Assembly: GCA_020629035.1 (NCBI GenBank)
Contig: JAHDEC010000007.1
Location: 1-64,000 of the forward strand
Reading direction: 5' to 3'
Source: Saprospiraceae bacterium
GTDB taxonomy: Bacteria; Bacteroidota; Bacteroidia; Chitinophagales; Saprospiraceae
Length of the DNA stretch: 64,000 bases
The translations under genes were made by a program, and so were the position numbers. Below, one piece after another: positions 1-64,000 of this stretch. The notes under the pieces were generated by a model that saw nothing but the letters and a program-made list of their open reading frames with translations, searched no databases and was not told the origin of the DNA. Positions within the stretch are counted from its first letter, which is position 1. The number at the start of each line of letters is the position of its first letter.

Positions 1-71
1 GGATTCGAACCTATTCAGTCGAAACACCAGATTTACAGTCTGGCCCGGCTCTCCAGCTCCGGCGCACCCCC
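1..71 (-). tRNA. tRNA-Tyr (anticodon GTA), 3' end cut off
   Basis: Read on the minus strand, a 5-bp anticodon stem CCAGA/TCTGG encloses the loop CTGTAAA, giving anticodon GTA (Tyr). A CCGG/CCGG D-stem lies 5' of it and a long variable arm, as expected for a class II tRNA, lies 3'. The T-loop TTCGAAT is at the very start of the window, so the 3' half of the T-stem and the acceptor end are outside. The 5' boundary near 70-72 is approximate because the partner acceptor strand is not visible. It follows tRNA-Thr by about 26 nt and is probably co-transcribed with it. Confidence 0.9.
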
Positions 72-97
72 AACATTATCTTATAAATATTTCAAGA

Positions 98-170
98 GCC
101 GATGGAGGGATTCGAACCCCCGACCCGCTGATTACAAATCAGCTGCTCTGGCCAACTGAGCTACATCGGC
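98..170 (-). tRNA. tRNA-Thr (anticodon TGT)
   Basis: Complete 73-nt cloverleaf on the minus strand. The acceptor stem GCCGATG/CATCGGC is perfect, the D-stem is GCTC/GAGC, the anticodon stem GCTGA/TCAGC holds loop TTTGTAA (anticodon TGT, Thr), and the T-arm GGGGG-TTCGAAT-CCCTC has one G-U pair. CCA is not encoded. In Bacteroidota a Thr-Tyr-Gly-Thr tRNA run commonly leads into tuf and the secE/nusG/ribosomal protein genes, so that block probably lies just left of position 1 (inference). Confidence 0.97.
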
Positions 171-199
171 TTTAATGCACTTTTCTTCAAAAGCGATTG

Positions 200-207
200 C
201 AAAATTA
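200..207 (-). promoter_or_regulatory. Possible -7 box for the tRNA cluster
   Basis: The minus strand reads TAATTTTG, matching the Bacteroidota primary sigma -7 consensus TAnnTTTG, 29 nt before the 5' end of tRNA-Thr. No clear TTTG -33 element sits 19-21 bp further upstream, so only the -7 half is supported. Confidence 0.4.
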
Positions 208-300
208 GTGTTTTTTCTAATAAAAGAAAATAAATATTTATTTTTTGTCAAATATTAGTAAAAAATATATGTGAGTGGGCAATTTAAGCCATGAAAAAGA

Positions 301-1197
301 TTACTTCTCGCTCGATCGTGGATGCATTTTATGAGCCTCTTTTAATTGCTTAATTGAGTTCTGTGTATAAATCTGGGTAGCGGCAAGACTGCTATGACCC
401 AAGAGTTCCTTAATAGCATTTATTTCAGCACCATTATTTGATAAATGAGTAGCAAATGAATGCCTTAATGTATGTGGGCTTTTCTTTTTTATCGTGGTTA
501 CGCTAGAGAGTTTTTCTTTTACAAGTTTATAGACTAATTTAGGATAAATAGCTTGCCCCTTCTCTGTGACGAAAAAACTCTTTATCTCAGTTCCAAACAA
601 ACGGTTTCTCAAAACAAGATAATCCTCCATTAATTTTACCAAATCGGGCAAAATGGTAATACGACGCTCCTTTGCTCCCTTACCGAGTACTTTGATTTGC
701 GTATTTATAATATCTACGTCACTCAATTGGATATTTATTAATTCAGACCTCCTCAGTCCACCACTGTACAACAAAAAGAAAATGAGCTTATTTCTAAGGT
801 GTGAAAATTCACTATCTCCCCATTCTATGATATCTAGTGCCCGGACCATTTCCGACTCATGAACAAATTCAGCCACTCTTTTGGGAATTTTTGGTGCGGT
901 GATTTTAGCCGTTGGGTTTGTTTTAATTATTCCCTTCCGCTTAAGGAATTTAAAGAAAGTTTTAATTGAAGATATTTTTCTATTAATGGATTTTTCAGTG
1001 ATATCATTTTGTAATAAAAAAACAATCCAACTTCTAAGATGATGATGTGTATAATGTTTAATGTCTAAATCGTCATAAGTGGATTTAGCATAAGCGTTAA
1101 ACTGATGGATATCTTTCGTATAAGCTGTTATAGTATGCTGAGAATATCTTTTCTCAAAAGTTAAGTAATTAATGAAGCTGTCGAAACCATCTATCAT
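301..1197 (-). CDS. Tyrosine recombinase XerC/XerD family
   Basis: Site-specific tyrosine recombinase of 298 residues, the usual Xer length, expected to act in the cytoplasm on chromosome-dimer (dif-type) sites. Residues 5-90 form the SAM-like core-binding domain; residues 105-290 are the catalytic domain with Arg149 (GLRRSEL), Lys173 (GKGAKER), His242/Arg245 (HTLRHSF), His268 (LGHSS) and nucleophile Tyr277 (IYTQ). All catalytic residues are present, so the enzyme should be active. It lies directly upstream of the tRNA cluster, a housekeeping position in Bacteroidota rather than an island integrase. XerC and XerD cannot be told apart from the sequence alone, so no symbol is given. The ATG at 1197 has no strong ribosome binding site. 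Confidence 0.92.
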   Translation of the reverse strand: MIDGFDSFINYLTFEKRYSQHTITAYTKDIHQFNAYAKSTYDDLDIKHYTHHHLRSWIVFLLQNDITEKSINRKISSIKTFFKFLKRKGIIKTNPTAKITAPKIPKRVAEFVHESEMVRALDIIEWGDSEFSHLRNKLIFFLLYSGGLRRSELINIQLSDVDIINTQIKVLGKGAKERRITILPDLVKLMEDYLVLRNRLFGTEIKSFFVTEKGQAIYPKLVYKLVKEKLSSVTTIKKKSPHTLRHSFATHLSNNGAEINAIKELLGHSSLAATQIYTQNSIKQLKEAHKMHPRSSEK

Positions 1198-1223
1198 ATT
1201 ACAAATATATGTAATATGTTTTT

Positions 1224-1255
1224 AATAAAAAAGAGGAGCCAATTGACTCCTCTCT
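1224..1255 (-). terminator. Intrinsic terminator of the SusCD operon
   Basis: On the minus strand AGAGGAG pairs with CTCCTCT around a short loop, followed by a run of six or more T. It lies about 30 nt beyond the stop codon of the 1286-2113 gene and closes that operon. Confidence 0.85.
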
Positions 1256-1285
1256 ATATTATTTACTTTGGAATTTTAATCCATG

Positions 1286-2113
1286 TTAGTTTGTAAATAA
1301 AGCAGGCCAATCACCTTGTTCTTCGGTTCTAGAAATCTTTACTTGACCTCCTTCGCCGTAAGTATTCATCCACGTTACTGTCATGTCACGTCCAGAAACA
1401 TCATCAATTGTCCAGCTCCATGTATCAGTGTAGTTATCCTCACCTAAAATAGAAACTTCCTGACAAAGATCTTTCATTCTTAATGTTCCCCAACTAGCTG
1501 CATTAAAGCCATCATAACATGTTGGGTAACCACCAAATGACCATTCATCTAGTTCGTACTCTCCTCCACCTGCTGCAGTAAATGTAATTTCACCGGTTGC
1601 ACCAGCTTCTCCGCACCAGTAACTAAGAGATTCGTAAGCATACGTACCACCTAAATCCGATGGACAAGTACAAGGAATCTGTAACACTTTTCCAGATCTT
1701 TGACCAGTATTGTTCATAACAAATGCATAGGAAATAACATCTCCTACCATAACATCATCTATTGTTACACCTAGACCTTCAACTGCTTCAGCTAAAGAAA
1801 TATCAAGTATAGATGGTAAACTAGAAAACGTACCTAGTTCGACTTCGTCACCTCCGTTTAATGATTTCATCACGGTAATCCCGTCAATGCTCTCACCAGC
1901 AGAAGAAAGATCAAAGCCAACACTTGTGTTTTCTCTATCTAATAAATTGTAGAAACCACCATTCGTTATGTTAGCGTAATTTACAATGGTTCCTCCTACA
2001 GAAAACAAATCATCTTCGGCCTTGTTTACGATTGGCTCATCATTACATGATGTACCAATGAAAACTAGTGCAGCCAAAATGAAAAGATTTCTTAATTGAA
2101 ATATTTTATTCAT
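1286..2113 (-). CDS. Outer-membrane lipoprotein, last gene of SusCD operon
   Basis: Predicted lipoprotein of 275 residues. The signal peptide has a basic start, a hydrophobic core and a lipobox ending GTSC, with Cys23 as lipidation site. The mature part is acidic and rich in Gly, Thr and aromatic residues; a beta-rich C-terminal half (about 150-275) contains several Cys (CTCPSD, YWCGEAG, PTCYDG, DLCQEV) that could form disulfides. I do not recognise a named family. As the fourth gene after SusC, SusD and an exported protein, with a terminator right after it, it is probably a surface-exposed ligand-binding accessory, similar in position to SusE/SusF (inference from position only). Confidence 0.75.
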   Translation of the reverse strand: MNKIFQLRNLFILAALVFIGTSCNDEPIVNKAEDDLFSVGGTIVNYANITNGGFYNLLDRENTSVGFDLSSAGESIDGITVMKSLNGGDEVELGTFSSLPSILDISLAEAVEGLGVTIDDVMVGDVISYAFVMNNTGQRSGKVLQIPCTCPSDLGGTYAYESLSYWCGEAGATGEITFTAAGGGEYELDEWSFGGYPTCYDGFNAASWGTLRMKDLCQEVSILGEDNYTDTWSWTIDDVSGRDMTVTWMNTYGEGGQVKISRTEEQGDWPALFTN

Positions 2114-2119
2114 TTTTAA

Positions 2120-2815
2120 TTATTTATTGATGGTTTTAAAAAAATTAAGCAGTGCTTCTTCATCCTTCGTATCAAATCTACTTTTCTTAAGTGCCGCTTG
2201 CAATTCAACATTATCAGCTACTTCTTTTATAAATTTTTTCCTAGATGAGGGCACCTGTTTAACAACACCATCGATTTCGTAATAATATTTAGTTTTTTTG
2301 CTTAATTGATAATTAATATTTCCAGCATCAATAGCTGCATTGTAGCTAGGCTTTAATAATACACAATAATCATTTCGATATAGGCTATAATCACCTATAA
2401 CAAGTTCCTTGAAAATTTTTCTTTCAAGATCATGAGTCTTCAAAACAAAATGTGAATTGACTCTATTTCCTGAAAAAACATCGATACCAGTAAAAACAAT
2501 ACGCTCGACAAAAGCTTTAGGTATAGACATCATTTTCGTTTCTGTCTTATGAACAAATTCTTGATTGTGTGCATCTATCTTCAATACTAAATCTTGAATT
2601 GTATCGCCACTAAGCAACACCACAAAACCTTCTGACCAACTATCCTGCAAATAAGGACTTCCTTCAACCCCTTTTAAGCGGTTGTCGTAAGTTTGCAGCC
2701 CAGCAGTTCTCGAGTCTTGAAGTTTTCCGCTCATTTTAGTTGAATCATCATAAGATTGACTCAACAACATAGTTGAACAAGAAACAAACAAGTATATAAT
2801 AACTGAAAATTTCAT
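2120..2815 (-). CDS. Exported protein of unknown function in SusCD operon
   Basis: Protein of 231 residues with an N-terminal signal peptide (about residues 1-20, ending LLSQS) and no lipobox Cys in the right place. The mature part has a beta-rich middle and a charged helical C-terminus. I do not recognise the family; similar small exported proteins opening with a conserved 'gdtiqg'-like strand are common in Bacteroidota, and this one shows GDTIQD at about residue 70. It lies 20 nt downstream of the SusD gene and 6 nt upstream of the lipoprotein gene, so it is almost certainly translated from the SusCD transcript. A periplasmic or outer-membrane accessory role is inferred from this position. 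Confidence 0.7.
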   Translation of the reverse strand: MKFSVIIYLFVSCSTMLLSQSYDDSTKMSGKLQDSRTAGLQTYDNRLKGVEGSPYLQDSWSEGFVVLLSGDTIQDLVLKIDAHNQEFVHKTETKMMSIPKAFVERIVFTGIDVFSGNRVNSHFVLKTHDLERKIFKELVIGDYSLYRNDYCVLLKPSYNAAIDAGNINYQLSKKTKYYYEIDGVVKQVPSSRKKFIKEVADNVELQAALKKSRFDTKDEEALLNFFKTINK

Positions 2816-2835
2816 ATCAATTAAACTATAAAATT

Positions 2836-4191
2836 TTACTCAAAAGCCCATACAGGCACATCCAATAATGCTCCATTTTGTGCAGCCTGAGCAGCTTCTA
2901 CATTAACTCTGTTTGTAGTTGCTTCACTTTCTGCATAAAGGAATCTTTGTGGAACAGCTCCTGAAGGATTGAATCCATTAGTAGCTCCATCTGTAGGAGT
3001 CAAAGCAGGAATACCTGTTCTTCTCCAATTAGACCAAGTCTCATGGAAGTTGAATCCGTAGTATGCTTTATAAGCTTCCGTTAGAACATTCTCTAGAGAA
3101 CCATCAGCGGCAGCAGCAGCAGCATATCCACCATCTTCTACGCCTACTAATTCCATGCTGGCAAGAATTGCTTGCTCTAACATAGCAGAACCATCACCGG
3201 CTCTTGCATCAGCCTCAGCCTGAATAAATAGCATTTCAACATAAGTAATCAATGGGATATTAGCTGCACTTTGAGACCATATAGTCGCCCCACCGTCTGC
3301 CATATCAAACCATTGCCATCCACCATCATCTTCAAACATGTAAACAGCTTGTCTAGGATCTCCGTCCATCATTGCAGCAAATCTTGGATCAATCCCAAGC
3401 GTACTTGGTCTTTCAATCGCAAATTTTGCTAATGAGTGATTTGCTGTAGCTGTGTTTTCAAATTGGAATGAAGGATTACCCGCATTACTTGAAATAGCAT
3501 CAGCAGCCATAGCAGCAGCTCCCGCATAATCACCAGTTCGTTTAGCTGTATGAAGCATATATCTAGCTTTCATTGCTTTTGCAGTTGCAACCCAAGAAGC
3601 AGCATCTCCACCGAAAACTAAATCACCTGATGTGTTAGGATCAGCAAGACCATCTGCAGATAAAGTCGCAATTGCAGCATCTAGCATGCTTTGCACTTGA
3701 GCATATACATTTTCTTGAGAATCATATACAGGTGTTAAATTATCAGTACCCTGCATTGCTTCGCTCATTGGTATATCTCCAAAAGCAGCTGTTGCTTTTC
3801 CATATTCATTTGCCATAACAATTTGAGCGATAGCACCATAAAGAGGTCTATCTTCAGCTTCCGCCTTATCAATAACTACCTGGCAACTTCTTAATACTCC
3901 CGCATATAGTCCAAAATTCCAATAGTTATTCATAACATCTTGGCCTAATACGTACGAATTGTATGCTAATTGCTGTGCATCCAATCCAAAAAATTGTTGT
4001 GTTACAATCCCTGCAACTCTATTGGCATTATTACCTTCATTAAAAGCAGTTTGTGCTAATAATCCAGGCAATACAAGCTCAATTGGAGCATCCACTGGCA
4101 CTGTAGGATCTAAGTTAGTATCTCCAAAGTCATTACAAGACGAAAGGAGTAAACCTAACATTAACAATGGTATATAAAATATTTTTTTCAT
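2836..4191 (-). CDS. SusD/RagB-like nutrient-binding lipoprotein
   Basis: Surface lipoprotein of 451 residues that forms the lid of a SusC-type transporter. The signal peptide ends LLSSC with Cys19 as the lipid anchor. Length, the helical TPR-like N-terminal half, the motif AKAMKARYMLHTAK near residue 205 and the C-terminal EAYKAYYGFNFHETWSNWRR segment match the SusD-like type 2 family (nutrient-binding outer-membrane lipoprotein). It lies directly after susC, the invariant order for these pairs. The substrate cannot be read from the sequence: no glycoside hydrolase or peptidase sits nearby, so a peptide, glycan or other ligand remains possible. Confidence 0.9.
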   Translation of the reverse strand: MKKIFYIPLLMLGLLLSSCNDFGDTNLDPTVPVDAPIELVLPGLLAQTAFNEGNNANRVAGIVTQQFFGLDAQQLAYNSYVLGQDVMNNYWNFGLYAGVLRSCQVVIDKAEAEDRPLYGAIAQIVMANEYGKATAAFGDIPMSEAMQGTDNLTPVYDSQENVYAQVQSMLDAAIATLSADGLADPNTSGDLVFGGDAASWVATAKAMKARYMLHTAKRTGDYAGAAAMAADAISSNAGNPSFQFENTATANHSLAKFAIERPSTLGIDPRFAAMMDGDPRQAVYMFEDDGGWQWFDMADGGATIWSQSAANIPLITYVEMLFIQAEADARAGDGSAMLEQAILASMELVGVEDGGYAAAAAADGSLENVLTEAYKAYYGFNFHETWSNWRRTGIPALTPTDGATNGFNPSGAVPQRFLYAESEATTNRVNVEAAQAAQNGALLDVPVWAFE

Positions 4192-4225
4192 TCTTTCTTC
4201 GTTTTTGATTAATTAAAAAACCTGA

Positions 4226-7200
4226 TTAGAAAGTTAATTTAACAGTTGCAGAGTAACTCTTTGTATTAGGCATATTGAAATAATCTAAACCTATACCATT
4301 ACTAGAACCTGTTAAGTTTGTTTCTGGATCAATTCCTGGATAGTCAGTACTTAATAATAAGTTACGTCCTGTAAATCCAATATTAGCACCTTTAAAAGGT
4401 AGTCCTTTCAAAGTTTCTGCTGGAACATTATAACCAATAGATAACTCTCTCAATCTAATCCAAGAAGAATCATGAATATTCATTTCAGAAATTCCTCCAA
4501 AACCATATCTTACTCTGTATGAAGAAGCGAAGCTACCGTTTAAGTCAGCTTCAGCTAAAGCTACAGCTGTCGTGTTTTCTGAATAGATAGGATTACCTTC
4601 ATCATCAGTACCTGTTTGTACAACACCATCAAATGTAACTACATCATCTCTTTCAACTGCTGATTGCTCAGAAGTACCAAAGTAGTTAATGATACCACAT
4701 GTACCACACCAAACATCACCACCTTGTCTAACATCAACAAGTGCTGAAACTGAAAGACCACCTAGATTGAATGTATTTCTGATACCAGCTGTCCAATCTG
4801 GATTAGGATCTCCTAAAGCCTTCTTCGTTGGATCAGCTAAAGGCCATCCATCTGCACCAATAATAACATCTCCATTCTCCGTTCTTTGGAAACCTGTTCC
4901 AAAAATTGATGAATAAGGTAAACCTGCAACTACATCTGCAGAAGTAGATACGAAACCTGCAAGACCAATATTTTCAATACCTGGCGCAAGCGATTCAACA
5001 TTATTTTCATATGTATTGAAGTTGATTCCTATATCCCAACTGAAATTATCGTTTCTTACTGGAGTTACATTTAATACAGCTTCTACACCTGTATTGGTTA
5101 CAACAGCTGCGTTTTGTACAAATTCAAAGTATCCTGTTGAAGGAGCAATTTCTACTGGTATGATTAAGTCTTCACTGGTTGCATCGTAATATGTAACATC
5201 TAATCCAACTCTACCTCTAAACAATTTAAACTCACCACCGATTTCGAACGTACTTGTTGATTCTGGTGTAATTAAATTATTTCCAAGACGTGTACTTCTT
5301 TCAAAAGCATTTACACCGTATGCTGGAAACTCAACATCAGTAATAAAACCATCTCCTGTAGCTAATGCTGGATCAAATACGCTAGTAGTTAAAAATGTAC
5401 TTGCATCATTTCCTACAACTCCATATGATAATCTTAATTTACCATAAGAAAGTAAATCACTTCTTAGGTTTAAGGCTTCTGTAAATGCAAAACCTAAACT
5501 TGCTGAATATGATTGATAAGAGTTGTTTTCTTTCGGTAAAGTTGATGACCAATCATTTCTTGCTGTTAAATTCAAGAATAAAAAGTCATTGAAACTTAAA
5601 TCAGCTGTTCCGTACAATCCATTGATTTTGTATCTATCAACAACCTCTTCCGTAGTAATATCGGTTGCATTTGAGATAGCAAAAAAGTTAGGTATAGATA
5701 AAGTATTTCCTGTTACATTTCTTCTATTGTACAAATGGCTAAATGTATTATATCCAACAACAGCAGAAATACCAATATTATCAGTAAGGCTTGAAGATGC
5801 CGTCAAGAATAAATCAGTATTTACATCTTTATTCGTGATATTATCCTGAATAATTGTTCCAGGTACTTGTCTAAATGAGTTTGTTTGTAAATCAAACGAT
5901 TGAGTTCTCTTATCTGTATAAGTATCAACACCTGCACGATAATTTACTGACAACCAATCTGTTAATTTATACCTTAACATACCCGTACCGATGATTCTGT
6001 TTACATCATCACTTGCAGGGTTTCTGTTTACTGTCCAGTATGGGTTATCGTAAATACCATTTCTGTAAGAACGCATAGTTCCATCTGGATTAATATACGA
6101 CTCAGGATTATTAACAGCATTCACACCTGTTAATCCTCTACCATTGTCAAAAGTCGGTGCGGTTCTTAATAAACCTAACATCACACCATTCAAATTTGAA
6201 CCTCTTTGGATTCTATCACCTCCTGAATTCACAAAATTAGCAGTCACCCCAGCTGTTAATCTATCAGTAATATCTGAATTGATATTAGCTCTGAATGAAT
6301 TTCTTGTAAAAGAAGAATTTGGTACTATTCCATTGCTTTCTAATGTTCCAGCGCTAATGAAATAATTCATAGCATCTGTTCCTCCAGCAACTGAAGCATT
6401 TAAATCATATGTTCCACCATCTACAAAGAAGTCGAACTGGTCGTAAGCTTGAGCAGGTGTTAATCCTGAACCTTCAACTCTTGGTTGCAGTGTTCCTAAT
6501 TCACTGAATACAGTAGGCACTCCATCATATTCTAAGTCTGCAATTCTTGGTCCCCAGCTAAATCCATTACCAGTGCTTGGTCCTAAATATGTAGCTACTC
6601 CATTAGCATATCTTCCTTGTGCATAGGTAGATTGCATTTCTGGAAGCTTGTTTACTCTATCAAGTGAGTAAGAACCTGAAACCGTTACAGTAGGTTTTCC
6701 AGAACTACCTTTTTTAGTTGTGATAACAATAGCACCGTTTGCAGCTCTTACACCATATAGTGCTGTTGCTGATGGTCCTTTTAATACTGTCATTGATGCA
6801 ATATCATTTGGATTGATATCGATAGCTCTGTTTGAGTTATCTAATCCATCGACTGCATTGCCATAAGTATCATTGTCAATAGGCATACCATCCACTACAA
6901 ATAAAGGTGAGTTGTTTCCAGTAATGGACACACTTCCTCTAATTCTAATGTTAGCTGAGGATCCAGGTGAACCTGATGAGCTAGTTACCTGAACACCTGC
7001 TACTTTACCGTTTAAGGCATTTACAAGGTTTGTTTCTCTAGATCCTAATAATTCGTCAGGATCAACATTTTGAACAGCATATCCAAGTTTTGCTCGGTTT
7101 GCTTCTAGACCAACAGCTGTTACTACAACTTCTTCTAGAACTGTTCCTTCGGAAAGTGCAACAACGATTTCGTTTCTTCCAGCGATATCGATGTTTTGAG

Positions 7201-7432
7201 TTTCGAAACCAGTGTAACTGATTTCTAGCATTGTTGTTTCAGTTGGAACTTCCAAGCTGAAATTTCCATCAATATCAGTAATTGTACCGATGGAGGTTCC
7301 TTTAGCGATGACATTAGCACCGATTAAGGGAGTATTATCTACGTCAGTGATGTTTCCAGAGACCATTCTCTGTGCAAACGTCTGCCCTACGCAAATAATC
7401 AAAATGAAAAACAATAGTGAAAATTTTTTCAT
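4226..7432 (-). CDS. SusC/RagA TonB-linked outer-membrane transporter
   Basis: Outer-membrane TonB-dependent importer of about 1068 residues, partner of the SusD protein downstream. The start is placed at the Met beginning MKKFSLLFF, because a signal peptide (ending QTFAQ) follows; the open frame extends 33 codons further upstream without signal character. Domains in order: carboxypeptidase-regulatory-like domain (about 22-105), TonB plug with the SusC signature (NALNGKVAGV, then IRIRG and PLFVVDGMPID), and a C-terminal 22-strand barrel ending in an aromatic residue (ATVKLTF). It heads a four-gene operon closed by the terminator near 1240. Confidence 0.93.
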   Translation of the reverse strand: MKKFSLLFFILIICVGQTFAQRMVSGNITDVDNTPLIGANVIAKGTSIGTITDIDGNFSLEVPTETTMLEISYTGFETQNIDIAGRNEIVVALSEGTVLEEVVVTAVGLEANRAKLGYAVQNVDPDELLGSRETNLVNALNGKVAGVQVTSSSGSPGSSANIRIRGSVSITGNNSPLFVVDGMPIDNDTYGNAVDGLDNSNRAIDINPNDIASMTVLKGPSATALYGVRAANGAIVITTKKGSSGKPTVTVSGSYSLDRVNKLPEMQSTYAQGRYANGVATYLGPSTGNGFSWGPRIADLEYDGVPTVFSELGTLQPRVEGSGLTPAQAYDQFDFFVDGGTYDLNASVAGGTDAMNYFISAGTLESNGIVPNSSFTRNSFRANINSDITDRLTAGVTANFVNSGGDRIQRGSNLNGVMLGLLRTAPTFDNGRGLTGVNAVNNPESYINPDGTMRSYRNGIYDNPYWTVNRNPASDDVNRIIGTGMLRYKLTDWLSVNYRAGVDTYTDKRTQSFDLQTNSFRQVPGTIIQDNITNKDVNTDLFLTASSSLTDNIGISAVVGYNTFSHLYNRRNVTGNTLSIPNFFAISNATDITTEEVVDRYKINGLYGTADLSFNDFLFLNLTARNDWSSTLPKENNSYQSYSASLGFAFTEALNLRSDLLSYGKLRLSYGVVGNDASTFLTTSVFDPALATGDGFITDVEFPAYGVNAFERSTRLGNNLITPESTSTFEIGGEFKLFRGRVGLDVTYYDATSEDLIIPVEIAPSTGYFEFVQNAAVVTNTGVEAVLNVTPVRNDNFSWDIGINFNTYENNVESLAPGIENIGLAGFVSTSADVVAGLPYSSIFGTGFQRTENGDVIIGADGWPLADPTKKALGDPNPDWTAGIRNTFNLGGLSVSALVDVRQGGDVWCGTCGIINYFGTSEQSAVERDDVVTFDGVVQTGTDDEGNPIYSENTTAVALAEADLNGSFASSYRVRYGFGGISEMNIHDSSWIRLRELSIGYNVPAETLKGLPFKGANIGFTGRNLLLSTDYPGIDPETNLTGSSNGIGLDYFNMPNTKSYSATVKLTF

Positions 7433-7587
7433 ATTGAAGTTTGTTTGGTTAATAAAAAGTTTTTTCGATTTATTGAAAAATTGTCCTTCTTTAAGGAGAG
7501 TGGTTAATATTCGAATCGATAAATTTAGCAATTTAGGTTAACGAATTGTTAATAAAACTACTAAAAATTAATAGCTAAAATTTAACT

Positions 7588-7595
7588 CAAAGTTA
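7588..7595 (-). promoter_or_regulatory. Candidate -7 box upstream of the SusCD operon
   Basis: The minus strand reads TAACTTTG (TAnnTTTG), overlapping the pdxJ stop codon and leaving a leader of about 150 nt before the SusC start. No convincing -33 element is seen, and transcription from pdxJ into the operon is an alternative. Confidence 0.3.
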
Positions 7596-8306
7596 ATTTA
7601 ACTGTCTTTTATATAACTGAATAGTATTTTGTAGCCCATAATATATACTATCCACTACTAAAGAATGACCGATAGAAACTTCTAAAAGGTTGGAAATTGC
7701 CAAATTATATTTTAATAAATTATTAAGATTTAAATCATGGCCAGCATTTAAACCCAATCCCAGCTGTGCTGAAAGCTTGCTTGCTTCGACGTGTTTTGTT
7801 AATTGTTTGTTATCACCGTCCTTCACACTTGCATATTTTCCAGTATACAGTTCTATCCTATCTGTTCCAGTATCTGCAGCTGCTTTTATAAGATCAAGTT
7901 CAGGATTCATAAACAAGGAAACCCTGATACCTTCTGCTTTTAGTTCTTTAACAACATCTACTAAAAGTGCTTGATGTGTTATGGTATCCCAACCAGAGTT
8001 AGACGTAAGGACTCCGGGTGCATCAGGAACTAGGGTGCATTGATGAGGACGAGCAAGTAGCACCTCATCTAAAAATTTTCTCGATGGATAGCCTTCGATA
8101 TTTAGCTCTGTATTTACTACGGATTTTAAATCGTGTATATCTTGATATCTAGCATGGCGCTGATCTGGGCGTGGGTGTATTGTGATTCCATCTGCTCCAA
8201 ATTTTTCACAATCTTGAGCCACATTTATTAGATTCGGAAAATTTTGTCCTCTAGAATTTCGAATTAAGGCTACCTTATTAAGATTAACACTTAGTTTTGT
8301 CTTCAT
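7593..8306 (-). CDS. pdxJ: Pyridoxine 5'-phosphate synthase PdxJ
   Basis: Cytoplasmic enzyme of 237 residues that condenses 3-amino-1-hydroxyacetone phosphate with 1-deoxyxylulose 5-phosphate, the ring-closing step of DXP-dependent vitamin B6 synthesis. The family signatures are all visible: LSVNLNKVALIRNSRG at the N-terminus, GITIHPRPDQRH with His44/Arg46, NIEGYPS with Glu71, TLVPD, and the late AGHDLNLNN and SIGHSL motifs that bind phosphate. Length is normal (about 240). It is transcribed away from cdsA; only 14 nt separate the two start codons. pdxA is not in this window. Confidence 0.96.
   Translation of the reverse strand: MKTKLSVNLNKVALIRNSRGQNFPNLINVAQDCEKFGADGITIHPRPDQRHARYQDIHDLKSVVNTELNIEGYPSRKFLDEVLLARPHQCTLVPDAPGVLTSNSGWDTITHQALLVDVVKELKAEGIRVSLFMNPELDLIKAAADTGTDRIELYTGKYASVKDGDNKQLTKHVEASKLSAQLGLGLNAGHDLNLNNLLKYNLAISNLLEVSIGHSLVVDSIYYGLQNTIQLYKRQLN
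8292..8299 (+). promoter_or_regulatory. Candidate -7 box for cdsA
   Basis: TAGTTTTG matches TAnnTTTG and lies 21 nt before the cdsA ATG, inside the first codons of pdxJ on the other strand. A -33 element is not clear. With only 14 nt between the two genes, promoters have to lie inside coding sequence, as here. Confidence 0.42.
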
Positions 8307-8320
8307 AAACGATCGATTTT

Positions 8321-9127
8321 ATGTCTTCTGAATTTAGAGTTAGGACGTTATCAGCAATAGTCTATGCAAGTTTAGTATTTTTTGCCTCACTATACTCCTC
8401 GTGGGCCATAATATTATTCTTACTTATTGTGGGTTTATTTTGTTTGTATGAGTACCAAGCGATAACGGCTATGAAAAAGTCAGGCTTTATAGGTGTTCTT
8501 ATATTGAGTTGTTTGATACTATTGAGTCTTTATTTTAATTGGTTAGCTCCAAAATTTATACTCTATGTTTTAGTTGGGTTCACCCTCATCTATAGTTTAC
8601 TAAAATTGTTGGATTTGTTCAATGTTGTTTCACTCCCATTACACAAGGAGTGGAAAACGAGGAGCTTTGAGGATATTATGATGATGTTTGCTTTACTTAT
8701 CCTTTCGATTCACAGTTTCGATACGTTTACCTTGATACTACCTTACTTCATACTTACTTGGGTTTCAGATGTTGGAGCCTATCTTGTGGGAAGACAATGG
8801 GGAAAAACACCACTTTATAAAGCAGTATCTCCGAAAAAGACCATAGAGGGTAGTTTGGGTGCTGGTTTTTTTACACTACTTTGTGGCTTTATTTTCTGGA
8901 AACTATTTTTCACTTATACACTTGCCTTTTGGCTGTGTTTTGCGCTGGTTATTTGGCTTTTTTCTTCCTTAGGAGATTTAGTCGAATCCAAATTTAAACG
9001 GCAATATTCGATTAAGGATTCCAGTCAATTGATTCCAGGCCATGGAGGCTTTTTAGACCGATTTGATGGTTTCTATTTTGCCATACCTTGGTTTATATTA
9101 TTACTCTTAGTTTTTAAAATTATTTAA
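8321..9127 (+). CDS. cdsA: Phosphatidate cytidylyltransferase CdsA
   Basis: Integral membrane enzyme of 268 residues that makes CDP-diacylglycerol from phosphatidate and CTP, the branch point of phospholipid synthesis. At least six to seven hydrophobic segments are evident, and the C-terminal family signature is present: SPKKTIEGSLGA around residue 170, LGDLVESKFKR around 218 and IPGHGGFLDRFDG around 240, with the metal-binding Asp pair of the last motif. Length is normal. It is followed without a gap by psd, whose product acts two steps later in the same pathway; pssA is not in the window. Confidence 0.95.
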   Translation: MSSEFRVRTLSAIVYASLVFFASLYSSWAIILFLLIVGLFCLYEYQAITAMKKSGFIGVLILSCLILLSLYFNWLAPKFILYVLVGFTLIYSLLKLLDLFNVVSLPLHKEWKTRSFEDIMMMFALLILSIHSFDTFTLILPYFILTWVSDVGAYLVGRQWGKTPLYKAVSPKKTIEGSLGAGFFTLLCGFIFWKLFFTYTLAFWLCFALVIWLFSSLGDLVESKFKRQYSIKDSSQLIPGHGGFLDRFDGFYFAIPWFILLLLVFKII

Positions 9128-9781
9128 ATGTATATACACAAAGAAGGAAAAGCTACTATACTTTTAAGTTTGCTATTAGGGCTTGTAGTGATCTCTGCAG
9201 CTTATGTATGGGGAAGTATGTTTTGGCTCATATTTTTCACTCTCTTATGGTTAGCTTTTTTCATTTTCATTTTGTCGTTCTTCCGAAATCCTGACCGAAG
9301 CATTAAAAAGACAGATGAAAATAAAATTTATGCGCCAGCAGATGGCAAGGTAGTCGTCATTGAACAAACCAAAGAATCGGAATATTTACATGATGAGCGC
9401 ATTCAAGTTTCCATTTTTATGTCGCCGCTAAATGTGCATGTAAACCGAAATCCCGTATCTGGCAAGGTAGCTTACGAAAAGTACCACAAAGGAAAGTATC
9501 TAGTGGCCTGGCATCCAAAATCATCCACAGAAAATGAACGTCATACCACTGTTTACGAAGCTAGTAAAGGCAAGGTGCTGATGCGACAAATAGCTGGCGC
9601 TTTAGCTCGACGAATTGTGAACTATAAAAAGGCTGGAGATGAAGTAACACAAGGTGATACCATGGGTTTTATCAAATTTGGCTCTAGGGTGGATTTATTT
9701 TTACCGCTGAACGCAAATATTGTCGTTAAAAAAGACCAAGTTGTAAGGGGTAATATCGATGTCATTGCAACATTTGGATAG
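9128..9781 (+). CDS. psd: Phosphatidylserine decarboxylase Psd
   Basis: Pyruvoyl enzyme of 217 residues that converts phosphatidylserine to phosphatidylethanolamine at the inner membrane. Two N-terminal hydrophobic segments (about 8-52) are followed by FRNPDR, the YAPADGKVV motif, MSPLNVHVNR with the catalytic His region, and the self-cleavage motif near the end, here FGSR (residues GFIKFGSRVD), where the Ser becomes the pyruvoyl group. This is the short archaeal/Bacteroidota type of the family. The ATG follows the cdsA stop codon directly, so the two are translationally coupled. Confidence 0.95.
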   Translation: MYIHKEGKATILLSLLLGLVVISAAYVWGSMFWLIFFTLLWLAFFIFILSFFRNPDRSIKKTDENKIYAPADGKVVVIEQTKESEYLHDERIQVSIFMSPLNVHVNRNPVSGKVAYEKYHKGKYLVAWHPKSSTENERHTTVYEASKGKVLMRQIAGALARRIVNYKKAGDEVTQGDTMGFIKFGSRVDLFLPLNANIVVKKDQVVRGNIDVIATFG

Positions 9782-9826
9782 CTAGCAAAATAAGCTAAAA
9801 ACAACATTGAACAATAAAGAAAAAAA

Positions 9827-10597
9827 ATGAATAAGAAGCCATTAATTCTCGTGACAAATGATGATGGGATAACTGCTCCTGGGATTCGAGCCCTGATAGA
9901 AGCAGCCAGCCAGTTTGGCGAAGTTGTAGTCGTTGCACCTGATTCCCCTCAATCTGGGCAAGGTCATGCGATCACCTTAACATCCCCCATTATGTTTCAT
10001 AAGGTAAATCTGTTTGATGGTATCGAAGCCTATGAATGTTCGGGCACACCCGTGGATTGCACAAAAATTGCCAAGCACGTTATCCTCAAAGATCGGAGGA
10101 TAGATTTGTGTGTTTCTGGTATAAATCACGGTTCTAATGCGAGTATAAATATTATATATTCTGGTACTATGTCTGCAGCTATGGAGACGAGTATTGAAGG
10201 TATACCAAGCATAGGATTTTCCTTATTAGATTATAGCTTTGAAGCAGATTTCGAGCCAGCTAAACATTACGCAACATTGATCATCAAAAAAGTATTAGAA
10301 AAACCACTAAATGATTGCAAACTGCTTAATGTTAATATACCGAAGTTGCCGCTCAGTGAAATTAAAGGGATTAAGCTTTGCCACCAAGGAAACGGGAATT
10401 GGAAGGAAGAATTTCAAGAAGGAGAAGATCCTAGAGGTCAAAAATATTATTGGCTATCTGGAAGTTTTATACAAAAGAATGAGCCAGAAGGTTCTGATTT
10501 ATGGGCCTTAGAAAATAGTTATGTTTCTGTAGTCCCTTCTGGATTTGATTTAACCATTTATAGTGCCATCAGCAATAATAAACACTTAGAAATATGA
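9827..10597 (+). CDS. surE: 5'/3'-nucleotidase SurE
   Basis: Cytoplasmic metal-dependent nucleoside monophosphate phosphatase of 256 residues. The metal site motif LVTNDDG is at residues 8-14 (Asn11, Asp12, Asp13), followed by APDSPQSGQGHAIT with Ser43, CSGTPVDC, SGINHGSN and YSGTMSAAMET, the full SurE signature set. Its 3' end overlaps the next gene by 4 nt (ATGA), so it is in an operon with the small membrane protein and lpxB. Association with survival in stationary phase is known for the family; a housekeeping role is likely here. Confidence 0.95.
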   Translation: MNKKPLILVTNDDGITAPGIRALIEAASQFGEVVVVAPDSPQSGQGHAITLTSPIMFHKVNLFDGIEAYECSGTPVDCTKIAKHVILKDRRIDLCVSGINHGSNASINIIYSGTMSAAMETSIEGIPSIGFSLLDYSFEADFEPAKHYATLIIKKVLEKPLNDCKLLNVNIPKLPLSEIKGIKLCHQGNGNWKEEFQEGEDPRGQKYYWLSGSFIQKNEPEGSDLWALENSYVSVVPSGFDLTIYSAISNNKHLEI

Positions 10598-10902
10598 AAA
10601 GCAGAGATAGTTTTGGCTTCGGATTACTGGTGGGTGCAATTGTTCCCGTTTTAGGTTATTTATTAGTTGGAGGTGTTTTCGAACTCCTAGGAAGTATGGG
10701 TATTATGGATGAGGTGAGTGGCAGCATTTCTGGGAGAAGAGAACGTACCGTTTTATTGCTTGCTATCTGTTGTAGTCTTATTCCACTTAATATTTTTAAA
10801 CGACATCGAATGGATGACAGCATGCGTGGAATTGTCTTACCAACTGTCTTTTATGTTGGCGCCTGGATCTGGTTATTTAAAGGTGCACTATTTGGTCTCT
10901 AA
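10594..10902 (+). CDS. Small membrane protein between surE and lpxB
   Basis: Protein of 102 residues with three hydrophobic stretches (about 7-35, 50-67 and 80-100) separated by charged loops (GRRER near 48, KRHRMDD near 69). Start overlaps the surE stop by 4 nt. I do not recognise a named family, but a small membrane protein in exactly this slot between surE and lpxB is seen in many Bacteroidota, which supports it as a real gene. Function unknown; the neighbours point to the cell envelope. Confidence 0.8.
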   Translation: MKSRDSFGFGLLVGAIVPVLGYLLVGGVFELLGSMGIMDEVSGSISGRRERTVLLLAICCSLIPLNIFKRHRMDDSMRGIVLPTVFYVGAWIWLFKGALFGL

Positions 10903-10908
10903 GTAATC

Positions 10909-11991
10909 ATGAAGTACTATATTATTGCAGGAGAAACGAGTGGTGATCTATATGGTGGCCAATTAATAACTGCGTTGAGAGCTTCGGACATCAATGCCCA
11001 ATTTAGATTTTGGGGAGGCGACCAAATGCAAGCTGCTGATCCGAATATAGCCAAGCATATTCGAGAAACTTCGTTTATGGGCTTTGTAGAAGTCTTAATG
11101 AATTATGGTAAAATACGGGAGCTATTTAGCTTCTGTAAACAGGATATACTCTCGTTCAATCCAGATGTGATTATTTATATCGATTATCCAGGCTTCAACC
11201 TAAGGATTGCAAAATGGGCTAAGGAACGAAACTTCAAAAATTTTTACTTTATTCCACCCAAGGTTTGGGCTTGGAAAGAATCTAGAGTGGAAAAACTTCG
11301 AGCATATATTGATAAAATATTTGTCATTTTCCCTTTCGAAAAAAACTACTATCAAACAAAAAATATTGAGGTAGAATACCTTGGGAACCCACTAACTGAA
11401 TCTATTGAAAATCAAGTAAAAAACAGCAAACAAAGTAGGGAGCTGATTGCCTTACTTCCGGGTAGCAGAAAACAAGAAATTCAACGTCACTTATCACTGA
11501 TGCTTAGCCTTGCCGATCAATTTCCAGATGAACAATTTGCCATCCTCCAGGCTCCTGGATTTTCCAATGCAGATTATGCATTGACACAAAACTGCAAGCA
11601 TCATAATATCAGCCTCCACCATGAAGGTTCCACAACATTATTTAATCGGGCCAAAGCAGCTATTGTTTGCAGTGGAACAGCCACCTTAGAGTGTGCTGCA
11701 TATGGTGTACCGCAAGTGGTGATCTACAAAGCTCATCCTATATCATATGCTATTGCTATATCATTTGTGAAGGTGCCTTATATTTCATTGGTCAACTTAA
11801 TTATGGAGCGGGAAGTAGTCAAAGAATTAATCCAAGCAGATGCGAATATTGAGCACATTAAAACAGCGCTACATCGCTTATTAGATGATCCTGCCCAAAT
11901 GCTAAAAGACTATCAGATGCTCATGAAAAAATTAGATAGCAAAGGAGCGATGATGAAAATTGCTTCAAGAATGCACCAACTATTGTCTTAA
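10909..11991 (+). CDS. lpxB: Lipid A disaccharide synthase LpxB
   Basis: Glycosyltransferase (GT19) of 360 residues that joins UDP-diacylglucosamine and lipid X to the lipid A disaccharide at the cytoplasmic face of the inner membrane. Visible signatures are YIIAGETSGDLYG at the N-terminus, GFVEVLMNYG near 60, IDYPGFNLR near 90, PPKVWAWKESR near 120, YLGNPL near 160, LLPGSRKQEI near 180 and CSGTATLE near 255. Length fits the family. It presumably completes the surE transcript, 6 nt after the small membrane protein. Confidence 0.95.
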   Translation: MKYYIIAGETSGDLYGGQLITALRASDINAQFRFWGGDQMQAADPNIAKHIRETSFMGFVEVLMNYGKIRELFSFCKQDILSFNPDVIIYIDYPGFNLRIAKWAKERNFKNFYFIPPKVWAWKESRVEKLRAYIDKIFVIFPFEKNYYQTKNIEVEYLGNPLTESIENQVKNSKQSRELIALLPGSRKQEIQRHLSLMLSLADQFPDEQFAILQAPGFSNADYALTQNCKHHNISLHHEGSTTLFNRAKAAIVCSGTATLECAAYGVPQVVIYKAHPISYAIAISFVKVPYISLVNLIMEREVVKELIQADANIEHIKTALHRLLDDPAQMLKDYQMLMKKLDSKGAMMKIASRMHQLLS

Positions 11992-12010
11992 GATTCATTA
12001 CTTTTTCGGC

Positions 12011-12454
12011 ATGAAAAGATCTCAGAAAATATTGATTTATATTATTGGCTTATTAATAGGACTTCAGTTTGTTCCTTTAAGTCAGCAAAAAGTAGAAAAA
12101 GTAGCTGCTTCTCAAGCTTTTGAAAATATAGTTACTGGGAGTGAAGCTCAAATTACTCTACTAAAAAATGCATGTTACGACTGCCATTCCAATGACACAA
12201 AATATCCTTGGTATGCCCAGGTTGCTCCAGTTTCATTATGGATTAATGGTCATATAAAAGGGGCTAGGGGAAAGCTCAACTTTTCGACTTGGCAGCAATA
12301 TGATACCGAAACACAAAAGCACAAATTAAGAGAAAGTGCTGAAGAAATTCGAGATGGTCACATGCCTCCAAAAAGCTTCAAGTTTATGCATTCAGGAGCT
12401 AAGATGACTGATAATCAGGCTGAGGATTTGGCCGTTTGGTTGGAGTCGATCTAA
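12011..12454 (+). CDS. Haem-binding domain protein, exported
   Basis: Protein of 147 residues when started at the Met of MKRSQKILIY; the open frame runs 17 codons further upstream into lpxB, but the signal anchor/signal peptide (about 5-22) begins here. The haem-binding domain (Haem_bd, PF14376 type) is recognised by CYDCHS (CxxCH) near residue 56, followed by YPWYAQVAPVSLW, and by the distal GHMPPKSF motif that offers Met as a ligand. It is expected to be a periplasmic c-type cytochrome-like electron carrier. Its stop codon overlaps that of the convergent response regulator by 4 nt. Confidence 0.85.
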   Translation: MKRSQKILIYIIGLLIGLQFVPLSQQKVEKVAASQAFENIVTGSEAQITLLKNACYDCHSNDTKYPWYAQVAPVSLWINGHIKGARGKLNFSTWQQYDTETQKHKLRESAEEIRDGHMPPKSFKFMHSGAKMTDNQAEDLAVWLESI

Positions 12455-13203
12455 CCTAACCAAGTTTTAAAAGACTTTACTCGTTCGCGTGCCACTAAAA
12501 TTTCTCTCGATTCATGGTTTTCTAGCACTATCTTGAGTCGACTTCCAGAATAGGCTATGATGTCTTTTATTGCATTTATATTTACAATGACTCCCCTACT
12601 TGTTCTAAAAAAATGTGCTGGGTTTATTACACTTTCCAACTGATCTAATGGGTAGTCAATCGGATAATGTCTTCCATCGTGACTTAAAAGAAATGTTGCT
12701 TTTTGTTCGCTCACAAACCCATGAACTGCACTTAGTTGAATGCTCTTTATGCGTTCTCCAATTTTTACACTGATCCGTTCTTTATAAACCGCTTTTTCAC
12801 TATTTGCTTGCATTAATTTACTTAATGCATTCAAGTCGATACTGCTAGCTTGCTGCTTAGATTCAAATTTATGAATGGCGTTTTTTAGTTCTTCAGCATC
12901 AATAGGCTTAAGCAGGTAGTCAATGCTATTTTGCTTAAACGCCTTGATGGCATATTGGTCAAAGGCGGTAGTGAATATAATAGGAGATTTTAAGGTAAGT
13001 TTATTCAAGGTATCAAAGACTAGCCCATCATTAAGATGTATATCCATAAGATATAAATCCGGTTCTCCCGCTGTATTTATATGGGAAACAAGGCTGGTAT
13101 TAGACGGACAAATACCTACCACTTCCAGCTTAAATTTTCCGAGCATTTTCTCTAGTCTTCTTGCGGCTACTCCTTCATCTTCAATAATTAATACTCGATT
13201 CAT
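12451..13203 (-). CDS. LytTR-family response regulator
   Basis: Cytoplasmic two-component regulator of 250 residues. Receiver domain, residues 3-118: acidic pair Glu8/Asp9, phospho-acceptor Asp54 (LMDIHL), Thr78/79 and Lys99 (LLKPID). The LytTR DNA-binding domain, about residues 145-245, shows RIKSIQLSAVHGFVSEQ, HYPIDYPLDQLE and FFRTSRGVIVNINAIK. These domains bind pairs of direct repeats. The start overlaps the kinase gene by 4 nt, marking a cognate pair. The likely target is its own operon, which begins with a TonB-dependent receptor. Confidence 0.93.
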   Translation of the reverse strand: MNRVLIIEDEGVAARRLEKMLGKFKLEVVGICPSNTSLVSHINTAGEPDLYLMDIHLNDGLVFDTLNKLTLKSPIIFTTAFDQYAIKAFKQNSIDYLLKPIDAEELKNAIHKFESKQQASSIDLNALSKLMQANSEKAVYKERISVKIGERIKSIQLSAVHGFVSEQKATFLLSHDGRHYPIDYPLDQLESVINPAHFFRTSRGVIVNINAIKDIIAYSGSRLKIVLENHESREILVARERVKSFKTWLG

Positions 13204-14222
13204 ATCAGCGGTATTTTTACGGTAAAGGTGCTTGGTTTATCTTCCACAAGAATATCTTTTTGGACCATTAATTTATATCGATCTCGAATATTTTGCAAAC
13301 CCATTTTATTGGATGCTTGAATCAAACTCCTTTTGTGTTTGTTATTCTTGATAATTAAGTAGTCTTGGTCATTATACAGTTCGATTATCAAAGGATTTTC
13401 AGGACTAAAACTATTATGCTTTACAGCGTTTTCTAGCAGCAGTTGGAGTGTTAAGGAAGGGATGCTTTTTGTTGAGACCACATCGTCTACAGATACTTTC
13501 AGTTTAATCGCGTTTTCGAATCTGGTTTGTTGTAACGCCATGTATTTTTTTGAAAATGCAATCTCATCGTTAATACTGCTTAAATCCTCATTTCTTGTTT
13601 CCAAAATATATCTATATATACTCGATAGCTTGCTTAAAAATGCCTGGGCATTTTCTGGATGTTCGTCAATTAATCCTGACAAAACATTGAAACTGTTAAA
13701 TAAAAAATGAGGATCAATATGTGCTTTGAGCATACTTAACTCAGTACTTAGTTTTTCTTTCCTTAATGTTTCGTTGATCCGTTTTTCTTGTTCTACTTGT
13801 TTAAAGAATTCGATGGCGTGATGGATAGAAGAAATAACAACCGTTATAATCAATGCAATAACATAAAACTGTTTAAAGGTGGCATTAAGGAGGCTCGACC
13901 AAGGATATCCAATAATAAAAACCCAAAGAATTATGTTTAGCAAAACTAGTGCAAGCATGGTAAAGAAAATCGAACCAATTACACCTAACCAAGTGCGCTG
14001 TTTAGGGTTTTCTTGCCAGGGATATTTAATGGATAATTTCTTAAAAAAATAGGCATTCACCACTCCTAATGGAATTCCATAATAGATGTTAAAGAAGCTT
14101 TGTCTGCCTATTTCATAAAGATTAAATTCTCCACTCAAAAATACCATGATTAGAGCACCCACAATGCACAAGACTAGGACAGCAATGATGGTAGATTTTA
14201 ACTCTTTTATCCAAGTAAACAT
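13200..14222 (-). CDS. LytS/YehU-type sensor histidine kinase
   Basis: Membrane kinase of 340 residues. Four hydrophobic segments (about 10-30, 44-62, 80-105 and 113-132) are followed by a short coiled coil and the His_kinase domain: the phospho-acceptor is His172 within AHIDPHFLFNSFN, and the ATPase part shows LTLQLLLENAVKHN and the glycine motif KMGLQNIRDRY. There is no large extracellular sensor domain, so the signal is probably sensed in the membrane. It pairs with the overlapping LytTR regulator; the upstream neighbour shares one base (TAATG). Confidence 0.92.
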   Translation of the reverse strand: MFTWIKELKSTIIAVLVLCIVGALIMVFLSGEFNLYEIGRQSFFNIYYGIPLGVVNAYFFKKLSIKYPWQENPKQRTWLGVIGSIFFTMLALVLLNIILWVFIIGYPWSSLLNATFKQFYVIALIITVVISSIHHAIEFFKQVEQEKRINETLRKEKLSTELSMLKAHIDPHFLFNSFNVLSGLIDEHPENAQAFLSKLSSIYRYILETRNEDLSSINDEIAFSKKYMALQQTRFENAIKLKVSVDDVVSTKSIPSLTLQLLLENAVKHNSFSPENPLIIELYNDQDYLIIKNNKHKRSLIQASNKMGLQNIRDRYKLMVQKDILVEDKPSTFTVKIPLI

Positions 14223-14848
14223 TAACTATTGCAATTTTCAACCAACTGAATAAGACGTTCTTTTCCATAATTAGGAGCAAAAGGAACGCTTGATTTGTAA
14301 TCGTCGAATTTAGTCAATATTATTTGTATCCTTTCACAATATGGAGTCATATCCTCATTGAAAAATCTTGCTGTACCCATTTCAAATTCTACCTTGTTCA
14401 TTAAAGCTCTTGGATTTTCTCCATCTATGCTAAGTGCTTTATCGTGAAGTTCCATGATTTTAGGTGCATATTTCATGGCATAGGTTCCTGGATCGGCTGC
14501 AACGTATGCCGTGTAAAGCAAGCCTTCAAGTGTTAGTATTTCTGCATTTTTTGCTGATCGCTGATGGGCTGTTTCGATGTGTCTCTTAGCTTGATTTAGC
14601 ATCTCATCTCTTTTGCTAGCATCTTTCTCAGTAAAACTGGACGCTATGTGGACATTAGCTGCATAATAACTTGGCAGCCAGGCAGTTGCTTCCGCTTGAC
14701 TTATTCTTTCGAACATAGCGATCGCTCCTGCTGTATCACCTTCTCCCCAAAGGCTTAAGCCTTTTTGCATTCCACTTGCAAAATCATTTTGTCCATGCAT
14801 TGAAAAAGAACTTGAAAAAAGTACGACGAATAATATGAATTGTTTCAT
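14222..14848 (-). CDS. Exported TPR-like protein in the LytTR operon
   Basis: Protein of 208 residues with a signal peptide (1-19, ending SMHGQ). The rest is predicted alpha-helical, with TPR-like pairs such as the GLSLWGEGDTAGAIAMFERI segment near residue 31 and a second one near 150. No enzyme motif is seen. It ends one base into the kinase gene, so translation is coupled. A periplasmic scaffold or sensor accessory for the kinase is a reasonable guess from position; function is unknown. Confidence 0.75.
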   Translation of the reverse strand: MKQFILFVVLFSSSFSMHGQNDFASGMQKGLSLWGEGDTAGAIAMFERISQAEATAWLPSYYAANVHIASSFTEKDASKRDEMLNQAKRHIETAHQRSAKNAEILTLEGLLYTAYVAADPGTYAMKYAPKIMELHDKALSIDGENPRALMNKVEFEMGTARFFNEDMTPYCERIQIILTKFDDYKSSVPFAPNYGKERLIQLVENCNS

Positions 14849-14878
14849 TGTTAATATTTTAATTGATTAATAATTGGA

Positions 14879-15316
14879 TTAAAACTGGATGGAAGTCTTT
14901 GTTTGGTTTTCGGTTAGGCTCAATTTTGCATCATCCCAAGCTGGCGGTCCAAATCGTCCCACTGCGCCATTAGAACAAGCATACGGTTCGGATGGGATTC
15001 CAAAATACTTGGTATCTAGCTCCTTATTCCCATTTTGATCATGGTAGCAAGAAATTGCATACGTTCCTTGTGGTAAACTGTCAATGCTCACCGATGCTTT
15101 TCCATCTATTATCTCGGTATTGACTGCTTTATAAACTTTATTTAGCCAAGCGGTTTCTTCGTTGTATATGCCCACGATGACAGTTCCATCATCGGATTCC
15201 AATCCATTTAAATGGATAATTAATGTGCTCGTTCCCTTGATTTGGCTAGTGCTTTGTGCCTTTACATTTGTGTTGAAAAATGTAAGCACAATTAATAATG
15301 TTGCTAAGTATTTCAT
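14879..15316 (-). CDS. DUF2141 family exported protein
   Basis: Protein of 145 residues with a signal peptide (1-20, ending VKAQS) followed by one DUF2141 domain of beta-sandwich type. Family marks: VGIYNEETAWL, LPQGTYAISCYHDQNGNKELDTKYFGIPSE, and the conserved GRFGPPAWDDAKLSL near the end. DUF2141 proteins are frequent in Bacteroidota and Proteobacteria next to TonB-dependent receptors, but their role is not known. The gene lies 35 nt after the receptor gene in the same operon. Confidence 0.88.
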   Translation of the reverse strand: MKYLATLLIVLTFFNTNVKAQSTSQIKGTSTLIIHLNGLESDDGTVIVGIYNEETAWLNKVYKAVNTEIIDGKASVSIDSLPQGTYAISCYHDQNGNKELDTKYFGIPSEPYACSNGAVGRFGPPAWDDAKLSLTENQTKTSIQF

Positions 15317-15351
15317 GATGATAAATTTTATGAAGTTTGTATTAATAAATA

Positions 15352-17505
15352 TTATAGATTTTGTAATTGATTGCTTTTCTTATTACGTCCGATCGTCATA
15401 AAAAAGCCTGCGAAGAAGAAGCGATCTTCATTAGGTCTGATGATTTCTCCCGGATAAATGCCCTCGCCATTTACCACGTTTGCGTATCGGTAGCCAAACT
15501 CATTTTTAACGCCAGTGGCATTAGAGACAGACACAAAGAGAATTTTTTGTGGTGTTATCAAATACGCCCAGCTTAAACTGAGATTTTGGTAGGGTTTTGA
15601 TAAATCATTCATAAATCCTGGCTTATTAGGGTTCTCATAGGGTCGTCCACTTGCTACCGAATAAGTCACACTTAACTGAGAACTTAAGGCTTGAATCCAG
15701 GTCTTTGCCACTAAGCTAAGGTTGTGAGTTGTAGCATAGTTTGGTGTAGCTAAACTTGGGTAATCTTTATATTTTCGCTCACTTTGTAACCAGCTGTAGG
15801 ATATCCAACAATCGGTATTTTTAATGACTCGGTTCGCTCTATAAAAAACATCCATACCATAGGCATCCCCAAAACCCTTATTCCCTACATTTTCTGATGC
15901 TAAAGCTGATTGCTTAAAGCTGATTAAGAAGTTGTATTTTTTATAGAAACCTTCTAGTCTAACAATGTGCTTCTTCGAATTGTACTGATAATTAAGCAAG
16001 AAATGATTAGCTCGCTGATTAGTTAGTTCTTCAGTTCCAAATAAGTATTCTTCTCCAACTTCTTGAGTGTATTGCCCGAAAGAAAAACTGATTTGTTGCT
16101 TCTTATTTATCTTTTGTGCCAATGTCATTCTGGGTTTAATCGACATTGAACCAAATAAAGAATGATATTCTGTTCTAAGTCCTAATTTGAGGGCAAGATT
16201 TGCAATAAAAAAGTATGCTGATTCTGCAAATAATGCTGAGATATTACGGTTTGCTGTTCCGTTAAAAACTAATTCATTATTGCCTATAGCTTTACTCAGG
16301 TCATTTGAGAGAAAAATATGTTCTGCTCCCAGACCGATTTTAAAGTGATCGTTAAAAAAATGGGTAGCCTTTATCTTAGCATGTAAGCCATCTAAACCTT
16401 GAGCTATTTGGGCACTATCAAGTTGGATCTCTTCTCCATTTTGTCCAATGCTGATGCCAGCAAATAAGCTTGTTTTGTCATTGAAGTAATGATTATAAGA
16501 AGACGATAAGTATGCATTTGTGTTTAGTAGATCTAGAGCATTTGGCACTTCCGAATTAATATCTCTCTGCTCGAAGGCAATCCTTCCTTTTTCAGCAGAA
16601 AGATAAGACTTGAATAATCCCTTATTCGTTTTATGGGTGAATACTGCCTCCCCTGAAAAACCATGGTAGGGTCTAGTTTGATTAATACGATTAGGTGCAA
16701 TCCAAGTATAAGGTCCTAAATCTATATAACTTAGATTAGCAGTGATTGAGCTTTTGCCAAAAGCCTGCTTATGCCCTATTCCAAGACCCACCGTCATTAA
16801 GTTTACATTTGTTTCCGTCTGATTGACTTCATCAGCTGTTTGCATGTCCAAAACACCGGATAAAGCTTGGCCATAACTAGCATCATAACCACCTGTGCTG
16901 AAGCTCATGCCTTTAAATAAAAAGGGAGAAAATCGTCCTCTTGAAGGGCTGCCGCCGATGCTATTTGTATAAGGTGCAAAAACACGCATGCCATCGATAA
17001 ATATCAGCGTTTCGTCAGCATCTCCTCCTCTAACAAACAATCGACCGTCCTCACTATTTGACTGAGTACCAGGAAGGGTTTGGAAACTAGCAATCACATC
17101 TCCCATAGATCCTGCAGTCGTCACAATATCCATTGGTTTTAGGACTGCTAATGATGAGTTATCTCCAGCCTTAAAAGTACTGCCTGAAATTTGGACAGCA
17201 TCCATGACTTTCGCAGATGGTCGAAGCTTAATCTGTAAGTTGGTTAAGTTATCTACTTCATCACTTATGTTTTTAGTTTCATAGCCTAAGTATGAAATAC
17301 AAAGTGTCTGCTTACCGATTGTCGATGTTTCAAATGAGAATCGACCTTCTACATCAGTGATACTTCCATCATAGCTACCTTCGATAAAGACATTGGCACC
17401 TATGATCGATAATCCTGATGGATCAGTGATCAGACCGTTAATCCTTGTTTGTGAAGAAACACTCTGGCAGAGAAGCAAGCATAGCAATAAGTAGATCGTT
17501 TTCAT
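15352..17505 (-). CDS. TonB-dependent receptor heading the LytTR operon
   Basis: Outer-membrane receptor of about 717 residues, started at MKTIYLLLCL because the signal peptide (ending SVSSQ) begins there; seven more codons are open upstream. It has a carboxypeptidase-regulatory-like domain (about 20-100), a plug (VTTAGSMGDVIASFQ, RLFVRGGDADETLIFIDGMRV) and a barrel with LSVTYSVASGRPYENP. This receptor type resembles siderophore/metal or colicin-type receptors more than SusC. It is the first gene of five in a row (receptor, DUF2141, TPR-like, kinase, regulator), so the two-component system is probably co-regulated with, or controlled by, uptake through this receptor. Confidence 0.9.
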   Translation of the reverse strand: MKTIYLLLCLLLCQSVSSQTRINGLITDPSGLSIIGANVFIEGSYDGSITDVEGRFSFETSTIGKQTLCISYLGYETKNISDEVDNLTNLQIKLRPSAKVMDAVQISGSTFKAGDNSSLAVLKPMDIVTTAGSMGDVIASFQTLPGTQSNSEDGRLFVRGGDADETLIFIDGMRVFAPYTNSIGGSPSRGRFSPFLFKGMSFSTGGYDASYGQALSGVLDMQTADEVNQTETNVNLMTVGLGIGHKQAFGKSSITANLSYIDLGPYTWIAPNRINQTRPYHGFSGEAVFTHKTNKGLFKSYLSAEKGRIAFEQRDINSEVPNALDLLNTNAYLSSSYNHYFNDKTSLFAGISIGQNGEEIQLDSAQIAQGLDGLHAKIKATHFFNDHFKIGLGAEHIFLSNDLSKAIGNNELVFNGTANRNISALFAESAYFFIANLALKLGLRTEYHSLFGSMSIKPRMTLAQKINKKQQISFSFGQYTQEVGEEYLFGTEELTNQRANHFLLNYQYNSKKHIVRLEGFYKKYNFLISFKQSALASENVGNKGFGDAYGMDVFYRANRVIKNTDCWISYSWLQSERKYKDYPSLATPNYATTHNLSLVAKTWIQALSSQLSVTYSVASGRPYENPNKPGFMNDLSKPYQNLSLSWAYLITPQKILFVSVSNATGVKNEFGYRYANVVNGEGIYPGEIIRPNEDRFFFAGFFMTIGRNKKSNQLQNL

Positions 17506-17852
17506 TTGTTTGTAATTATGATTCAAATTTGCAGTGAATCATAGTCCAAATAAAATTAGATCGGATGAACTGTTGAATTGTAAGTATGAGTTGTAGTTTA
17601 CTCTATATTTCTTAGCACAAGAGGTATTTAACAAGGCACTTAGCTTGGTAATTTTATGTTTTTATGCCCTAATGAAGATAGTTTGTGCTCATTTTCAGAT
17701 ACATGCAGAGATACGATAAAAAGAAAATCGTATTCCAATATAATGCAGATAAGCTTTAGTCAAGTCCGAAATTATGTCATTTATCGTTTTGTATTTAAAG
17801 CAAACCAGCATATAGGCACCCAGTATTTTACGTACATGGTTGGTGGTAGTTT
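17506..17852. other. Non-coding stretch with a palindrome
   Basis: About 350 bases without a convincing gene. Next to the receptor start it holds the 8-bp inverted repeat described separately. A 70-codon plus-strand frame at 17656-17868 has no ribosome binding site, no recognisable motif and an odd composition, and is not called. A weaker hairpin (ATACGAT/ATCGTAT) lies near 17710-17732. Nothing else is seen. Confidence 0.5.
17518..17542. promoter_or_regulatory. Palindrome before the receptor/LytTR operon
   Basis: ATGATTCA and TGAATCAT form a perfect 8-bp inverted repeat with a 9-bp spacer. It ends 13 nt before the receptor ATG on the minus strand, so it could be an operator overlapping the transcription start or a hairpin in the leader. 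LytTR proteins usually bind direct repeats, so another regulator would be expected if this is an operator. Confidence 0.35.
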
Positions 17853-18593
17853 TTATTCAGGATATTGATTATTTGCGTATTTGTATTGGTGGTAGCCCTG
17901 CCCTAAATGGTCTCCTACTATATTAAAATAACAATCTTCTCCTTTGCCAAAGGGCAAAATAACTAGGGGTTCTTTCAAACTTACTTTTTTGAGTGCCCAA
18001 CCTTTGGGCAAACTAACATTTAAATTAGGCTCGCCTGATTCAGTGGCGTGCATTACGTAGTAATTTCCATTATGATCAGTTAGCTGATATATTTCATTTT
18101 CAAAACGTAGTATCTGGCATTTTTTAATAATTTTTACGACCAAATAACCTTCTTCAGGTTTCAACATATCTGTCTTTGAAGGTATAAAATCAACAGCCAA
18201 AGGTTGAGCTAATTCAATCCAAGAATAGCCTTTATAATCTCTCTCAATTAGACAGTCTGTTCGGTTACAATTAGAATTCGCATTGGGAGATCGAACAAGT
18301 GCCGTTTTATTGATTAATATGTGTCTGTCAATATTTTTTTTCCAAGGAAAACCAACATTTAATCCTTCCCATTGGTTAAGTGGCAATGGGTTGCTGCCGC
18401 CACTGATTATAACTATTTTCTCTTTTACATTTATGAGTTCTTTAGCGAGTCCAACTTCTCTCCATTCAATGTTTTTGGGAACTTGAAAAGCTGGTCTTGT
18501 GGAATATTTTATTCCTGCTTCTCTAGTCGTTGGGAAACTACACGAGTTTAGTAGACATCCAATTAATATTATCGCAAATATATTCTTGTGCAT
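17853..18593 (-). CDS. Lipoprotein of unknown function
   Basis: Predicted lipoprotein of 246 residues: basic start, hydrophobic core and lipobox LLNSC with Cys18. The mature protein is mixed alpha/beta with no repeats and several Cys (SNCNRTDC near 107-112, KKCQ, EDCYF). No family is recognised and no catalytic motif stands out. It is a single gene, followed by no clear terminator, and lies downstream of the decayed paralogue at 18617-18924. Composition is somewhat more AT-rich than its neighbours. Confidence that it is a real gene is good because of the intact signal sequence and length. Confidence 0.7.
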   Translation of the reverse strand: MHKNIFAIILIGCLLNSCSFPTTREAGIKYSTRPAFQVPKNIEWREVGLAKELINVKEKIVIISGGSNPLPLNQWEGLNVGFPWKKNIDRHILINKTALVRSPNANSNCNRTDCLIERDYKGYSWIELAQPLAVDFIPSKTDMLKPEEGYLVVKIIKKCQILRFENEIYQLTDHNGNYYVMHATESGEPNLNVSLPKGWALKKVSLKEPLVILPFGKGEDCYFNIVGDHLGQGYHQYKYANNQYPE

Positions 18594-18616
18594 TTTTTGT
18601 GTGTTCTTCTTTCAAA

Positions 18617-18924
18617 TTATCGCCATCTGCTTAGTGCCACGCGCTTTATTTCATCTGAACCATAAATTTTACCAGAAAACATATTGTCAAAATCAACAAG
18701 CGGTAATCTATATCCTCTACAGCAGCCAAAATCACAAGTTAAAATTACTTTTTCTATTAATCGAATGTCTTTATAGCTATCAGTTTCATTTATTAAAATA
18801 ATATTTGTTTCTCTCGCTGATGCATAAGCTTAGAATCTTACCTCAAAATCATAAGCACCCGGCATCAAGTTTTTGAAATAATACTTACCACCAAAATCAG
18901 TTTGCCTGCCTTTAATCAATAAGT
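18617..18924 (-). pseudogene. Truncated, stop-interrupted copy of the 18925-19380 gene
   Basis: In one minus-strand frame the sequence reads INLLIKGRQTDFGGKYYF, then NLMPGAYDFEVRF, a stop (18830-18832), and goes on as AYASARETN and finally LPLVDFDNMFSGKIYGSDE to a stop at 18617-18619. This aligns residue by residue with the intact neighbour (MLITGTQTDFDGNY, LMPGTYDIEARFLGYATVRK, IPLIDIDNMFSGKIFGSDE). The first ~55 codons are missing: homology begins exactly at the neighbour's stop codon. It is a tandem duplicate with lost 5' part and one nonsense change (a Leu codon turned into TAA). Confidence 0.85.
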
Positions 18925-19380
18925 TTATCTTGTAACTGCCATGCGCTTAATTTCATCGGAACCAAAAATTTTACCTGAAAACATATTATCAATATCAATA
19001 AGAGGTATTTTGTAATATGGCCCACACCCCGTTCCGCAGCACAATATTCCTTCTTCCTGTAATTGAAGGTCAAACTGTTGAATAGTCTCATTCTTTAAGG
19101 CTACTCCTGTTTTCCTAACAGTTGCATAACCTAAAAATCGGGCTTCTATATCATAAGTTCCTGGCATTAATCCACTTAAATGATAATTGCCATCAAAGTC
19201 TGTTTGCGTGCCCGTAATTAACATCTCATTTAAGTATAAAATGACATCTGCAAATGGAATGCTTTCCCCAGATTTTTCCTCTACTACCGTGCCTGAAAGG
19301 GAAGCTTGTCCGTTAAGCGTTAGGTAGCCTAAAAAAAGAATTAAGGTTAATAGGTGCTTAAATATTTTTGTTTTATCCAT
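18925..19380 (-). CDS. Exported carboxypeptidase-regulatory-like domain protein
   Basis: Protein of 151 residues with a signal peptide (about 1-26, ending LNGQA) and one carboxypeptidase-regulatory-like beta-sandwich domain (about 28-105: ESIPFADVILYLNE, GTQTDFDGNYHLSGLMPGTYDIE). The C-terminal part contains a Cys cluster (LCCGTGCG, about 113-120) and the segment IPLIDIDNMFSGKIFGSDEIKR, which resembles the beginning of a TonB plug but stops there. It is a paralogue of the N-terminal 150 residues of the vWA protein encoded upstream (117 nt away) and of the decayed copy downstream. Function unknown; periplasmic or outer-membrane location is expected. Confidence 0.78.
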   Translation of the reverse strand: MDKTKIFKHLLTLILFLGYLTLNGQASLSGTVVEEKSGESIPFADVILYLNEMLITGTQTDFDGNYHLSGLMPGTYDIEARFLGYATVRKTGVALKNETIQQFDLQLQEEGILCCGTGCGPYYKIPLIDIDNMFSGKIFGSDEIKRMAVTR

Positions 19381-19435
19381 GCTTGTTATTATTGTTTGTA
19401 TTTAATTGAAGCAGTTCTGCTCTTGGGGAAAATTT

Positions 19436-19472
19436 TGAAAAAGTTGGGATGATTGCCTTCAACCATCCCTAA
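19436..19472 (-). terminator. Intrinsic terminator after the vWA gene
   Basis: Minus strand: a 10-bp stem with one mismatch (GGGATGATTG on the plus strand at 19446-19455 against CAACCATCCC at 19460-19469) and a 4-nt loop, followed by five T. It lies about 25 nt after the stop of the 19497-21566 gene and separates it from the small paralogue. Confidence 0.65.
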
Positions 19473-19496
19473 TCAACACTTTTCAAAATGACTATC

Positions 19497-21566
19497 TCAA
19501 GATTGTTCCTGCAATAAGGTTTTATGGATATCTACTAAATCTATAAGTTCGGTAAGCTCTTCACTTGGTCTCTCTACATGTATGCTTTGTAAAGAACTCA
19601 GCACATCATCGATCGAAGCTTTCTTTTTAAATGAAGAATCTCTCAATATCAGGCCCCACTCAGTAATAGCAAGAGCTAGTTGACTATCCAATGAAATGGC
19701 ATTTCTTTCCATAGCTGATCCACTAACTACATGTTCAAATTTTATGGACTTCTTTTTATCAGGTTGTTTGTATCTGATTTTTACTGTGGCTGTCTCATTT
19801 GATAATTCTTGAACCACTTGATTAATCTGATATTTAAGCGGATCAATCGAGCTAGTGAACTCGTCTTTCTTATTTTTCGGAATGATTTCGTAGAGAGCTG
19901 TCACACAATGATTCATCCCCATTTCGCCGGCATCTTTTTTATCATCATTAAAGTCTTGGTTTTCTAATTGTCTGTTTTCGTAACCAATAAGACGATAACT
20001 TTTTACATGCTCTGGATTGAATTCGATTTGCAGCTTTACATCTTTTGCAATGGTATGGAGTGTTCCAGCGAATTCTTTCCCAAATATTTTCTTCGCCTCC
20101 TTAAAGCTGTCAATGTATCCATGGTTTCCATTGCCTTTATCTGCCAGCGTTTGCATTCGGTTGTCTTTATAGTTACCCATACCAAAACCTAGTACTGATA
20201 GATAAATACCCGTTTCTCTTTTCTTTTCAATTAACTTTTCTAAGCCATTGGGTGTGTTTATACCAACATTAAAATCACCATCCGTTAATAGGATAACTCG
20301 ATTATTACGGTCTTTCTCGAATACTTCTTCAGCTAATTTATATGCGGTCATTATTCCTTGCGCTCCTGCAGTGGAACCACCAGACCTAAGACGCCGTAGT
20401 GATTCCAAAATGGTAGTTTTGTTACTAATTTTTGTGGGTTGTAAAGCAATCCCAGAACTACCAGCATAAGTTACTATAGCCACTTGGTCTTCAGGATCTA
20501 ATTGATCAACCAAATATTGTAGTGACTGGATAGCTAAATCCAACTTGTTAGGTGAACCCATGCTTCCAGAAACGTCAATTAAAAAAGTAAGATTCGAATT
20601 TGGAATTTCTTCCTTATCAAATGCTCTAGCTTGCATGGCTATGTGCATTATTTTATGCTTCCTATTCCATGGACAATGAGTTAGGTTGGTTTCAACAGCC
20701 ATAGGATGTTCGTCCGTTGGTTGTGCGTAAGCGTACTCGAAATAATTAATCATTTCTTCGATTCGCACAGCATCAGCTGGTGGTATTTGTCCTTGTTGTA
20801 AAAATCTCCTGACATTACTGTAGGCTGCCCTATCTACGTCAATAGAAAAAGTAGAAAGTGGTTCGAATGCAGCTTGTTTAAAACCCATTTCCGTTATTTG
20901 ATCATATTCCTCTGTTCCAAATCCAAGGGATTCAGGTGTCTGTGGGTTTTGTCGCTTATTAAACCATTTAGATACTCTTGTATTATCCTGCTGAGCTGAC
21001 TGGTCTACCCTTATTCCATCTATGTAATAATGTGTGGCATTAGACCTAGATCCCCGAATAGACATTTTACTATTTCTTCTTGATTTCAAGCCTGATGTTT
21101 TAGCTCTTAGCCCGTGGATTGCTCGAGTAGGTAAACTCTTAATAGCTTCAGCAGTTACAATATTTCTTGAACTGGTGTGATCTAAATTTATCAATGGGGC
21201 TTTATAGGCTTTAACAACCACTTCATCCATAAGCTCACCTTCTATACTCAGCTCTATATTAGCTTCAATTGTAGCACCATGATTCACCGTAATACTATCA
21301 ATCCTTGCTGTGGAGAAGCCAAGAAATCGACTTTCGATTGTGTAAACTCCAGGTTTTAGATTACTAAAAAGATATTTCCCATCAAAGTCAGTTTGTGTGC
21401 CCGTAATAGGTACTTCTCTTTGATACAAAATGACATCTGCGAAAGGAATAAATTCGCCAGTTCCCTGTACAGTGACAGTTCCTTTAAGTATGGTTTTAGT
21501 ATTGGTTTGGGCAGAGGTATTTTGAAGACTAAAGAGTATGTTACAAAGTATTAGTAGATATCGCAT
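19497..21566 (-). CDS. vWA protein with regulatory-like and TonB-plug segments
   Basis: Exported protein of 689 residues. Order: signal peptide (1-20), carboxypeptidase-regulatory-like domain (about 26-112), a short TonB-plug-like segment (113-187: DEVVVKAYKAPLI, SLPTRAI, MSIRGSRSNATHYYIDGIRV), a YfbK-type N-terminal vWA-associated domain (215-300), the vWA domain (about 322-500) with intact MIDAS (Asp331-x-Ser333-x-Ser335, Thr399, Asp429 in LLTDGD), and a C-terminal YfbK/DUF3520-type region. No beta-barrel follows the plug. Similar YfbK-like proteins occur in Bacteroidota; function is not known, metal-dependent protein binding in the periplasm is expected. It has its own terminator. Confidence 0.87.
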   Translation of the reverse strand: MRYLLILCNILFSLQNTSAQTNTKTILKGTVTVQGTGEFIPFADVILYQREVPITGTQTDFDGKYLFSNLKPGVYTIESRFLGFSTARIDSITVNHGATIEANIELSIEGELMDEVVVKAYKAPLINLDHTSSRNIVTAEAIKSLPTRAIHGLRAKTSGLKSRRNSKMSIRGSRSNATHYYIDGIRVDQSAQQDNTRVSKWFNKRQNPQTPESLGFGTEEYDQITEMGFKQAAFEPLSTFSIDVDRAAYSNVRRFLQQGQIPPADAVRIEEMINYFEYAYAQPTDEHPMAVETNLTHCPWNRKHKIMHIAMQARAFDKEEIPNSNLTFLIDVSGSMGSPNKLDLAIQSLQYLVDQLDPEDQVAIVTYAGSSGIALQPTKISNKTTILESLRRLRSGGSTAGAQGIMTAYKLAEEVFEKDRNNRVILLTDGDFNVGINTPNGLEKLIEKKRETGIYLSVLGFGMGNYKDNRMQTLADKGNGNHGYIDSFKEAKKIFGKEFAGTLHTIAKDVKLQIEFNPEHVKSYRLIGYENRQLENQDFNDDKKDAGEMGMNHCVTALYEIIPKNKKDEFTSSIDPLKYQINQVVQELSNETATVKIRYKQPDKKKSIKFEHVVSGSAMERNAISLDSQLALAITEWGLILRDSSFKKKASIDDVLSSLQSIHVERPSEELTELIDLVDIHKTLLQEQS

Positions 21567-21790
21567 AATGTTCCATTTTAAGGGTTAATAAATCAATCCT
21601 TTTGATCATTATGATAGTAAACCTTGCGCTTAGTTTATTTCCATGTGGTTATAGAGAACACGATTGAAAACTGTGAAACCCTCAATTATCTAGGAGTCAA
21701 ATAGTCTTAATGTAATTCATGCGGACAATCTTAAAGTCTGTTGGTGCTTTTTAGCGGTAAGGCCTTTAAAGAAAAAACAGGAGTATAACT

Positions 21791-21921
21791 AGAGGCAAAC
21801 CATAAGTAAGCCAGAGGCTAGCCCTTAGGCTAGTCTTAGCTGGACCTTAGGCAGGCTATAGGTGAACCAGTGCAAGCCAGACGTCAACCATTGGCAAACC
21901 TGAGGTAAACCACCGACAAGG
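21791..21921. repeat. Tandem array of twelve degenerate 11-bp units
   Basis: Twelve adjoining units with an 11-bp step: 21791, 21802, 21813, (one extra base), 21825, 21836, 21847, 21858, 21869 (10 bp), 21879, 21890, 21901 and 21912. The plus-strand consensus is close to WNAGGYAAACC, for example AGAGGCAAACC, ATTGGCAAACC, TGAGGTAAACC, ATAGGTGAACC. The step is near one helical turn, so each unit presents the same face of DNA. It lies between the ferritin stop (21944) and the vWA gene start (21566), both on the minus strand. It is not coding: stops occur in all plus frames. The rest of 21567-21943 shows nothing else. Confidence 0.8.
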
Positions 21922-21943
21922 TTTAATAATCTTGTGTAATTAG

Positions 21944-22456
21944 TTATTCAGCGTTTCCGTCAATGACAGTAACTGTGAGGATATCTTTATCAAAGAGATA
22001 AAGTCCTGACTTTTCGTTGCCAATCATTTCTAGTTTATCATTTAGGGTTCGAGCAAGCGCTTCTTCCTCGATTTGTTCGGCAACGTACCATTGTAAGAAG
22101 TTGTGTGTAGCGTAATCTTTTTCTTGAAGCGCTATATCCACCATTTTGTTGATACTTTCAGAAACAAATATTTCGTGTTCTAGTAGCTGTTTAAAGGCAT
22201 GCTGTAAAGATGGAAAGGTTAGTACAGGCTGCTCTAAAGGTGGCACAACTGCAAACCCACCACGGTCATTAACAAAGTGAATCAACTTAAGCATGTGTTC
22301 TCTTTCTTCATCACTTTGACGATAAAAGAATGCAGTTATGTTATTGATACCTGGCTGGATCTCAGCCCACGAAGCCATAGCTAAATATACTTGTGATGAT
22401 TCAGCTTCAATTCTGATTTGCTCATTTAAGGCTTCTTGCATTCTTTTTCCTAACAT
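21944..22456 (-). CDS. Ferritin (non-haem, FtnA type)
   Basis: Iron-storage protein of 170 residues that self-assembles into a 24-mer cage in the cytoplasm. Ferroxidase ligands of the FtnA family are in place: Glu17, Glu51 and His54 (SDEEREHM), Glu95 (LEHEIF), and Gln128/Glu131 (EQIEEE). Length and four-helix pattern fit. It stands alone, with about 100 nt to the FMN-binding gene upstream; no Fur-type box was recognised. The 11-bp repeat array begins 22 nt past its stop codon. Confidence 0.93.
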   Translation of the reverse strand: MLGKRMQEALNEQIRIEAESSQVYLAMASWAEIQPGINNITAFFYRQSDEEREHMLKLIHFVNDRGGFAVVPPLEQPVLTFPSLQHAFKQLLEHEIFVSESINKMVDIALQEKDYATHNFLQWYVAEQIEEEALARTLNDKLEMIGNEKSGLYLFDKDILTVTVIDGNAE

Positions 22457-22557
22457 GATTGTTTGTCTTTTGTATAATGATAAAACTACTAAATTCCTAA
22501 AAGGTTTAGGAATGTAAAGTCGATAAGTTGATAACGATTCTTTTAAATAGAATTAGT

Positions 22558-23100
22558 CTATTTATTATCAAGAAATTGGCAAAACTCATTTAAGGAATCT
22601 ATAAGCGCATTGTACGATATAGTGGCTCCAGAAATCCCGTCTACGGCTAATGGTTGCGTATTAAAGGTACAGATAGATTTATCCTTATAATTTGAAAGGT
22701 ATCTTTTCGAACTTATTTCATAACCATAATCTGAAAAGTAGTTGAGCACTTTTGTAAAAATGATAGTCCCTTCTTTATTTACCAATGTTGCTAGATCGTA
22801 ATATTCGCCTTCAAGGCTGGAATTTTCATTTTTATTAGCACAACCATTTAGATCACAAGCACGAACTTCCTTAATCATTAGGTAACCTATTTGATCTTGC
22901 TGAGATAAAACTTGGTAAAATTCAGATTTATCTATTTCATCTTTCATTAGATGAAAACTTACTTCAGCTAAGTCATTTTCTATATTTTTCTTAATGGTTT
23001 TACGAATGCTCTTTTCGTATGATTTCAGGAGCTTTATATCCTGATCCATAAACGATATTGAACAACAAAAAAGAGCTAGTAGTATTTTATTTAAAACCAT
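22558..23100 (-). CDS. FMN-binding domain protein, exported
   Basis: Protein of 180 residues with a signal peptide (about 1-18; Cys12-Cys13 are present but do not form a standard lipobox). The C-terminal FMN-binding domain (PF04205 type, NqrC/RnfG-like) carries DGISGATIS, residues 154-162, matching the ApbE flavinylation motif; covalent FMN would attach to Thr160. Such proteins carry electrons outside the cytoplasmic membrane. The start overlaps the porin gene by 10 nt, so the two are coupled. No apbE lies in the window. Confidence 0.85.
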   Translation of the reverse strand: MVLNKILLALFCCSISFMDQDIKLLKSYEKSIRKTIKKNIENDLAEVSFHLMKDEIDKSEFYQVLSQQDQIGYLMIKEVRACDLNGCANKNENSSLEGEYYDLATLVNKEGTIIFTKVLNYFSDYGYEISSKRYLSNYKDKSICTFNTQPLAVDGISGATISYNALIDSLNEFCQFLDNK

Positions 23101-24239
23101 ACGCCTATTCCTGTATTAATAAACAATCTTCTTTCATCCGAACTATCAAAATCATTAAATACTGCATCTATTTTGAATAAGGCACCATTTACAGGTTGGT
23201 AATTAAATCCGAAGGTAAAATAATGATGATCTTCCCATGCATTTAAGGCATCTGTTTTAAGGGTGTTTTCATTAAAATAACTATACCTAAGAAATCCCAT
23301 CCACTTTTGCGCTTCATCAAAATAACGACCATATTCTATATAGGCTCCCAGTTGTGATTTACCTAAATCCATTCCTGTTTTTGCATTATAAGCCTCCACA
23401 TTTTCTCCATTAATATTGTAGACTAATTGCGCTCGCAATACATTTTTACCTATAGTAGAATTTGCGTGCAAAGCTAACATTGTAGAATAAACCACAGTAC
23501 TATCCGCGGATAAAACAGCTGGTGAATTATCTTTTGGCAAACCTGAAAATGCATCAGAGTTTGACATCCCAGAATAAGCAGAGAGACCCAATTTTGTCTT
23601 TGACAAACCAAAGTATTCTAATTGACCACTGAATGATGGTAATCCTGATAGGACTGTTTTAATTCCTTTTTGCCTTCCACCTCTAAAGGTATTAGACGCC
23701 TGGAATAATCCTTCGCCTCCTTTATAGCCAATCAAACCATTTACTAAATAAGCTTGATATTTTAGGCTCGCTGAAGGGAAAACACCTGTGATTCCTACAC
23801 CTATATCTCTCCATGTAGAAGGAATTAAGTTTCTGTCGATAATAGGTCTATCAACCGAAAAGAAATTCGTCGGTTCGTGGTTTTCATTGATATTACCCAT
23901 TGGGATTAAGATCATACCAGCCTTAAGCGAAAGATTGTTTTTTAATTTATGCTTAATAAATGCTTGTTCGATAAACATTTCGTTCCCATGTTCTAATTCC
24001 CACTCAGTTAAAAACTGAGTATTCCGATTAAACTGGTAACCAAATAAAGCCACTACCCTTTTAGCATCTAGCTTGCCTGGTCTATAAGTATCATTATCTA
24101 CTTCTTGATAGTAATGAATTTCACCATACATTTTAATGAATAAATTAGCAATCGAACGATCATTCTCAAAGTCAATGGTTTGAGCATTCAGAAATGGCAA
24201 TGACAGAATGAATATGGCTGCAATTATTAGTATTCTCAT
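23091..24239 (-). CDS. Porin-like outer-membrane beta-barrel
   Basis: Protein of 382 residues with a signal peptide (1-19, ending FLNAQ) and a series of short amphipathic strands separated by polar turns, ending in an aromatic residue (GIGVWF), as in outer-membrane barrels. Segments such as MYGEIHYYQEV, FLTEWELEHGNEMFIEQAFI and LKAGMILIPMGNINENHEPTNFF recall the phosphate-selective porin O/P type found in Bacteroidota. Its gene overlaps the FMN-binding protein gene by 10 nt. The pair suggests a passage for, or partner of, a flavin-based electron carrier; the substrate is unknown. Confidence 0.8.
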   Translation of the reverse strand: MRILIIAAIFILSLPFLNAQTIDFENDRSIANLFIKMYGEIHYYQEVDNDTYRPGKLDAKRVVALFGYQFNRNTQFLTEWELEHGNEMFIEQAFIKHKLKNNLSLKAGMILIPMGNINENHEPTNFFSVDRPIIDRNLIPSTWRDIGVGITGVFPSASLKYQAYLVNGLIGYKGGEGLFQASNTFRGGRQKGIKTVLSGLPSFSGQLEYFGLSKTKLGLSAYSGMSNSDAFSGLPKDNSPAVLSADSTVVYSTMLALHANSTIGKNVLRAQLVYNINGENVEAYNAKTGMDLGKSQLGAYIEYGRYFDEAQKWMGFLRYSYFNENTLKTDALNAWEDHHYFTFGFNYQPVNGALFKIDAVFNDFDSSDERRLFINTGIGVWF

Positions 24240-24271
24240 TGTTGCTTTACTCTATTTGGATTAAATCTAAA

Positions 24272-24279
24272 CAAATGTA
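24272..24279 (-). promoter_or_regulatory. Candidate -7 box of the porin/FMN operon
   Basis: The minus strand reads TACATTTG (TAnnTTTG), 33 nt before the porin ATG, giving a leader of about 25 nt. A -33 element is not clear. Confidence 0.42.
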
Positions 24280-24473
24280 CTATTGTTTTTAATTAATCTA
24301 AATAGCGATAGTGGAATATTTTTCAAAATATTTTATCCTGGGCTTGGAAGAGGTATTAAGAGGCATATTTATATTATGTATTATATGTCTACTAAAGATA
24401 TCTCTACACCTTTTTATAGGTTTTGAAAATGAGAAAAATTTATAATAACTAAATCAAACCATACTTCATACAT

Positions 24474-24501
24474 AAGTAAAATTTGCATGTCATTTTTACT
24501 T
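24474..24501. promoter_or_regulatory. Distal dyad, candidate activator site A
   Basis: AAGTAAAA and TTTTACTT form a perfect 8-bp inverted repeat spanning 28 bp. Its centre lies about 175 bp before the predicted start of the sigma-54 transcript, inside the usual range of activator (enhancer) sites. It is a near-copy of the dyad at 24550-24578. A separate 7-bp hairpin, GCCTATACACTGTAGGC, lies between them at 24518-24534. Confidence 0.55.
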
Positions 24502-24549
24502 TTCGCTGCTGCTAAATGCCTATACACTGTAGGCTAAACGCTTACAGTT

Positions 24550-24578
24550 AAGTAAAATCTATCATAGGATTTTTACCT
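24550..24578. promoter_or_regulatory. Proximal dyad, candidate activator site B
   Basis: AAGTAAAAT and ATTTTTACCT flank an 11-bp core, a second copy of the dyad at 24474-24501 with the same outer half-sites (AAGTAAAAT ... TTTTTAC). The centres are about 76 bp apart, close to seven helical turns, and this one is about 70 bp upstream of the -24 element. Confidence 0.55.
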
Positions 24579-24634
24579 GTTAATCTATCAACTATAGAAA
24601 AAGAAATAGTTATATAATGCCATATGTATATATT

Positions 24635-24651
24635 TTGGCACAGTACTTGCA
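24635..24651 (+). promoter_or_regulatory. Sigma-54 (RpoN) promoter, -24/-12 elements
   Basis: TTGGCAC, five bases, TTGCA: an exact match to the sigma-54 consensus TTGGCAC-N5-TTGCW with GG and GC at the required spacing. Transcription should begin near 24662. The spacing and both invariant dinucleotides make chance occurrence unlikely, and it lies in non-coding DNA with a terminator 43 nt downstream. Confidence 0.85.
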
Positions 24652-24661
24652 AATAGTAGAT

Positions 24662-24720
24662 TGAATATGAGTTTTGGTTATTAAATTGAGTATGCCCGTG
24701 ATCCTCTCACGGGCTTTTTT
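24662..24720 (+). ncRNA. Predicted sigma-54-dependent small RNA (~60 nt)
   Basis: The region between the sigma-54 promoter and a strong intrinsic terminator contains no gene beyond a possible five-codon frame (ATG at 24668). A transcript would be about 60 nt with an unpaired AU-rich 5' part and the terminator hairpin at its 3' end, the architecture of known sigma-54-driven regulatory RNAs such as Qrr and GlmY. The alternative is that it is the attenuated leader of ald, 120 nt further downstream; read-through at the terminator would then feed ald. Confidence 0.6.
24694..24720 (+). terminator. Intrinsic terminator of the sigma-54 transcript
   Basis: GCCCGTGA pairs perfectly with TCACGGGC around a 5-nt loop (TCCTC) and is followed by six T, then CTTTTT. 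Stem is GC-rich in an otherwise AT-rich stretch. Confidence 0.92.
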
Positions 24721-24841
24721 CTTTTTGATACTTTCCTTAGTAATATATTTTTTCAAAAGCTTTCTATATCTCCATTAACATTAGTCATTAATTATTATTT
24801 TTCAGTTTAATTTAGTTTTAAACCAACAAAATAAATCGTCG

Positions 24842-25957
24842 ATGATAATCGGAGTGCCTAAAGAAATAAAAACAAACGAAAACCGAGTAGCCTTGACACC
24901 AGCGGGTGCTCTAGAACTTGTTAAGCACGGTCATACTGTTTACGTACAATCAACAGCAGGAGATGGCTCAGGCTTTTCAGATTCAGATTATGAAGAAGCA
25001 GGTGCCAAGATGCTTCTTACAGCTGAGGCAATTTTTGATATTGCTGAAATGATTATGAAGGTCAAAGAACCTATCCAGCAAGAGTATAATTTAATTAAAG
25101 AAGATCAACTAGTCTTTACCTATTTTCATTTCGCTTCATACGAACCACTTACTGAAGCCATGATAGCTAACAAATCCATTTGTTTAGCTTATGAAACAGT
25201 TACCGCAGCCGATGGATCACTACCCTTACTTGTGCCCATGTCAGAAGTGGCTGGAAGAATGGCGATACAAGAAGGTGCTAAGTACTTAGAAAAGCCCATG
25301 AAGGGACGTGGTGTGCTTTTAGGTGGAGTTCCTGGCGTACCTCCCGGCAAGGTATTAATCTTAGGTGGCGGAGTTGTGGGCACCCAAGCTGCAAAGATGG
25401 CTGCAGGTCTAGGAGCTAATGTGACCATATTAGATATAAACTTAAACAGACTAAGATATTTAGCGGATGTGATGCCTGCGAATGTAAGTACCATTTATAG
25501 TAATGAATACAACATTAAACGATACATAAAAAATCATGATCTAATCGTAGGTGCAGTCTTAATTCCTGGTGCTAAAGCGCCAAATCTTATTTCAAGAGCC
25601 ATGCTTAAAGATATGAGACCTGGTACAGTAGTGGTCGATGTTGCCGTAGATCAAGGTGGTTGTATCGAGACATGCAAACCTACTACACACGAAGATCCAG
25701 TTTACATTATAGATGATGTTGTGCACTATTGTGTGGCGAATATGCCTGGTGCTGTTCCCTATACATCCACCATTGCCTTAACTAATGCTACACTACCTTA
25801 CGCTATCCAATTAGCTAATAAAGGTTGGAAGAAAGCATGTAAAGAAAATGCAGAATTAAAGCCTGGACTAAACGTAATAAACGGAAAGGTGGTACATAAA
25901 GGTGTATCAGAAGCTTTTGGTCATGAGTATCATGATGTGGATAATTTCTTGGCGTAA
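24842..25957 (+). CDS. ald: Alanine dehydrogenase
   Basis: NAD-dependent enzyme of 371 residues that interconverts L-alanine with pyruvate and ammonium. The N-terminal domain opens MIIGVPKEIKTNENRVALTP, the family signature; substrate residues Arg15, Lys75 (MKVKEP) and His96 (YFHFA) are in place, and the Rossmann motif GGGVVGTQAAKMAAGLGA is near residue 177. Length fits (about 371). It is a single gene; no TAnnTTTG box is evident in the 120 nt before it, so it may depend on the upstream sigma-54 promoter or on one not recognised here. Confidence 0.95.
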   Translation: MIIGVPKEIKTNENRVALTPAGALELVKHGHTVYVQSTAGDGSGFSDSDYEEAGAKMLLTAEAIFDIAEMIMKVKEPIQQEYNLIKEDQLVFTYFHFASYEPLTEAMIANKSICLAYETVTAADGSLPLLVPMSEVAGRMAIQEGAKYLEKPMKGRGVLLGGVPGVPPGKVLILGGGVVGTQAAKMAAGLGANVTILDINLNRLRYLADVMPANVSTIYSNEYNIKRYIKNHDLIVGAVLIPGAKAPNLISRAMLKDMRPGTVVVDVAVDQGGCIETCKPTTHEDPVYIIDDVVHYCVANMPGAVPYTSTIALTNATLPYAIQLANKGWKKACKENAELKPGLNVINGKVVHKGVSEAFGHEYHDVDNFLA

Positions 25958-26055
25958 TAAAAATTTTGCCAAATAGGTTTTATTTAATAGATATTTTTGT
26001 TAGATTTATAATGATTGGAATTTTATTTTGTTAATCATCAAAACTGCTTGCCTAT

Positions 26056-26310
26056 ATGAATATTTCCTATAATCAATTAAGACAAATTAAACACAGCTTA
26101 CCTACGGGGAGCGTTTCCAAGATCGCAAACCAGCTAAAAGTGGATGAACAAACGGTGCGTAACTATTTTGGTGCTCAAAAATTTACTGATGGTCAAATTG
26201 CCTCAATGAATATCGAGCCAGGACCGGATGGAGGAATTGTAAGTTTAGAAGATACTACAATCCTTAATGCGGCTAAAGAAATTCTTGCGTCATCAAGTAA
26301 GATGAATTAA
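26056..26310 (+). CDS. Small DNA-binding-like protein
   Basis: Protein of 84 residues without signal peptide. Residues 5-45 look like a helix-turn-helix: NQLRQIKHSLPTGSVSKIANQLKVDEQTVRNYFG, where the segment KIANQLKVDEQTVRNYF is the putative HTH. The C-terminal part ends with a helix (TTILNAAKEILASS). Conserved short proteins of this type exist in Bacteroidota and are annotated as DNA-binding, but a role is not known. It has its own terminator a few bases after the stop. Confidence 0.8.
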   Translation: MNISYNQLRQIKHSLPTGSVSKIANQLKVDEQTVRNYFGAQKFTDGQIASMNIEPGPDGGIVSLEDTTILNAAKEILASSSKMN

Positions 26311-26321
26311 ACAAAAGCAAA

Positions 26322-26349
26322 AGCTGTCAGTCCTTGACAGCTTTTTTTT
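26322..26349. terminator. Intrinsic terminator between convergent genes
   Basis: AGCTGTCA and TGACAGCT with a 5-nt loop, followed by eight T on the plus strand. A short A-run (CAAAAGCAAA) on the other side makes it usable, less well, for the convergent methyltransferase gene whose stop lies 3 nt away. Confidence 0.88.
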
Positions 26350-26351
26350 GT

Positions 26352-27128
26352 TTAAAACTTTAAATACAGATTCCTAGTAAGGGATCTGTATTTTTTATGA
26401 TACACACCCTTCGTTTCATAAATGGCTAAGTTCGAGACATCTGCTCTATCAACTTCTCTCCTACTAATTCTATACATATGATTAAAAGGCTTCGAATCAG
26501 GAAAACTACTCACTTGGACTAACTCTTCGATATAGAGACCACAAAGCACCAATTGGTCGCTTATTTCTTCTTGGCTCACAGCAGGTAACACTACATAAAA
26601 ATACCCACTAGGACCTAGCAGTAAAGCCACTTTTCGTATTAGGCTTTGAATGTTTAAACTTCCTGTGTGTTTTGCCAGTTGCTTGTCCCTACTTGAAGAC
26701 AAAGTACTGTTAGAAAAAAAAGGCGGGTTACTAATAATCAAGTCAAATGAAACTTTGCTTACAAACTTTGTCGCATCCATTAACTCAAAATGCACTTTGG
26801 AAGATAATCCATTTACTTCTGCATTATAGTTGGCTTGATATACCGATGATTCATGAATATCAATGCCTTTCATTTGTAATCCTGGATGTTCTGCTGCCAG
26901 TATTAGTGAGATCACTCCGCTTCCAGAACCTATGTCCAAGCCATTTGAAGCGCTTACCTGACTGGAAGCCCAGGCAGCTAATAAAACGCCGTCAGTGTTA
27001 ACTTTTAAGCTGCTTAAATGATGATGCACCACTAGGTTTTTAAACCTGAATGGTGCATCATCTTTATATTGTTGTAAATCTTTCGTTTTACTGAATATCT
27101 TCTTCGTTTCTAGGTAAGACTTGAGCAT
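26352..27128 (-). CDS. TrmN6-like tRNA(Val) adenine-N6 methyltransferase
   Basis: SAM-dependent methyltransferase of 258 residues, expected to methylate A37 of tRNA-Val as YfiC/TrmN6 does. Signatures: FRFKNLVVHH, KVNTDGVLLAAWA near 45, SAM motif GLDIGSGSGVISLILA near 65, and the N6-adenine motif ISNPPFF near 135. The ATG at 27128 is preferred over the in-frame GTG at 27140; both overlap the end of the DUF5689 gene, so translation may be coupled. The stop lies at the terminator shared with the convergent gene. Confidence 0.85.
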   Translation of the reverse strand: MLKSYLETKKIFSKTKDLQQYKDDAPFRFKNLVVHHHLSSLKVNTDGVLLAAWASSQVSASNGLDIGSGSGVISLILAAEHPGLQMKGIDIHESSVYQANYNAEVNGLSSKVHFELMDATKFVSKVSFDLIISNPPFFSNSTLSSSRDKQLAKHTGSLNIQSLIRKVALLLGPSGYFYVVLPAVSQEEISDQLVLCGLYIEELVQVSSFPDSKPFNHMYRISRREVDRADVSNLAIYETKGVYHKKYRSLTRNLYLKF

Positions 27129-28509
27129 TATTAAATTCACTTACAATGCCTACCATATCGAAAGATCCTGAAGGAACTCCATCTCCACCAAAAGTAGAAT
27201 TGAAGCTAATGAATGTTCCAATAGTTCCTGTTGCATCCGATAAAGTGGAAACATCTTCCCAAACCGTTCCTCCAGAGGCTGTGATTCCTTCTAGCTTAAC
27301 TAAGGTCGATTCCCATAAATCGTGATTGGCTAATACTTCCTCCACGGTAGCCACTCTTGGCTCTGGTAATGTGCCAGGTCCTTGAGACTCTGCGCGAGAA
27401 ATAAATAAATCGGCCACCTGAACTTGGCCATTAAATTCGGAAATCTCTCTTCCTGATAAATCTATTTTTAATTGCTCACCCATAGGAAAACTGTGTGGCT
27501 CATCAAATCTGATCGTAATACCGAATTCTCCTTCTTGTATTTGAAGGTTTTGGTTATTTATATTTCCGTTTGCAAAATCAGATATAACGACTCCTTCGAT
27601 AAAGTTATCTCCGATAATCGTACTTCCACTGTTCCACATATTTTGCAATTCCTCTATCGAGATTTGTCCAGCATCTCCGCCGCCACCGCCGCCGCCAGAT
27701 CCATCACATCGATCTGCGGTCATTTCTAGATCTCCTAGATCTCTAACCATTAATTGCCATCCTGTAATACCAAATCTTCCCAGGACACCATAGATGGTTC
27801 CATTACCAAATGGTACTTCATCATTTGCAAAGCTTGCAAATCCACTGGTTCTAAAATCTAAGGTGTTGCTATTACAATCCTGGATAGGATGATTAACTGA
27901 AAAATTCTCTGTGGCTGTCGAGATAGCAAATGTTTCATTCAAAGCTTCATTTGAAAACTCAACATCTGATAGTTTAACCAAAGTATTTAAATATTCTTCG
28001 CTCAATTGATTTAAGCTGATTTCATTGATCGATAATTCGTTGAATATGGTACCTGGAAGTACTATGTCGCTTAATAAGGCTGAAGGTATTCGAGACAATT
28101 CTCCATCACTTGGTGCCATTCCTAATTGCGGATTAAAATTGAAATCACTAATCCATAAGTCTTGTAAGTGTACAAACACTTTACGACCTGTTGGATAGGT
28201 ATTAAATAGATCTGTTTCGTCGATTACAACACCGATTCCCTGGTTTCCTTCTTGAATAATAAGGGTCTTGAAAAAATTACCTGATTGATCATCAGCAGCT
28301 ACGATAGCTTCGATATATTTATCAAGGCCTATTTCAATGTTTACACCTGGCACCCACATATCAAGTACTTCAGAAAGACTGATAATCTGGTCTGCAGAAA
28401 TGTTAGGGTCTACCCCATTTAAAGGAGGCGAATCTAACTCACTATCCACACACTGAGTTAAACAAAGAATAACTAATAAAGAAGAAAAAAGATATTTAAG
28501 ATTATTCAT
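27088..28509 (-). CDS. Lipoprotein with two DUF5689 domains
   Basis: Surface lipoprotein of 473 residues with lipobox LTQC (Cys20). Two DUF5689 (OB-fold-like) domains, about 40-265 and 290-470, are recognisable by repeated SLSEVLDMW/SIEELQNMW openings and the segments FFKTLIIQEGNQGIGVVIDE and NNQNLQIQEGEFGITIRFDE. They are joined by a glycine linker (GSGGGGGGG) near 275. DUF5689 resembles the OB-fold found beside secreted nucleases (YhcR type). It lies 32 nt downstream of a TonB-dependent receptor and near a nuclease-family gene, a grouping repeated in other Bacteroidota. Confidence 0.85.
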   Translation of the reverse strand: MNNLKYLFSSLLVILCLTQCVDSELDSPPLNGVDPNISADQIISLSEVLDMWVPGVNIEIGLDKYIEAIVAADDQSGNFFKTLIIQEGNQGIGVVIDETDLFNTYPTGRKVFVHLQDLWISDFNFNPQLGMAPSDGELSRIPSALLSDIVLPGTIFNELSINEISLNQLSEEYLNTLVKLSDVEFSNEALNETFAISTATENFSVNHPIQDCNSNTLDFRTSGFASFANDEVPFGNGTIYGVLGRFGITGWQLMVRDLGDLEMTADRCDGSGGGGGGGDAGQISIEELQNMWNSGSTIIGDNFIEGVVISDFANGNINNQNLQIQEGEFGITIRFDEPHSFPMGEQLKIDLSGREISEFNGQVQVADLFISRAESQGPGTLPEPRVATVEEVLANHDLWESTLVKLEGITASGGTVWEDVSTLSDATGTIGTFISFNSTFGGDGVPSGSFDMVGIVSEFNNAQVLPRNEEDIQ

Positions 28510-28540
28510 TTTAATGAATTGTTTTTTTTTAAAGATTAAA

Positions 28541-31408
28541 TTAGTTTAAACTGATGCTTGCCGTTAAGAAATACGACCTACCATAAGCATTAAAGTATTT
28601 AGGAGGAAACAAATTGTCAAGACTATACTGTCCATCTTCATTTCGATCTCTTAGTAGAAATCTTGTTCTTAGTTGCTCATAACCTCCGCTTCTAAATATG
28701 TTGTTTAATACATTGTTTACGCTTGCACTTAATACGATATACTTATCATTAACCTTCCATGACTTTCTGGTATATAGATCTACTGTTAAAGCTCTGTCAA
28801 ACCGCTCTTGCTCGAATACTTGATCTAAGGAGATACCTAACTCATCAAAGAGTTGTTCTGCATTTAATAATTGCTCACTACTTGATTCTGTTTTTTCAAG
28901 ATCAGAAACAATATTACTGTAGGCAACGATTGGATCATCGGCTATGCCGCCAAAACGTCTAAATGGACTTACATTTAAGTAATTATGATCAAAGTAATTT
29001 GCATTTAAGGAAAAAGACCAAAATTTAGGGCTACGATACTCTAAACCAACGGTGGCAGCTGTTTGTGGACCTGAAGCTACACGATAATTTTTAATATATA
29101 CTGGACCTAGGTCATTGACAATTTCTGTATCATCAATAGCAAACTGAAGATTAGGCCGATCGGTGTAAAAATGCTCTCCGTATGCAATGGCCAAGCTACC
29201 GTTTATGGTCGATGTGATATTAAATTCTGAACCGTATTCTAGACCCAAAAAGCGTTGATCTATATTTGTGGTAATCACGTTTCCAAACTGTCTTGTATTA
29301 TCTACATAGACATTTCTTGTTTCGAATTGATCATCGATTTGGTTTATATAAGCCGTAAGTCTTGCTTTAAATTTCGGAAATCGAGCATTGTAACCTGCCT
29401 CAGCGCTATAGATTTTCTCATTGTCTAAACCTTCGATAATAGCATGCCTAGTTCTCGGACTCACATAGCTGTTACGCGATCCCGGTGCATCAGTACCATA
29501 AGCAGCATTGGCATATAAATAATTACGCCCATTAATCTTATAAGTAGCTCCAGTTTTCACGGTTCCAGTCAAGAAACTATTTACTGGGCCATCACCAAAC
29601 GAGTCATCAGGAAAAGCTCCATTTCTAAAAATACCTTCTCGTTGGTATGAGAGTTGGGATAGCTGACCTCCCACGAAAAAATCAAATTTAGAAAAAGTAA
29701 ATTCACCGGTAATCCAAGTACTTATTTTCTGATTCTTAATAAAATAATGATGACCGTAAATATCTCCTTCGTAAAGAATTTTATTAGGCGTCTCTAAATC
29801 ATTTTGTCTGAGCGTATCCACTATAGATGATGAAGATCCTTCCTCAGGTGCAAATTGATCCCAGTTGACTGAGAAGTCCGCGCCCATTAAATCATCGACT
29901 TGTCTAAAAAACTCGTTCTTATCATTGATGTACTGAACACCTGCATTTACATTAATGGATGAGTTTATAATACTATTCATAGTCGAAGCAAACACAAACT
30001 TATCTGTATCAAAGTGTTCCTCCTGAAGAATATAGGCGGCTAGTTTTCCTTCTACGGTATTTCCAGCAATCCCATTCGCATTTTCTATCGAACTAAATCG
30101 ATTCGCGTTTATAGCGTACATGGATTCTAGGTCAACTTGCTGGTTTGCTTTATCACTTTTCAGTTCTTCCTCCACTAAATTAGCGAGCAGGATATTATCT
30201 TGAAAACTCGGGAGTCTTCGATAATAATCAGGCCTTGGGTCAGCTGCCTCAAACCAGTCAATGCCGGCACTCGCATTTTTTCCAGTCATATAAGCCATGG
30301 AAGTGGTGATCTTTAATTTATTTGAAGGCGTATAATCATGTCTTAACATGCCGACTGGCATGTGCACTCTAAATTGCCTTGGATTTCGTTTTTCACCGTT
30401 AAGATATCCCCAGTTAGGATTGTAAAACGGATTGCCTGTTAGATCATACATTTCTTGAGTACTGGCTGAAGACCTTCCTCTTTTTGAGGGTGCACCAAAT
30501 ACGTTTACAGAAAGTGCATGGCTATTGTTTATTCTTTTTTCAGCTGCTCCGAAATAGGAGAAAGCATCATAAAAAGTACCTTCTATATATCCTTCTTGTG
30601 CCCAACGTCTTGAACCTGAAAAAGTAAAGGCCCATCCTTTGTCACTTAGACCGGTGGAATAGGTCAACATCGCTCTATGGCTGTATGCAAAATTGGCAAA
30701 ATTATACACAGCCTTTAGTTGCTTTCGCTGCACAGAAGGACGCATATCTATATTGGTCGCACCATTTACCCCACTAAAGGCAAAATTAGAAGTTCTAATA
30801 CCTTCGACAGATTCACGTACTCGAAGTACATCATTGAGTCCTCCCCAAATAGTCCAAAAAGCACGTCCATCATCTAAATCATTAAAGGGCATACCATTTA
30901 AATAGGTCTGATTGTATTCCTGTGCTAATCCTCTGATTCTAAATCTTGCCGCACCCAAGTTAAATGCTGCAGCATTATTAAACGGATCTCTTCCGGCTGT
31001 AAGTAGACTAGAAACTTGACTTTCGTCTTCCACTTGATCAAGTTGTGCTTCAGAGATTACATTGATATCCACTCCACCGTCTGTATTTCGGTTGTTTTGG
31101 GAAGCGACCATCACTACTTCGGTAGCCAGGCCAGTTTCTCCATCTAGGGTAATATTTCCAGTCCACATATCATATCCACCAGCTTTGATAAAAACTTGGT
31201 ATTCACCCGGTTCGATGTCATAAATTCTATACGTTCCTGTGGAATTACTGATAGCTTGAACATCCGAATTTGCGATAGAAACCACGGCTCCGATAACGGC
31301 TTTACCCGTTGTTTCATCAAATAATTGACCCGTAAATTGTTGTGCAAATGAATGGAAGGATGCAGTAATAAGTAATAGAAAAAGGACTACTTGTTTCGTA
31401 TTCTTCAT
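28541..31408 (-). CDS. TonB-dependent receptor partner of the DUF5689 lipoprotein
   Basis: Outer-membrane receptor of 955 residues: signal peptide (1-22, ending HSFAQ), carboxypeptidase-regulatory-like domain (about 24-105), plug with FRIRGLAQEYNQTYLNGMPFN near 155 and GVNGATNIDMRPS near 210, and a large barrel ending SYFLTASISLN. It is not of the SusC type. With the lipoprotein it forms a two-gene operon comparable in design to SusC/SusD. The neighbouring secreted nuclease-family protein suggests nucleic acid or phosphate compounds as ligands (inference). Confidence 0.9.
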   Translation of the reverse strand: MKNTKQVVLFLLLITASFHSFAQQFTGQLFDETTGKAVIGAVVSIANSDVQAISNSTGTYRIYDIEPGEYQVFIKAGGYDMWTGNITLDGETGLATEVVMVASQNNRNTDGGVDINVISEAQLDQVEDESQVSSLLTAGRDPFNNAAAFNLGAARFRIRGLAQEYNQTYLNGMPFNDLDDGRAFWTIWGGLNDVLRVRESVEGIRTSNFAFSGVNGATNIDMRPSVQRKQLKAVYNFANFAYSHRAMLTYSTGLSDKGWAFTFSGSRRWAQEGYIEGTFYDAFSYFGAAEKRINNSHALSVNVFGAPSKRGRSSASTQEMYDLTGNPFYNPNWGYLNGEKRNPRQFRVHMPVGMLRHDYTPSNKLKITTSMAYMTGKNASAGIDWFEAADPRPDYYRRLPSFQDNILLANLVEEELKSDKANQQVDLESMYAINANRFSSIENANGIAGNTVEGKLAAYILQEEHFDTDKFVFASTMNSIINSSINVNAGVQYINDKNEFFRQVDDLMGADFSVNWDQFAPEEGSSSSIVDTLRQNDLETPNKILYEGDIYGHHYFIKNQKISTWITGEFTFSKFDFFVGGQLSQLSYQREGIFRNGAFPDDSFGDGPVNSFLTGTVKTGATYKINGRNYLYANAAYGTDAPGSRNSYVSPRTRHAIIEGLDNEKIYSAEAGYNARFPKFKARLTAYINQIDDQFETRNVYVDNTRQFGNVITTNIDQRFLGLEYGSEFNITSTINGSLAIAYGEHFYTDRPNLQFAIDDTEIVNDLGPVYIKNYRVASGPQTAATVGLEYRSPKFWSFSLNANYFDHNYLNVSPFRRFGGIADDPIVAYSNIVSDLEKTESSSEQLLNAEQLFDELGISLDQVFEQERFDRALTVDLYTRKSWKVNDKYIVLSASVNNVLNNIFRSGGYEQLRTRFLLRDRNEDGQYSLDNLFPPKYFNAYGRSYFLTASISLN

Positions 31409-31575
31409 GGTTTGGTTTATCCTAACACTTTCTTATTGGTTTATTATGAATGCTCAACTAAGAAAATGCGTTAATTCTTAAGTATATGGTAAAATTAATA
31501 TTTTAACCATATGATTTTTCTAAACATTGATAATATTGTAAACCTTTGTACTATTTTACGCCACAATTGACAGAT

Positions 31576-32622
31576 ATGAAGAAATTTATTCCATTTTTTT
31601 CTCTGGTTTGCCTCCTTTTTTTGTTCAATGTTGCTCAAGCGCAGGAGAAGCAATATAAAGTTGGAGCTATAGGCTTTTATAACCTTGAAAATCTATTTGA
31701 TATTAAGGATGACGAGGATGTAAGAGATACAGAATTTACGCCTGAAGGAAGGAATTTGTGGAGTCAAGAACGTTATGAGGAAAAGCTGGCTAACATGGCC
31801 TATATCCTATCAGAAATTGGGCTTGATTTATGTCCATCAGGTTTATCTGTCATCGGGGTTTGTGAAATAGAAAACCGATCGGTTCTTGAGGATTTAGTGG
31901 CACATCCCTTATTAGCTGATAGAAATTATCAAATCGTGCATCAAGACTCTCCAGACGAAAGAGGTATCGATGTAGCTTTATTATATCAGGCCTCGCACTT
32001 CACCTTAGACCAAGCAAGAAGTTTAGAATTAATATTGATTAAGGATGATGGGGAGCGGAACTTCACGAGAGACATCCTAGTGGTCTCAGGCGAATTTGAT
32101 GACGAACGCATGCATTTTATGGTCAATCATTGGCCATCAAGATCTGGAGGAGAAAAACGATCTGAAGGTGGACGTCGAGCGGCAGCTGAACTATGTAGAA
32201 CTGCCGTGGACTCTATTTACACTGAAGAACCAAACGCCAAAATCATCATAATGGGAGACTTAAATGACAATCCCAATAATAAGAGTGTAGTCAAAGATTT
32301 AAAGAGTACAGGAGTACTAAAAGGCTTAAAAAAACAAGGACTCTACAATCCCATGCTAAACATGTTTCGTCAAGGAAATGGAACCACCGCATGGAGAGAT
32401 TCTTGGAGCTTGTTTGACCAGTTGATTGTTTCAGAACCACTGGTAAATGCAGGCAGCAAAACATACAAATACCATTCGGCAAAAATCTTCAAGCCTGCCT
32501 TATTAAAGCAGGCTAATGGACAATATAAAGGCTATCCATTTAGAACCTTTGCAGGTGGTCAATACAAGGGAGGATACAGCGATCATTTTCCAGTATATGT
32601 TTATCTAACCAAAGAACTCTAA
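31576..32622 (+). CDS. Secreted endonuclease/exonuclease/phosphatase family protein
   Basis: Protein of 348 residues, started at MKKFIPFFSL because a signal peptide (ending NVAQAQ) begins there; the open frame runs ten codons upstream. The fold's catalytic motifs are visible: YNLENLFD, GVCEIENRSVLEDL (metal-binding Glu), RGIDVALLY, VNHWPSR (His), MGDLNDNP (Asp/Asn) and the terminal SDHFPVYV (Asp-His). Substrate may be DNA, RNA or phosphoesters. It is divergent from the receptor/DUF5689 operon and followed after 6 nt by the helicase gene. Confidence 0.88.
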   Translation: MKKFIPFFSLVCLLFLFNVAQAQEKQYKVGAIGFYNLENLFDIKDDEDVRDTEFTPEGRNLWSQERYEEKLANMAYILSEIGLDLCPSGLSVIGVCEIENRSVLEDLVAHPLLADRNYQIVHQDSPDERGIDVALLYQASHFTLDQARSLELILIKDDGERNFTRDILVVSGEFDDERMHFMVNHWPSRSGGEKRSEGGRRAAAELCRTAVDSIYTEEPNAKIIIMGDLNDNPNNKSVVKDLKSTGVLKGLKKQGLYNPMLNMFRQGNGTTAWRDSWSLFDQLIVSEPLVNAGSKTYKYHSAKIFKPALLKQANGQYKGYPFRTFAGGQYKGGYSDHFPVYVYLTKEL

Positions 32623-32628
32623 TCACCT

Positions 32629-33954
32629 TTGTCCGACATTGAACCAACAAAAAAAGCACTTAAAGAACCACTATTTCTATCACAAGAATACTCCGGTATT
32701 CTCGACCAATTAGAGAATACTAATCAGTCCTTTTTTATCACGGGAAAAGCAGGAACTGGAAAATCTACTTTATTACAACTTTTTCGAAAAACCAGCCGAA
32801 AGCGCATTGCGGTTGTAGCTCCAACTGGAATTGCAGCCCTAAATGTTAAGGGGCAAACGATTCATTCTTTTTTTCGGTTTCCACCAAAAATGATGAATCA
32901 TCATGATATACATAAACTGCGGAATCACAAGCTGTATAAAAACATAAACACCTTAGTAATCGATGAGATATCCATGGTTCGAGCGGATGTTTTTGACAAT
33001 ATCGATTTGTTTTTAAGGAAGAATCGTGAAATAGACGAACCCTTTGGTGGGGTTCAAGTATTAGTTTTTGGAGATTTATTCCAACTGCCGCCAGTCATCT
33101 CATCTGCCTTTGAAAAACAATATTTTCGGACCAAATATAGCTCTCCTTATTTCTTCAGTGCCAAGGTTTTAGAACAGGGTTTCGAGCTGCCGATGATCGA
33201 ACTTAGAGAAGTTTACAGGCAAGATGATCGTGGATTTATCCAGTTGTTAGATAATATCCGATTAAGCACGATGGACTATGATGATTTGGATTTGCTTAAT
33301 CAGCGCTATGGTGCTGAGAAAGATGAAAACCCCTACATCATTTTATGCAGCGTAAATGCAACAGTAAATAAAATAAATAGCGAACGACTTAATGCACTTG
33401 AGAGTAATCCTCAGGAATTTCGAGCCGATATAAAAGGCGTCTTCAAACCTAATGTTTTTCCGACTGACCAATTTCTACACATTAAGGAAGGAGCTCAAGT
33501 AATGTTTGTTAAAAACGATCTACAAAAAAGGTATGTAAACGGCACCATCGGCACCGTACTGCACGTCAGCAATGATCGCGTAGAGGTCGAAATCATTAAT
33601 GCTCAAGGTGATACACAGGTGATAGACGTAGAAAGACAAGAATGGGAACTTGTTAAATATGCATTGGACGAAAAAAATCCAAAGGCCTTTAAAACAGAAG
33701 TTACCGGTAGTTTTACTCAGTATCCCCTAAAGCTTGCCTGGGCTATAACCATCCATAAAAGCCAAGGAAAAACATTTGACAATGTCATTCTTGATTTAGG
33801 TCGTGGAGCTTTCGAGTATGGACAAACCTATGTAGCACTCTCACGCTGCAGAACTTTTGAAGGCATTATTTTGAAACAAAAAATAAGCCCAAGAGATATT
33901 TTAACCGATGAAAGAATTAGAGAATTTTACGAATCTCAACGCTATTATTGGTAA
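32629..33954 (+). CDS. PIF1/RecD-like ATP-dependent helicase
   Basis: Cytoplasmic superfamily 1 helicase of 441 residues. Walker A is GKAGTGKST near residue 38, Walker B LVIDEISM near 105, followed by FGDLFQLPPV, the REVYRQ motif and the C-terminal WAITIHKSQGKTFDNVILD and YVALSRCR motifs. This short PIF1-like type is common in Bacteroidota and probably helps resolve stalled forks or structured DNA. The start codon is TTG at 32629, since the next in-frame ATG falls after Walker A. It follows the nuclease gene by 6 nt. Confidence 0.9.
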   Translation: MSDIEPTKKALKEPLFLSQEYSGILDQLENTNQSFFITGKAGTGKSTLLQLFRKTSRKRIAVVAPTGIAALNVKGQTIHSFFRFPPKMMNHHDIHKLRNHKLYKNINTLVIDEISMVRADVFDNIDLFLRKNREIDEPFGGVQVLVFGDLFQLPPVISSAFEKQYFRTKYSSPYFFSAKVLEQGFELPMIELREVYRQDDRGFIQLLDNIRLSTMDYDDLDLLNQRYGAEKDENPYIILCSVNATVNKINSERLNALESNPQEFRADIKGVFKPNVFPTDQFLHIKEGAQVMFVKNDLQKRYVNGTIGTVLHVSNDRVEVEIINAQGDTQVIDVERQEWELVKYALDEKNPKAFKTEVTGSFTQYPLKLAWAITIHKSQGKTFDNVILDLGRGAFEYGQTYVALSRCRTFEGIILKQKISPRDILTDERIREFYESQRYYW

Positions 33955-33999
33955 TTTAATCTCGGTTTGTTAACTTCATTTAGACGAAAACAAAAACGA

Positions 34000-34128
34000 A
34001 TGGCAAAGTCAAAGAGAAAACTCCAAGAAGAAAAAAGAAATAAAGCTCAAGAGAAAAAGTTTTTTACCATTGCTTTTATTGTTACTGCTGTAATTGTGAT
34101 TTTTATGTTTATCAGATTTCTAAGCTAA
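34000..34128 (+). CDS. 42-residue single-span membrane protein
   Basis: Short gene 45 nt after the helicase stop. The product has a very basic, helical N-terminus (MAKSKRKLQEEKRNKAQEKK) and one hydrophobic segment (about 21-41, FFTIAFIVTAVIVIFMFI), so it should sit in the inner membrane with the basic part inside. Codon use is like that of its neighbours and the ATG is preceded by a purine-rich stretch (AAACAAAAACGA). No family is recognised. It ends 5 nt before the stop of the convergent gene. Confidence 0.6.
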   Translation: MAKSKRKLQEEKRNKAQEKKFFTIAFIVTAVIVIFMFIRFLS

Positions 34129-34133
34129 ACACC

Positions 34134-37100
34134 TTAAATCTTAAGCGCTCGTTTCATCCATTGTGCTCCATCAGGTAAAACTATCTGGATATAATAAGGT
34201 CCAGCAGGAAGTTCATGATTCATGGTCATTAAGTAGACTTGCTGCCCCTCTTGTACTGTGACTTTTTGTACAATTTTACCCGATTGATCAATTACATTTA
34301 TCTGTTTACTTGTTTCAATAGCTTCGTAAAAGTCAAATTGTAAACTATTCTCAAAAGGATTAGGATAAATATTAACATTATCTAGACTGGTTGATTTAGC
34401 TCTTGTGGTTAATTTATTTGCACTGTTTTCTCCTAAGGCAATCGTGAATCCAGCATTTGAGGAAACTTGGACAATCACCTCTAATCCACCTCCATTTACG
34501 ATATTCCAATCAAAATCATCTTTATGTATGTGGTTTGCTTCAATAGCTGTTGCCACAGGTGATGTAGTTTCGACGAGATAAAAATCATCGCTTAGATTTA
34601 ACATACTTAATTCATCGGCGGAGAAATAGATTTTTAGTTCGTTTATTTCTGCGTGATCCTGCTCGTAATAATAACTTTTCTGGATTCTATGCACTGTGTT
34701 ATTCCAGTTAGTTTTCGTTAGTTTATTTCCCTTTTGATCGATAGATAAATCTACACAGCCTTCGGATTGCGTTCCTGCCAGTAATTCTCCGGCTATATGT
34801 TGGTCAGCATCTCTGAATACTGCTTGGCTATTTGCTTCTATCGATGATTGTTTATAAAATATATCTTCGCAAATTTGATCACCTTCTGTACCTGTTCCCC
34901 ACTTCATGTTAGGTCTCAAAGTGGATTTTTTACGAATTTTAGTGAGTCCACAACCTCGATTGGAATCTTTGTAATCAATTTGTGTACAGTAGAAACCTGC
35001 ATCTTCTGTTAGGACCACATCATTATTAGACCATTGTTTGTTATCGAAGCAAAATTGAACCATAACATTAGAAGTACCATCCCACTCAAATGAGCGATCA
35101 AATACAAAATCATTCCATCCTGCTTTGGTAGTATAATTACTGGTATGAACGTCGATGATATCCTCCTGAATGAATTGACTTCCAGGGTCTTGAGCTGTAT
35201 TTTGGTCTGTATGTGCTAAAGCTATATTAAAATTATTAAATGGCTTATTGCTGTATTTTTGTTTGATTTCAAGTGACAATGATTGGATGGACATACCAGC
35301 CGTCAGACCTTTAGCTCTTAATTCATCAGCCGTAAAAAGGCATTGTGTTTTTTCATCTTCATAGTATCCTTTAAAAGGAAAATCGATCGTTGGTTTATCA
35401 CCATTTGCCATAACCAATTCACTACTTCCTGAACTAAAACTTGCTCCTACATCATTACTAATTAGACTCATGTCAAGCTGTTCATTAAAGTTGATTCCAT
35501 TATAATTATAGCTCAGTCTTAAGGAAGCTTTTTCTTCACCTTCTACTAATAAATCTTCTGAAATCTCTAGATCAAATGTTTTTTCTGTGTCGCCAGCTGG
35601 AAACACAAAGTTTTTAAGCGGAAGTCCGACATCTGAAGATGAAGCATTTCCATATTCTAAGCGAATTTGAAAAGGAAGGTTAGCGTCAGCAGGTCTGTTA
35701 GATTTTATCGTAACTGGATAATGATATGTGTCATTACATCCATCATTATTGTCTACCAAGTGCTCTTCAAATAAGCTGATAGGTCCAGCTTCTTCAAACC
35801 TGAGACTAAAGCTTTGATTTAAGTGAGCCTCGTAGATTCCTCTTCCAAAAGTTGCCGCTATGATCGATTTTCTATGTGGATGAAAGGATAATTTATCTAC
35901 CCTAACATTGGCCATACCCTGATTAACTAAAGTCCAATTAGTTTGACTTCCGTTCGGGTTTTCTGTCTCAAAAACACCAATTTCCGTGGCTATAAATACC
36001 TTATCATTCTGCTCTTTAATGAGTAAAACATCACGCACAGGAACATCCGGTAAATTACCTTCTATATTTTCCCAATCAACCCCAAAGTTTTTAGTTTCAT
36101 ACAAGCTAATAACCCCGAAGTTAGATACCGCCACGATTAAACGATTTTGATCTGTAGGGTCTTCTTCGATATCAGCAATCACGTGTCCATCCGGTAAGTC
36201 AAGCATCGATAAACCTGTTCGATTAGTTCCAATAAAGGCAAACTCCATACGCTGTACCTCTCCGTTTTCTGTCCCTATATACAGTCTATCTTCATTATGG
36301 ATAGAGCTTTTCAATGCCGTTACCTGTTGATTAAATATGTTATTCACTATTACCTCATCAGCATGAACTCCAAGTTGGGCTGGATTATTCCATCTAAATA
36401 TTTTTCCCTTATCATGAGCAGCATAAAGAACTTTCCTAGTTTGATCGTAGGTTGTAGGGTTTATAAATAGTCCTTTATTATTAAATGATCTATAATAGAA
36501 TTGCTCTCCCCCATTGTTACTCACATAATATTGATTCTTGATATATGATGTCAATTGGATATCTGGGTTAAGCTGATCGATGTAGGTCCTTCCTCCATCT
36601 CCGCCCGTGATTTCTTCGGCCTCAACTAAATCGAAATTTTCAATTCTTTGAGTCCCATTATCTTGTGTTCCTAGGTGAATTGCATCTTTCGTTGGATGTC
36701 CCACAACATCATAGCATTGTGTGACATTTAGTTGGTTGTTTTTTTCTACAAACTGCCTGCTATCCGAGAAAACATCGGTACAGAGATACACTCCACCATC
36801 ATTGGCTACGATAATATCTTGATCAGTAGTAAAAGCAAAAGCATGTTGATCGGCATGAACTTTAGGTAAAACACCTGTGCCTGACCAGTTACTTATTTGC
36901 TCCCAAGCACTTCCTCCATTTTTTGAAATATACAGATCAATACCTCCTACGATAATATGATTAGCATTTGCTGGACTTACCGCAATACTTAAGTTATACC
37001 ATGCTTGATTTCCAGCGAAATCCTTGTTAGTTCCAAGATCTGTTAGCGGTAAAGAAGTCCATGTTGCGCCTTTATTAGTTGACTTTAATACGGCTCTGAG

Positions 37101-38042
37101 TCCATCATTAGTGGCGTCTTGAGCTAACGCATAAATAAAGTTTTGATTGTCGTCACTAACAGCAATCTCTAGCCGCTGATAATTGGTGATAACACTGCCT
37201 ATGTTTAATGAAGTCCAACTTGCTCCTTCATTGGTCGATTTATAAATATCTCCCTGCTCATGCAAACCCATCGTCGCGTAGATTGTACCATCTTTTAGGC
37301 GGATAATTTTATTAGCCGAATTAACACTAGCGCCTTTTCCTGTTCCAAGTACTTTTGACCATGTTACTCCACGGTCTGTTGATCGTTGGATACCTTGATC
37401 TAAGGTACTGATAAGGATATGTTGGTTGTCTAAATGGATAACGTCTTGAATGTATCTGAAATCAGGTGATAAGGTGCTTGGGTTTCTGTGCCAAGTTCTG
37501 CCTCTATCAATTGACTGATATAAACCGGCACCAGGAAATGCATCATGCTCGAAATAGCCTTCACCTGTACCGAAGCTTAAATGATCTGAATTTTCTGGAT
37601 TTTGTCCAATAGCGCAAACAGAAAGGGATGAAAAGAAATCATCTGTAGGCTCCCAACTTGCATTGACACTATAAATATCTTCACAACTCCATAAACCACC
37701 AGAGGCAGATCCTAACCAAACTTTATGATTCCCACTAGCTTGTTTATCTACTAGTATTTCTCTAATTCTCCCAGCTACATCATTGGGACCTACATTTGTC
37801 CAAAACAGGGATTGTTTAGTGGCTGATTTTCTAGCCTCATTAGAAATATCAATTAAGTGTGACTTATCTATTTTTTGAGTGCTTGGATTCTTTGAGTAAA
37901 GCCATTCTTGATAACCAGCATCCGCAATTCTTGTAATTTTCTTTGGCTTCTTAAAATCAAAAGAAGGAAGGATGTGTTTATGTTGGAAACAAAGAACACA
38001 TAGAATAATCAACGACAGAACAAGTACCCTTTTAGCTTTCAT
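34134..38042 (-). CDS. Large T9SS-secreted protein with BNR/VPS10-like repeats
   Basis: Exported protein of about 1302 residues, started at MKAKRVLVLSL, which begins the signal peptide; seven more codons are open upstream. Residues ~75-740 form a sortilin/VPS10-like propeller with Asp-box repeats (SIDRGRTW, STDRGVTW, STNEGASW, STNKGATW, SKNGGSAW). A Calx-beta-like domain follows (about 755-860), then a region with Cys, and a C-terminal type A sorting domain (NVNIYPNPFENSLQF ... ALKI). Such cargo is exported by T9SS and anchored or released at the cell surface. Binding partner unknown. Confidence 0.88.
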   Translation of the reverse strand: MKAKRVLVLSLIILCVLCFQHKHILPSFDFKKPKKITRIADAGYQEWLYSKNPSTQKIDKSHLIDISNEARKSATKQSLFWTNVGPNDVAGRIREILVDKQASGNHKVWLGSASGGLWSCEDIYSVNASWEPTDDFFSSLSVCAIGQNPENSDHLSFGTGEGYFEHDAFPGAGLYQSIDRGRTWHRNPSTLSPDFRYIQDVIHLDNQHILISTLDQGIQRSTDRGVTWSKVLGTGKGASVNSANKIIRLKDGTIYATMGLHEQGDIYKSTNEGASWTSLNIGSVITNYQRLEIAVSDDNQNFIYALAQDATNDGLRAVLKSTNKGATWTSLPLTDLGTNKDFAGNQAWYNLSIAVSPANANHIIVGGIDLYISKNGGSAWEQISNWSGTGVLPKVHADQHAFAFTTDQDIIVANDGGVYLCTDVFSDSRQFVEKNNQLNVTQCYDVVGHPTKDAIHLGTQDNGTQRIENFDLVEAEEITGGDGGRTYIDQLNPDIQLTSYIKNQYYVSNNGGEQFYYRSFNNKGLFINPTTYDQTRKVLYAAHDKGKIFRWNNPAQLGVHADEVIVNNIFNQQVTALKSSIHNEDRLYIGTENGEVQRMEFAFIGTNRTGLSMLDLPDGHVIADIEEDPTDQNRLIVAVSNFGVISLYETKNFGVDWENIEGNLPDVPVRDVLLIKEQNDKVFIATEIGVFETENPNGSQTNWTLVNQGMANVRVDKLSFHPHRKSIIAATFGRGIYEAHLNQSFSLRFEEAGPISLFEEHLVDNNDGCNDTYHYPVTIKSNRPADANLPFQIRLEYGNASSSDVGLPLKNFVFPAGDTEKTFDLEISEDLLVEGEEKASLRLSYNYNGINFNEQLDMSLISNDVGASFSSGSSELVMANGDKPTIDFPFKGYYEDEKTQCLFTADELRAKGLTAGMSIQSLSLEIKQKYSNKPFNNFNIALAHTDQNTAQDPGSQFIQEDIIDVHTSNYTTKAGWNDFVFDRSFEWDGTSNVMVQFCFDNKQWSNNDVVLTEDAGFYCTQIDYKDSNRGCGLTKIRKKSTLRPNMKWGTGTEGDQICEDIFYKQSSIEANSQAVFRDADQHIAGELLAGTQSEGCVDLSIDQKGNKLTKTNWNNTVHRIQKSYYYEQDHAEINELKIYFSADELSMLNLSDDFYLVETTSPVATAIEANHIHKDDFDWNIVNGGGLEVIVQVSSNAGFTIALGENSANKLTTRAKSTSLDNVNIYPNPFENSLQFDFYEAIETSKQINVIDQSGKIVQKVTVQEGQQVYLMTMNHELPAGPYYIQIVLPDGAQWMKRALKI

Positions 38043-38210
38043 GATTTCACGTTTTAAAAACATAATAATTCAGTAAACTAAAACAAAATACATGCCACAT
38101 ATTATAATTATTTATCATATGTATCTATTTGATAAATAAATTTATATAGTTTATGAATTTTACTAATGTGATATTAATATTAAATTATGATTAATTCATT
38201 AAGATTAATT

Positions 38211-38218
38211 TATCTTTG
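38211..38218 (+). promoter_or_regulatory. Candidate -7 box for the 38242 receptor
   Basis: TATCTTTG fits TAnnTTTG, 24 nt before the chosen ATG, which supports starting the gene at 38242 rather than at the in-frame TTG at 38221. No clear -33 element. Confidence 0.48.
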
Positions 38219-38241
38219 ATTTGTCGTTAAGAATATTGAAT

Positions 38242-40464
38242 ATGAGCTTACAACGTATTTTATTTATATGTATGTGTTTACTGCCTATATATCTGGGTGC
38301 TCAGAATATAAGTGGAACCATAACCGATATTACAGGTTTACCCCTAATTAATGCAAATGTTATTTGGGTAGGTACTGGCCAAGGCGTTAGTACAAATGTG
38401 GATGGTTATTTCGAAATCGAGGATATCAATCCAGCCGATAGACGTTTGGCTTTCTCTTACATCGGATTTAAATCAGATACCATTAACGTTGGCGATATAA
38501 CGAATTGGCAGCTGCAGATGATTGAGGATTATACCCTAGTTGAGGTGGATATCACTGCAAAAAAACAAGCAACCGGATTTTTAAACGAGGCAGCAAAAAT
38601 TGAAACCATTGGTACGCGAGAATTAGAACGGGCTGCATGCTGTAGTCTTGCAGGTTGTTTTAATACGGAAGCGAGCGTAGAATCAAGAACCACCAATGTG
38701 GTGAATAATGCCAAAGAACTCCAATTGCTGGGTGTTTCAGGAGTTTATAACCAAGTATTAATAGATGGCTTACCACTTGTACAGGGAGCATCCTATTCTT
38801 ATATAACAGGTAGTGTACCTGGCCCTATGATTCAACAAATATTTATAGCTAAGGGAGCAAACTCAGTACTTCAGGGCTTTGAGAGTGTTAGCGGGCAGAT
38901 AAATATTATTCCTAAAAAAACAGAGGAGACACCTATGTTGTTTCTAAATGGTTTTGCTAATTCGTTTGGCGAAACCAACCTTAATGTGAATTACAAAGCT
39001 CAAAAAAACAACTGGTCAAATTATGCCGTTGCACACTTAGCAACTCCATCAATAAATCGAGACATAAATGATGATGACTTTATGGACTTTCCACGAACTA
39101 CTCGTTTTATGTTCTATGATAAATGGAATTATTTGCATCCAGCACAAAAGTTCCAAACAGAAATTGCAGCTCGTTATTGGAACGAAGAACGTATCGGTGG
39201 TCAAGTGGATTTTAATAAAGCGACAGATAAAGGGACCCAAAACAGTTATGGTCAGACCGTGGATATTAACCACCTAGATATGTATTCTAGAAATGAGTTT
39301 GTGTTAACCGAAGATTTATCCCTTCACGCGGAATTTAGTGGTTTTGTTCATGATCAGCAAAGCTTTTTTGGATTGACGGAGTATAATGCAGATCAGCTTA
39401 ATGCCTATGCAAATGTGTTTACTGATTGGTTTTTCGCGGCAAATGACCATAATCTAAAAACTGGAGTGAGTCTTAGATACAACCAGTTAGATGAACTAAT
39501 AAACACCAATGGATCAAGAAACTTTGACGGATTATACGAGTTAAACTATGTAGTTCCTGGTGTGTTCAGTGAAGCGAGTTGGAAGCTTAATAAGTGGACA
39601 GTAAATACAGGTCTGAGAGCAGATTACTTTGGTGATGAAGGCTTAAAATTTACTCCAAGATTCTTGCTTAGGTATGCGGTCACAGATCAACTAGATTTTA
39701 GAGCTTCTGCTGGTAAAGCATATCGAATAGCTACTCCTTTTGCTGAGCGAACCAATATTTTAGCAAGCGCTAGAGACGTATTAATACCAGAAGCCTTTCA
39801 GTTAGAAGAAGCAATCAATACCGGAGCCAATGTATTGTACCGCTATTTTATCAATGATATTGCAGGAAGTCTTACAGCAGATTTCTACCACACCAATTTC
39901 CAAAATCAGATTTTCCCTGATTATGAATTTGATCCAAATGCTATTTTATTAACCAATTATCGAGGCACAAGTATTTCTAACACTTTTCAAATCGAAAACA
40001 AGTGGACCTTTACCGAGCAAATAGAACTCAAGTATGCTTATAATTTTCAGGATGTTTATCACATAATAGAAGATGAAAGACAGACTTTGCCATTTACTGC
40101 AAGGCATCGTTTTATGGTTAACAGTTCATATACAAGCATCAATGAAGCATGGCAGTTAGATGCTACTTATAGATGGGTTGGAGAAAGGCCTTTACCATCG
40201 ACGATTAATTTCCCAAGCCAATACCAACGAGAGGCTTTTTCCGAACCCTTTGGAGTTCTTGATTTCCAGTTGACTAAACGATGGGAGAAATTTCAAGTCT
40301 ATTTTGGTGTTGAAAACATTTTTGATTTCAGGCAGAATGACCCGATTTTAGCTGCTGATGATCCATTCGGTCCTTACTTTGACACAGCTTTTAATTGGGG
40401 TCCAACTAGAGGAAGGGAGTTTTATGTAGGATTTAGATATTCTTACAATAAGGATAAAAAATAA
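38242..40464 (+). CDS. TonB-dependent receptor with cysteine cluster
   Basis: Outer-membrane receptor of 740 residues: signal peptide (ending YLGAQ), carboxypeptidase-regulatory-like domain (about 22-110), plug and 22-strand barrel ending in an aromatic strand (FYVGFRYSY). The plug opens with ELERAACCSLAGCFNTEASVE near residue 130, with three Cys. Receptors with an ACC(N/S)L motif at this place often accompany metal-handling genes in Bacteroidota, so a metal or metal-chelate ligand is possible (inference). The plug continues QVLIDGLPLVQG and GFESVSGQINI. It is a single gene with no lipoprotein partner. Confidence 0.88.
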   Translation: MSLQRILFICMCLLPIYLGAQNISGTITDITGLPLINANVIWVGTGQGVSTNVDGYFEIEDINPADRRLAFSYIGFKSDTINVGDITNWQLQMIEDYTLVEVDITAKKQATGFLNEAAKIETIGTRELERAACCSLAGCFNTEASVESRTTNVVNNAKELQLLGVSGVYNQVLIDGLPLVQGASYSYITGSVPGPMIQQIFIAKGANSVLQGFESVSGQINIIPKKTEETPMLFLNGFANSFGETNLNVNYKAQKNNWSNYAVAHLATPSINRDINDDDFMDFPRTTRFMFYDKWNYLHPAQKFQTEIAARYWNEERIGGQVDFNKATDKGTQNSYGQTVDINHLDMYSRNEFVLTEDLSLHAEFSGFVHDQQSFFGLTEYNADQLNAYANVFTDWFFAANDHNLKTGVSLRYNQLDELINTNGSRNFDGLYELNYVVPGVFSEASWKLNKWTVNTGLRADYFGDEGLKFTPRFLLRYAVTDQLDFRASAGKAYRIATPFAERTNILASARDVLIPEAFQLEEAINTGANVLYRYFINDIAGSLTADFYHTNFQNQIFPDYEFDPNAILLTNYRGTSISNTFQIENKWTFTEQIELKYAYNFQDVYHIIEDERQTLPFTARHRFMVNSSYTSINEAWQLDATYRWVGERPLPSTINFPSQYQREAFSEPFGVLDFQLTKRWEKFQVYFGVENIFDFRQNDPILAADDPFGPYFDTAFNWGPTRGREFYVGFRYSYNKDKK

Positions 40465-40496
40465 AGCGCAGCGAAACATCGAATGCGCTTTATTAT
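40463..40496. terminator. Terminator between convergent genes
   Basis: AAAGCGCA pairs with TGCGCTTT across a 13-nt loop, with inner GCGA/TCG-like pairing; T-rich sequence follows on the plus strand. It starts in the stop codon of the receptor gene and precedes the end of the convergent TPR gene. Confidence 0.55.
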
Positions 40497-40513
40497 ACTG
40501 ATATGCTTTATTT

Positions 40514-41497
40514 TTAACGACCTGTTATTTCGAACACTATAGTTCCACAGATCGGTTTTGTTCCCATTCTTTCGAACCAAAATTCTTTAGCTTTTCGTAT
40601 GGCTAAGTTTTGTAAACTTTGCGTTTCTATACTAGATTCTGCTGCATTTAATTCAGCCGACTCTACTCTACCTGCTTTCGAAACACAGATATCAACGGCT
40701 ACATCGCCAGTTTGATCAGACAAGATTAGGATATTGGGCTTGTCCATGATTTTACGAGACCCAAGACCGTTTTTAATAACGAGTTGTAAATCTTCATCTA
40801 TTTCAATTCTGGTTTCTGTATTGTCAACAACTACTTCATCCTTTACTTCTTCTTCGCTGTCTTCGATTAATACTTCATCTTCACTATCGATGATATCGAT
40901 CTCCGTGTTGTTCTTCTGTTTAGGCGTTTTTGGTTTTTTACCAGACTTAGGTGCTTTAACAACATCGCTTCCATTAGAAGATGCATTGCAGTATTTCCGT
41001 TCCCACGAACCAGCTTTTGTGGAACCTAAGGATTTGGCTTTTTTAGCTACTTTACACGCTTCACTGGCTCTATCGGTTTCGTAAAATGACTGAGCTAGTG
41101 CTTCCGCAACTAACAAATCCGAACTTTTATAAGTATAACTCAAATCTAGCGAACCCGCTGCCGCTTTAAAGTTTCCTAATTCGTAATCAGATAAACCAAG
41201 TATTCTAATGGCTTCTTGTGAAATACCTGTATGCTTTATTGATTGTGTTATGTCATCTTTAGCTCCTTGGTAATTCCCTACCATATATTTAGATGATGCA
41301 CGTTTAACTAAGGCATCTTCATAAGACGGATCTTTGCTTACAATGCTGGAATATTGGTCAATGGCTTCATGGTATCTTTCCGTTTGGAAAAGATATTCTG
41401 CTTTTACATAAATAAAACCAACTTCATCCTCTACTGGTTGAGCGAAAATAAAACTTGATCCAAAGCATAAAATAAAAAGTGCGGTTAATCTTAACAT
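40514..41497 (-). CDS. TPR protein with TonB-C-like C-terminal domain
   Basis: Exported protein of 327 residues. A signal peptide (1-19, ending IFAQ) is followed by TPR-type helices (about 25-165), a basic/Pro-rich stretch (GKKPKTPKQK), a strongly acidic linker (DSEDEVLIEDSEEEVKDE, about 205-222) and a C-terminal domain (about 235-325) resembling the TonB/energy-transducer C-terminal fold: VDICVSKAGRVESAEL, NLAIRKAKEFWFE, GTIVFEI. There is no TM anchor other than the signal peptide. Role unknown; a periplasmic adapter is plausible. Confidence 0.75.
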   Translation of the reverse strand: MLRLTALFILCFGSSFIFAQPVEDEVGFIYVKAEYLFQTERYHEAIDQYSSIVSKDPSYEDALVKRASSKYMVGNYQGAKDDITQSIKHTGISQEAIRILGLSDYELGNFKAAAGSLDLSYTYKSSDLLVAEALAQSFYETDRASEACKVAKKAKSLGSTKAGSWERKYCNASSNGSDVVKAPKSGKKPKTPKQKNNTEIDIIDSEDEVLIEDSEEEVKDEVVVDNTETRIEIDEDLQLVIKNGLGSRKIMDKPNILILSDQTGDVAVDICVSKAGRVESAELNAAESSIETQSLQNLAIRKAKEFWFERMGTKPICGTIVFEITGR

Positions 41498-41691
41498 ATC
41501 ATCCTAATTTATTTCAAAACATTATAAACATTATAAAAATTTTATCCTCTCATGATTTAAAACAACTTTAACGAACTAAAATCATATGACATATTTTTAT
41601 AATATATAACTAGTTGATAACAAAAATGAATCCAAAAAGTGCGAAAATGACACTTAAGCAATAAAAAATTTAAATCAAGCATAATCTATAG

Positions 41692-41699
41692 TACCTTTG
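41692..41699 (+). promoter_or_regulatory. Candidate -7 box for the thiolase gene
   Basis: TACCTTTG followed by CA, the common Bacteroidota TAnnTTTG(CA) form. It lies 16 nt before the ATG at 41715, giving a leader under 10 nt, and supports that start over the upstream in-frame TTG at 41697. Confidence 0.5.
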
Positions 41700-41714
41700 C
41701 ACCAAAATATAATT

Positions 41715-42896
41715 ATGACTAAAGTAGTATATATCGTTTCTGCACAACGAACTCCTATGGGGAGTTTTGGTGGTGCGCTAAGTAAACTCAGTGCTGTTGA
41801 TTTAGGCGCAATCGCTATTGAAGCAGCATTGAACAAAGCCAATGTAAAAGGTGATCAGGTAGATGAAGTTTATTTCGGCAATGTTTTATCTGCTAATTTA
41901 GGTCAGGCACCAGCAAGACAAGCTGCTATAAAAGCAGGTATCAATCTAAGCACTCCTTGTACAACTATTAACAAAGTATGTTCATCAGGAATGAAATCTA
42001 TCATGATTGGCGCACAAACTATTATGTTAGGTCTTAATGAAATAGTCGTAACTGGAGGTATGGAGAGCATGACTAATGCGCCTTACTATCTACCTAAGCA
42101 AAGATGGGGAAGTAAATATGGGAACCAAGAAATTGTGGATGGACTTGCTTACGATGGATTAACTGATGCTTATGATAAGCAGTCAATGGGAATCTTTGCA
42201 GATGCTACCGCTAGTAAATACGGAATTAGTCGTGAAGACCAAGATGCTTACACAGTTCAGTCCTATGAGCGAGCAACATCAGCTACTGAATCTGGTAAAT
42301 TTGCCAATGAAATTGCACCGGTAAGCATTCCACAACGAAAAGGTGATCCAATAATCATGACAGAAGATGAAGAATTTAGAAAGGTGAAATTTGATAAAAT
42401 CCCTCAGCTAAGACCCGCATTTACAAAGGATGGAACTGTAACAGCCGCAAGTTCATCCACCATAAATGATGGAGCCTCAGCCCTTATTTTGGCAAGTGAA
42501 GAAGCAGTAAAAAAATATGGATTAAAACCCATCGCAAAAATAAAGTCATTTGCAGACGCTGCCCATGAACCACAGTGGTTCACTACCGCACCTTCTAAAG
42601 CGGCTCCAAAGGCTATGGCTACTGCTGGTTTGAATGCTCAAGACATTGATTTATACGAAGTTAATGAAGCATTTGCCGTCGTTCCATTAAGCTTTATGAA
42701 AGACCTAAATACACCTGTGGACAAAGTAAATGTACATGGAGGGGCCGTGAGCTTAGGTCACCCATTAGGTGCTTCGGGAGCACGAATTGTGACGACCTTA
42801 GTACATGCGCTCCACACCAACGAAAAGCAAATAGGTTGCGCCACCCTATGCAATGGAGGAGGTGGTGCTTCGGCTTTAGTGATTGAGGGTGTATAA
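41715..42896 (+). CDS. Acetyl-CoA acetyltransferase (thiolase)
   Basis: Cytoplasmic thiolase of 393 residues that condenses or cleaves acetoacetyl-CoA. Nucleophile Cys89 is in INKVCSSGMKS; the other catalytic residues are in NEAF near 340, GGAVSLGHPLGASGARI near 350 (His) and CNGGGGASALVIE at the C-terminus (Cys). The length and motifs fit the biosynthetic AtoB/PhaA group, but which direction it runs cannot be decided. It is a single gene; DUF2853 follows with its own promoter. Confidence 0.94.
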   Translation: MTKVVYIVSAQRTPMGSFGGALSKLSAVDLGAIAIEAALNKANVKGDQVDEVYFGNVLSANLGQAPARQAAIKAGINLSTPCTTINKVCSSGMKSIMIGAQTIMLGLNEIVVTGGMESMTNAPYYLPKQRWGSKYGNQEIVDGLAYDGLTDAYDKQSMGIFADATASKYGISREDQDAYTVQSYERATSATESGKFANEIAPVSIPQRKGDPIIMTEDEEFRKVKFDKIPQLRPAFTKDGTVTAASSSTINDGASALILASEEAVKKYGLKPIAKIKSFADAAHEPQWFTTAPSKAAPKAMATAGLNAQDIDLYEVNEAFAVVPLSFMKDLNTPVDKVNVHGGAVSLGHPLGASGARIVTTLVHALHTNEKQIGCATLCNGGGGASALVIEGV

Positions 42897-42923
42897 TTAA
42901 CATATGATTATATCTTTTTATAT

Positions 42924-42931
42924 TATATTTG
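42924..42931 (+). promoter_or_regulatory. Candidate -7 box for the DUF2853 gene
   Basis: TATATTTG followed by CA fits TAnnTTTG and sits 40 nt before the ATG at 42971, giving a leader of about 33 nt. It overlaps the start of the longer open frame at 42929, which argues against that longer start. Confidence 0.5.
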
Positions 42932-42970
42932 CAGGCGAAATCTATTAATCACCAAATAATATTATCTGAT

Positions 42971-43309
42971 ATGAGCAAATTCGATGAATGCGTTGCGAAA
43001 TACGAAGCAGAATTCAAAAAATTAAAAGTATCGTACGATGCTGATTTATTAAGAAAAGTAGCTAAAGGTTGCGGACCATCTATCTACAATGCTGATGCAT
43101 CAAAAGTTTCTTCTGCAGATGCTGAAGAATTAGACAGAGTTAAAAAAAGCTTTCTTATCAAAAAATTAGGATTAAAAGACGGTCCTAAATTAGATGAGGC
43201 CATTAAAGAAGTTGTTGATACTTTTGGATCAAGCAATAGAAATAAATTCAGAGCAATGTTTTACTACATGTTAGCTGTGAAGTTCAAAAAGCAAGGAATT
43301 TATAAATAA
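42971..43309 (+). CDS. DUF2853 family protein
   Basis: Cytoplasmic helical protein of 112 residues. The start at MSKFDECVAKYE matches the family N-terminus; the 14 upstream codons have no similar character and overlap a promoter box. Family marks are ADLLRKVAKGCGPSIYNADAS, VKKSFLIKKLGL and a C-terminal FRAMFYYMLAVKF. DUF2853 proteins are widespread in Bacteroidota and Proteobacteria, with known fold but no assigned role. Highly charged, probably abundant; it is a single gene closed by a strong terminator. Confidence 0.88.
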   Translation: MSKFDECVAKYEAEFKKLKVSYDADLLRKVAKGCGPSIYNADASKVSSADAEELDRVKKSFLIKKLGLKDGPKLDEAIKEVVDTFGSSNRNKFRAMFYYMLAVKFKKQGIYK

Positions 43310-43333
43310 ATTCAAATTGAACGAAAAATATTA

Positions 43334-43359
43334 AGGCAACCATCTGGTTGCCTTTTTTT
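43334..43359 (+). terminator. Intrinsic terminator of the DUF2853 gene
   Basis: AGGCAACC pairs with GGTTGCCT around a 4-nt loop (ATCT), followed by seven T, 25 nt after the stop codon. Confidence 0.92.
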
Positions 43360-43432
43360 ATGCCCCAATGCTAAATCAGTGCTGCCAATTTGTCACAAAT
43401 AACGTACTTTTATAGACCAATTTAGATTTGAG

Positions 43433-44866
43433 ATGTACAACGATAATCCTACAATAGCCTTTGAGCCTAAGAAAATAGATGAAAGTAAGCAAGGTGATGT
43501 TTACTTTGATGAATTTAATAAAGATCCAAATGCCAAGCATTTCTATATAGAGTCCTATGGTTGCCAGATGAATTTCAGTGATTCAGAAATTGTGGCCTCG
43601 ATTCTTTCTAAGGCTGGATACGCTCCCACCCGAAACATGGAAGAATCTGACCTAATCTTAATTAATACTTGCTCAATTAGAGAAAAAGCAGAAGCCAATG
43701 TAAGGCAGCGACTTCATATATTCAATAAACTAAAGAAGACTAAACCAGCAGTATTAGTAGGTGTTTTAGGTTGTATGGCCGAACGACTCAAAACTAAATT
43801 CTTAGAAGAAGAAAAAATTGTAGACATAGTTGTAGGACCAGATGCCTACAGAGATTTACCAAACTTAATTGCTGGAGCTGAAGAAGGTGATCGCGGTATC
43901 AATGTTTTGTTATCTAGAGAAGAGACCTATGCTGATATATCTCCCTTACGATTAGCTAGTAATGGCATTTCGGGCTTTATCTCCATTATGAGAGGTTGCG
44001 ACAATATGTGCTCCTTTTGTGTAGTGCCTTTTACGAGAGGAAGAGAACGAAGTAGAAATCCATTTACCATCGTAGCAGAAGCTACGGACTTAGTAAATCG
44101 TGGTTTTAAAGAAGTAACCTTATTGGGACAAAATGTAGATTCTTTTAAGTGGGAAAACCCAGAAACAAAAGAAATCGTAAATTTTGCTCAGCTGCTAGAA
44201 ATGGTGGCTTTAATACACCCTGACCTACGAGTAAGATTCAGTACTTCACACCCTAAGGATATAACTGATGAAGTGCTGCATACCATTGCTAAACACGAAA
44301 ATCTTTGTAATTACATCCATTTACCGGTTCAGTCTGGTAATAGTCGAGTACTTAAATTAATGAATCGTACCTATGATCGAAAATGGTATGAGGAACGAGT
44401 GGAAGCAATTTATCGAATCATCCCTGATTGCGCGATCTCTTCGGATTTTATTACTGGTTTTTGTACTGAAACTGAGGAGGAACATCAAGATTCTTTAAGT
44501 ATCATACGACAATCAAAATATACCATGTCTTATATGTTTTTCTATTCTGAAAGACCTGGTACGCTAGCCGCTAGAAAATATGAAGATGATATTCCACTAG
44601 CCGTAAAAAAGCGAAGATTAGCAGAAGTTGTTCAAGTTCAATCTGAAGTTTCCCACCAGCATAATCTGAATGATGTAGGGAAAACCTTTAAAATATTGGT
44701 AGAAGGAGATTCTAAAAAATCGGATCAAGATTTCAAAGGAAGAACCGGAACCAATAAAATGACCATTTTCAAAAAGAAACCTGGAGTTAAACCAGGAGAC
44801 TATGTTTTTGTTAAAGTAACTGGTACAACAAGCGCTACCCTTTTAGGAGAAATTATAGAACAATAA
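43433..44866 (+). CDS. miaB: tRNA-2-methylthio-N6-dimethylallyladenosine synthase MiaB
   Basis: Radical SAM methylthiotransferase of 477 residues that modifies A37 of tRNAs. The N-terminal UPF0004 domain has its three cluster Cys ([21 protein letters not shown]), the radical SAM motif is [10 protein letters not shown] near residue 187, with [13 protein letters not shown] after it, and a TRAM domain ends the protein (about 410-475). The motif [11 protein letters not shown] and overall pattern are those of MiaB rather than RimO or MtaB. It heads the operon miaB / sigma-54 activator / lptE / acidic protein / secG; the next ATG follows its stop codon directly. Confidence 0.95.
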
Positions 44867-46129
44867 ATGAACATACAAAGTGTAAAACAACGCTACGGTA
44901 TTATCGGGCGATCTGAAAAATTAGATCGGGCGATCGATATTGCACTTAAAGTAAGTTCTACTGACCTATCGGTATTAATTCAGGGAGAAAGTGGAGTTGG
45001 AAAAGAGGCAATTTCTAAAATCATACACGACAACAGTAAAAGAAAACACAATAAATTTATCGGTATAAACACCGGAGCTATCCCTGCAGGAACCATTAAT
45101 TCAGAGTTATTTGGTCACGAGAAAGGAGCATTTACTGGCGCTACTACTGAACGAAAGGGTTACTTTGAAACAGCGAATACTGGGACTATATTTCTAGATG
45201 AAATAGGCGAAATGCCACTTGATACCCAAGCTTTTTTACTTCGGGTGCTAGAAAACAACGAAATCATTAAAGTAGGTTCTTCTAAGGTAGAAAAGGTGGA
45301 TGTTCGTGTGGTAGCCGCAACCAATGTAAATCTGGTCGAAAAAATAAATAAAGGGAAGTTTAGAGAAGATCTCTACTACCGCCTTAATACGGTGCCTATT
45401 TATCTTCCAGCCTTACATGAAAGAAGAGAGGATATCGACTTGTTATTTAGAAAATTCAGCATTGACTTTGCTGAAAAATATCATAGCGAACCAGTACGCT
45501 TATTACCAGATGCTAAAGAAGCAGTATTGCATTATCGTTGGCCCGGTAACATACGTGAATTGAGAAATCTGGTGGAACAGCTTTCCATTCTAAAAGTTGA
45601 TGAATACATTTCGTCAGACCAACTCATGGAAATTGCTCCTCAAATTTTTAAGTCGAACCTCCCGATTAGCATAAATACCAACAAACAATCGGGAGCAGAC
45701 TCCATAGAGGAAAGAGAAATATTGTATAAATTTCTCTTCGATATGAAAAGTGATTTGAACGATTTGAAAAATTTAGTTTTCGAACTTATAAACTCAAATG
45801 ATCTTAATGTTTCTAATACTAAAGAGCTCCGATCACTAAAAAATACAAATAACTATTCACCAGCAAATTTTGCCAACTCGGATCCAACTGCAGATATCAT
45901 TGTACCAGATCATGGAGATGATCACCCAATCGTGATTGAGCGAACGGAATCTTTTTATGATAGCTCTGTAGAGGTGGAAGAAAGTTTATCACTTGACGAT
46001 AAAACAAAAGAATTAATCATAAAAGCGCTCAAGAAACACAATAATAAACGAAAAAAAGCCGCTCAAGATTTAGGTATATCTGAAAGAACTCTGTACCGAA
46101 AAATTAAAGAATATGGCATTGAAGAATAA
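44867..46129 (+). CDS. Sigma-54-dependent transcriptional activator, no receiver domain
   Basis: Bacterial enhancer-binding protein of 420 residues. The AAA+ domain begins almost at the N-terminus: Walker A GESGVGKE (40-47), sigma-54 contact loop GAFTGA (87-92), Walker B TIFLDEIGEM (from about 108), and the RWPGNIRELRN motif near 225. A low-complexity linker (about 260-370) leads to a Fis-type helix-turn-helix (last 45 residues: KKAAQDLGISERTLYRKI). No receiver, GAF or PAS domain is present, so it is regulated by partner binding or by level, as PspF is. It sits between miaB and lptE. Confidence 0.94.
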   Translation: MNIQSVKQRYGIIGRSEKLDRAIDIALKVSSTDLSVLIQGESGVGKEAISKIIHDNSKRKHNKFIGINTGAIPAGTINSELFGHEKGAFTGATTERKGYFETANTGTIFLDEIGEMPLDTQAFLLRVLENNEIIKVGSSKVEKVDVRVVAATNVNLVEKINKGKFREDLYYRLNTVPIYLPALHERREDIDLLFRKFSIDFAEKYHSEPVRLLPDAKEAVLHYRWPGNIRELRNLVEQLSILKVDEYISSDQLMEIAPQIFKSNLPISINTNKQSGADSIEEREILYKFLFDMKSDLNDLKNLVFELINSNDLNVSNTKELRSLKNTNNYSPANFANSDPTADIIVPDHGDDHPIVIERTESFYDSSVEVEESLSLDDKTKELIIKALKKHNNKRKKAAQDLGISERTLYRKIKEYGIEE

Positions 46130-46610
46130 ATGTATGATCCTCATTATAGCTTGCCTACTATCAAGCTGTTATTCTTTTAAAGGTATTACTGTTCCTGTTG
46201 GTGTCGAAACTTTTTATGTAGAAAACTTTACCGTAAGTGCATTTAACGCCCCTTCAAATGTAGAGTTAGATTTTACTGAAGCATTGAGAAAAAAGATGCG
46301 AGAAGAAGCACGTTTGGTCTTTAATGATGAGAATCCTGATGTAAGTTTTTCTGGATCCATCACAGCCTTTGACATAGGTATTGCGGCGGCAGCGGAAGGA
46401 GATGAGGTAACGCTAAACCGATTAAATGTGAGAGTCATGGTTAAATATGAGGATACTATCGAGCCCGAAAATAGCTTTGAGAAAACGTTTACAGAATTTG
46501 AAGATTTTTCGGCTGATGATGATTTCCAAAGTGTACAGGAACAACTAACAGTAACCATCTTTGACGATATAATTGAGAAATTATTTAATGACACGTATAC
46601 AAATTGGTAA
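46113..46610 (+). CDS. lptE: LptE-like LPS-assembly lipoprotein
   Basis: Lipoprotein of 165 residues with lipobox LLSSC (Cys19), expected to form the outer-membrane LPS translocon with LptD. Family marks of the Bacteroidota LptE group are YSFKGITVPVGVETFYVENF, DFTEALRKKM and the C-terminal DIIEKLFNDTYTNW. The start at 46113 overlaps the activator gene by 17 nt and gives a normal basic n-region (MALKNK); the later ATG at 46134 would remove it. lptD is not in the window. Confidence 0.85.
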   Translation: MALKNKCMILIIACLLSSCYSFKGITVPVGVETFYVENFTVSAFNAPSNVELDFTEALRKKMREEARLVFNDENPDVSFSGSITAFDIGIAAAAEGDEVTLNRLNVRVMVKYEDTIEPENSFEKTFTEFEDFSADDDFQSVQEQLTVTIFDDIIEKLFNDTYTNW

Positions 46611-46656
46611 TTTCCAAAGTATATTTAAATTACTAACAAACCGAACAGAGATATAA

Positions 46657-47646
46657 ATGAAGTGGCGTAACCCTTTAAATGGTGAAAAAGATCCAATGAA
46701 TTGGGATGCAGGATGGATGCAATACCAACTTGCTAAAAAGCCGTTTGATTTAATTCAAAATGTACTTTTAACCATTAAGAGTTTATTCCATCACGAAACT
46801 GAAGCAAGTTTTGCGCCGCTCAAAAAAGTAAAATTTCTCGCAAACGGACCTATAGATATTCCTTCCCTTACAACACTCATTGACGAAGTATCAACCGAAG
46901 AAAACATCTATGAAATTGAGTATATCAAGCTCAAAAAAGATAAAAAAGAGAAGTCTGGAAAGAAAAACAACATTGAACAAACAACTAGTGAAGCTGCTGC
47001 AGCTGAAGAGAATAAACTTGAAGTGGAGCCAGTAGATGAATTCGCTGAGGTTAATGTTTTAGAAGAAGCTATTCATGACAGTGTGCTTGAAATAGAAACC
47101 ATCGAATTAAACGAGCAAAAGAAGGAGATGGACTTAGCAATTTCGCCAGCAGCTGAAGATTCGACCGACACACCGGAAGAAAGCACCTTGGAGCTAGAAT
47201 CTTTAGAAGTAGAAGCAGAAGAGCCAGCGGAGAGCAAAGCCGAAAAAGCCATGGTGGAAGAGCCTATACAGGAAGAAGCAGAAACTAAAGAGCTAACTGA
47301 GGAACTAAGTCAAGAAACACCAGCACTTGTAAGTCAAGAAGAAACAACTAGTGGGATTAATACAAGCTCAAGCTTTGTGGCGACAGGTGAAAATGTTTCG
47401 CCATTTACGGCATGGATAAATAACTTCTCGGCAAACCATGATCCATCCTACGACAAACGTAGCTTGGCATCAAACGTTAAGCAAAGTGTAGATTCAACAG
47501 AAGATATCATATCCGAATCGCTAGCTAAAATACTCGCTAAGCAAGGACATATAAAAGAATCTATTGACATGTACCGTAAGCTAAGTTTGAAATTCCCAGA
47601 AAAAAGTAGTTATTTTGCATCTCGAATTACAGAATTAAATAAATAA
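46657..47646 (+). CDS. Acidic linker protein with C-terminal TPR-like motif
   Basis: Cytoplasmic protein of 329 residues without signal peptide or membrane span. The N-terminal 80 residues are globular with a Trp-rich start (MKWRNPLNGE), residues about 100-245 are very Glu-rich and disordered, and the last 45 (ESLAKILAKQGHIKESIDMYRKLSLKFPEKSSYFASRI) form one TPR-like helix pair. A protein of this layout precedes secG in many Bacteroidota, often without assigned function. It lies 8 nt before secG, so a link to protein export is possible but unproven. Confidence 0.75.
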   Translation: MKWRNPLNGEKDPMNWDAGWMQYQLAKKPFDLIQNVLLTIKSLFHHETEASFAPLKKVKFLANGPIDIPSLTTLIDEVSTEENIYEIEYIKLKKDKKEKSGKKNNIEQTTSEAAAAEENKLEVEPVDEFAEVNVLEEAIHDSVLEIETIELNEQKKEMDLAISPAAEDSTDTPEESTLELESLEVEAEEPAESKAEKAMVEEPIQEEAETKELTEELSQETPALVSQEETTSGINTSSSFVATGENVSPFTAWINNFSANHDPSYDKRSLASNVKQSVDSTEDIISESLAKILAKQGHIKESIDMYRKLSLKFPEKSSYFASRITELNK

Positions 47647-47654
47647 CAGAAATT

Positions 47655-47903
47655 ATGGGTACCGAATTAGTAGTAAGCCTTACCATTCTTATCGGATTAA
47701 ATTGCGTTTTATTAATGCTTGTAGTCTTAATCCAAAATCCAAAAGGAGGAGGAGTAGATGCTACATTTGGAGGACAAGCCGCTAACCAAATGTTTGGTGC
47801 TGCAAGATCAACAGATTTTATCGAAAAACTAACTTGGGGATTAGCCATCACTTTATTTGTATTGTGCATCATTACGGCACTAATTGTAAAGGGAGCTGCT
47901 TAA
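47655..47903 (+). CDS. secG: Preprotein translocase subunit SecG
   Basis: Small inner-membrane subunit of the Sec translocon, 82 residues, with two hydrophobic segments (about 5-25 and 58-78). The conserved central stretch is VLIQNPKGGGVDATFGGQAA followed by FGAARSTDFIEKLTW, typical of SecG. It is the last gene of the miaB operon and is followed by a terminator. Confidence 0.93.
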   Translation: MGTELVVSLTILIGLNCVLLMLVVLIQNPKGGGVDATFGGQAANQMFGAARSTDFIEKLTWGLAITLFVLCIITALIVKGAA

Positions 47904-47928
47904 TAACATCCAGCTAAAAATATAAATG

Positions 47929-47957
47929 AAGCCTGCTACATGTTAGCGGGCTTTTTT
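47929..47957 (+). terminator. Intrinsic terminator after secG
   Basis: AAGCCTGCTA pairs with TAGCGGGCTT (one T-G wobble) around CATGT, followed by a T-run, 26 nt after the secG stop. It separates the miaB operon from groES-groEL. Confidence 0.9.
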
Positions 47958-48017
47958 AATTACTGCCAAAATTGCAAAGATTTCTGCCATTTAATTAGCA
48001 CAGCCTAGATAAACATG

Positions 48018-48025
48018 TAATTTTG
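48018..48025 (+). promoter_or_regulatory. Candidate -7 box for groES-groEL
   Basis: TAATTTTG fits TAnnTTTG and gives a leader of about 75 nt to the groES ATG. No CIRCE element (GCACTC-N9-GAGTGC) is present between secG and groES, so HrcA control is not indicated. Confidence 0.45.
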
Positions 48026-48107
48026 GCGCAAATTACCGATTGGCACATCTTATGATAACATAGTGTGTAATCAATTTTAATTATTAACTCATAAAAAATT
48101 ATCAACT

Positions 48108-48383
48108 ATGATGAAACCTATCAATGACAGAGTCGTTGTTAAACCTGCTAAAGCTGATGAAAAAACCGCAGGAGGAATCATTATCCCTGACACAGCCAAA
48201 GAAAAACCACAACGAGGTGAAGTAGTAGCCGTAGGTCCTGGAAAGGATGGAAACGCTATGACAGCTGCTAAAGGAGATATCGTATTATATGGCAAATATG
48301 CCGGCCAAGAAATCAACTTTAAAGGTGTTGATTATTTAATCATGAGAGAAGATGACATCCTTGTCATACTGGAAGAAAAATAA
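48108..48383 (+). CDS. groES: Co-chaperonin GroES
   Basis: Protein of 91 residues (90 if the second of two adjacent ATG codons is used) that caps the GroEL ring. Family motifs are present in order: [33 protein letters not shown] (shortened here as [10 protein letters not shown] and [13 protein letters not shown]), the mobile loop, GEVVAVGPG, and [10 protein letters not shown]. The gene stands 41 nt before groEL in the classical pair. Confidence 0.96.
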
Positions 48384-48406
48384 TCCAGCAAATCTTCATT
48401 GTTTAA

Positions 48407-50062
<1,656 letters not shown>

Positions 50063-50078
50063 AAATGAATAAATTGAG

Positions 50079-50108
50079 AAAGCTGCCTTTTTAGGCAGCT
50101 TTTTTTTT
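50079..50108 (+). terminator. Intrinsic terminator of groES-groEL
   Basis: AAAGCTGCC pairs with GGCAGCTTT across a 6-nt loop (TTTTTA), followed by at least seven T. Confidence 0.93.
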
Positions 50109-50178
50109 GCCCCCAAGTCTCCTCTTTAAAATCACCCATCTATTTCCTTCTTCCTAGCAATTATTGTAATTTAAACCT

Positions 50179-51456
50179 ATGGTTGCTTACACTACGGTCC
50201 TGCTTTATGCTATTCCTGCCTTTGTGGTTTTGGTACTTATTGAGTGGTGCTATGGGCTCTATATTAAGGATGTTAAACTCGGGCTTTTCGATACCATCTC
50301 AAGTCTAAGTTCCGGTATTACTAATAGCATCAAAGATTCGCTTGGGCTGATTGTCATTTTAGTTAGTTATCCCTTTTTAGAGCAACACTTAGCCCTCTTT
50401 AAGATCCCTTCCAATACCTGGGTTTTTGTGGTGGCTTTTATAGCTATTGATTTTTCAGAATATTGGGTACATCGGGTTAGTCATAGCATAAATCTCTTTT
50501 GGAATCGTCATGTGATACATCATAGCTCTGAGGAGTTTAACCTACCCTGCGCTTTACGCCAACCAGTCTCTAATCTATTTGGAGTCTTTGCCGTGTTTTT
50601 AATTCCGGCGGCTATTATGGGAGTGCCGCATGTGGTTATATTAACCATCGCACCTCTGCATCTTTTTCTACAGTTTTGGTACCATACGCGCTACATTGGG
50701 AAGTTGGGCTGGCTCGAATATGTCATCGTTACTCCATCACAGCATCGGGTCCATCATGCGATTAATCCCGAGTACATTGATAAAAACTTAGCTGCCATAT
50801 TCTGTATTTGGGATCGAATTTTTGGAACGTTTCAGGAGGAGTTAGAAGATGTGCCACCCGTATTTGGTGTCCTTAAACCAGCCCAGACTTGGAATCCATT
50901 TAAGATAAATTTTCAACACATTTGGGGCATTGCTCAGGATGCCTGGCGAACAAATAACTGGCTAGACAAACTTAGGATATGGTTTATGCCCACAGGCTGG
51001 CGGCCTAAGGATGTAGTCGATAAATATCAACGAAATATCATAGAAGATGTCTATAACTTCACTAAGTATGACACCAAGCCAGGATGGTTACTTTCCGCTT
51101 GGGTTGCCTTTCGCTTTGTAAGCACCCTAGGTTTATTACTCTGGTTGTTTTATCGCTTCGGTTCTTACCAATATGTGCATTTAATACTTTATGGTGGAAC
51201 CTTAGGCTTAAGCATTTACGGTTATACTTCATTAATGGATAAAGATTTTTGGAGTTTTATCCCAGAGATTGCTTTTGGGATTATGGGTTTAAGCCTGTTA
51301 TATTTCCATAGTGGCTGGTTTGGACTAACTGGATCCTTTGTTTACACCTTGTTTATTCTATACTTCTTAAGTGTTCTCTTGATGGCTATTTATTTTTCTA
51401 GTTCTTGGAGGTCCAATATTGGGAAATCAAGCGAGTCGGTCTCGATCGCCAACTAA
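50179..51456 (+). CDS. Fatty acid hydroxylase / sterol desaturase family protein
   Basis: Integral membrane di-iron oxygenase-type protein of 425 residues. The histidine boxes of the superfamily are visible: HRVSH near 96, HVIHHSSEEFN near 111 and HRVHHAI near 192, along with IDFSEYWVHR before the first. At least six hydrophobic segments occur, including a C-terminal membrane part (about 310-415) that resembles alkylglycerol monooxygenase-type relatives. The substrate is a lipid but cannot be named. Patches of the gene are more GC-rich than the neighbours (for example around 50580-50640). It is a single gene. Confidence 0.85.
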   Translation: MVAYTTVLLYAIPAFVVLVLIEWCYGLYIKDVKLGLFDTISSLSSGITNSIKDSLGLIVILVSYPFLEQHLALFKIPSNTWVFVVAFIAIDFSEYWVHRVSHSINLFWNRHVIHHSSEEFNLPCALRQPVSNLFGVFAVFLIPAAIMGVPHVVILTIAPLHLFLQFWYHTRYIGKLGWLEYVIVTPSQHRVHHAINPEYIDKNLAAIFCIWDRIFGTFQEELEDVPPVFGVLKPAQTWNPFKINFQHIWGIAQDAWRTNNWLDKLRIWFMPTGWRPKDVVDKYQRNIIEDVYNFTKYDTKPGWLLSAWVAFRFVSTLGLLLWLFYRFGSYQYVHLILYGGTLGLSIYGYTSLMDKDFWSFIPEIAFGIMGLSLLYFHSGWFGLTGSFVYTLFILYFLSVLLMAIYFSSSWRSNIGKSSESVSIAN

Positions 51457-51575
51457 TTAACAATAATTTATGGCTTACTGTCCAATATTTTTTGAATTTT
51501 ATGGGTTGGAAAATAGGACTTTAGGAATGAATAAGAACTGAGGTCATTATGTACCTTTACTTTATGATTCGCACA

Positions 51576-52853
51576 ATGAAAAATAGTCTAGCCTTTATAT
51601 TGATTATGATATTCACAGTATCTAGCTTAGATGCACAGTTTGAAAATATCATCTATGATGACCACACATATGTCGATTATATTAAGACAGTGGAAGCAAA
51701 AGTCAATAACCTAGACTCCTCATTCCCATTTTTAAAATTGAATGGTGGAGTACCTTTGAGAATAAGTTTTGATGATATAGAAGGAAGAGAAGCCGATTAC
51801 TATTATCACATCATCCACATGGACAGAGATTGGCAACCAACAGATATAGACGAGGAAGATTATTTGAGAGGCTTCAATGGTGAGGATATACCTGATTATC
51901 GTTTAAGTGGTCAGACCACAATTTCTTATGTACATTACTCCTTTAACATTCCAAATGAAAATCAGCGGTTATTAATCTCAGGTAACTACCTTTTAGTGAT
52001 TGTTGATGAAGATGACCAGCCCATAATAACCAGAAGATTTGTAGTTTTTGAGCCAAAAGTCGGTATTGATAAATCAGTCGAAAGAAGTTTCAAGGCAGAT
52101 GAAGTTAGGACGCACCAAAGAGTTCATCTAAAAGATTTTGTAAAGCCAGAGGGTTCGAATAATCTACAGGAAAACATTGAGATACGCGTTATTCAAAATG
52201 GAAATTGGGATATAGCTTATCATAATATTGTTCCTATAAATGAAACTGAAGAATTCTTGCATTTTTCCCCTCATCTAGATTTATCCTTTCAAGGACTAAC
52301 AGAGTTTAGGTCATTTGATACAAGAAGTCTTGATTACACAACATTAAATGTTTTTTCAATAGACATTCATCCTGATAGAATTGATGTTTTACTTGATAAA
52401 AATCTCCCACGGGCCAACATTTCACATGTTGCAATAAATGACAATAATGGCCAATTTTACATAACTAAACATCTGCAAACAAATTTTGATAGAGCCTACA
52501 ATAGATCAGTGGTCGAATCCGAATACACCAATGTGATTTTTAATTTAAAAGTGGATTTTCCCTATGATGAAGACTTATATGTTTTAGGTGCCTTCAATAA
52601 TTTTAAGAAAGTCGACGAATATAAAATGAGATATGACTCAGAATTAGGAATGTACCTTTGCACTGGAGTTCTCAAACAAGGGTACTACGATTATTTTTTC
52701 GGCTTAGACAAAGGTGATTATATTGATTATCGGGAAGTGGAAGGAAGCCATTCTGAAACAGAAAATTACTATACTATTCTTATTTACTATAAGGACCCAG
52801 TAAAATATCATGATGAGGTGATCGGTTTAGTCTCCTTTACTTCCAAGTTGTAG
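51576..52853 (+). CDS. DUF5103 type IX secretion system plug-domain protein
   Basis: Exported protein of 425 residues when started at MKNSLAFILIM, the beginning of the signal peptide (ending SLDAQ); nine upstream codons are open but lack signal character. It matches DUF5103, known as the T9SS plug protein that can close the SprA/Sov channel: EAKVNNLDSSFPFLKLNGGVPLRISFDD (seen as FPFLKLNGGVPL), HMDRDWQ, SYVHYSFNIPNE, GNYLLVI and a C-terminal carbohydrate-binding-like domain (VLGAFNNFKKVDEYKMRYD). It fits the presence of T9SS cargo genes in the window. Confidence 0.88.
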   Translation: MKNSLAFILIMIFTVSSLDAQFENIIYDDHTYVDYIKTVEAKVNNLDSSFPFLKLNGGVPLRISFDDIEGREADYYYHIIHMDRDWQPTDIDEEDYLRGFNGEDIPDYRLSGQTTISYVHYSFNIPNENQRLLISGNYLLVIVDEDDQPIITRRFVVFEPKVGIDKSVERSFKADEVRTHQRVHLKDFVKPEGSNNLQENIEIRVIQNGNWDIAYHNIVPINETEEFLHFSPHLDLSFQGLTEFRSFDTRSLDYTTLNVFSIDIHPDRIDVLLDKNLPRANISHVAINDNNGQFYITKHLQTNFDRAYNRSVVESEYTNVIFNLKVDFPYDEDLYVLGAFNNFKKVDEYKMRYDSELGMYLCTGVLKQGYYDYFFGLDKGDYIDYREVEGSHSETENYYTILIYYKDPVKYHDEVIGLVSFTSKL

Positions 52854-52944
52854 TTTCATTAGTCCATAAATTATTAAGCTTTATATATCTAAACATTGAA
52901 AGCAGGTTTATATTTTTTACCTTGCTTAAAATAGTTTATGCCGC

Positions 52945-54354
52945 ATGAAGTTTAAGTACATCATACCATTTCTTAGTTTCATTTTATTGGCCAATGTTGC
53001 TTATGGTCAGAAAACATGGACACTTCAAGAGTGCATTCTTCATGCTCAAGAAAAAAACATATTTATTGAGCAGGCTCAACTTCAAGAAAAATCGAGCGAC
53101 ATTGACCTACAACAAGCTAAAAAATCACGTCTTCCAAATTTATCTGGTGATGTTAGTGCCGGTCTAAACTTTGGTAGAACCATAGATCCGACATCCAACG
53201 AATTTATTACCAAGTCGTTTTTATCAAACAACTTCGGACTTAGTTCGGGTGTTTTACTATACAACGGAAATCGGATTAGTAACACCATCAAACAAAGTGA
53301 ATTACAGCGTAAATCCGCCAGTCTTAGTACCAAAGATCAGTCCTATAATTTAGCACTTCAGGTTGCCTCGCTTTTCTTAAATGTGCTCTTTTCTGAAGAG
53401 AATGAAAAACTAGCTGCACTTCAAATAAACTCTGCAACCGAGCAACTAGAAAACCTACGAAAACTGATTGCTGCAGGCGCTACTCCGAGAAATGATCAAT
53501 TGGAATTAGAGGCACTTCTAGCTCAGCGAAATCAAGATGCACTTTTAGCCGCAAATAACACAGCCATGGCTAAATTGCAACTGGCGCAATTAATGCAGCT
53601 AGATGACTTGAGTATTCAAATAGATCCATCGGCAAACATTGATGCCTTATTAGATCCTAATCAAATAGATTTTAATGAGTACCTACAACAACTGATCGCT
53701 AATGATCCCAATACTGAAATAGCACAAATACAGTTAGCCTCTTCAGCGCTAAATGAAGAAATTATCGCCTCTTCCTACTACCCCACACTATCCCTTGGTG
53801 GCAATATAAGAACAGCCTATTCGAATCAAGCAAGAGATATAGATGGTTTTGATACCGATTTTGTGGACCAAACTGTTATCATTAATGGAGCCCCAGTTAC
53901 TGTAGGTTTTCCTAATCTTACACCTGTACTGATAGATATTCCTTACGGAAATCAAATTACAGATAACATTTCTTATGGATTAGGTTTAGGACTTGCCATC
54001 CCGATTTATTCTAATTATCAAGTCAAGGGAAATGTAGAAAAAGCAAAATTGAACACAAAAAATCAAGCCTTAATGTACGAGCAGCATATCCGAGATTTGA
54101 CGCTTACCGCTCAACAAAGTTTATTGGAGGCAAAATATGCTAAGGAAAAGTATGAAACATCGCAACTTGTCGAGGAGGCACAGAAAGCTTCTTATGATAA
54201 TGCAGTAAAAAAACACCAGATTGGAGCACTAAATAGTTTGGAGTTAGTGAGTGCAAATATCCAATGGCAACAATCAAGTTTTAATACACTACTAGCTAAA
54301 TATGATTACATCTTTAAAGTAAAAGTCTTAGACTATTATTTAGGTAACTATTAA
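52945..54354 (+). CDS. TolC-family outer-membrane efflux protein
   Basis: Outer-membrane channel subunit of 469 residues with a signal peptide (1-22, ending AYGQ), the family opening TLQECILHAQEKNIFIEQAQ, two long heptad-rich helices in each half, and the repeated segment GLGLGLAIPIYSNYQ characteristic of TolC/OprM barrels. It lies 8 nt before the HlyD-family gene. An inner-membrane permease (MacB, RND or ABC) is not encoded here. Confidence 0.93.
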   Translation: MKFKYIIPFLSFILLANVAYGQKTWTLQECILHAQEKNIFIEQAQLQEKSSDIDLQQAKKSRLPNLSGDVSAGLNFGRTIDPTSNEFITKSFLSNNFGLSSGVLLYNGNRISNTIKQSELQRKSASLSTKDQSYNLALQVASLFLNVLFSEENEKLAALQINSATEQLENLRKLIAAGATPRNDQLELEALLAQRNQDALLAANNTAMAKLQLAQLMQLDDLSIQIDPSANIDALLDPNQIDFNEYLQQLIANDPNTEIAQIQLASSALNEEIIASSYYPTLSLGGNIRTAYSNQARDIDGFDTDFVDQTVIINGAPVTVGFPNLTPVLIDIPYGNQITDNISYGLGLGLAIPIYSNYQVKGNVEKAKLNTKNQALMYEQHIRDLTLTAQQSLLEAKYAKEKYETSQLVEEAQKASYDNAVKKHQIGALNSLELVSANIQWQQSSFNTLLAKYDYIFKVKVLDYYLGNY

Positions 54355-54362
54355 GAAAGAAC

Positions 54363-55724
54363 ATGGCAAAAAAGAAAAGAAAAACATGGCTTTGGATACT
54401 GATTGGAATTGTACTCATAGGCTTAATATTCGCTGCTTATAAGCATTTCTCGAAGGAAGAAGAAGGGATAGAAGTAGAAGTCACTATTGTCGAACTCCGT
54501 GACATCTATGAGACAGTCACCGCCAGTGGCAGGGTTTTCCCAGAAACAGAGGTGAAAATCAGTTCTGATGTATCAGGAGAGGTCGTAGAATTATATGTCA
54601 TGGAAGGTGATTCTGTCAAAGCCGGTCAGATATTGGCCAAAATAAACCCAGATGCCTATGTTTCTTCCGTAGAACGTGGTCAGGCAAGCTTAAATAGCGC
54701 TAAGTCTCAATACAAAATGTCCGAAGCACAAATAGCTTCGAGCAAAGCGCAAATAAAACAGATACAATCCCAATTAGCCGCTGCAGAAAAAACCCATAGT
54801 CGTAATACAAGTTTGCTTAATGATGGAGTCATATCCCAAGCAGAATTTGAGCAATCACTGGCAGCATTAGATGGTATCAAAGCGAATATGGAAGCTGCAA
54901 ATTCCGCACTTAAATCTTCAGAATCAAGTACTCAAGGAGCCAGTTTTAATATTAAAAGTGCAGAAGCAACCCTACGAGAATTACAAACAAGTCTTAGTCG
55001 AACGACTATCAAATCACCGGTAGATGGTATAGTCTCAAATTTATTTGTCGAACAAGGAGAACGCGTGGTAGGAACTATCCAAATGACAGGAACTGAAATC
55101 ATGCGTATTGCCAATCTTAATGCTATGCAAGTAAAGGTAGATGTTAGTGAAAATGACATACTTAACGTCAGTATGAATGATTCAGTAAGTATCGAAATTG
55201 ATGCTTATTTGGATAAAAAGTTCAGAGGTGAAGTAACACAAATATCAAACAGTGCTTCGAATATTGCTTCAAGTGCTATGCTAAGCAATTCTTCGGGACA
55301 AGTAACGAATTTCGAAGTGGAAATTCGCATAGATTACGATAGTTATAAAGACTTAATACAAAAGGGTAAACCACATCCATTTAGACCGGGTATGTCAGCC
55401 TCAGTTGACATTTATACAGAACACGCGAAGAATGTGGCTTCATTACCTATAGGAGCAATCGGAGCAAGACTGGAAGATAAGGATGACAACAATAGCGATT
55501 ACCTAGAAGTAGTATTTAAAAAATCACAGGACACGGTAGTTCTACAAACGGTAAAAACCGGTATACAAGACGATGAATACATTCAGATAGTGGATGGCTT
55601 AGCCGAAGGTGTGGAGGTGATCAGCGGCCCGTATTCGGCCGTAGCAGACAAATTAGAGGAAGGGAGTGAGGTACGTTTAATGGATGAAGAAGGTGGAAAG
55701 AAAAATGGTCGAAAGAAACGCTAG
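54363..55724 (+). CDS. HlyD-family membrane fusion protein
   Basis: Periplasmic adapter of 453 residues that joins an inner-membrane pump to the TolC-type channel. One N-terminal membrane anchor (about 10-28, WLWILIGIVLIGLIF), the biotinyl-lipoyl half motifs (VYEFTVTASG-like VTASGRVFPE near 55 and GDSVKAGQILAKINP near 82), a long coiled-coil hairpin (about 100-205, Gln/Ala/Ser-rich), and the returning RTTIKSPVDGIVSNLFVEQGE segment. It ends with a basic tail (KKNGRKKR) and overlaps the next gene by 20 nt. Confidence 0.92.
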   Translation: MAKKKRKTWLWILIGIVLIGLIFAAYKHFSKEEEGIEVEVTIVELRDIYETVTASGRVFPETEVKISSDVSGEVVELYVMEGDSVKAGQILAKINPDAYVSSVERGQASLNSAKSQYKMSEAQIASSKAQIKQIQSQLAAAEKTHSRNTSLLNDGVISQAEFEQSLAALDGIKANMEAANSALKSSESSTQGASFNIKSAEATLRELQTSLSRTTIKSPVDGIVSNLFVEQGERVVGTIQMTGTEIMRIANLNAMQVKVDVSENDILNVSMNDSVSIEIDAYLDKKFRGEVTQISNSASNIASSAMLSNSSGQVTNFEVEIRIDYDSYKDLIQKGKPHPFRPGMSASVDIYTEHAKNVASLPIGAIGARLEDKDDNNSDYLEVVFKKSQDTVVLQTVKTGIQDDEYIQIVDGLAEGVEVISGPYSAVADKLEEGSEVRLMDEEGGKKNGRKKR

Positions 55725-56319
55725 ATTAAATACAGAAAATGCGCTGATTGTTTTTTGTAAAAACCCAATCATAGGGCGCGCAAAAACCAGAATTGCTAAA
55801 GATGCTGGTGAGTTAGAAGCGCACAAAATATACAAACAACTCTTATCAATTTGCCGGTCTAATCTGAGCCCATTGTCCATACCTATTTATGTATTTTATG
55901 ACTTGTACATTCACGGAATGGATGAATGGAAAACGGCTAATTACATAAAACGAATACAATCTGGTGGCGATTTAGGTACCCGCATGAAAAACGCTTTCCA
56001 ATCAGTCTTAGCCAATCATAAAAATGTCGTTATTATTGGTACTGATTGTCCCGATTTAGATTCAAGACTCATAGAACAAGCTTTTACTTCTTTGGAAAAG
56101 CATGATCTTGTTGTGGGACCAAGTTTAGATGGCGGATACTATCTCTTAGGCATGAGTCGGCTGCACTCCAGCTTATTTGAAGGTGTAGCTTGGAGCACAG
56201 ATACCGTGCTTACAAAAACTAAAGCCTTAGCTCAGGATTTAGGTTTGAGTATCGATCATCTAAAACCACTGAATGATATTGACCATTTGGCGGATTGGGA
56301 AGTTTATCAGAGGAGGTAG
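55705..56319 (+). CDS. TIGR04282-type glycosyltransferase-like protein
   Basis: Nucleotide-diphospho-sugar transferase-like protein of 204 residues (211 if started at the ATG at 55684; the later ATG has a purine-rich AGGTGGAAAG before it). It matches the TIGR04282 / DUF2064 family: ALIVFCKNPIIGRAKTRIA, GGDLGTRMKNAF, VVIIGTDCPDL and VGPSLDGGYYLLGM, with the DGGYY signature. TIGR04282 was named from arsenosugar synthesis genes, but no such genes lie nearby and the substrate is unknown here. It overlaps the HlyD gene and is probably co-transcribed with the efflux pair. Confidence 0.85.
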   Translation: MVERNARLNTENALIVFCKNPIIGRAKTRIAKDAGELEAHKIYKQLLSICRSNLSPLSIPIYVFYDLYIHGMDEWKTANYIKRIQSGGDLGTRMKNAFQSVLANHKNVVIIGTDCPDLDSRLIEQAFTSLEKHDLVVGPSLDGGYYLLGMSRLHSSLFEGVAWSTDTVLTKTKALAQDLGLSIDHLKPLNDIDHLADWEVYQRR

Positions 56320-56330
56320 AAATACTAATC

Positions 56331-57233
56331 CTAAAATCCGTAACCAGCTGAGACTCCAAAATGAACTTCATACGGCTTACCTATGTAGGTATGAAATGCT
56401 AGTCTAAGTGAATTAACTTTCCATAGGAAACTTACCCTGTCTAAATCATCATTCAGCAAATCATTTTTATCTGATAATCTAAACATCATTTCAACGCCAC
56501 TATTACCTCTATAATAAGAAACTCCAACCATGGTTGCGTTTAGCAGCCTATCCGTTGAATGATCGTATCGATTTAACCAAGCACCAGATAGGGATAATAT
56601 TCTTTTATCCGCTGTTAAACCAAAGCCCAGTCTAACTTCACTAATTACCTTCCCTTTATAAAGCCCCATATTTATGCCAGGTAGGACAACGAATTTTAAC
56701 TTATCGAAGTTATAAGGGCTTATTGGTTTTCCTCCTTGACTAAATGAGTACTGGTAGCGTATTATTCGTTGATAAAAATTAAAATCCACGTTTTGAATTG
56801 CTAGATTTATTGATTGTGCTATATCGTTTTCTAACAATTCTGAAGCATTAGAAAACTCTATAATAATCCTATATTCTTCTCCAATAATTGAGCATATGTT
56901 TTTTCGTTTGAGTTTCTCATTACTTCCAATTCGATAACTTTCACCACCTGCGGATTCATTTATTTCAATAGATTCATTTTCCTTGTAAAGGATCGTAAAA
57001 AATTCATAGTCTTGTATGGTATTCTGTAGTTTTTGCAAATCATTCTGGAATGTAATAAGCAAGGAATACCAATCACCATTTACTTCATAATCACTTATTT
57101 TAGGACCAAACAATTTTATTTCTCTGTCATCTTCCATCACAATATCTAAAACTGTTCGACTTCTGTCCATTTGACTGTATAGAGATTGGATAGTCAAAAA
57201 AATGATACTTATTACAATCAACGATTTGTTCAT
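56331..57233 (-). CDS. Exported protein of unknown function, last in ECF operon
   Basis: Protein of 300 residues with a signal peptide (1-20, ending SLYSQ). The N-terminal half is mixed alpha/beta; the C-terminal half (about 175-300) has short alternating strands and ends in an aromatic residue (VSAGYGF), compatible with a small outer-membrane barrel. No family is recognised. Its start overlaps the upstream membrane protein gene by 4 nt. It ends 11 nt before the convergent TIGR04282 gene. A surface output of the ECF sigma operon is the natural reading of its position. Confidence 0.65.
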   Translation of the reverse strand: MNKSLIVISIIFLTIQSLYSQMDRSRTVLDIVMEDDREIKLFGPKISDYEVNGDWYSLLITFQNDLQKLQNTIQDYEFFTILYKENESIEINESAGGESYRIGSNEKLKRKNICSIIGEEYRIIIEFSNASELLENDIAQSINLAIQNVDFNFYQRIIRYQYSFSQGGKPISPYNFDKLKFVVLPGINMGLYKGKVISEVRLGFGLTADKRILSLSGAWLNRYDHSTDRLLNATMVGVSYYRGNSGVEMMFRLSDKNDLLNDDLDRVSFLWKVNSLRLAFHTYIGKPYEVHFGVSAGYGF

Positions 57234-57931
57234 AGTTTTTGGTTTATGGTAGTTTTTATTATGGATTCACTTGGTTCTTCGTATTTTTTGATTGTTGTCA
57301 AAATAAAGGAGCTCTTCTTTCTTTTAGTTCGCTTTTTAGAGGGTAAATCAATCATGATTGATCGTGGTGAAATACTTTTCTTTTTCGATATTTCTACTTC
57401 AGCTAATAGCGTATCTTCTTCTAACTCTTGCAATATTGGAAGTTCATGAGCTTGGGGGACTCTTTCTACAAAAATTGTATCATAAATAATCTTTTGCTTA
57501 TAAACAATCTCAGCTTCTTTCTGAATATAAATTGTATCAATCCTAAATTTTTCAGGATTTAAAACTTCTAGTACCATCTTAGCTTTAAGACTCTCTAAAC
57601 TATCACTAAGGGCTAGTTTTACTGATCGTAACTCCTGTTGTAAATTGGCAATTTGATTATTGAGTGAGGTCTCATGAGATATCTCTTTTTCAAGTTCCTT
57701 ATTTTCTTGTTCTGTGGCATGTAAATTCTCCTTCGCTGGCTTACTATTAAAAAGTAGGCTTAGTAGGCTAAGGAGTAAGACTAGCAGAGCCACTATCCAG
57801 GGCCATATTCTTTTGGGCTTGCTCTGATTAATTTCCAACTTATCCCAACTTCTTTCTTTGGCATTTTCCATTTCGGGAATTGCTAAATCGTTGAAGTGTT
57901 CTTTAATTATATTTTCTTTATTTGAGTCCAT
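57230..57931 (-). CDS. Membrane protein with anti-sigma layout
   Basis: Protein of 233 residues. A cytoplasmic N-terminus of about 38 residues, opening MDSNKENIIKEHFNDL and including SWDKLE, precedes one membrane span (about 42-62, IWPWIVALLVLLLSLLSLLF). Then comes a coiled coil (about 75-120) and a long periplasmic tail. The short cytoplasmic head plus span between an ECF sigma gene and an exported protein is the layout of an anti-sigma factor; no zinc motif (HxxxCxxC) is present. Start overlaps the sigma factor gene by 14 nt. Assignment rests on layout and context. Confidence 0.65.
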   Translation of the reverse strand: MDSNKENIIKEHFNDLAIPEMENAKERSWDKLEINQSKPKRIWPWIVALLVLLLSLLSLLFNSKPAKENLHATEQENKELEKEISHETSLNNQIANLQQELRSVKLALSDSLESLKAKMVLEVLNPEKFRIDTIYIQKEAEIVYKQKIIYDTIFVERVPQAHELPILQELEEDTLLAEVEISKKKSISPRSIMIDLPSKKRTKRKKSSFILTTIKKYEEPSESIIKTTINQKL

Positions 57932-58481
57932 AATAATCTAGATTGATTAGACTTAAAAGCTTCTTTTTTGCTTTGATGAATTGTGATTTAGAGGTGTTTC
58001 GACTAATCATTAAAATTTCCGAAATTTCTTGATGAGTATAACCTTCGATGACCTTAAGTTGGAAAATCGTTTTATAGCCTTCGGGCAAGTTTTTTAAATG
58101 CTTTTTGATTTGTTTGACCATATCAAGATTCATTGGTTCCTCTGGTTCTACATCTTGAATATTCAGTTCGTCCAACAGACCAGTGAAAACTAATTTTTGC
58201 TTGGATCGTAAAAATTGAATAGCTTGGTTTATCGCTATTTTACTTATCCAACTCTTGAGTGATCCCTCGCCCTGATAATTAAAATTATTTAGCTTAGAAA
58301 AGACATTATTAAAAACAACGACAAGTTGATCTTCGGTATCATGGTGATTCGAGAGATATCTATAGATAATTGAATACACTAATCTATAGTAACGATCAAA
58401 TAGAATTCTCTGGCCGACCCTGTCATTTCTTATGCATTTATATATTAGTTGTTCTTCCTTAAGCATACTGTGTATGTTCAA
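57918..58481 (-). CDS. ECF-type RNA polymerase sigma factor
   Basis: Sigma-70 family factor of 187 residues. Region 2: GQRILFDRYYRLVYSIIYRYLSNHHDTEDQ near 22-52 and FSKLNNFNYQGEGSLKSWI near 64; region 4: LPEGYKTIFQLKVIEGYTHQEISEIL near 125, followed by SRNTSKSQFIKAKKKL, the DNA-contacting helix. There is no region 3, as in ECF factors. It heads a three-gene operon with the membrane protein and the exported protein. No upstream promoter of its own type could be defined. Confidence 0.9.
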   Translation of the reverse strand: MNIHSMLKEEQLIYKCIRNDRVGQRILFDRYYRLVYSIIYRYLSNHHDTEDQLVVVFNNVFSKLNNFNYQGEGSLKSWISKIAINQAIQFLRSKQKLVFTGLLDELNIQDVEPEEPMNLDMVKQIKKHLKNLPEGYKTIFQLKVIEGYTHQEISEILMISRNTSKSQFIKAKKKLLSLINLDYYGLK

Positions 58482-58627
58482 TAATATAATGATTGCAAAC
58501 TCTAAGTGGGTGTCTATTTGATAAATTTTATTTTGTGATTAGACGTTTTAATTGACTTCGGAGAATTTTAACTTGATGATTGTTGCTTAAATGAAGTGCA
58601 CGGAACTCTGTATTTTAATAGTTCCAA

Positions 58628-58658
58628 ACAAAAAAGCCACCCCAAATTGGAGTGGCTT
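58628..58658 (-). terminator. Intrinsic terminator of the aquaporin gene
   Basis: Minus strand: AAGCCACTCC and GGGGTGGCTT (one mismatch) around a 5-nt loop, then six T. It lies 26 nt after the aquaporin stop codon. Confidence 0.88.
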
Positions 58659-58683
58659 ACTATTTTATTTTACATCCTAAGAT

Positions 58684-59322
58684 TTATTCTCCTGAATAAA
58701 CTGCTTTAAATGCTAGAGCAGCTAATGCAGCACCTATAATGTTAGCAACGATGGACAATCCAGCTGATCCCCAGCCTGCCATTCCATTAAAGGCCGTTCC
58801 TATAGCAATGGCTGGATTAAAGCAGCCACCTGTGCCGAAACCTCCTAAGGCATATGCCATAACTACTACAGTAAAACCAATCGCTAATCCATAGTATGAA
58901 TTACCAGAGGTACTTTTTGTAGTCGCTGTTTGAAGAACAACCCAAGCAAGGGCAAACATTCCTAGTAATTCGGCGGTAAAACCTGCAACCATATCAGTTG
59001 GACCGGCAGTTCCTCCCATGATCGTTCCTTTACCTAGTAAAGTAGCACCAACAACTGCTGCTAAAATAGCACCTAGAATTTGGGAAATCATATAGATAGG
59101 TACATCACCCGCTGGACATGCACCTCGCATAAATGCGGCTAGCGTCACACCTGGGTTATAGTGACCTCCAGAAATATGCCCTCCTGCATATACCATAATC
59201 ATTAAAGCAGAACCAATGGCAAGCGGAGCTACAATAGCCGCGTTGTCATTCCCATTTACTACACAAACAATAACTAGAACAAAGAAAAATGTTCCAATAA
59301 ATTCAACAAGATACTTTTTCAT
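58684..59322 (-). CDS. MIP/aquaporin family channel with atypical pore residues
   Basis: Membrane channel of 212 residues with six hydrophobic helices and two half-helix loops. The first loop reads GGHYNPGVTLA, so the first NPA is NPG (Asn56-Pro57-Gly58). The second reads GGCFNPAIAIG, so NPA (169-171) is followed by Ile172 in place of the almost invariant selectivity-filter Arg. The helix-5 filter His of AqpZ also appears to be replaced (Tyr157 by counting, alignment-dependent). Length is normal and there is no truncation. Water, small neutral solutes or gases are possible permeants; the filter changes make plain AqpZ function doubtful. Confidence 0.86.
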   Translation of the reverse strand: MKKYLVEFIGTFFFVLVIVCVVNGNDNAAIVAPLAIGSALMIMVYAGGHISGGHYNPGVTLAAFMRGACPAGDVPIYMISQILGAILAAVVGATLLGKGTIMGGTAGPTDMVAGFTAELLGMFALAWVVLQTATTKSTSGNSYYGLAIGFTVVVMAYALGGFGTGGCFNPAIAIGTAFNGMAGWGSAGLSIVANIIGAALAALAFKAVYSGE

Positions 59323-59444
59323 TTTTAAAGTTTTGGTTAAACGAATTATCTGTAAATAACAAGATGGAAGCGGCGACTATAAAGTCGGTAGATCGAATAC
59401 ATTCATCTAATAAATATATGTATTTATTTTATATTTCGATTATT

Positions 59445-59474
59445 TATTTGGCATTAACCACCTTATGCCAAATA
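59445..59474. repeat. Perfect 10-bp inverted repeat
   Basis: TATTTGGCAT and ATGCCAAATA are separated by 10 bases, 2 nt past the stop codon of the di-haem cytochrome gene (minus strand) and about 125 nt before the aquaporin start. It may be a terminator of the cytochrome operon without a good T-run, or an operator for the aquaporin gene. Confidence 0.5.
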
Positions 59475-59476
59475 TT

Positions 59477-60496
59477 TTAACCTTTCTCTTCTATGTAAGC
59501 TCTTAAATCTAGGAGTTGTTGTTGGCTCATTTTTTCTACCGGATAGTGTGGCATATATGATCTTCTGCCTGGTATAGAATGTACACCATATCTTACTACC
59601 TGATAAATAGAGAAGTCGTTATACTTATTGATTCTATTCTTCAAATAACGCAAACTCATTTGCGTACTATCTAGATTGAAATAGGAATATCGTTGGTTTT
59701 TGTGACAATGAAGGCAACTGGAATCATATATCTTTTTACCGTTATCTGCGTTACCTTCTTGCATGCCATACAAAGCTCGATCAATATTTGGATCAGAAAA
59801 ATGCGCTGGAGAACCCGCTAAATATTTGGATTTAATGTTCTCTATTAATGCAGCGTTGTCAACATCCTCGCCATTTAGTCCTTTCGCTAGTTCTTCTAAT
59901 TCTTCACCATTTAGCTGTAAATCTGCAATCTTTAAATCTATGGTCCATAAATAAGCTAGCAGCGATTCAATTTCCCAATCAGCTAATTTTCTGCCTTGTG
60001 CACATTCAACCGCGCATAATTGGATAGCTTCTCGAATGTTTTCCCTTGCTTTAAAAACTAAATCACCATATTTTTTCTCGTAGTCATCATTATAGAACAA
60101 CCTTCGACTTACAGCTCCATACATGGTTGTGCCCTGCAGAAAAGGTAATCCATTAGCATAGGTATATTCTAATCTTTTATCTGGATTAGCCTGTGTTAAA
60201 TCAAGTTCTTCCTTAACCACATTATGACAACTAGAACAAACAAAATGCTTGCTTTGCTTTCGCTTTTTGTTACCTCGCTCTGAAGTTATAAAACCAGTAT
60301 GGAATAAATCATGGCCTTTTTGAGCAGACACCCCGCTAATCGATTCGTCTATTTCCCAATAGGCCTCATCTCCTAAAGCTTTAAGTACTTTAGAAACACT
60401 GTATTTTTCCCATTCTTTCTCTGCTGCCTCTTGCTTATTAATCATATTTGGCAATAAGAAGAGTATAATCGGTATAGCTATAATACTGGTTCTCAT
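59477..60496 (-). CDS. Exported di-haem cytochrome c
   Basis: Protein of 339 residues with a signal peptide (about 1-19). Two haem c sites: CSSCH (Cys87-Cys90-His91) and CLHCH (Cys261-Cys264-His265). Later segments (MPHYPVEKMSQQQLLDLRAYIEE) offer the usual distal Met of cytochrome c folds. The length and the two domains resemble di-haem peroxidase-type or thiosulfate-dehydrogenase-type cytochromes, but the peroxidase signature is not clear. It overlaps the DUF5777 gene by 4 nt and belongs to the three-gene operon below it. Confidence 0.85.
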   Translation of the reverse strand: MRTSIIAIPIILFLLPNMINKQEAAEKEWEKYSVSKVLKALGDEAYWEIDESISGVSAQKGHDLFHTGFITSERGNKKRKQSKHFVCSSCHNVVKEELDLTQANPDKRLEYTYANGLPFLQGTTMYGAVSRRLFYNDDYEKKYGDLVFKARENIREAIQLCAVECAQGRKLADWEIESLLAYLWTIDLKIADLQLNGEELEELAKGLNGEDVDNAALIENIKSKYLAGSPAHFSDPNIDRALYGMQEGNADNGKKIYDSSCLHCHKNQRYSYFNLDSTQMSLRYLKNRINKYNDFSIYQVVRYGVHSIPGRRSYMPHYPVEKMSQQQLLDLRAYIEEKG

Positions 60497-61356
60497 ATCT
60501 TAAACTGTCTTGCTATTGTAAACCCTAAACGATATTCACCTTCTCCCCAATTTGATAAATTGTTTGGAATATAATCTGTTTCAAAAATCCCTCTTGCATT
60601 GGTCATATTTAATTGAAAAACATGACCTCCTCCTGTATCCCATTCTAAGCCCACTCCAATTGCTGGAAAATAATCTGTTTCTGGAGGTCTGACGGCATTG
60701 AAACCAAAATTACTATCAAATATTAGCCCCATTACCTTAGTAAGTTGTAGTCTAAAAGCTAGACCAGCGCTGACTAAATCATTTACATCTGTGGAAGGAA
60801 CAAGATTTCTGTAAGTCCATCCACCATGGGCCTGCAGCGAGAATCTATTGGAAAACTTTTTAGAAAACAAAAAGGAAACATTATAATACACTCGATGTGC
60901 AAATTTCTCGAAAAAATGAGGAACACCTGGTTCAAGACTTTTAGGCATAGTACTAATTGAGGCCATTCCTAATATAGATAAGCTAAAACCATTTTTATTG
61001 ATGGTTTGCTGCATAATCCGATACTTTGCCAATCCCACAATGTTTTGTCTTAAAGGTCCTGCTCCCTTGGCTCTATGTAATCCCACCATTAGCGCATCTG
61101 AAAGCCCATATTCAGCTCCAATAGATATATCCGCGGCGTTTTCTAAACCATAGAATGTTCTCCATCCTCCTGCAGATCCAGCAAAGTCACCAAATCTGTG
61201 ACCAATACGAATATCCATGTGTCCTTTCTTCAACGTTTCTACGGAATGCGTATTAATGACACGTGTATCCTTAAATGTATCATGGACCTTTTCTTGAGCC
61301 GAGACATTGCCTAAGATCAAGAAAAATATAAAGAATAGAATATTAGCTAGCTTCAT
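60493..61356 (-). CDS. DUF5777 family outer-membrane beta-barrel
   Basis: Protein of 287 residues with a signal peptide (1-20, ending NVSAQ). It matches DUF5777 by its opening (DTRVINTHSVETLKKG, DIRIGHRFGDFAG), the GLENAADISIGAEYGLSDALMVGL segment and the alternating strands to the end (GFTIARQFKI). Members lie next to cytochrome genes and are predicted outer-membrane barrels. Here the gene is between a cytochrome-like lipoprotein and the di-haem cytochrome, suggesting a module for electron transfer at the outer membrane; the real partner molecule is not known. Confidence 0.85.
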   Translation of the reverse strand: MKLANILFFIFFLILGNVSAQEKVHDTFKDTRVINTHSVETLKKGHMDIRIGHRFGDFAGSAGGWRTFYGLENAADISIGAEYGLSDALMVGLHRAKGAGPLRQNIVGLAKYRIMQQTINKNGFSLSILGMASISTMPKSLEPGVPHFFEKFAHRVYYNVSFLFSKKFSNRFSLQAHGGWTYRNLVPSTDVNDLVSAGLAFRLQLTKVMGLIFDSNFGFNAVRPPETDYFPAIGVGLEWDTGGGHVFQLNMTNARGIFETDYIPNNLSNWGEGEYRLGFTIARQFKI

Positions 61357-61379
61357 TTTTATTGCGCTTTAGAATATGT

Positions 61380-61763
61380 TTAATTTTCCGGATAACCTTC
61401 TTCCATCCAGCATCTTAATTTGTCAAATTCACTTGGAGTTAGTTGTAAATCACTAGGCTGCGTTGGTTCCGGCATATCTCTTAACTCAAAGACTCTTTCT
61501 GTAAATCCATTTGCATCATTGTGCAAATCATTACTTAATACGGAAAACTGCGCATAATCACCTTGTCCAGTGGCGTTATGACAATTACTTCCATTCGTAC
61601 AAGTTCTAATTATTATAGGCTTAATGTTCGTATTAAAGCTGTACTCAACACCTTCAATACACTCACCGGGTAAAACGGGTTCTATCTTGTCTCTCGAGCA
61701 AGCAGTGGCCAATAAAAGCAATGAAACCAACATAAATGATGATATAAATAAAGTATTCTTCAT
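61380..61763 (-). CDS. Small lipoprotein with atypical haem-like CxxxxxCH motif
   Basis: Lipoprotein of 127 residues: lipobox LATAC (Cys22) followed by the cytochrome-like opening FNTNIKPIIIRTC and then CTNGSNCH (Cys55 to Cys61-His62, five residues between the Cys). The usual spacing is CxxCH, and related Bacteroidota lipoproteins show CxxxxCH, so one residue is extra. The C-terminal part carries the distal region (RDMPEPTQPSDLQLTPSE) with Met as a possible ligand. First gene of a three-gene operon with DUF5777 and the di-haem cytochrome. Haem attachment is uncertain. Confidence 0.75.
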   Translation of the reverse strand: MKNTLFISSFMLVSLLLLATACSRDKIEPVLPGECIEGVEYSFNTNIKPIIIRTCTNGSNCHNATGQGDYAQFSVLSNDLHNDANGFTERVFELRDMPEPTQPSDLQLTPSEFDKLRCWMEEGYPEN

Positions 61764-61873
61764 GGCTAATGAACTTTAGTACATAGAATTTGATTGTATC
61801 AACGAGTACTTTAGTAGCACTTGTTTACTACATTTGCTTATTATATTGTAAACATATAAAAAAATATTAATAT

Positions 61874-62290
61874 ATGTACCCTATTGAATTAGTAAAACCG
61901 ATGGAAAAAGACTTAACAGACTTTGGATTTACTGGCTTGGCTAGTCCTGAAGATGTCGATGCTGTTTTGTCCAAAAAAGAAGGGACAACGCTTGTGGTTG
62001 TAAATTCTGTTTGTGGTTGTGCAGCAGCAAATGCACGTCCCGCTGCTAAAATGTCTATGAACCATGCAGTTACTCCAGATAATGTGGTGACTGTATTTGC
62101 AGGAGTTAATAAGGAAGCTACCGAAAGAGCAAGAGAATACATGCTACCTTATCCTCCCTCATCACCAGCAATCGCTTTATTTAAAGACGGTCAATTGGTG
62201 CATATGATAGAAAGACATCACATCGAAGGAAGATCTGCTCAAATGATAGCCGGCAATCTAGTCCAGGCCTTTGATGCCTTTTGTAAATAA
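61874..62290 (+). CDS. Bacilliredoxin, BrxA/BrxB family
   Basis: Thiol-disulfide protein of 138 residues that removes bacillithiol or related mixed disulfides from proteins. The active site is CGC at Cys47-Cys49 (VVNSVCGCAAANARP), followed by PYPPSSPAIALFKDG and the family motif MIERHHIEGRSA. Length is normal. Single gene, with a strong terminator after it. In Bacteroidota, bacillithiol use is known in part of the phylum. No bacillithiol synthesis gene is in the window. Confidence 0.93.
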   Translation: MYPIELVKPMEKDLTDFGFTGLASPEDVDAVLSKKEGTTLVVVNSVCGCAAANARPAAKMSMNHAVTPDNVVTVFAGVNKEATERAREYMLPYPPSSPAIALFKDGQLVHMIERHHIEGRSAQMIAGNLVQAFDAFCK

Positions 62291-62296
62291 AAAACT

Positions 62297-62332
62297 AAAA
62301 AGCTTGATGAATAACCATCAAGCTTTTTTTTA
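62297..62332 (+). terminator. Intrinsic terminator of the bacilliredoxin gene
   Basis: A perfect stem of at least 10 bp (AAGCTTGATG with CATCAAGCTT, extended by A-T pairs) and a 6-nt loop, ending in seven or more T. The A-rich 5' side makes it bidirectional in principle. Confidence 0.93.
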
Positions 62333-62401
62333 GCCTCTAAATACTGACGGATAAATTCTTCAAAACTTATCAGTCAATAAAGAACCCTTTTTCTACTCAA
62401 T

Positions 62402-62430
62402 AAAAAAGGGCTTCAATAAATGAAGCCCCA
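62402..62430 (-). terminator. Intrinsic terminator of the SdrD-like gene
   Basis: On the minus strand GGGCTTCA pairs with TGAAGCCC around a 5-nt loop, followed by six T. It lies about 15 nt after the stop of the 62445 gene. Confidence 0.9.
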
Positions 62431-62444
62431 TTTCAATAGGATTT

Positions 62445-64000
62445 TTACAACTTTATTATCTGCTTAACAAAGCGTTTATTATCTGAATAAATGTATAATT
62501 GATAGACTCCAGGAGATAAGCTTTCTAAGCTTAACAAGTAATCATTTTCACTTGAAGATGTCACCTCTTTTTCTAACAGTAAAATACCTAACTGATCAAA
62601 CACTCTGATCAGTTTTGACTTTTCATTCAATGCCGGGCTCCATTGGATAACCACATCTTTTGCTGTTGGATTTGGAAAGACTGAAGCTGATAAAATGTCT
62701 TCTACTTCATTCAATATTAATCCGATCTTTACCGACTCAAGCGTTTCTCCAGACTTTAATAGAAACTTCTCTGTTTCGATCCATTCAGCCTTTACAAATG
62801 CATCACTGTCCATCATTTCACTTGCTATATTGGCTGTAGTTACTTGGTAATTCGCTGGTTGCTGCATTTTTAAATAATACTCACCAGGAGCTAGTCCATT
62901 AAAGATTAGCTTCCAATGACTGTTAGATTCCACATATTGATTACTGCTTGCTACTACTTGATCATTTCCATCTATCAGACTGATTGTGTAGTCTCTTAAT
63001 GAAGATTCACTTGCTTCTCTAATTCCATTCTTATTAAGATCAAGCCAAACCTCTGGCTTCACGCTACCTTCCTCAAATATTCCAGCATCTAAATCTCTTA
63101 CAATGTTTACAGGGTCAACAAAAACCATATCGCTCATTCCTTCTTCAGAAACATCACTATCTAGGCTATCATCAAAACCTTGGTTCTTTTTAGTAAACTC
63201 ATAACCCATTGGGGCTACAAACTCTACCTGGTAATCTCCTGCATCTAAATTGTCAAAAGTATATTGTCCTGCATGATCAGTGGCTGTAGTTCTAATGACG
63301 ACTCCAGCGGCATCTAATAAGTTGACCTCGATATTTGCCATAAGTACTTCTTCAAAGTCCTTTAAACCATTTCCATTTTCATCCAGCCAAACCTCTTTGC
63401 CAACTAGACCTGTACTTGGATGAACTCCCACATCTAGGTCTTCCCTATCCTCCTGATATCCTAAAGTAAATATGTCAGAATTTCCTGCTTCATTTACATC
63501 ACTATCATTGTCGCCGCCTCCAACATTTTTTGCGCTAAATTGCATTTCACCTTCTAAATCTACAGAAATGTAATACTGGCCTGCAGGTAACTCAGAAAAG
63601 TTGTAGAAGCCATTATTATCAGAAGTCGTACTGCCATAATCTCCATAACCTATTCGATACAAAGTAATTTCTATATCTGCTAAACCTTGCTCATCTGAAT
63701 CTTTTATACCATTTCGATTGTCATCGCTCCAGACTAAATCCCCAATGGTGGATTCTCTATATAATCCAGCATCAATATCATTTAAGAACAGTCCAGCTCC
63801 TAATGGGAATAAATCCGTCGACCCAGAAGCAACTGCTTCCGTTACATTCGAATCAAAACCTGCGTTTGCACCTTCGTAAGGCAGGGCAAATAGATAGCCA
63901 TTAGGTGCTTGGAATCTTATGTAATAATTGCCTGGTTCGATGGTCTCGAAAAGGTAGCTACCTGCCACACCATCAATAGTTGCCGTCGTGGTTGTACCTC
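62445..64000 (-). CDS. T9SS-secreted SdrD-B-like repeat protein, 5' end outside
   Basis: C-terminal part of a large surface protein; 518 residues are visible and the frame is open to the window edge, so the GTG at 63968 is not the real start. Three SdrD B-like domains with calcium-type loops appear in turn: GDLVWSDDNRNGIKDSDEQG, GKEVWLDENGNGLKDFEE and PEVWLDLNKNGIREASE, with a fourth, incomplete, at the N-terminal edge. The last ~80 residues form a type A T9SS sorting domain (ASVFPNPTAKDVVIQW ... VKQIIKL). Such proteins are adhesion or matrix factors at the cell surface. Confidence 0.9.
   Translation of the reverse strand, partial: GTTTTATIDGVAGSYLFETIEPGNYYIRFQAPNGYLFALPYEGANAGFDSNVTEAVASGSTDLFPLGAGLFLNDIDAGLYRESTIGDLVWSDDNRNGIKDSDEQGLADIEITLYRIGYGDYGSTTSDNNGFYNFSELPAGQYYISVDLEGEMQFSAKNVGGGDNDSDVNEAGNSDIFTLGYQEDREDLDVGVHPSTGLVGKEVWLDENGNGLKDFEEVLMANIEVNLLDAAGVVIRTTATDHAGQYTFDNLDAGDYQVEFVAPMGYEFTKKNQGFDDSLDSDVSEEGMSDMVFVDPVNIVRDLDAGIFEEGSVKPEVWLDLNKNGIREASESSLRDYTISLIDGNDQVVASSNQYVESNSHWKLIFNGLAPGEYYLKMQQPANYQVTTANIASEMMDSDAFVKAEWIETEKFLLKSGETLESVKIGLILNEVEDILSASVFPNPTAKDVVIQWSPALNEKSKLIRVFDQLGILLLEKEVTSSSENDYLLSLESLSPGVYQLYIYSDNKRFVKQIIKL

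Follow-up and report, generated by a model that had tools for sequence, protein, structure and literature searches.

The window analysed here (the whole stretch of 64 kb at the start of one contig of a Saprospiraceae bacterium) contains, in the non-coding DNA upstream of the alanine dehydrogenase gene (ald), a short putative transcription unit, described in an initial annotation as an exact -24/-12 sigma-54 promoter, TTGGCAC-N5-TTGCA, followed 43 nt further by a strong intrinsic terminator. Both elements are found where they had been placed (Table 1): the promoter reads TTGGCACAGTACTTGCA (24635-24651) and the terminator, which starts 43 nt past it, is composed of GCCCGTGA-TCCTC-TCACGGGC and TTTTTT (24694-24720). 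The RNA predicted between them, here called A, would start around 24662, a position derived from the C of the -12 element at 24650, and ald starts at 24842, about 120 nt past the terminator.

Table 1. Features of the window discussed in the text
Feature	Position	Strand	Remarks
sigma-54 (-24/-12) promoter, TTGGCAC-N5-TTGCA	24635..24651	+	exact match; TGGCA-N6-TTG in 51/54 untruncated homologous loci
sRNA A, ~58 nt	24662..24720	+	predicted transcript; start inferred from promoter spacing, end from T tract
conserved 5' core (seed) GAGTTTTGGTTATTAAATTGAGTA	24669..24692	+	target leaders contain its complement, TTTAATAACCAAAAC
intrinsic terminator, 8-bp GC-rich stem + T6	24694..24720	+	stem covaries among relatives
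ald (alanine dehydrogenase)	24842..25957	+	common neighbour; on this evidence not the gene under control
weak candidate target site TAACCAAAACT	59320..59339	-	6-7 nt before ATG of an aquaporin-like ORF

In a BLAST search of 60 relatives with positions 24580-24740, the strong matches were centred on GAGTTTTGGTTATTAAATTGAGTA and the terminator; they came from the two other members of the genus and, elsewhere in the family, from G019, G004, G021 and G034. An exact scan for the 24-nt core in the genome_contigs collection retrieved 55 species loci, which by their titles belong to Saprospiraceae or Saprospirales (47), Bacteroidetes or Bacteroidota (six), Chitinophagales (one) and Aureispira (one), with no Bacteroides-titled record among them. 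Because an exact scan fixes the core, its conservation in these loci is not evidence, and the test rests on the regions outside it. A covariance model built from six RNAs, comprising the core and the terminator and excluding the promoter, matched 127 of 298 genomes of the family at E ≤ 0.1 (64 of them at E ≤ 1e-4), and in an order-level draw it matched 19 of 248 genomes at E ≤ 0.001, all of them Saprospiraceae, the out-of-family share of the 248 not being given. Promoter, 5' core and covarying terminator are kept across the family, which answers the question of conservation in related genomes that had been raised at the outset, and 24635-24720 is, judged by sequence comparison, a conserved stand-alone sRNA gene.

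Within the window, TGGCAC-N5-TTGC has a single exact occurrence and, with up to two mismatches, is not enriched (34 found, 38.9 expected), and the full 17-bp pattern occurs exactly three times in the 4.08-Mb genome, its reversed form being absent. Another exact sigma-54 promoter of the same genome lies on contig C20 (C20:108624), upstream of an ORF that, by eye, starts MNAIQSTLISRI. The rpoN gene, whose absence the initial annotation had named as an argument against its proposal, is present as a sigma-54 domain protein (PF00309, E 8.7e-14). In 51 of the 54 untruncated loci, TGGCA-N6-TTG lies at most 60 nt upstream of the core (TGGCA 27-34 nt before it in loci with the exact core), and only 63 matches, including those 51, were counted in 795,350 positions scanned on both strands, which excludes a chance origin of the promoter. 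A wider, partly overlapping set gives the same picture (62 of 65 untruncated RNA copies), and the variant copies of A recovered in other genera with the promoter-free model also have a sigma-54 promoter. The element is absent at three copies of the core (L071, L080 and L089), and L064 is a cut locus. Among the k-mers upstream of 60 A promoters no clear motif for an activator-binding site was recognised; neighbouring copies of a paralogue (B, below) dominate them, and a weak ACATATTA-like element is left over.

Compared with shuffled versions, the region 24659-24722 has a better fold (z = -2.95; 1 of 200 shuffles equally good). The terminator is the only pairing in the centroid fold of A; in the minimum-energy fold the 5' part also forms a weak helix rich in A+U. 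Stem variants among relatives show paired changes (GCCCGTG/CACGGGC, GCCCGAG/CTCGGGC and GTGCCTA/TAGGCAC). Covariation was assessed in 62 loci (excluding L064, L071, L080 and L089), 52 of which passed the threshold, giving 44 distinct sequences in an alignment fitted to the covariance model; in these 44, pairing is seen in 99.7% of cells for the main terminator helix and in 79.5% for its inner extension, and falls to 20-57% in slid control structures. Three terminator pairs are changed on both sides and none of 500 shuffles attains the covariation score; three of five measures lie above all 500 shuffles, the other two being reached by 35 and 238 of them. In the weak seed helix of the model, four of six pairs are invariant and the other two deviate by unpaired cells only. 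In Rfam, none of the loci of A, of B and of a second sigma-54 RNA described below has a match that reaches the gathering score, and over 24200-24900 there are eight matches up to E 5, all far under their gathering scores; those over the RNA, including RprA and MicC (E 0.4-0.7), were judged to be chance or terminator resemblance. The family-wide promoter, the core and the covarying terminator support the proposed reading, a small regulatory RNA driven by sigma-54 and ended by a terminator of its own, and A may be taken as such a putative regulator.

The commonest gene order around A is RluA-type gene - mqnD - B - A - ald - 84-aa gene, where the RluA-type gene, mqnD and the other neighbours (except ald) are what we take them to be from their sequences. 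The 84-aa protein (26056-26310, + strand in the window), downstream of ald, is kept in 20 loci including the window and has no Pfam or NCBIfam match. In the genus of the window the A-B pair is split, B lying between mqnD and a Fur-type gene on contig C22 and A remaining with ald. B is present as a second RNA in each genome of this genus, with AAGTTTTGGTTATTAAATTGTAAAATTCG and a different terminator. It shares the core of A, and none of its 45 distinct copies has a sigma-54 element; all 45 contain a TAnnTTT box 14-18 nt before the core. In 37 of the 45 copies, A follows B within 340 nt, many of these loci having been fetched because of A. The box of B is close to TAnnTTTG, which the available part of a study of Flavobacterium psychrophilum assigns to the primary sigma factor (PMC9723704), suggesting that the promoter of B is of the primary-sigma type.

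The complement of the core, TTTAATAACCAAAAC, sits before the ATG in the mRNA of a large secreted protein. This protein starts ACNDNVQVSL..CEADITPGMILEGE; the copy in this genome (C56:78843) is 1439 aa long and carries a T9SS sorting tail, and the open frames among the top 30 matches range from 1380 to 1681 codons. TTTAATAACCAAAAC or a close form of it precedes the ATG of the target, with flanks that diverge between genera. A profile of the target's N-terminal region, made from 11 sequences that have the site, found matches in 266 of 298 genomes, several of them in many genomes. Leaders were scored by their longest uninterrupted run complementary to the core no more than 35 nt from the ATG, 10 nt or more being a pass. 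Among the top 30 orthologues, 28 leaders pass, the two failing ones (L267 and L264) having runs of 9 and 7 nt; L249 has an 18-nt run, and for the 28 of the top 30 other than L249 and L264 the median run is 14 nt, against a shuffled-seed mean of 5.6. Of the 28 passing leaders, 26 have a distance of 6-11 nt between the end of the pairing and the ATG; for the longest run in L245 and L259 this distance is 19 and 15 nt. For 14 of the 30 orthologues this count is circular, 10 being rows of profile A4 and four (L243, L244, L249 and L253) being known from the site searches; of the 16 not found via the site, 14 pass, including 13 of the 14 that come from five genera absent from the profile (g18, g70, g75, g93 and g108).

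None of 20 paralogue leaders in A-bearing genomes passes, and one of 20 comparison homologues does (L283 in G290, whose genus has A), both sets having been hand-picked among the matches listed. The comparison set represents genomes without a strong match to A, and two of its members (L276 and L282) belong to g86, which has a variant A with a changed seed (L321); a further member, L286, has a 9-nt run. The predicted duplex between A and the target leader of this genome reaches -27.2 kcal/mol, against -10.6 ± 2.5 for shuffled leaders. The fetched loci contain five more exact matches to 18 nt of the core, all of them antisense and just upstream of an ATG. The conserved complementarity suggests a small-RNA switch on the large secreted protein, as far as sequence can indicate it. 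As a separate observation, many of 27 target leaders (L238-L267) consist of TCTGAAC, a hairpin of variable sequence and then the site, some lacking the hairpin, and their median fold z is -1.6; this arrangement is possibly a conserved mRNA 5' element.

Beyond this family, TAACCAAAAC placed before an ATG was counted in the three genomes of the window's genus, and in all of them this 10-mer is outnumbered by its reversed control (6 vs 22 in G000, 9 vs 11 in G001 and 8 vs 14 in G002); a broad regulon in this genus was therefore rejected, and one well-supported target family is claimed instead. The 23 core matches with up to three mismatches in the genus are six copies of A or B, three leaders and 14 chance-like sites (13 in the reversed control). 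Elsewhere, other core matches are often antisense just before an ATG, with the exceptions of L116 and L120 (G021) and of L018 and L021 (genomes without A). A search for a 12-mer plus ATG over the 298 genomes gave at least 184 with a match, a count not used as a statistic because the antisense strands of the RNAs themselves match. In the window, the duplex with TAACCAAAACT (-15.4 kcal/mol) is the best of 57 leaders, yet it lies within the shuffle range. A micro-protein of 34-35 aa ending in SYPG, whose leader has the same antisense site in three genera (L113, L115 and L118) and whose L115 form has no Pfam or NCBIfam match, is a second candidate target. In L189 (contig C2:20795 of this genome, - strand) and L208 (G001), a putative secreted or outer-membrane protein has TAACCAAAAC in its leader, 7 nt upstream of the ATG, and the duplex of the L189 leader with A in G000 (-19.8 kcal/mol) is just below the lowest of 300 shuffles, so this gene is a possible further target. 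In genus g100, several small secreted paralogues (MKKMNLNF.., L215-L220) have a common leader, AATAACCAAAACTCAATCTCATG, and are perhaps a duplicated target set.

A is probably a sigma-54-transcribed, trans-acting antisense sRNA that blocks the translation of the large secreted protein, with B giving basal repression; we infer here that A is transcribed, that the sign of the regulation is negative and that a signal and a helper protein take part. The sigma-54 RNA polymerase would transcribe A, which would be ended by its own terminator, and because transcription depends on sigma-54, A would require a triggered enhancer-binding activator for its synthesis. The 5' end of A, which has little structure, would act as a seed of about 18-24 nt pairing with TTTAATAACCAAAAC, and this pairing, over the ribosome landing site, would block initiation on the surface-protein mRNA. 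B, with the same seed and a primary-sigma-type promoter, would maintain basal repression, to which A would add further repression on the signal.

The initial annotation had offered as an alternative a conditionally terminated 5' leader of ald, in which sigma-54 transcription enters ald unless the hairpin terminates it, and the short distance of 122 nt between the T tract and ald in the window would suit this arrangement. The synteny stands for a part of the loci, 15 of 55 having ald on the same strand and at most 300 nt downstream, and fails for the rest, where it lies farther downstream (three loci), upstream on the other strand (two) or was not found (35, absences that are upper limits, 51 of the 55 loci having at least 600 nt downstream). 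With ald so close in just 15 loci, A is not regarded as its leader: promoter, core and terminator persist where ald is not nearby, as in a gene that has its own promoter and terminator and no fixed neighbour, leaders of an unrelated gene match the core, and the consensus fold (the terminator and the invariant weak seed helix) contains no alternative to the terminator, all of which makes a role as ald leader very improbable. Still less credible is that A functions through an encoded micro-peptide, MSFGY (ATG AGT TTT GGT TAT TAA). ATG or TTG does precede AGT TTT GGT TAT TAA in many copies of A, but the 55 exact loci are uninformative on this point because their core is fixed by the scan, and this reading was rejected since B has no start codon in frame, an indel after TTATT shifts the frame and variant copies of A shorten it (L315 and L321).

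The leader motif TTTAATAACCAAAAC might instead be a general translation-initiation or protein-binding element, its complementarity to the RNA being coincidental or acting via that factor. Motif leaders do occur in several gene families, such as the small secreted proteins of g100, and in a few genomes where A was not detected (leaders L013 in G027, L124 in G047 and L127 in G017, similar to the target site). Against this, A carries the reverse complement, so that mimicry of the motif by the RNA is impossible, the paralogous leaders in A-bearing genomes lack the motif, and it is not enriched before ATG in the genus of the window; an element of this kind is accordingly unlikely, and repression by antisense pairing of A and B is preferred.

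A second sigma-54 RNA is encoded outside the window in the same genome (L003/L328, C33:106663-106783), where TTGGCACAGCATTTGCA is followed by GAGATTGAGTTTTGCC and a terminator whose stem, by eye, changes in a paired way. Among 60 genomes it has matches in G000, G001, G002, G019 and G034, a sixth (G006) being chance-like. Its 5' end (GAGATTGAGTTTTG, at C33:106674) is related to A and is complementary to CAAAACTCAATCTC, a leader found before ATG in several genera. In g93, tandem near-identical RNA-like units (GAGATTGGTTTATTGAGTTTAAG plus a hairpin; three in L323 and two in L324), in which no sigma-54 element was seen, are a different multi-copy RNA.

Among known sigma-54-dependent RNAs, Qrr of Vibrio are intergenic, have their own terminator, occur as related copies with a common core and act by antisense. 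A resembles them in its promoter, intergenic position, terminator, shared-core copies and predicted antisense action, and differs in being about 58 nt long with one strong hairpin and in that no Hfq (PF17209) was matched in this genome, which is 96% complete. The Qrr model is not among the eight Rfam matches up to E 5 over 24200-24900, and these tests do not place A among the Qrr RNAs, although it appears to work like known base-pairing sRNAs. GlmY of enterobacteria, a small intergenic RNA that has a sigma-54 promoter in some species, is similar in these respects and differs in acting by sequestering a protein; it gave no Rfam match for A in the same region.

To our knowledge, the small-RNA biology of Bacteroidota rests on a few cases from Bacteroides and Flavobacterium. 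According to the available part of its description, the FopS sRNAs of Bacteroides thetaiotaomicron act on a SusC-type mRNA, which they repress at a site adjacent to its start codon, and they are bound and counteracted by RbpB, an RRM protein (PMC11697453), so the mode of repression inferred here would have a precedent in the phylum. FopS/GibS and the RNAs described here share the phylum, paralogous sRNAs with a common 5' seed and pairing adjacent to the start codon, on outer-membrane-protein mRNAs there and, as a prediction, on the mRNA of a secreted protein here; as for the RbpB partner, the genome of the window encodes one RRM_1 protein, at C61:17388. In that part of the source, FopS has primary-sigma promoters and SusC-like targets, whereas here one paralogue would be driven by sigma-54 and the target is a large secreted protein (PMC11697453). 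That such RNAs are rarely described in Bacteroidota, as the initial annotation put it, is a fair statement, one precedent having been found: Rfp36 of F. psychrophilum is listed, in the part of the study at hand, as a putative regulatory RNA among the sigma-54-type (SM4) promoters and shares an expression cluster with the gliding operon remFG-sprCDBF, which is also preceded by a sigma-54-type promoter (PMC9723704). Rfp36 is thus alike as a putative bacteroidote regulatory RNA with a sigma-54-type promoter, and no target of it was found in that part (PMC9723704). Among the open-licence papers listed by the searches, no description of a Saprospiraceae sRNA or a sigma-54 small RNA of this family was found, nor an earlier one of a pair of sigma-54 and primary-sigma sRNAs with an antisense site.

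Across many genera of a single family, comparative sequence alone has led here to a promoter, an RNA, its paralogue and a conserved target site, that is, to a sigma-54 sRNA with a nameable likely target outside the usual model bacteria and in a lineage where, in the one genome searched, Hfq was not found. Both the sigma-54 signal and sRNA pairing without Hfq become testable with simple reporters. More tentatively, and with appreciable doubt, Saprospiraceae may have an Hfq-less sigma-54 sRNA network in which a constitutive B and an inducible A, often in tandem, form a two-level brake on a T9SS-secreted surface protein; the second sigma-54 sRNA would extend this network, and sigma-54 would then act as a translational switch of cell-surface composition.
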